A stretch of DNA of 15,476 nucleotides, taken from Bacteroidota bacterium (GTDB taxonomy: Bacteria; Bacteroidota; Bacteroidia; AKYH767-A; CANKSK01). Shown piece after piece: positions 1 to 15,476 of the stretch; position 1 is the stretch's first letter; the number at the start of each line of letters is the position of its first letter. The position numbers and the translations under genes are program-made. The stretch covers positions 1 through 15,476 of the forward strand of contig CANKSK010000004.1 of NCBI GenBank assembly GCA_947485425.1, given 5' to 3'. The notes beneath the pieces are model-generated. The model saw nothing but the letters and a program-made list of their open reading frames with translations, ran no database searches and had not been told where the DNA came from.

Positions 1-1
1 T

Positions 2-1057
2 GGACTTGCAGTTACCAATTATGAAAAAGCCTTGGAATTAGACAAAACACTTTTAAAGGCCCATCTGAGAATTGGGCAGCTCTATATTCGGGCACGCAAC
101 TACCCTGTTGCACAAAAATCCTTTGAAACTGCTATTGCCTTGGATGCGGGATATGCTCCGGCATATAGAGAACTTGGAGAAGTTTATTATTATCAAAAAC
201 AAACCGATAAGGCAACAGAATCTTATAAAAAATATCTCTCCTTGGCCGACCGCAATGTCAGCGCGTTAACCAGATATGCTTCTTTTCTATTTTTAACCAA
301 GGATTATCCTCAGGTGATATCGACTATCAATGAAGTAAATCAAATGGATTCAAGCAATGCAACCATGATGCGATTACTTGCCTATTCTTCCTTTGAACAA
401 GGAAAGTTTGATCAAGGATTAAAGTCTGCAGAAAGGTTTTTTCAAAAGATAAATCCGAATAAAATTATTTTCACAGACTATGAATATTACGGCAGATTAT
501 TAATTAAAAATGGCAAAGATTCTTTGGGCATCCTCACGCTAAAAAAAGCATTAAGCATGGACTCTACCAAAATCGATTTGCATTCGGACATTGCCTCAGC
601 ACTTCTTAAAACCAAAAAATATACAGAAGCCGCATCAGAGTATCAATACAAAATTAAAAACGCTAAAAATCCTACGGCTTTGGATTATTATTATTTGGGA
701 AATGCCTATTTTTTCAATAAACTTTTTGATAAAGCGGACAGTGCCTTTTTAAGGGTCATAGAAATCAAACCCAATCTTCCTATAGGCTATTTATGGAGGG
801 CAAGAGCCAATACTTCCATAGATCTAGAGGGAAAAGAAGGAAAAGCAAAACCCTATTATGAAAAATTTATTGAATTGGCAGAACCGGAATCCGAAAAAAA
901 TAAAAAAGACCTTTTAGAGGCCTATTATTATATGGGCGTTTATCTGATCAAAGCCGATCAAAATACCCTAGCCAAAACCTTTTTTGATAAAATATTAAAA
1001 CTCGACCCTGAAAATAAAGACGCAAAAGACATTCTTAAAAAACTTGGAATCAAATGA
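2..1057 (+). CDS. TPR-repeat protein, 5' end outside the window
   Basis: The C-terminal 351 or so residues of a tetratricopeptide-repeat protein. The reading frame is open from the first bases of the window (an upstream NYEKALELD-type TPR helix is readable), so the ATG/TTG codons near position 32 are not the true start. Repeating helical pairs with the A-x-x-x-Y/F...A-x-x-x-Y-x-K-A-L-x-L-D pattern run through the whole fragment, roughly nine or ten repeats, with the last ending LDPENKDAKDILKKLGIK. No enzymatic motif is visible; TPR arrays are protein-binding scaffolds. The N-terminus, and therefore any signal peptide or extra domain, cannot be seen. The TGA stop overlaps the nuoA ATG (ATGA), so the two genes are probably co-transcribed and translationally coupled. 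A role in complex I assembly is only a guess from position. Confident it is a TPR protein; function unknown. Confidence 0.9.
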   Translation, partial: GLAVTNYEKALELDKTLLKAHLRIGQLYIRARNYPVAQKSFETAIALDAGYAPAYRELGEVYYYQKQTDKATESYKKYLSLADRNVSALTRYASFLFLTKDYPQVISTINEVNQMDSSNATMMRLLAYSSFEQGKFDQGLKSAERFFQKINPNKIIFTDYEYYGRLLIKNGKDSLGILTLKKALSMDSTKIDLHSDIASALLKTKKYTEAASEYQYKIKNAKNPTALDYYYLGNAYFFNKLFDKADSAFLRVIEIKPNLPIGYLWRARANTSIDLEGKEGKAKPYYEKFIELAEPESEKNKKDLLEAYYYMGVYLIKADQNTLAKTFFDKILKLDPENKDAKDILKKLGIK

Positions 1058-1428
1058 TAGCATCCATCAGTACCCCTAGCGATTATTTACCCATATTATT
1101 GCAATTTGGCCTTGCATTGGCCTTTGTTATAGCCGTTATGCTAATAACGCATCTTGTAGGACCCAAAAGAAAGGGTAAAGACAAACTAGAACCCTTTGAA
1201 TGTGGAATTGAACCTACTGGCAATGCCCGACAGCCCTATTCGGTAAAATATTTTTTGGTAGCCATCCTCTTTGTGCTTTTTGACGTGGAGGTAATCTTTA
1301 TGTACCCTTGGGCTGTCAATTTCAAAAGCTTGGGAATGACGGGTTTTATTGAAATGATATTGTTTGTAGCATTTTTACTGTTGGGCTTCTATTATATCCT
1401 AAAAAAAGGTGCTTTAGAATGGGAATAA
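1054..1428 (+). CDS. nuoA: NADH-quinone oxidoreductase subunit A (complex I, ND3-like)
   Basis: Small membrane subunit of complex I, 124 residues, normal for NuoA. Three transmembrane helices are apparent at about residues 11-34, 65-86 and 97-116. The long loop between the first two carries the family signature EPFECGIEPTG (residues 46-56, Cys50), which lies near the quinone entry region in known complex I structures. Asp77 and Glu79 in the second helix (LFDVEV) are the usual conserved acids. The ATG overlaps the stop of the upstream TPR gene by 4 nt, pointing to translational coupling. First gene of the complete nuo operon. It is separated from nuoB by a 66-nt gap that holds a promoter-like sequence. 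Confidence 0.97.
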   Translation: MIASISTPSDYLPILLQFGLALAFVIAVMLITHLVGPKRKGKDKLEPFECGIEPTGNARQPYSVKYFLVAILFVLFDVEVIFMYPWAVNFKSLGMTGFIEMILFVAFLLLGFYYILKKGALEWE

Positions 1429-1462
1429 TTTGATTATAATTAGAAATAATAAATTACCTTTG
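1429..1462 (+). promoter_or_regulatory. Candidate Bacteroidota-type promoter upstream of nuoB
   Basis: The nuoA-nuoB gap contains TTTG (1429-1432), a 22-nt AT-rich spacer, then TACCTTTG (1455-1462). The second element matches the Bacteroidota -7 consensus TAnnTTTG and the first the -33 TTTG. The spacing is at the long end of what is reported for this phylum. Transcription would begin a few bases after 1462, giving a leader of roughly 25 nt to the ATG at 1495. This would allow nuoB onward to be transcribed separately from the TPR gene and nuoA. The same octamer also occurs inside nuoL by chance, so sequence alone is moderate evidence. Confidence 0.45.
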
Positions 1463-1494
1463 CCGACGATTTAGCATTGGTTAAAAGTAAAAAA

Positions 1495-2058
1495 ATGATG
1501 GAAACGGGAAATACAATATCAGGCTTGAAGTTGGAAACAGCTCCTGATGGTTTAGAGGGCCCCGGATTTTTTGCCACTCAATTTGACCGTGTAATCGGAA
1601 TGGCCCGAAAAAACTCAATTTGGCCTCTTCCCTTTGCCACTTCCTGCTGCGGAATTGAGTTTATGGCCACTATGGGCTCGCATTATGATATGGCTAGATT
1701 TGGTGCTGAAAGGGTTAGTTTTTCACCTCGTCAAGCTGATTTATTGATGGTAATGGGCACCATTGCAAAAAAAATGGGACCGGTACTCAAACAAGTATAT
1801 TTGCAAATGGCAGAACCTAGATGGGTAATTGCGGTTGGGGCTTGCGCTTCAAGCGGAGGAATTTTTGATACCTATAGTGTTTTACAAGGGATAGACAGAA
1901 TAATACCTGTAGATGTATATGTTCCAGGTTGCCCGCCTAGACCGGAACAAATTTTGGACGGTTTTATGAAGATTCAAGAGCTTGTACACAATGAATCTTT
2001 AAGAAGAAGAAATTCAGAAGAATATAAACAATTGCTTGCCACATACGATATTAAGTGA
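1495..2058 (+). CDS. nuoB: NADH-quinone oxidoreductase subunit B (N2 cluster)
   Basis: Holds cluster N2, the [4Fe-4S] centre that passes electrons to quinone. From the ATG at 1495 the product has 187 residues. The four N2 ligands are visible: tandem Cys51-Cys52 in SCCGIEFM, Cys117 in GACASSGG, and Cys146 in VPGCPPRPE. Family motifs [17 protein letters not shown] and [10 protein letters not shown] are intact. An in-frame TTG at 1477 would add six residues (VKSKK-rich). I prefer the ATG at 1495 (a second ATG follows at 1498) because the TTG would lie only about 15 nt after a likely promoter element and the added residues are not family-like. The stop lies 4 nt before the nuoC ATG. Confidence 0.97.
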
Positions 2059-2062
2059 TAAA

Positions 2063-2569
2063 ATGAATCGGCTGAACAATACTGAAATATTAGAAAAACT
2101 CAAATCAAAGTTCGGCACGGAAATTCTTTTTTCAGAAGAACCCTTTGGTTTGCTTACCATTTATATTGAGAAACAAATCATTAAAGATATGCTTCAATAT
2201 CTTTATCAAGAAACCCATTTGGGCTTTCAATTTTTAACTGATTTATGTGGAATACATGATCCAAGTCAGGTAAATGCAGAGCTTGGCGTGGTTTACCATT
2301 TGCAGAATATGCGCACCAATACGCGCATCAGAATAAAATCATTTACAGCCTTATCAAATCCTAAATTTCCAACCGTAACCGATATATTTAAAACGGCCAA
2401 TTGGATGGAGCGTGAAACGTACGACTTTTTCGGAATTATTTTCGAAGGTCATCCCAACTTAAAAAGAATATTAAATATGGATGACATGGTTGATTTTCCA
2501 TTGCGAAAAGAGTTTCCGTTGGAAGACCAAACCAGATTAGATAAGGATGATAAAATGTTCGGAAGGTAA
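2063..2569 (+). CDS. nuoC: NADH-quinone oxidoreductase subunit C (30 kDa-like)
   Basis: Peripheral-arm subunit that packs against NuoD and NuoB near the quinone site and has no cofactor. 168 residues from the ATG at 2063, four bases after the nuoB stop. The signature WMERETYDFFGIIFEGHPNL (about 114-133) is the conserved respiratory-chain 30-kDa motif. It is followed by RILNMDD and the C-terminal FPLRKEFPLED stretch typical of the family. A longer reading from a TTG at 2036 inside nuoB would add nine residues that do not resemble the family; I reject it. It is a stand-alone subunit rather than the NuoCD fusion found in E. coli. Position and motif make the identification secure. Confidence 0.96.
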   Translation: MNRLNNTEILEKLKSKFGTEILFSEEPFGLLTIYIEKQIIKDMLQYLYQETHLGFQFLTDLCGIHDPSQVNAELGVVYHLQNMRTNTRIRIKSFTALSNPKFPTVTDIFKTANWMERETYDFFGIIFEGHPNLKRILNMDDMVDFPLRKEFPLEDQTRLDKDDKMFGR

Positions 2570-2596
2570 AATTTAAAAGGGTACAAAGCATACACT

Positions 2597-3796
2597 ATGT
2601 CGCATATCAAACTTGATAAAGACTCGATAGAAAGAGAAACCACAACCCTAAATTTGGGACCTACACACCCTGCCACACATGGTGTTTTTCAGAATATTCT
2701 AGAATTAGATGGAGAAAGAATTGTAGGAGCGGATACAACCATTGGGTATATTCATCGTGCTTTTGAAAAAATTGCAGAACACCGGGCCTATTATCAGATT
2801 ACACCTTTAACCGATCGATTGAATTATTGCTCCTCCCCCATCAACAATATGGGATGGCATACCACAGTAGAAAAACTATTCGGGATTCAAACCTCAAAAA
2901 GAGTTGATTACCTGAGGGTAATCATCATGGAGCTAGCCCGAATTTCAGATCACTTGATTTGCAATAGCATTTTAGGAGTTGATACCGGAGCCTATTCCGG
3001 TTTTCTTTATCTGATGCAGGAAAGAGAAAATATCTATGAAATATATGAGGAAATTTGTGGTGCCAGACTCACCACCAATATGGGTAGGGTTGGCGGATTT
3101 GAAAGAGATATCAACCCGATAGCCATTCGTAAAATCAGAGAATTTTTAAAAAGATATCCGAAAACACTTTCTGAATTTGAGAAGCTTTTTAATAGAAATC
3201 GCATTTTCATGGATAGAACGATTGACGTTGGAAAAATATCAGCTGAAAGTGCCTTAAACTATGGTTTTACTGGACCTAATTTAAGAGCATGCGGCGTAGA
3301 TTATGATGTCCGGGTCATGGAGCCTTACTCTTCCTATCAAGATTTCGATTTCAGCATACCCGTAGGAAGCAATGGCGATGCTTACGACAGATTTATGGTT
3401 AGAAACAGAGAAATGTGGGAAAGCCTTAAAATCATTGGACAAGCCTTAGAAAATCTACCCGAAGGTTCTTATCAAGCAGATGTACCTGAATTTGTGCTGC
3501 CGCCCAAAGAAGAAGTTTATAATGATATGGAAGCCTTGATATACCACTTTAAAATAATCATGGGAGAAGTAGATGTTCCCAAAGGAGAGGTTTATCATTC
3601 AGTAGAAGGTGCAAATGGAGAATTGGGTTTCTATTTGGTGAGTGATGGTGGCAGAACACCATTCAGATTGCATTTCCGCAGACCTTGTTTTATCTATTAT
3701 CAAGCATATCCCGAAATCATCAAGGGTAGCTTAATATCAGATGCCATTGTCACCCTAAGCGGCTTAAATGTGATTGCAGGAGAGTTAGATGCATAA
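2597..3796 (+). CDS. nuoD: NADH-quinone oxidoreductase subunit D (49 kDa-like, quinone site)
   Basis: Forms the quinone-binding pocket with NuoB. 399 residues, the usual length of stand-alone NuoD. The N-terminal GPTHPATHGVF (residues 21-31) contains the histidines of the quinone-site hairpin, and TDRLNY (72-77) contains the conserved tyrosine that contacts the quinone head group. Further conserved stretches are LGVDTGAYSGFLY, MGRVGGFERD and GANGELGFYLVSDGG, and the end is SGLNVIAGELDA. Like other complex I NuoD proteins it lacks the NiFe-site cysteines of the related hydrogenases. The ATG lies 27 nt after nuoC. No oddity seen. Confidence 0.97.
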   Translation: MSHIKLDKDSIERETTTLNLGPTHPATHGVFQNILELDGERIVGADTTIGYIHRAFEKIAEHRAYYQITPLTDRLNYCSSPINNMGWHTTVEKLFGIQTSKRVDYLRVIIMELARISDHLICNSILGVDTGAYSGFLYLMQERENIYEIYEEICGARLTTNMGRVGGFERDINPIAIRKIREFLKRYPKTLSEFEKLFNRNRIFMDRTIDVGKISAESALNYGFTGPNLRACGVDYDVRVMEPYSSYQDFDFSIPVGSNGDAYDRFMVRNREMWESLKIIGQALENLPEGSYQADVPEFVLPPKEEVYNDMEALIYHFKIIMGEVDVPKGEVYHSVEGANGELGFYLVSDGGRTPFRLHFRRPCFIYYQAYPEIIKGSLISDAIVTLSGLNVIAGELDA

Positions 3797-3808
3797 GACA
3801 GAAAAGAC

Positions 3809-4309
3809 ATGAAAGAATCATCAAACCTATCATTTTCAGAACAAAGTTTACAAAAGGTCAAGGAAATTCTGAGTAGATATCCCCAAGGAAAAGAAAAATC
3901 TGCCTTGTTGCCCTTGTTACATATGGCTGAAGCGGAATTTGGCGGATGGCTTAGTCCAGAAGTAATGGATTATGTTGCCACCATTTTAAACATTCAACCG
4001 ATTGAAGTGTATGAGGTGGCTACCTTTTATTCCATGTTCAATTTAAAACCTACCGGTAAATATGTCCTAGAAGTATGCAGAACAGGCCCCTGCTGCTTGC
4101 GTGGTGCCGAAAACCTTCTTGACAAGATCGAGGAAAAATTAGGCATCAAAGTAGGCGAAACCAGCGCTGATGGATTATTCACGTTGAAGACCGTTGAATG
4201 TCTTGCATCTTGCGGTACAGCTCCGATGATGCAAGTTGGTGACAAATATTATGAAAATCTGAATGAAGAAAATATAGAAACGGTTCTTCAATCCTTCAGA
4301 AACAATTAA
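3809..4309 (+). CDS. nuoE: NADH-quinone oxidoreductase subunit E (24 kDa-like, N1a cluster)
   Basis: Thioredoxin-like [2Fe-2S] subunit of the NADH-oxidising module, 166 residues. The N-terminal helical region contains SALLPLLHMAEAEFGGWLSPE, and the family motif EVATFYSMF is at about 69-77. The N1a ligands are Cys90 and Cys95 (CRTGPC) with Cys131 and Cys135 (CLASC), matching the family spacing. Cys96 follows Cys95 directly and is an extra cysteine in CRTGPCC. It lies 12 nt after nuoD and 7 nt before nuoF, as expected for the E-F-G input module. Confidence 0.97.
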   Translation: MKESSNLSFSEQSLQKVKEILSRYPQGKEKSALLPLLHMAEAEFGGWLSPEVMDYVATILNIQPIEVYEVATFYSMFNLKPTGKYVLEVCRTGPCCLRGAENLLDKIEEKLGIKVGETSADGLFTLKTVECLASCGTAPMMQVGDKYYENLNEENIETVLQSFRNN

Positions 4310-4316
4310 ATTCAGG

Positions 4317-5660
4317 ATGGGCAAAAAACTATTATTTAAGCACATTGATGTTCCGGGAATCAAAGATTTTACGGTTTATAGGAGCAAAAACGGTTATGAG
4401 GCAGTAGAAAAAGCCCTCAAAACGATGAGTCCTGATGAAGTGCAAGAGGAAGTAAAAAAATCCGGCCTCAGAGGAAGAGGTGGAGCGGGATTTCCTGCCG
4501 GGATGAAATGGAGTTTCTTGGATAGAAAATCAGATAAGCCTAGATATTTGGTATGCAATGCAGATGAAAGTGAACCCGGAACCTTCAAAGACCGCTACCT
4601 CATCGAACATATTCCGCATCTTTTGGTTGAAGGCATGATTTTATCAAGCTATGCCTTGGGAGCAAACACTTCATACATTTATGTGAGAGGTGAAATGAAA
4701 ACCCCTATTAAAATTCTCGAAAATGCAATATCTGAAGCCTATGCAAATGGCTTTTTAGGGAAAAACATTTTAGGAACTTCATATTCATTAGACTTATACG
4801 TGCAACCTGGAGGTGGTGCCTACATATGTGGTGAAGAAACCGCTTTATTGGAATCATTAGAAGGCAAAAGAGGAAATCCAAGGATGAAGCCTCCATTCCC
4901 CGCCATTTCAGGTCTATATGGATCACCTACGGTTGTCAACAATGTTGAAACCATTTCAGCTGTAGTTCCAATTATCAATGATGGTGGAGATGCCTATGCA
5001 CAAATAGGCATTGGAAAAAGTACAGGTACCAAACTCATTTCAGCATGTGGCAACATCAATAAACCTGGGGTTTATGAAATTGAATTGGGTCTACCGGTAG
5101 AAGAATTTATTTTCTCTGATGAATATTGTGGTGGCATATGGAAAAACAAGCGATTAAAAGCTGTTGTTCCCGGTGGCTCTTCGGTTCCTATTCTTCCTGC
5201 AGAATTGATATTAAAAACCTTACAAGGTGAACCTCGCCTCATGAGCTACGAATCACTTTCTGATGGAGGATTTGCAAGTGGAAGCATGCTGGGTTCCGGT
5301 GGTTTTATCGTTTTTGATGAAGATGCATGTATCGTAAGAAATACATGGAACTTTTCAAGATTTTATCACCATGAATCTTGTGGACAATGCAGCCCTTGCA
5401 GAGAAGGCACAGGTTGGATGGAAAAAGTATTGCATCGGATTGAAAATGGTCACGGCAATGAAAGGGATATTGATTTATTGGTGGAAGTGGCAAAAAAAAT
5501 AGAAGGAAATACGATTTGCCCGTTAGGTGATGCAGCAGCATGGCCTGTGGCAAGTGCTATCAGGCATTTCAGAGAAGAATTTGAATGGCATATAAGAGAG
5601 CCAAAAGAAAGCATGAAAAGAAATTATGGCATCCGCGAAAAATCAATTCTAGGAGCTTAA
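4317..5660 (+). CDS. nuoF: NADH-quinone oxidoreductase subunit F (NADH/FMN-binding, N3 cluster)
   Basis: Oxidises NADH through FMN and passes electrons to cluster N3. 447 residues, normal length. GLRGRGGAGFPAGMKW (50-65) is the NADH/FMN glycine-rich loop, followed by CNADESEPGTFKDR (80-93) and the FMN-site segment PGGGAYICGEETALLES (164-180). The N3 [4Fe-4S] ligands are Cys355, Cys358 and Cys361 (SCGQCSPCREGTGW) plus Cys401 (TICPLGDA). The soluble SLBB-like middle region contains the NKPGVYE motif. The ATG is 7 nt after nuoE; an AGG sits only one base upstream and is too close to act as a Shine-Dalgarno site. No truncation or odd residue seen. Confidence 0.98.
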   Translation: MGKKLLFKHIDVPGIKDFTVYRSKNGYEAVEKALKTMSPDEVQEEVKKSGLRGRGGAGFPAGMKWSFLDRKSDKPRYLVCNADESEPGTFKDRYLIEHIPHLLVEGMILSSYALGANTSYIYVRGEMKTPIKILENAISEAYANGFLGKNILGTSYSLDLYVQPGGGAYICGEETALLESLEGKRGNPRMKPPFPAISGLYGSPTVVNNVETISAVVPIINDGGDAYAQIGIGKSTGTKLISACGNINKPGVYEIELGLPVEEFIFSDEYCGGIWKNKRLKAVVPGGSSVPILPAELILKTLQGEPRLMSYESLSDGGFASGSMLGSGGFIVFDEDACIVRNTWNFSRFYHHESCGQCSPCREGTGWMEKVLHRIENGHGNERDIDLLVEVAKKIEGNTICPLGDAAAWPVASAIRHFREEFEWHIREPKESMKRNYGIREKSILGA

Positions 5661-5666
5661 AAAACA

Positions 5667-5687
5667 AATTCCAACCTACAAGGAATT
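5667..5687 (+). promoter_or_regulatory. Small inverted repeat before nuoG
   Basis: AATTCC (5667-5672) and GGAATT (5682-5687) could form a 6-bp stem with a 9-nt loop ending 6 nt before the nuoG ATG. It is short and AT-rich, so chance is a likely explanation. No T-tract follows, so it is not a terminator. Confidence 0.15.
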
Positions 5688-5693
5688 CACAAA

Positions 5694-6677
5694 ATGGTTA
5701 AAGTAACAATAGATGGCATTGAAGTTGAAGTTGAAGAAAACACAACGATATTAAATGCAGCTCGCAGAATTGGTGGTGACGTAGTTCCACCAGCCATGTG
5801 TTATTATTCAAAATTAAAAGGCAGTGGAGGCAAATGCAGAACCTGTTTGGTAAAGGTTTCTCAGGGATCAGCGAAAGATCCCCGTCCAATGCCCAAACTG
5901 GTTGCATCCTGCTCTACCATGGTTCAAGATGGTATGGTAATACTCAATTCTACCTCTCCTGAAGTGGTAGATGCCAGAAAATCAGTTGTGGAATTTCTTT
6001 TGATAAATCATCCTTTGGATTGCCCGGTTTGTGACCAGGCAGGAGAATGTGATTTGCAAAATCTAACCTATGCGCATGGCCTTTCAAAAAGCAGATACGA
6101 AGAGGAAAGGCGAACCTTTGAAAAGATTGATATCGGCGAACATATACAGTTGCATATGACCCGTTGTATCCTCTGTTACCGATGTGTGTATACAGCAGAT
6201 CAAATAACCGATAAAAGAGTTCATGGTGTGCTCAATCGGGGCGATGCCTCTGAAATTGGCACTTATATAAAAAATGTTATCGAGAATGATTTTTCTGGTA
6301 ATGTGATAGATGTATGCCCTGTAGGCGCATTAACAGATAAAACCTTCCGATTCAAGCAAAGGGTATGGTTTAGCAAGCCCATGGATGCCCATAGAAATTG
6401 TTCAAAATGCTCAGGAAAAGTAGCATTATGGATGAAAGGGAATGATATCTTAAGGGTAACGGGAAGAAAAAATAGCTTTGGTGAAGTAGAAGAATTTATT
6501 TGCAACGAATGTAGATTTGAGAAGAAAAAAACTGAAGATTGGACTATAGAAGGTCCAAGACACATTAGCAATCATTCTGTGATTTCTCAAAATCACTATG
6601 AGAATACCTTTAAAGCAAAGCTTGCTTCCCGTCAACCTAAAGAAATTTATGGCAATAAAGATTCTGCGGAAAAATAA
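5694..6677 (+). CDS. nuoG: Short NADH-quinone oxidoreductase subunit G (75 kDa-like, lacking the molybdopterin-type domain)
   Basis: Carries the iron-sulfur relay of the NADH module. At 327 residues it is far shorter than the roughly 700-900 residues of E. coli or mitochondrial homologues. The N-terminal ferredoxin-like [2Fe-2S] site has Cys36, Cys48, Cys51 and Cys73. Cluster N5 has the histidine-containing pattern His106-Cys110-Cys113-Cys119. Cluster N4 has Cys158, Cys161, Cys164 and Cys208. After these the protein has Cys236-x2-Cys239 and Cys270-x2-Cys273, then a charged tail; the molybdopterin-oxidoreductase-like C-terminal domain is absent. The coding end is clean and I see no remnant of a longer gene downstream, so this appears to be the native form. 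Short NuoG is, as far as I recall, usual in Bacteroidota. The four extra cysteines suggest a further metal site (inference). Confidence 0.95.
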   Translation: MVKVTIDGIEVEVEENTTILNAARRIGGDVVPPAMCYYSKLKGSGGKCRTCLVKVSQGSAKDPRPMPKLVASCSTMVQDGMVILNSTSPEVVDARKSVVEFLLINHPLDCPVCDQAGECDLQNLTYAHGLSKSRYEEERRTFEKIDIGEHIQLHMTRCILCYRCVYTADQITDKRVHGVLNRGDASEIGTYIKNVIENDFSGNVIDVCPVGALTDKTFRFKQRVWFSKPMDAHRNCSKCSGKVALWMKGNDILRVTGRKNSFGEVEEFICNECRFEKKKTEDWTIEGPRHISNHSVISQNHYENTFKAKLASRQPKEIYGNKDSAEK

Positions 6678-6683
6678 ACATAA

Positions 6684-6721
6684 GTGTGTCAATATTACAC
6701 TATGGTGTAATATTGACACAC
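6684..6721 (+). repeat. Perfect 17-bp inverted repeat between nuoG and nuoH
   Basis: Left arm GTGTGTCAATATTACAC (6684-6700), loop TATG (6701-6704), and right arm the exact reverse complement (6705-6721). The element fills most of the 60-nt gap and ends 16 nt before the nuoH ATG. In RNA it would be a strong hairpin. No T-run follows, so it is not a standard intrinsic terminator on the + strand. Possible roles are mRNA stabilisation or processing, translational control of nuoH, or a dimeric protein-binding site; the sequence does not decide between them. The right arm plus flank, GACACACATAAA, recurs before nuoM. Confidence 0.85.
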
Positions 6722-6737
6722 ATAAAGGCAAAATGAT

Positions 6738-7769
6738 ATGATTTTAGATATAGCATTCATAATTTACAAACTAATTCTCATTGCAATTATATTTGGAATT
6801 TCACTTTTTATTGCCATGTATGCAACCCTCGCAGAAAGAAAAATAGCAGGTTTTATGCAGGACAGACATGGCCCTAATCGTGCTGGACCTTTTGGAATGC
6901 TACAACCCCTTGCCGATGGTGTTAAGTTATTTTTTAAAGAAGAAATAATTCCCGGTGATGCCAATAAGAAATTATTTATCCTAGGTCCATGCATTGCCAT
7001 GATAACCGCATGCATGACCAGTGCCGTAATTCCATGGGGAACAACCTTGGAAATTGGCAATAAATCCCTACCCTTAGTTGTAACCGATTTAAACATCGGC
7101 ATTCTTTATGTTTTTGGAGTGGTATCTTTGGGTGTGTATGGCATCATGTTCGGAGGCTGGGCCTCAAACAATAAATTTTCTTTATTGGGAGCCATTCGCG
7201 CATCCTCACAAATGATCAGTTATGAAATTGCCATGGGCTTCGCCATCATTTCTCTTCTATTGGTTACCGGAAGCTTAAGCTTAAAAGAAATTGTTGAAGG
7301 CCAGGCTAACTCGCATTGGAATATTGTTTACCAACCGTTGGGATTTCTAATCTTTATCATTTGTGTATTTGCTGAAACCAACCGCACTCCTTTTGATTTG
7401 CCGGAATGTGAAACATAATTGTTAGGCGGATATCATACCGAATATAGCAGCATGAAACTAGGATTTTATTTGTTTTCAGAATACATCAATATGTTTGTGG
7501 CCTCTGCGGTGATGGCTACCTTGTATTTTGGAGGCTATCATCTGCCCTTTATATCAGGTTTAAACTTACCACATAATCTGATAGCCATGATCGGGGTAGC
7601 AGCATTATTTATCAAAATATTCCTGTTCATGTTTTTCTTTATGTGGGTTAGATGGACGATACCTAGGTTCCGCTATGATCAATTGATGAATCTGGGATGG
7701 AAAATATTAATACCATTGTCGATTTTAAATTTATTAATTACCGGCTTAGTTATTTTATTGGTGAAGTAA
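6738..7769 (+). pseudogene. nuoH: NADH-quinone oxidoreductase subunit H interrupted by an in-frame TAA
   Basis: Membrane subunit that builds the quinone chamber and links it to the proton-pumping arm. Residues 1-226 and 228-343 are both clearly NuoH and lie in one frame, separated by a single TAA at codon 227. Full length with the stop read as an amino acid would be 343 residues, normal for the family. Conserved parts include AERKIAGFMQDRHGPNRAGP (32-51), LQPLADGVKLFFKE (55-68), ASSQMISYEIAMG (156-168), AETNRTPFDLPECET (212-226), then GGYHTEYSSMK after the stop. The rest of the gene shows no decay. It may be a sequencing error, a strain-specific nonsense mutation, or a read-through codon. If translated as two pieces, the second could begin at the TTG at 7419 or the ATG at 7452. 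Marked pseudogene only because the frame is interrupted as written. Confidence 0.9.
7416..7418 (+). other. nuoH: Internal ochre codon (TAA) in nuoH
   Basis: The codons read GAA TGT GAA ACA TAA TTG TTA GGC, that is E-C-E-T-stop-L-L-G. Homologues have a conserved glutamate here (pattern E-x-E-L-V-x-G-x-x-T-E-Y), so one change GAA to TAA explains the stop. There is no frame change and no homopolymer nearby. TAA is the genuine stop of most other genes in the window, so general reassignment of TAA is not supported. Confidence 0.93.
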
Positions 7770-7797
7770 AAAGGACAATAAGCAAAGAACATATCAA

Positions 7798-8337
7798 ATG
7801 GAACCACTAACATCAAGAGCCCAAGTTGTAGAAAAGAAGAAAATGAATCTCTGGGAGAGGATGTATCTGCCTGCCATTGTTGGTGGTATGGCAATTACGC
7901 TCAAACATTTATTTAAAAAGAAAGTCACCGTAAAGTATCCCGAACAAAAAAGAGAATTTAGCAAAGTTTGGAGAGGTCAACATGTATTGAAGCGTGATGA
8001 TAATGGTGCGGAAAGATGCACGGCATGTGGTTTATGCGCCCTCGCCTGCCCTGCCGAGGCCATCACAATGGATGCTGCAGAACGTAAACCTTCAGAAAAA
8101 AATTTATATCGGGAAGAAAAGTATGCGGCAAGATATGAAATTGATATGCTCAGATGCATTTTTTGCGGACTATGTGAAGATGCCTGCCCTAAAGAAGCCA
8201 TTTTTCTAAGAGATGATAAAATTGTGATGTCAGAATTTGGAAGAAAACCATTTGTTTATGGAAAAGATATTTTGGTTGAACCCATGGATCCAACAAAAAG
8301 AATTGATATTTCAGCAAGACAGAAAAAAACATTTTAG
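7798..8337 (+). CDS. nuoI: NADH-quinone oxidoreductase subunit I (8Fe ferredoxin-type, N6a/N6b)
   Basis: Electron-transfer subunit between NuoG and NuoB, 179 residues. Two [4Fe-4S] motifs are complete: Cys74, Cys77, Cys80 and Cys84 (CTACGLCALACP), and Cys120, Cys123, Cys126 and Cys130 (CIFCGLCEDACP). In ferredoxin fashion each cluster takes three cysteines from one motif and the fourth from the other. The N-terminal part (about 20-45, including MYLPAIVGGMAITLKHLFKK) forms the amphipathic helices that anchor NuoI to the membrane arm. The gene ends in TAG, one of two in this operon. Intergenic distance after nuoH is 28 nt and to nuoJ 9 nt. Confidence 0.97.
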   Translation: MEPLTSRAQVVEKKKMNLWERMYLPAIVGGMAITLKHLFKKKVTVKYPEQKREFSKVWRGQHVLKRDDNGAERCTACGLCALACPAEAITMDAAERKPSEKNLYREEKYAARYEIDMLRCIFCGLCEDACPKEAIFLRDDKIVMSEFGRKPFVYGKDILVEPMDPTKRIDISARQKKTF

Positions 8338-8346
8338 CACAATCCT

Positions 8347-8853
8347 ATGGTATCTATATTTTATTTTCTAAGTTTTCTAGCCGTCATCAGTGCCTTTATG
8401 GTGGTTATTGCCAAAAACCCCATACACAGCGTACTTTATCTTATCATGACCTTTTTTGCTATTGCTGGTCACTATGTTTTGATGAATGCACAATTTTTAG
8501 CAGTCGTAAATATTATTGTTTATGCAGGCGCCATCATGGTTTTGTTCTTATTTGTCATCATGCTATTGAATCTAAATACAGATGCAGAGCAAAATAAATC
8601 CATACTCATTAGACTTACTGGAATCGTTGCAGGAGGCATACTGATGATTACACTCATTGGTGCCTTTAAGCAAGTAAGTATTGTAAAAGATACCACATTC
8701 TATGCCTCCGGACAAGCCTATGATATCGGTTTGGTTAAAAATTTAGGTAATACTTTGTTTAAAGAATTCCTGGTACCCTTTGAATTGTCATCCATCTTAT
8801 TCCTTGCAGCAATGGTAGGTGCGGTAATGTTGGGAAAAAAAGATATAAAATAA
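8347..8853 (+). CDS. nuoJ: NADH-quinone oxidoreductase subunit J (ND6-like)
   Basis: Hydrophobic membrane-arm subunit, 168 residues, with five predicted transmembrane helices (first at about 3-21, last at about 145-163). The conserved third helix YAGAIMVLFLFVIMLLNL (59-76) contains the tyrosine and glycine of the flexible region that changes shape during complex I turnover in known structures. The N-terminal AKNPIHSVLYLI segment is also typical. The ATG is 9 nt after nuoI. The match to the family is clear although overall sequence conservation in NuoJ is low. Confidence 0.95.
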   Translation: MVSIFYFLSFLAVISAFMVVIAKNPIHSVLYLIMTFFAIAGHYVLMNAQFLAVVNIIVYAGAIMVLFLFVIMLLNLNTDAEQNKSILIRLTGIVAGGILMITLIGAFKQVSIVKDTTFYASGQAYDIGLVKNLGNTLFKEFLVPFELSSILFLAAMVGAVMLGKKDIK

Positions 8854-8865
8854 AGATCTACAAAT

Positions 8866-9198
8866 ATGGAAAACGGAATTTCAACCATAACGCAAATCAT
8901 ACCACCGAACTTTTATCTGATTTTAAGTTCGCTATTGTTTTGCATTGGCATTATTGGGGTATTAATACGAAGAAACATCATTGTAGTATTTATGTCCATA
9001 GAGCTGATGTTGAATGCTTCCAATTTATTGATGGTTGCCTTTTCGTCCTATCGCTCCGATGGAGCTGCACAGGTCTTTGTATTCTTTTCCATGGTGGTTG
9101 CTGCTGCAGAAGTGGCCGTGGGACTGGCTATTATTGTCATGATTTATCGCAATATACATTCCATTGATATTAAAGAATTAAGTAAATTAAAATGGTAG
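8866..9198 (+). CDS. nuoK: NADH-quinone oxidoreductase subunit K (ND4L-like)
   Basis: Three-helix proton-path subunit of the membrane arm, 110 residues, about ten longer at the N-terminus than E. coli NuoK. The two membrane glutamates needed for proton transfer are present: Glu46 in SIELMLNASNLLMV and Glu82 in AAAEVAVGLAIIV, corresponding to E. coli Glu36 and Glu72. Helices lie at about 16-34, 40-60 and 71-93. It ends in TAG and is followed by a 42-nt gap before nuoL in which I see no signal. Confidence 0.97.
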   Translation: MENGISTITQIIPPNFYLILSSLLFCIGIIGVLIRRNIIVVFMSIELMLNASNLLMVAFSSYRSDGAAQVFVFFSMVVAAAEVAVGLAIIVMIYRNIHSIDIKELSKLKW

Positions 9199-9240
9199 AA
9201 CACCTCTCTCGTTACACCATTTAAAATCAGAATTTCAGAT

Positions 9241-11148
9241 ATGAATCAACTCATTATTTTCATACTTTTACTTCCCTTCCTTGGCTTTATCATCAATGGA
9301 TTAGGAGCCAAAAAAATTTCTCGAAACCTTGCCGGTATCATAGGCAGTGGAACCGTGTTGGCATCATTTATTCTTTCAGTTGTTGCCTTCAATGGAATCC
9401 TGCAAGGAAGTCTACCCTCATCACCCGTTTCTTTGTTTACTTGGATTGAGGCAGGTAATCTCCGCATTCCATTTTCTTTTCTTGTGGATAGACTTTCTGT
9501 ATTGATGATGATGATTATAACAGGAGTCGGATTTCTAATCCATGTATATTCAATAGGATATATGAAGGAAGATGAGGGATTTGGTAAGTATTTCAGCTAT
9601 TTAAATTTATTTACCTTCTCCATGTTGCTATTGGTAATGGGTAGCAATTTTGTGGTGATGTTTATTGGTTGGGAAGGCGTAGGTCTTTGCTCCTATTTGC
9701 TGATAGGTTTTTGGTTTAAAAACAACGCCTACAACAATGCTGCTAGCAAGGCTTTCATTATGAACCGCATTGGCGACCTTGGATTCCTTCTTGGCATATT
9801 TCTCATCTACCATACCTTTGGTACTTTGGAGTATTCTGCAGTCTTTGAAAAAGCAAAAATGTTACCTTCAGGGGATTCAACGCTACTTTGGATAACCCTA
9901 TTTCTCTTTATTGGAGCTACCGGAAAGAGTGCACAAATCCCATTATATACATGGCTACCGGATGCAATGGCAGGGCCTACACCCGTTTCCGCTTTAATAC
10001 ATGCAGCAACCATGGTAACGGCAGGTATATACATGATTGTGAGGTCTAATATCATGTTTACATTGGCTCCATTTACGATGGGTATCATATCTATAGTTGG
10101 ACTTTTAACCGCTTTGACAGCAGCCTTGATAGCCATTTCACAAACCGATATTAAAAAAGTTTTGGCCTACTCAACGGTGAGTCAGTTGGGATATATGTTT
10201 TTAGCTTTGGGTGTTGGCGGTTATTCTGCTGCTATGTTTCATTTGATGACCCATGCTTTCTTTAAAGCCTTGCTCTTTCTAGGAGCAGGAAGCGTGATAC
10301 ATGCCATGAGCGGCGAACAGGACATACGCAACATGGGTGGATTAAAAAAATATACGCCCATTACCTTTATCACTTTCTTTACTGCTTGCCTTGCCATTTC
10401 CGGTATTCCGCCATTTTCAGGATTTTTCTCCAAAGATGAAATTCTAGCACATGTATATGCAAGCAATCCTATTTTATGGATTTTCGCCGTTATTGGCGCT
10501 ATGATGACAGCTTTCTACATGTTCAGATTGTTGTATTTGGTATTCTACAGAGACTTTAAAGGCAGCGATAAACAATTGTCCCATCTGCATGAATCACCCT
10601 ATGTGATGACTATTCCGCTAATCGTTTTGGCTATACTATCCTTTGCGGGTGGATTTATAAACATTCCGGAATCTTTAGGCGGAACAGCGGCATTCAAGCA
10701 TTATCTAGATCCGATATTGGAAGCATCTAACCAAATGCATTCATCCATTAATGAATTAAGCCATCAAGCGGAATATGTGCTGATGGCTATATCCATTTGC
10801 GTGGTTGTCCTTTCTATCTTGTTCGCCAGACAAAAATATTATGTAAGAGGCGAAGAGCCTGCCATGGAAAAAGAAAACCTGCCTATGATGGTGAGACTTA
10901 CCAGAAATAAATTTTATATCGATGAAATTTATGAAGCATTGGTTGTTAAACCTATTCATCTGTTCGGAGATTTCCTGTTGAGGGTTATAGAAAAACTAGG
11001 TATAGACCGTTTGGTGAATGGCATTGGAAATTCCGTGATTTTTAGTAGTAAAAATGCAAGACTTCTTCAAACAGGAAATACCGGATTCTATTTATTTGCT
11101 ATGGTTTTCGGAATCATTATCATTCTCTTATTTAATCTCATTCGATGA
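9241..11148 (+). CDS. nuoL: NADH-quinone oxidoreductase subunit L (ND5-like antiporter subunit)
   Basis: Distal proton-pumping subunit of the membrane arm, 635 residues, in the usual range. The antiporter-type core has Glu145 in FIGWEGVGLCSYLLIGFW and Lys229 in GATGKSAQIPLYTWLPDAMAGPTPVSALIHAATMV, the key charged pair of the pump. A further lysine-bearing helix (THAFFKALLFLGAGSVIH) and FFSKDEIL follow. The C-terminal NKFYIDEIYEALVVKP and final hydrophobic helix (about 615-635) belong to the NuoL-specific long lateral helix and its anchor. It ends in TGA and is followed by 40 nt containing a small hairpin before nuoM. No frameshift or missing motif. Confidence 0.98.
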   Translation: MNQLIIFILLLPFLGFIINGLGAKKISRNLAGIIGSGTVLASFILSVVAFNGILQGSLPSSPVSLFTWIEAGNLRIPFSFLVDRLSVLMMMIITGVGFLIHVYSIGYMKEDEGFGKYFSYLNLFTFSMLLLVMGSNFVVMFIGWEGVGLCSYLLIGFWFKNNAYNNAASKAFIMNRIGDLGFLLGIFLIYHTFGTLEYSAVFEKAKMLPSGDSTLLWITLFLFIGATGKSAQIPLYTWLPDAMAGPTPVSALIHAATMVTAGIYMIVRSNIMFTLAPFTMGIISIVGLLTALTAALIAISQTDIKKVLAYSTVSQLGYMFLALGVGGYSAAMFHLMTHAFFKALLFLGAGSVIHAMSGEQDIRNMGGLKKYTPITFITFFTACLAISGIPPFSGFFSKDEILAHVYASNPILWIFAVIGAMMTAFYMFRLLYLVFYRDFKGSDKQLSHLHESPYVMTIPLIVLAILSFAGGFINIPESLGGTAAFKHYLDPILEASNQMHSSINELSHQAEYVLMAISICVVVLSILFARQKYYVRGEEPAMEKENLPMMVRLTRNKFYIDEIYEALVVKPIHLFGDFLLRVIEKLGIDRLVNGIGNSVIFSSKNARLLQTGNTGFYLFAMVFGIIIILLFNLIR

Positions 11149-11153
11149 AAATG

Positions 11154-11177
11154 GTGTGTTAAAAAGACACACATAAA
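11154..11177 (+). promoter_or_regulatory. Hairpin before nuoM sharing a 12-mer with the nuoG-nuoH repeat
   Basis: GTGTGT (11154-11159), loop TAAAAAG, and ACACAC (11167-11172) form a 6-bp stem in the 40-nt nuoL-nuoM gap. The stretch GACACACATAAA (11166-11177) is identical to 6715-6726 before nuoH. In both places the stem ends exactly 16 nt before the ATG. No T-tract follows. The shared sequence and position suggest a common regulatory or mRNA-processing role, but two short copies could also be coincidence. Confidence 0.5.
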
Positions 11178-11188
11178 CATATATTAAA

Positions 11189-12634
11189 ATGATTACAATA
11201 TTTATTTTATTTTTCCCATTGCTCGCTTCCCTCCTGTTTTTATTTTCAGGTAATGAAAATGCAAAAAAAATTGCTTTAGGAATATCAGTCATAGAGCTGG
11301 CAGTAAGTATTTTTGCAGCCATTCAATTTATTCCGGATTCAAATGTTCAATTTGCTTTGCATGTGGATTGGATTCGCACTTTGGGCATTTCCTTTCATGT
11401 GGGTATGGATGGTATCAGTTTATTGATGGTGCTTTTAACCTCTTTTCTTGTTCCCATTATCATCTTATCTTCCTTCAGCAAAGAATATGCAAATGCAAAA
11501 TCATTTTACTTTTTGATTCTTTTAATGGAATGCGGATTGCAAGGTGTATTTCTATCACAGAACACATTTTTGTTTTACATTTTTTGGGAGGTGGCTCTCA
11601 TTCCTATTTACTTCATCGCAGCCCTTTGGGGAGGCGATAAACGTATTCAGGTGACACTTAAATTTTTTATCTATACCATTCTTGGCAGTTTATTTATGCT
11701 GATCGCGTTTATCTATTTATACCTTCAATCGCCCACGCAAACGATGGATTTTCAATCCCTCTATCAAATTGCGCTAAGCAGAAGTACGCAAGGAATTCTA
11801 TTTTGGGCTTTTTTCTTGGCTTTTGCCATCAAGATGCCCATATTTCCTTTTCATACTTGGCAACCAGACACCTATGCAGAAGCTCCCACACCGGGTAGTA
11901 TGCTTTTATCCGGCATTATGCTAAAAATGGGTGTTTATGGTGTTATCAGATTTATTCTGCCCATGTTGCCTCTTGGCATGGAAGATTGGGGAAATACAGC
12001 TATTGTTTTATCCGTGATTGGTATTGTATATGGTTCGCTCATTGCAATGGTGCAAAAAGATTTGAAAAGACTCATTGCCTATTCTTCTATTGCGCATGTG
12101 GGATTGATTTCTGCAGGCATCTTCACTTTGAATGCGCAAGGATTAACAGGAGGAATTATTCAAATGTTAAGCCATGGTCTTTGTGTAGTGGGATTATTTT
12201 TTGTAGTGGACCTGATCAAAAAGAGAACAGGAACCCGCATCATAACAGAGCTTGGAGGTATTGCGGAAAAATCACCTGCGCTTGCCATCTATTTTATGAT
12301 AATCATGCTTGGAAGCATTGCCTTGCCCCTAACAAGCGGTTTTATTGGTGAGTATCTGATGCTGACAGGCCTTTATGAGTATAATCCATATCTCGCAGGC
12401 ATTGCGGGATTGGGAATTATTTTCGGCGCCGTTTACATGTTGAACATGTATAAAAGAACGATGTATGGCCTATCTCCTCTTCAAAGCAGCGAATTTAAAT
12501 CCTTGAGTATGGCTGAAAATACGGCATTGTTTGCATTAAGCGCAAGCATTCTTTGGATTGGTATTTATCCTGAAACATTTTTACACCTCGCAAGACCAGC
12601 AGCAAATCATTTGCTTGAGATTGCAAAACATTAA
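11189..12634 (+). CDS. nuoM: NADH-quinone oxidoreductase subunit M (ND4-like antiporter subunit)
   Basis: Middle proton-pumping subunit of the membrane arm, 481 residues, slightly shorter than E. coli NuoM. Key charged residues appear in their usual settings: Glu134 in FYIFWEVALIPIYF, Lys215 in AFAIKMPIFPFHTWQPDTYAEAP, and Lys246 in SGIMLKMGVYGVIRF. The segment KDLKRLIAYSSIAHVGLI and the late SGFIGEYLML match the family; the latter contains the conserved glutamate of the last antiporter helices. About 14 transmembrane helices are expected for the family and the hydrophobicity fits. Start ATG at 11189, 16 nt after the hairpin described separately. No anomaly. Confidence 0.97.
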   Translation: MITIFILFFPLLASLLFLFSGNENAKKIALGISVIELAVSIFAAIQFIPDSNVQFALHVDWIRTLGISFHVGMDGISLLMVLLTSFLVPIIILSSFSKEYANAKSFYFLILLMECGLQGVFLSQNTFLFYIFWEVALIPIYFIAALWGGDKRIQVTLKFFIYTILGSLFMLIAFIYLYLQSPTQTMDFQSLYQIALSRSTQGILFWAFFLAFAIKMPIFPFHTWQPDTYAEAPTPGSMLLSGIMLKMGVYGVIRFILPMLPLGMEDWGNTAIVLSVIGIVYGSLIAMVQKDLKRLIAYSSIAHVGLISAGIFTLNAQGLTGGIIQMLSHGLCVVGLFFVVDLIKKRTGTRIITELGGIAEKSPALAIYFMIIMLGSIALPLTSGFIGEYLMLTGLYEYNPYLAGIAGLGIIFGAVYMLNMYKRTMYGLSPLQSSEFKSLSMAENTALFALSASILWIGIYPETFLHLARPAANHLLEIAKH

Positions 12635-12685
12635 AATAATTCCCTTATTCCATCAATACGCAAAAGAATTAAAGACTTATAGCTC

Positions 12686-14077
12686 ATGACAACGATTGTA
12701 TTGCTTTCATTATTAGGGCTGATTACATTAATCACCGGACTGTTTACCATCAAAAGATATATTCTGCCCATTGTCGTTTCAGGGCTATTGGTTGTATTTG
12801 CGATACACACATCATCCATATCCATCATCAATGAAAATGGACCGATGTTTAACAACATGATGAAGTTTGATCAGTTTTCTATTTTATTTTCAGGCCTGAT
12901 CCTATTATTGACTGTATTGATTGTTTTTCAGACCCAAAAGTTTGAGGGGGAAACTGACATCCCTTTGCCTGAATTGCTCACCTTATTTTTATTTGCCATT
13001 ACAGGGGCCTTGATTATGGTTTCCTATACCCATTTGGTGATGCTCTTTTTAGGCATTGAAACCCTTTCCATTTGCTTATATGTGCTTGCAGGAAGCAGGC
13101 GCAGCGAGTTAAGCTCCAACGAAGCGGCGATGAAATATTTTCTGATGGGTGCCTTTGCCTCAGGCTTTCTTTTATTTGGCATCACCCTCATTTATGGTGC
13201 CACCGGAAGTTTTCATTTGGCAATGATTTCAGCACAAATACAAAATCCGGCCATTGCCAATTCGCCCATGCTCATTGCAGGCATACTAATGGTACTTATC
13301 GCCTTAGCCTTTAAAGTAGGTGCCGTTCCCTTTCATTTTTGGACACCGGATGTATATGAAGGTTCCCCTACCCTTGTTACCTCATTTATGGCCACGGTAG
13401 TAAAAACAGCAGGATTTGCCGCATTTTTCAGACTCTTCTTTTTGGCCTTTTCACACACCCCTCCGATGTGGAATCAAACGCTTTGGGTGATCTGCGCACT
13501 AACGATGACCCTTGGAAATATAACAGCCATTTATCAAAATCAAGTAAAAAGAATGATGGCTTATTCTGGTATTGCCCATACAGGTTATATGCTGATGGCT
13601 ATTCTAGCTTTAAATCAGGTTGCGGTATCGGGTATTCTATTTTATGCCACCGCCTATGCTTTGGCTACCATTGCACTTTTTGCCGTCTTTATTACATTAC
13701 AAAAAAATTACAAACTCGATTCCATAGAATCCTTTAATGGCTTTGCTAAGAAAAACCCTTTCGCTGCATTTGTAGTTGCGGCCTCCCTGTGTTCCCTTGC
13801 CGGTATTCCACCTTTGGCAGGCTTTTTCGGAAAGTTCTATATTTTTTCTCTCGCACTAAAACAACAAAATTTTTGGTTGGTTATCATTGCCATCATCAAC
13901 TCCTGTATTTCAGTGTATTATTATTTCAGAATCATCGTTGCCATGTATATGAAAAAAGCCATGGATGAGCAAACCATAGAAATCGACCGAATGAGTTATT
14001 TGGTATTGATTATTTGTATGCTTGCAAGTTTGGTATTGGGTTTATTTCCAGATCTGATTTTAAGCTTAAATGCCTAA
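12686..14077 (+). CDS. nuoN: NADH-quinone oxidoreductase subunit N (ND2-like antiporter subunit)
   Basis: Third antiporter-like subunit, nearest the quinone module, 463 residues. Glu125 in VMLFLGIETLSICLYVLAG, Lys210 in ALAFKVGAVPFHFWTPDVYEG, and Lys240 in MATVVKTAGFAAFFRL are the expected proton-path residues. The segments NQVKRMMAYSGIAHTGYML and SLAGIPPLAGFFGKFYIF are family hallmarks. It is the last gene of the operon, ends in TAA, and converges on the lipoprotein gene across a 99-nt gap. The gap from nuoM is 51 nt with no recognisable signal. Confidence 0.97.
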   Translation: MTTIVLLSLLGLITLITGLFTIKRYILPIVVSGLLVVFAIHTSSISIINENGPMFNNMMKFDQFSILFSGLILLLTVLIVFQTQKFEGETDIPLPELLTLFLFAITGALIMVSYTHLVMLFLGIETLSICLYVLAGSRRSELSSNEAAMKYFLMGAFASGFLLFGITLIYGATGSFHLAMISAQIQNPAIANSPMLIAGILMVLIALAFKVGAVPFHFWTPDVYEGSPTLVTSFMATVVKTAGFAAFFRLFFLAFSHTPPMWNQTLWVICALTMTLGNITAIYQNQVKRMMAYSGIAHTGYMLMAILALNQVAVSGILFYATAYALATIALFAVFITLQKNYKLDSIESFNGFAKKNPFAAFVVAASLCSLAGIPPLAGFFGKFYIFSLALKQQNFWLVIIAIINSCISVYYYFRIIVAMYMKKAMDEQTIEIDRMSYLVLIICMLASLVLGLFPDLILSLNA

Positions 14078-14139
14078 ATTCCAAGGGTAGATTTTTCCTC
14101 CAAAATTCAAAACCACGCATCCCAAATTTTTATAGGACC

Positions 14140-14162
14140 TATTGAAAAATAAGAATTCAATA
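14140..14162. terminator. Weak AT-rich hairpin in the convergent gap
   Basis: TATTGAA (14140-14146) and TTCAATA (14156-14162) could pair as a 7-bp stem with a 9-nt loop. It lies between the nuoN stop and the stop of the convergent lipoprotein gene, where a bidirectional terminator would be expected. The stem has a single G-C pair and no good T-tract, so the call is weak. A second TTCAAT / ATTGAA pair (14176-14193) overlaps the 3' end of the lipoprotein gene. Nothing else is visible in the 99-nt gap. Confidence 0.2.
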
Positions 14163-14176
14163 ATGGTTTATATATT

Positions 14177-14905
14177 TCAATTTGTGGATTGAATGGCTTT
14201 CATTCTAAATTCAAAGCCTCCGGTCAAATTTCCGGTGTTCAAGTCTTTTTCATAGTGAATCATTTCGTAATGAATGAGACCCATATGTTTGGCATACTTT
14301 TCTTCTTTCCAATTGGTTTCAAGGCCATTAACCTCATCTTGTTGAATTACGGTAAGACTTGAATCGGTAGAAATATTTTTATACGCATAAGGAATATGGA
14401 TATCCGTATAGGTAAATTCGCTTTCACCAAGAATATTATAGCTATTGCCATTCCAATGTTTTTGAGATTTTATTGGAAATGCAAGGTTCACATAGGTATA
14501 ATTGTCTTCTTTCCAATGCAAGGCATCCTCGAGTAAATTTGCAGTACATATTTTCCATGGTTCCCAAGCGGCTGTATCATTCAGTCTTTTCGAACGCTCA
14601 AAAACATAGGTTAGTCGATTTGAATTGTCATAAAAAGTAGTCTTGATAACATCCTGCACCTGAAATTTGACTTTACGGATATGCACAGAATCATTGGCAT
14701 CCAAAGAATACCTTACCGAATCTGCTTCATACAGAATGGTATGGCCTAAATTCAATGGAAAATAGGCATAACCCATGTCTAAAGGCGCGATTATACTATC
14801 CTTTTTGCATGCAGCAAAAAAACAGAGCATAAACACCCCCAATAACATATATAAATATCTCTTTATCAATATCTTAAGCAAAAAGTAATTTTTGATTTTT
14901 CCCAT
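14177..14905 (-). CDS. Putative lipoprotein of unknown function
   Basis: 242 residues. The N-terminus is basic (MGKIKNYFLLKILIKR), followed by a hydrophobic core and a lipobox ending FFAAC with the cleavage cysteine at residue 33. The mature protein would start CKKDS, a common look for Bacteroidota lipoproteins. A later ATG at residue 20 would also leave a short signal peptide. The mature part is rich in aromatic and polar residues in alternating patterns (for example YTYVNLAFP, FTYTDIHIPYAY), suggesting a beta-rich fold; no known domain or catalytic motif is recognised. It lies 93 nt downstream of mnmA on the same strand and could share its transcript; I see no good promoter match in that gap. 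Likely membrane-anchored in the periplasm or outer membrane; function unknown. Confidence 0.85.
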   Translation of the reverse strand: MGKIKNYFLLKILIKRYLYMLLGVFMLCFFAACKKDSIIAPLDMGYAYFPLNLGHTILYEADSVRYSLDANDSVHIRKVKFQVQDVIKTTFYDNSNRLTYVFERSKRLNDTAAWEPWKICTANLLEDALHWKEDNYTYVNLAFPIKSQKHWNGNSYNILGESEFTYTDIHIPYAYKNISTDSSLTVIQQDEVNGLETNWKEEKYAKHMGLIHYEMIHYEKDLNTGNLTGGFEFRMKAIQSTN

Positions 14906-14998
14906 CCGATTTTCTACATACGATTCCCTAGGAAACCCGCCTTGTACGAAAACAGCTTCAAAAAGTTATTTTACAAAAAATGCACCAAAAAGGATGAA

Positions 14999-15476
14999 TT
15001 ACACAATAAATCCACCACCCAAAAGATCGTTTTCTTCGTAAAATACGGCCGATTGACCTGCTGCCACTGCTTTTACCGGTTTATGAAAAACCACTTGAAT
15101 CTGATCACCTACCTGACTGAGTGTACTCAGGGAACCAGGATCTTTGTATCTTATTTTGGTCAAAGATTCCATTCCGGCATCGATTGTGGGATATTTGATG
15201 AGATTGGGATTTCGCACGAACATTTCCTGTCTATCCAGCTCTTCAAAAGGCCCCAAGGTAACGGTATTGGTTTTGGGTTCAATACCGGTGACGTACATGG
15301 GCTCACCAAGGGCAATTTCAAGGCCTTTGCGCTGCCCAATGGTGTAAAATGGATATCCTTTATGTTTCCCTAAAATTTTGCCCTCACGGGTGATAAAATT
15401 GCCGCCATCTACTTTTTCTTCAAGATTGGGCACATGATTTTTTAAAAAGGCGCGATAATCGTTATCAGGCACAAAA
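14999..15476 (-). CDS. mnmA: tRNA-specific 2-thiouridylase MnmA, C-terminal part (5' end outside the window)
   Basis: MnmA installs the 2-thio group on uridine 34 of certain tRNAs using ATP and sulfur relayed from other proteins. Only about the last 159 residues are present; the frame runs off the window edge. The first readable residues, FVPDNDYRAFL, fit the segment directly after the second catalytic cysteine (CF-I/V-x in homologues), so that cysteine lies just outside. Visible hallmarks are GYPFYTIGQRKGLEIA, the VTGIEPKTNTVTLG strand region, TKIRYKD, and the C-terminal beta-barrel ending AAGQSAVFYEENDLLGGGFIV. The N-terminal ATP-pyrophosphatase domain cannot be examined. It is transcribed toward nuoN, with the lipoprotein gene next downstream, and is unrelated in function to the nuo operon. 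Confidence 0.95.
   Translation of the reverse strand, partial: FVPDNDYRAFLKNHVPNLEEKVDGGNFITREGKILGKHKGYPFYTIGQRKGLEIALGEPMYVTGIEPKTNTVTLGPFEELDRQEMFVRNPNLIKYPTIDAGMESLTKIRYKDPGSLSTLSQVGDQIQVVFHKPVKAVAAGQSAVFYEENDLLGGGFIV

Follow-up and report, generated by a model that had tools for sequence, protein, structure and literature searches.

The 15,476-base window analyzed here, which is one entire contig, carries a nuoH gene interrupted by a single in-frame TAA at the position of a conserved glutamate. The internal stop is confirmed in the deposited sequence. We consider it most likely an isolated base or assembly error (probability of roughly 0.7) in an organism with an intact nuoH, and the wrong base itself is something we infer. 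The contig is the fourth-longest of the 299 in a 1,604,514-base draft genome (longest contig 18,683 bases; 58% complete), a degree of fragmentation that suggests thin read coverage. The draft itself probably derives from a metagenome. Its nearest named relatives found were Bacteroidota, largely metagenomic, with 63–75% identity to the first part of NuoH (best 80 of 571 confirmed).

An internal TAA in a conserved nuoH

The contig encodes a TPR-like protein (assigned by eye), nuoA to nuoN, all in one orientation, a gene that by eye resembles those of lipoproteins, and the terminal part of mnmA. Searches for tRNAs and Rfam families within the window found none. The features relevant to the internal stop are as follows.

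1054..6677, + strand: nuoA–nuoG, each open, with family matches and lengths compared with relatives
6738-7769, + strand: nuoH as a whole, with the in-frame TAA inside and its natural stop TAA at 7767
6738..7415, + strand: nuoH before the internal stop, 226 codons, matching NuoH families (profile positions 19-230 of the best model)
7416..7418, + strand: in-frame TAA at NuoH residue 227, Glu in 110/110 relative loci, aligned to Glu 227 of 4he8_H
7419..7769, + strand: nuoH behind the internal stop, 116 codons plus the natural TAA, matching NuoH families (positions 233-341 of the same best model), conserved as in relatives
7798..14077, + strand: nuoI–nuoN, each open, with family matches and lengths compared with relatives

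The TAA lies in the frame of the ATG at 6738, and the frame is open on both sides of it. A six-frame search with PF00146 returned a single match that reads through the stop (406.1 bits, above the family cut-off, with one TAA inside), and the two parts match NuoH models at adjoining profile positions. With X placed at the stop, the protein scored 342.9 bits against NCBIfam PRK06076.1-2 and passed its cut-off of 305; it did not reach those of the six further models listed. The whole-family profile and the place in the operon between nuoG and nuoI thus identify the gene as a member of the NuoH/ND1 family of complex I, from which it differs by one in-frame TAA at a conserved Glu, so that it lacks the single uninterrupted frame expected of NuoH. 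A reading made from the sequence alone had described just such a single stop, replacing a conserved glutamate in nuoH, and both parts of that description are borne out.

Glutamate occupied the stop column in all 110 relative loci, some of which may represent the same genome from two collections (91 with one Glu codon, 19 with the other), and in 108/108 sequences of the full-length alignment. The uniformity of this column argues against either a chance frame or a misread one. Among sequences with known structures (33 matched), Glu stood at the stop position in 5/5 alignments listed, including residue 227 of 4he8_H, which we take to be Thermus Nqo8. The stop falls close to the quinone site, in the NuoH TM5-6 loop; part of PMC13324432 treats this loop together with E220 of E. 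coli NuoH and the E220/H226 pair. By inferred numbering, window residue 227 should correspond to E220, since six residues on there is a His, matching the spacing of that pair. The TTG directly behind the stop encodes the Leu of a motif that many relatives have as ELVGG or ELIGG. A second motif type (ENELNFGYHQ-like) was also present among the relative loci.

Several other elements of the contig were recorded. A perfect inverted repeat between nuoG and nuoH (6684-6721; 17-base arms, 4-base loop; RNA fold -25.3 kcal/mol, z -7.5) was the second longest of 14 perfect hairpins (arms of at least 13, loop 3-12) in 60 sampled contigs, and its 15-base core was found nowhere else in them. On the + strand it lacks a T-run, and on the - strand a terminator-like pattern was detected; the repeat could serve as an operator or processing site. 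A sigma-70-like match (11/12, 6713-6742) overlaps the right arm of the hairpin and the start of nuoH; nine such matches occurred in 6500-8000 vs 5.9 expected. Bacteroidota use another promoter type, so this match may be chance. The lipoprotein-like protein at 14177-14905 on the - strand (242 aa) had no NCBIfam match at E 0.001.

Constraint on nuoH and state of the operon

Sequence conservation did not differ across the stop in the way expected of a decaying gene. Mean identity to the 108 full-length relatives was 67.5% behind the stop and 70.7% before it, a C/N ratio of 0.955 that lies close to that of the relatives themselves (0.962, sd 0.033; 49/108 at or below the window). Near-invariant columns were kept at 43/44 positions behind the stop and 75/76 before it. 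Neither further lesions nor relaxed constraint were found in the second part, whose frame is open to the natural end, and old gene decay was rejected because the C-terminal part does not evolve faster. The gene around the stop is therefore under normal constraint, and a mutation, if real, must be recent.

The remainder of the operon is in similar condition. All 13 other subunits (nuoA-G, nuoI-N) are open and match their own families, some below the curated cut-off (e.g. nuoA, nuoG, nuoJ), and the lengths of 12/13 fall in the range of relatives; the exception is nuoN, with 463 aa vs a minimum of 467 aa in 22 relatives. NuoG (327 aa) matches just the first half of its model and was considered as a second truncated subunit, a candidate rejected because NuoG spans 304-392 aa in 106 relative loci. 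The earlier view that the other thirteen subunits look intact therefore holds.

These observations bear on the reading that the stop is genuine, either a nonsense mutation of very recent date or a strain variant that entered the consensus, such that NuoH ends after 226 residues and the complex I of this operon is lost in the strain. We regard this as unlikely, and as the alternative that most deserves weight. With 13 other subunits open and the part behind the stop fully conserved, the loss would have to be too recent to have left a trace. If the mutation were real, NADH would be oxidized by another route, perhaps through another complex I encoded in the ~42% of the genome that the draft lacks. 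Such a spare appears common nearby, given that 26/41 relatives of the order had at least two matches to PF00146 (fragments and distant homologues are among these); the draft, at 58% completeness, yielded one copy. Together with the second motif type, the multiple NuoH-family matches may point to two types of complex I in many such bacteria. Against loss of the complex, two COX1-family genes in the draft suggest that respiration is in use, and the Nqr/Rnf family PF03116 had no match found in the draft. An NDH-2 is possible on the basis of nine Pyr_redox_2 matches, one of which (L149) was run against NCBIfam and gave a soxA-like match, with two further frames (L148, L151) viewed only. A literature search for a nuoH nonsense case did not show the word nuoH in any of the 15 papers listed out of 2,172, which is no proof that none is in print.

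Isolation of the stop and the genetic code

Comparison with the nuoH of relatives, which the sequence-only reading had proposed as a check, revealed no relative match with a stop in 60 genomes, none of them from the window's own family. Across the 61 genomes including its own, 54 (own included) had a NuoH match, and the stop was present only in the window's own; the 42 genomes of the order, a subset of the 61, included 39 with a match, likewise counting its own. The scan also took in the draft's 60 largest contigs, 579,909 bases in all, which were aligned with open frames covering 1.2 Mb of the relative G021 and with those of the 110 loci that surround NuoH in relatives. Only the best frame at each place was retained, because antisense reference frames had swamped the unfiltered pass, and 182,827 bases were aligned (32% of the sample, 11% of the draft). 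Stops fell inside alignments at 17 places, and only the nuoH TAA had strong identity on both sides (27/30 residues identical before and 26/30 after, against the best reference; 111 alignments). At the other 16, at least one side was too short or of low identity, and the stops appear to mark the end of a gene or to precede the start of one. The 182,827 aligned bases thus yielded no further internal stop flanked on both sides by good homology. Scans for internal stops by coding score were discarded as too weak, as they ranked the known nuoH stop 45th of 885 in one case and outside the 70 listed of 142 positives in another. Two frameshift candidates on contig C4, each from one reference, were set aside: one spans the nuoD/nuoE border and the other is an antisense match over nuoA/nuoB.

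TAA is in ordinary use as a terminator in this genome. It ends 10 of the 14 nuo genes at their natural stops (2 TAG, 2 TGA), and among 440 long open frames, chosen greedily as candidate genes, the ending is TAA in 295, TAG in 64, and TGA in 50, and another 31 run off the contig. RF2 is present (prfB match of 496.6 bits), and prfB (L183, contig C48) carries an AGGAGG...CTTTGAC arrangement (CTTTGAC at 3729), presumably the site of the programmed frameshift in RF2. The 58% complete draft yielded no RF1, and none of its 13 detected tRNAs has a UUA anticodon. Genome-wide recoding is very unlikely: internal TAA does not recur in frame across conserved genes in the aligned bases (one of 17 stop places interrupts good homology on both sides), TAA ends most nuo genes, RF2 is present, and no UAA-reading tRNA occurs among the 13 found. 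A genome-wide change of code was accordingly rejected, and the earlier argument that TAA, as the real stop of most neighboring genes, speaks against a changed code holds over the scanned part. In the work described in part of PMC8629427, reassignments were detected from in-frame stops in critical genes, and the bacterial reassignments treated there concern UGA. The window shares an in-frame stop in a critical gene with those cases and differs in having one stop only, a TAA, which otherwise serves normally as a terminator.

The same evidence weighs on local decoding of the stop, in which a suppressor tRNA or a context signal would allow full-length NuoH to be made. In its favor, both flanks of the stop are conserved in the way of a translated frame. 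We nevertheless hold this to be extremely improbable, given the lack of a second conserved gene with an internal stop in the aligned bases, the use of TAA to end nuo genes, and the lack of a UUA anticodon among the tRNAs found in the incomplete genome. The base after the stop is T, a strong, efficient termination context.

NuoH might instead be produced in two chains, with translation of the second beginning either at the TTG that follows the stop directly or at the ATG at 7453. The TTG is suitably placed, and the sequence behind the stop forms a coherent NuoH segment; the TTG, however, encodes the Leu of the conserved ELVGG/ELIGG motif, and no AGGAGG-like motif was seen by eye in the 25 bases at 7394-7418, a kind of motif that is said to matter little in Bacteroidota. 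No NuoH match was split within one contig in the 61 genomes; the pieces in two of them (G025 and G006) lie on different contigs, and a match lacked its first part in two others (G028 and G011). We attach just as little credence to this arrangement. Both options had been raised from the sequence alone, and neither has positive support. A stop that is real and fixed in the lineage, with UAA decoded at this one place or NuoH made from two chains cut in the quinone-side loop, is very doubtful; if true, complex I would work without one intact NuoH gene.

Probable origin of the stop

An erroneous base call or assembly had been ranked first from the sequence alone, and the fragmentary draft, the isolated lesion, the lack of downstream decay, and the lack of any relative with the stop all favor that ranking; error rather than mutation is the probable cause. 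A wrong base would have entered the assembly consensus of the fragmentary draft. Of random substitutions within nuo genes, some 4.7% create a stop. Were this stop such a substitution, its single occurrence across the 182,827 aligned bases would correspond to ~1.1e-4 errors per base (2.9e-6 to 6.4e-4). Spurious pseudogenes arising from assembly error are treated in part of PMC11017572, using simulated reads of one E. coli isolate genome. The likeness to the window lies in a single internal stop, an otherwise conserved gene, and a fragmentary draft; the difference is that the window is known from assembled sequence alone.

Two observations run against error. The contig is among the longest of the draft, and so perhaps among its better parts, and the rest of the aligned sample is clean, so that an assembly rich in errors is not demonstrated. 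That same cleanness is in keeping with a recent mutation. One event in a 1.6 Mb draft fits an error and also fits one recent nonsense mutation, and the count therefore does not separate them. Error is preferred on a prior judgement, namely that drafts of this kind acquire consensus errors more often than a 14-gene operon that is intact and highly constrained acquires a single nonsense mutation in its middle. We accordingly view the lone nuoH stop as ordinary, and most likely an error.

At face value, the sequence would imply that complex I has been lost or that a stop has been recoded. Neither gene loss nor recoding should be concluded, without the reads, from a single internal stop in such a fragmentary assembly.
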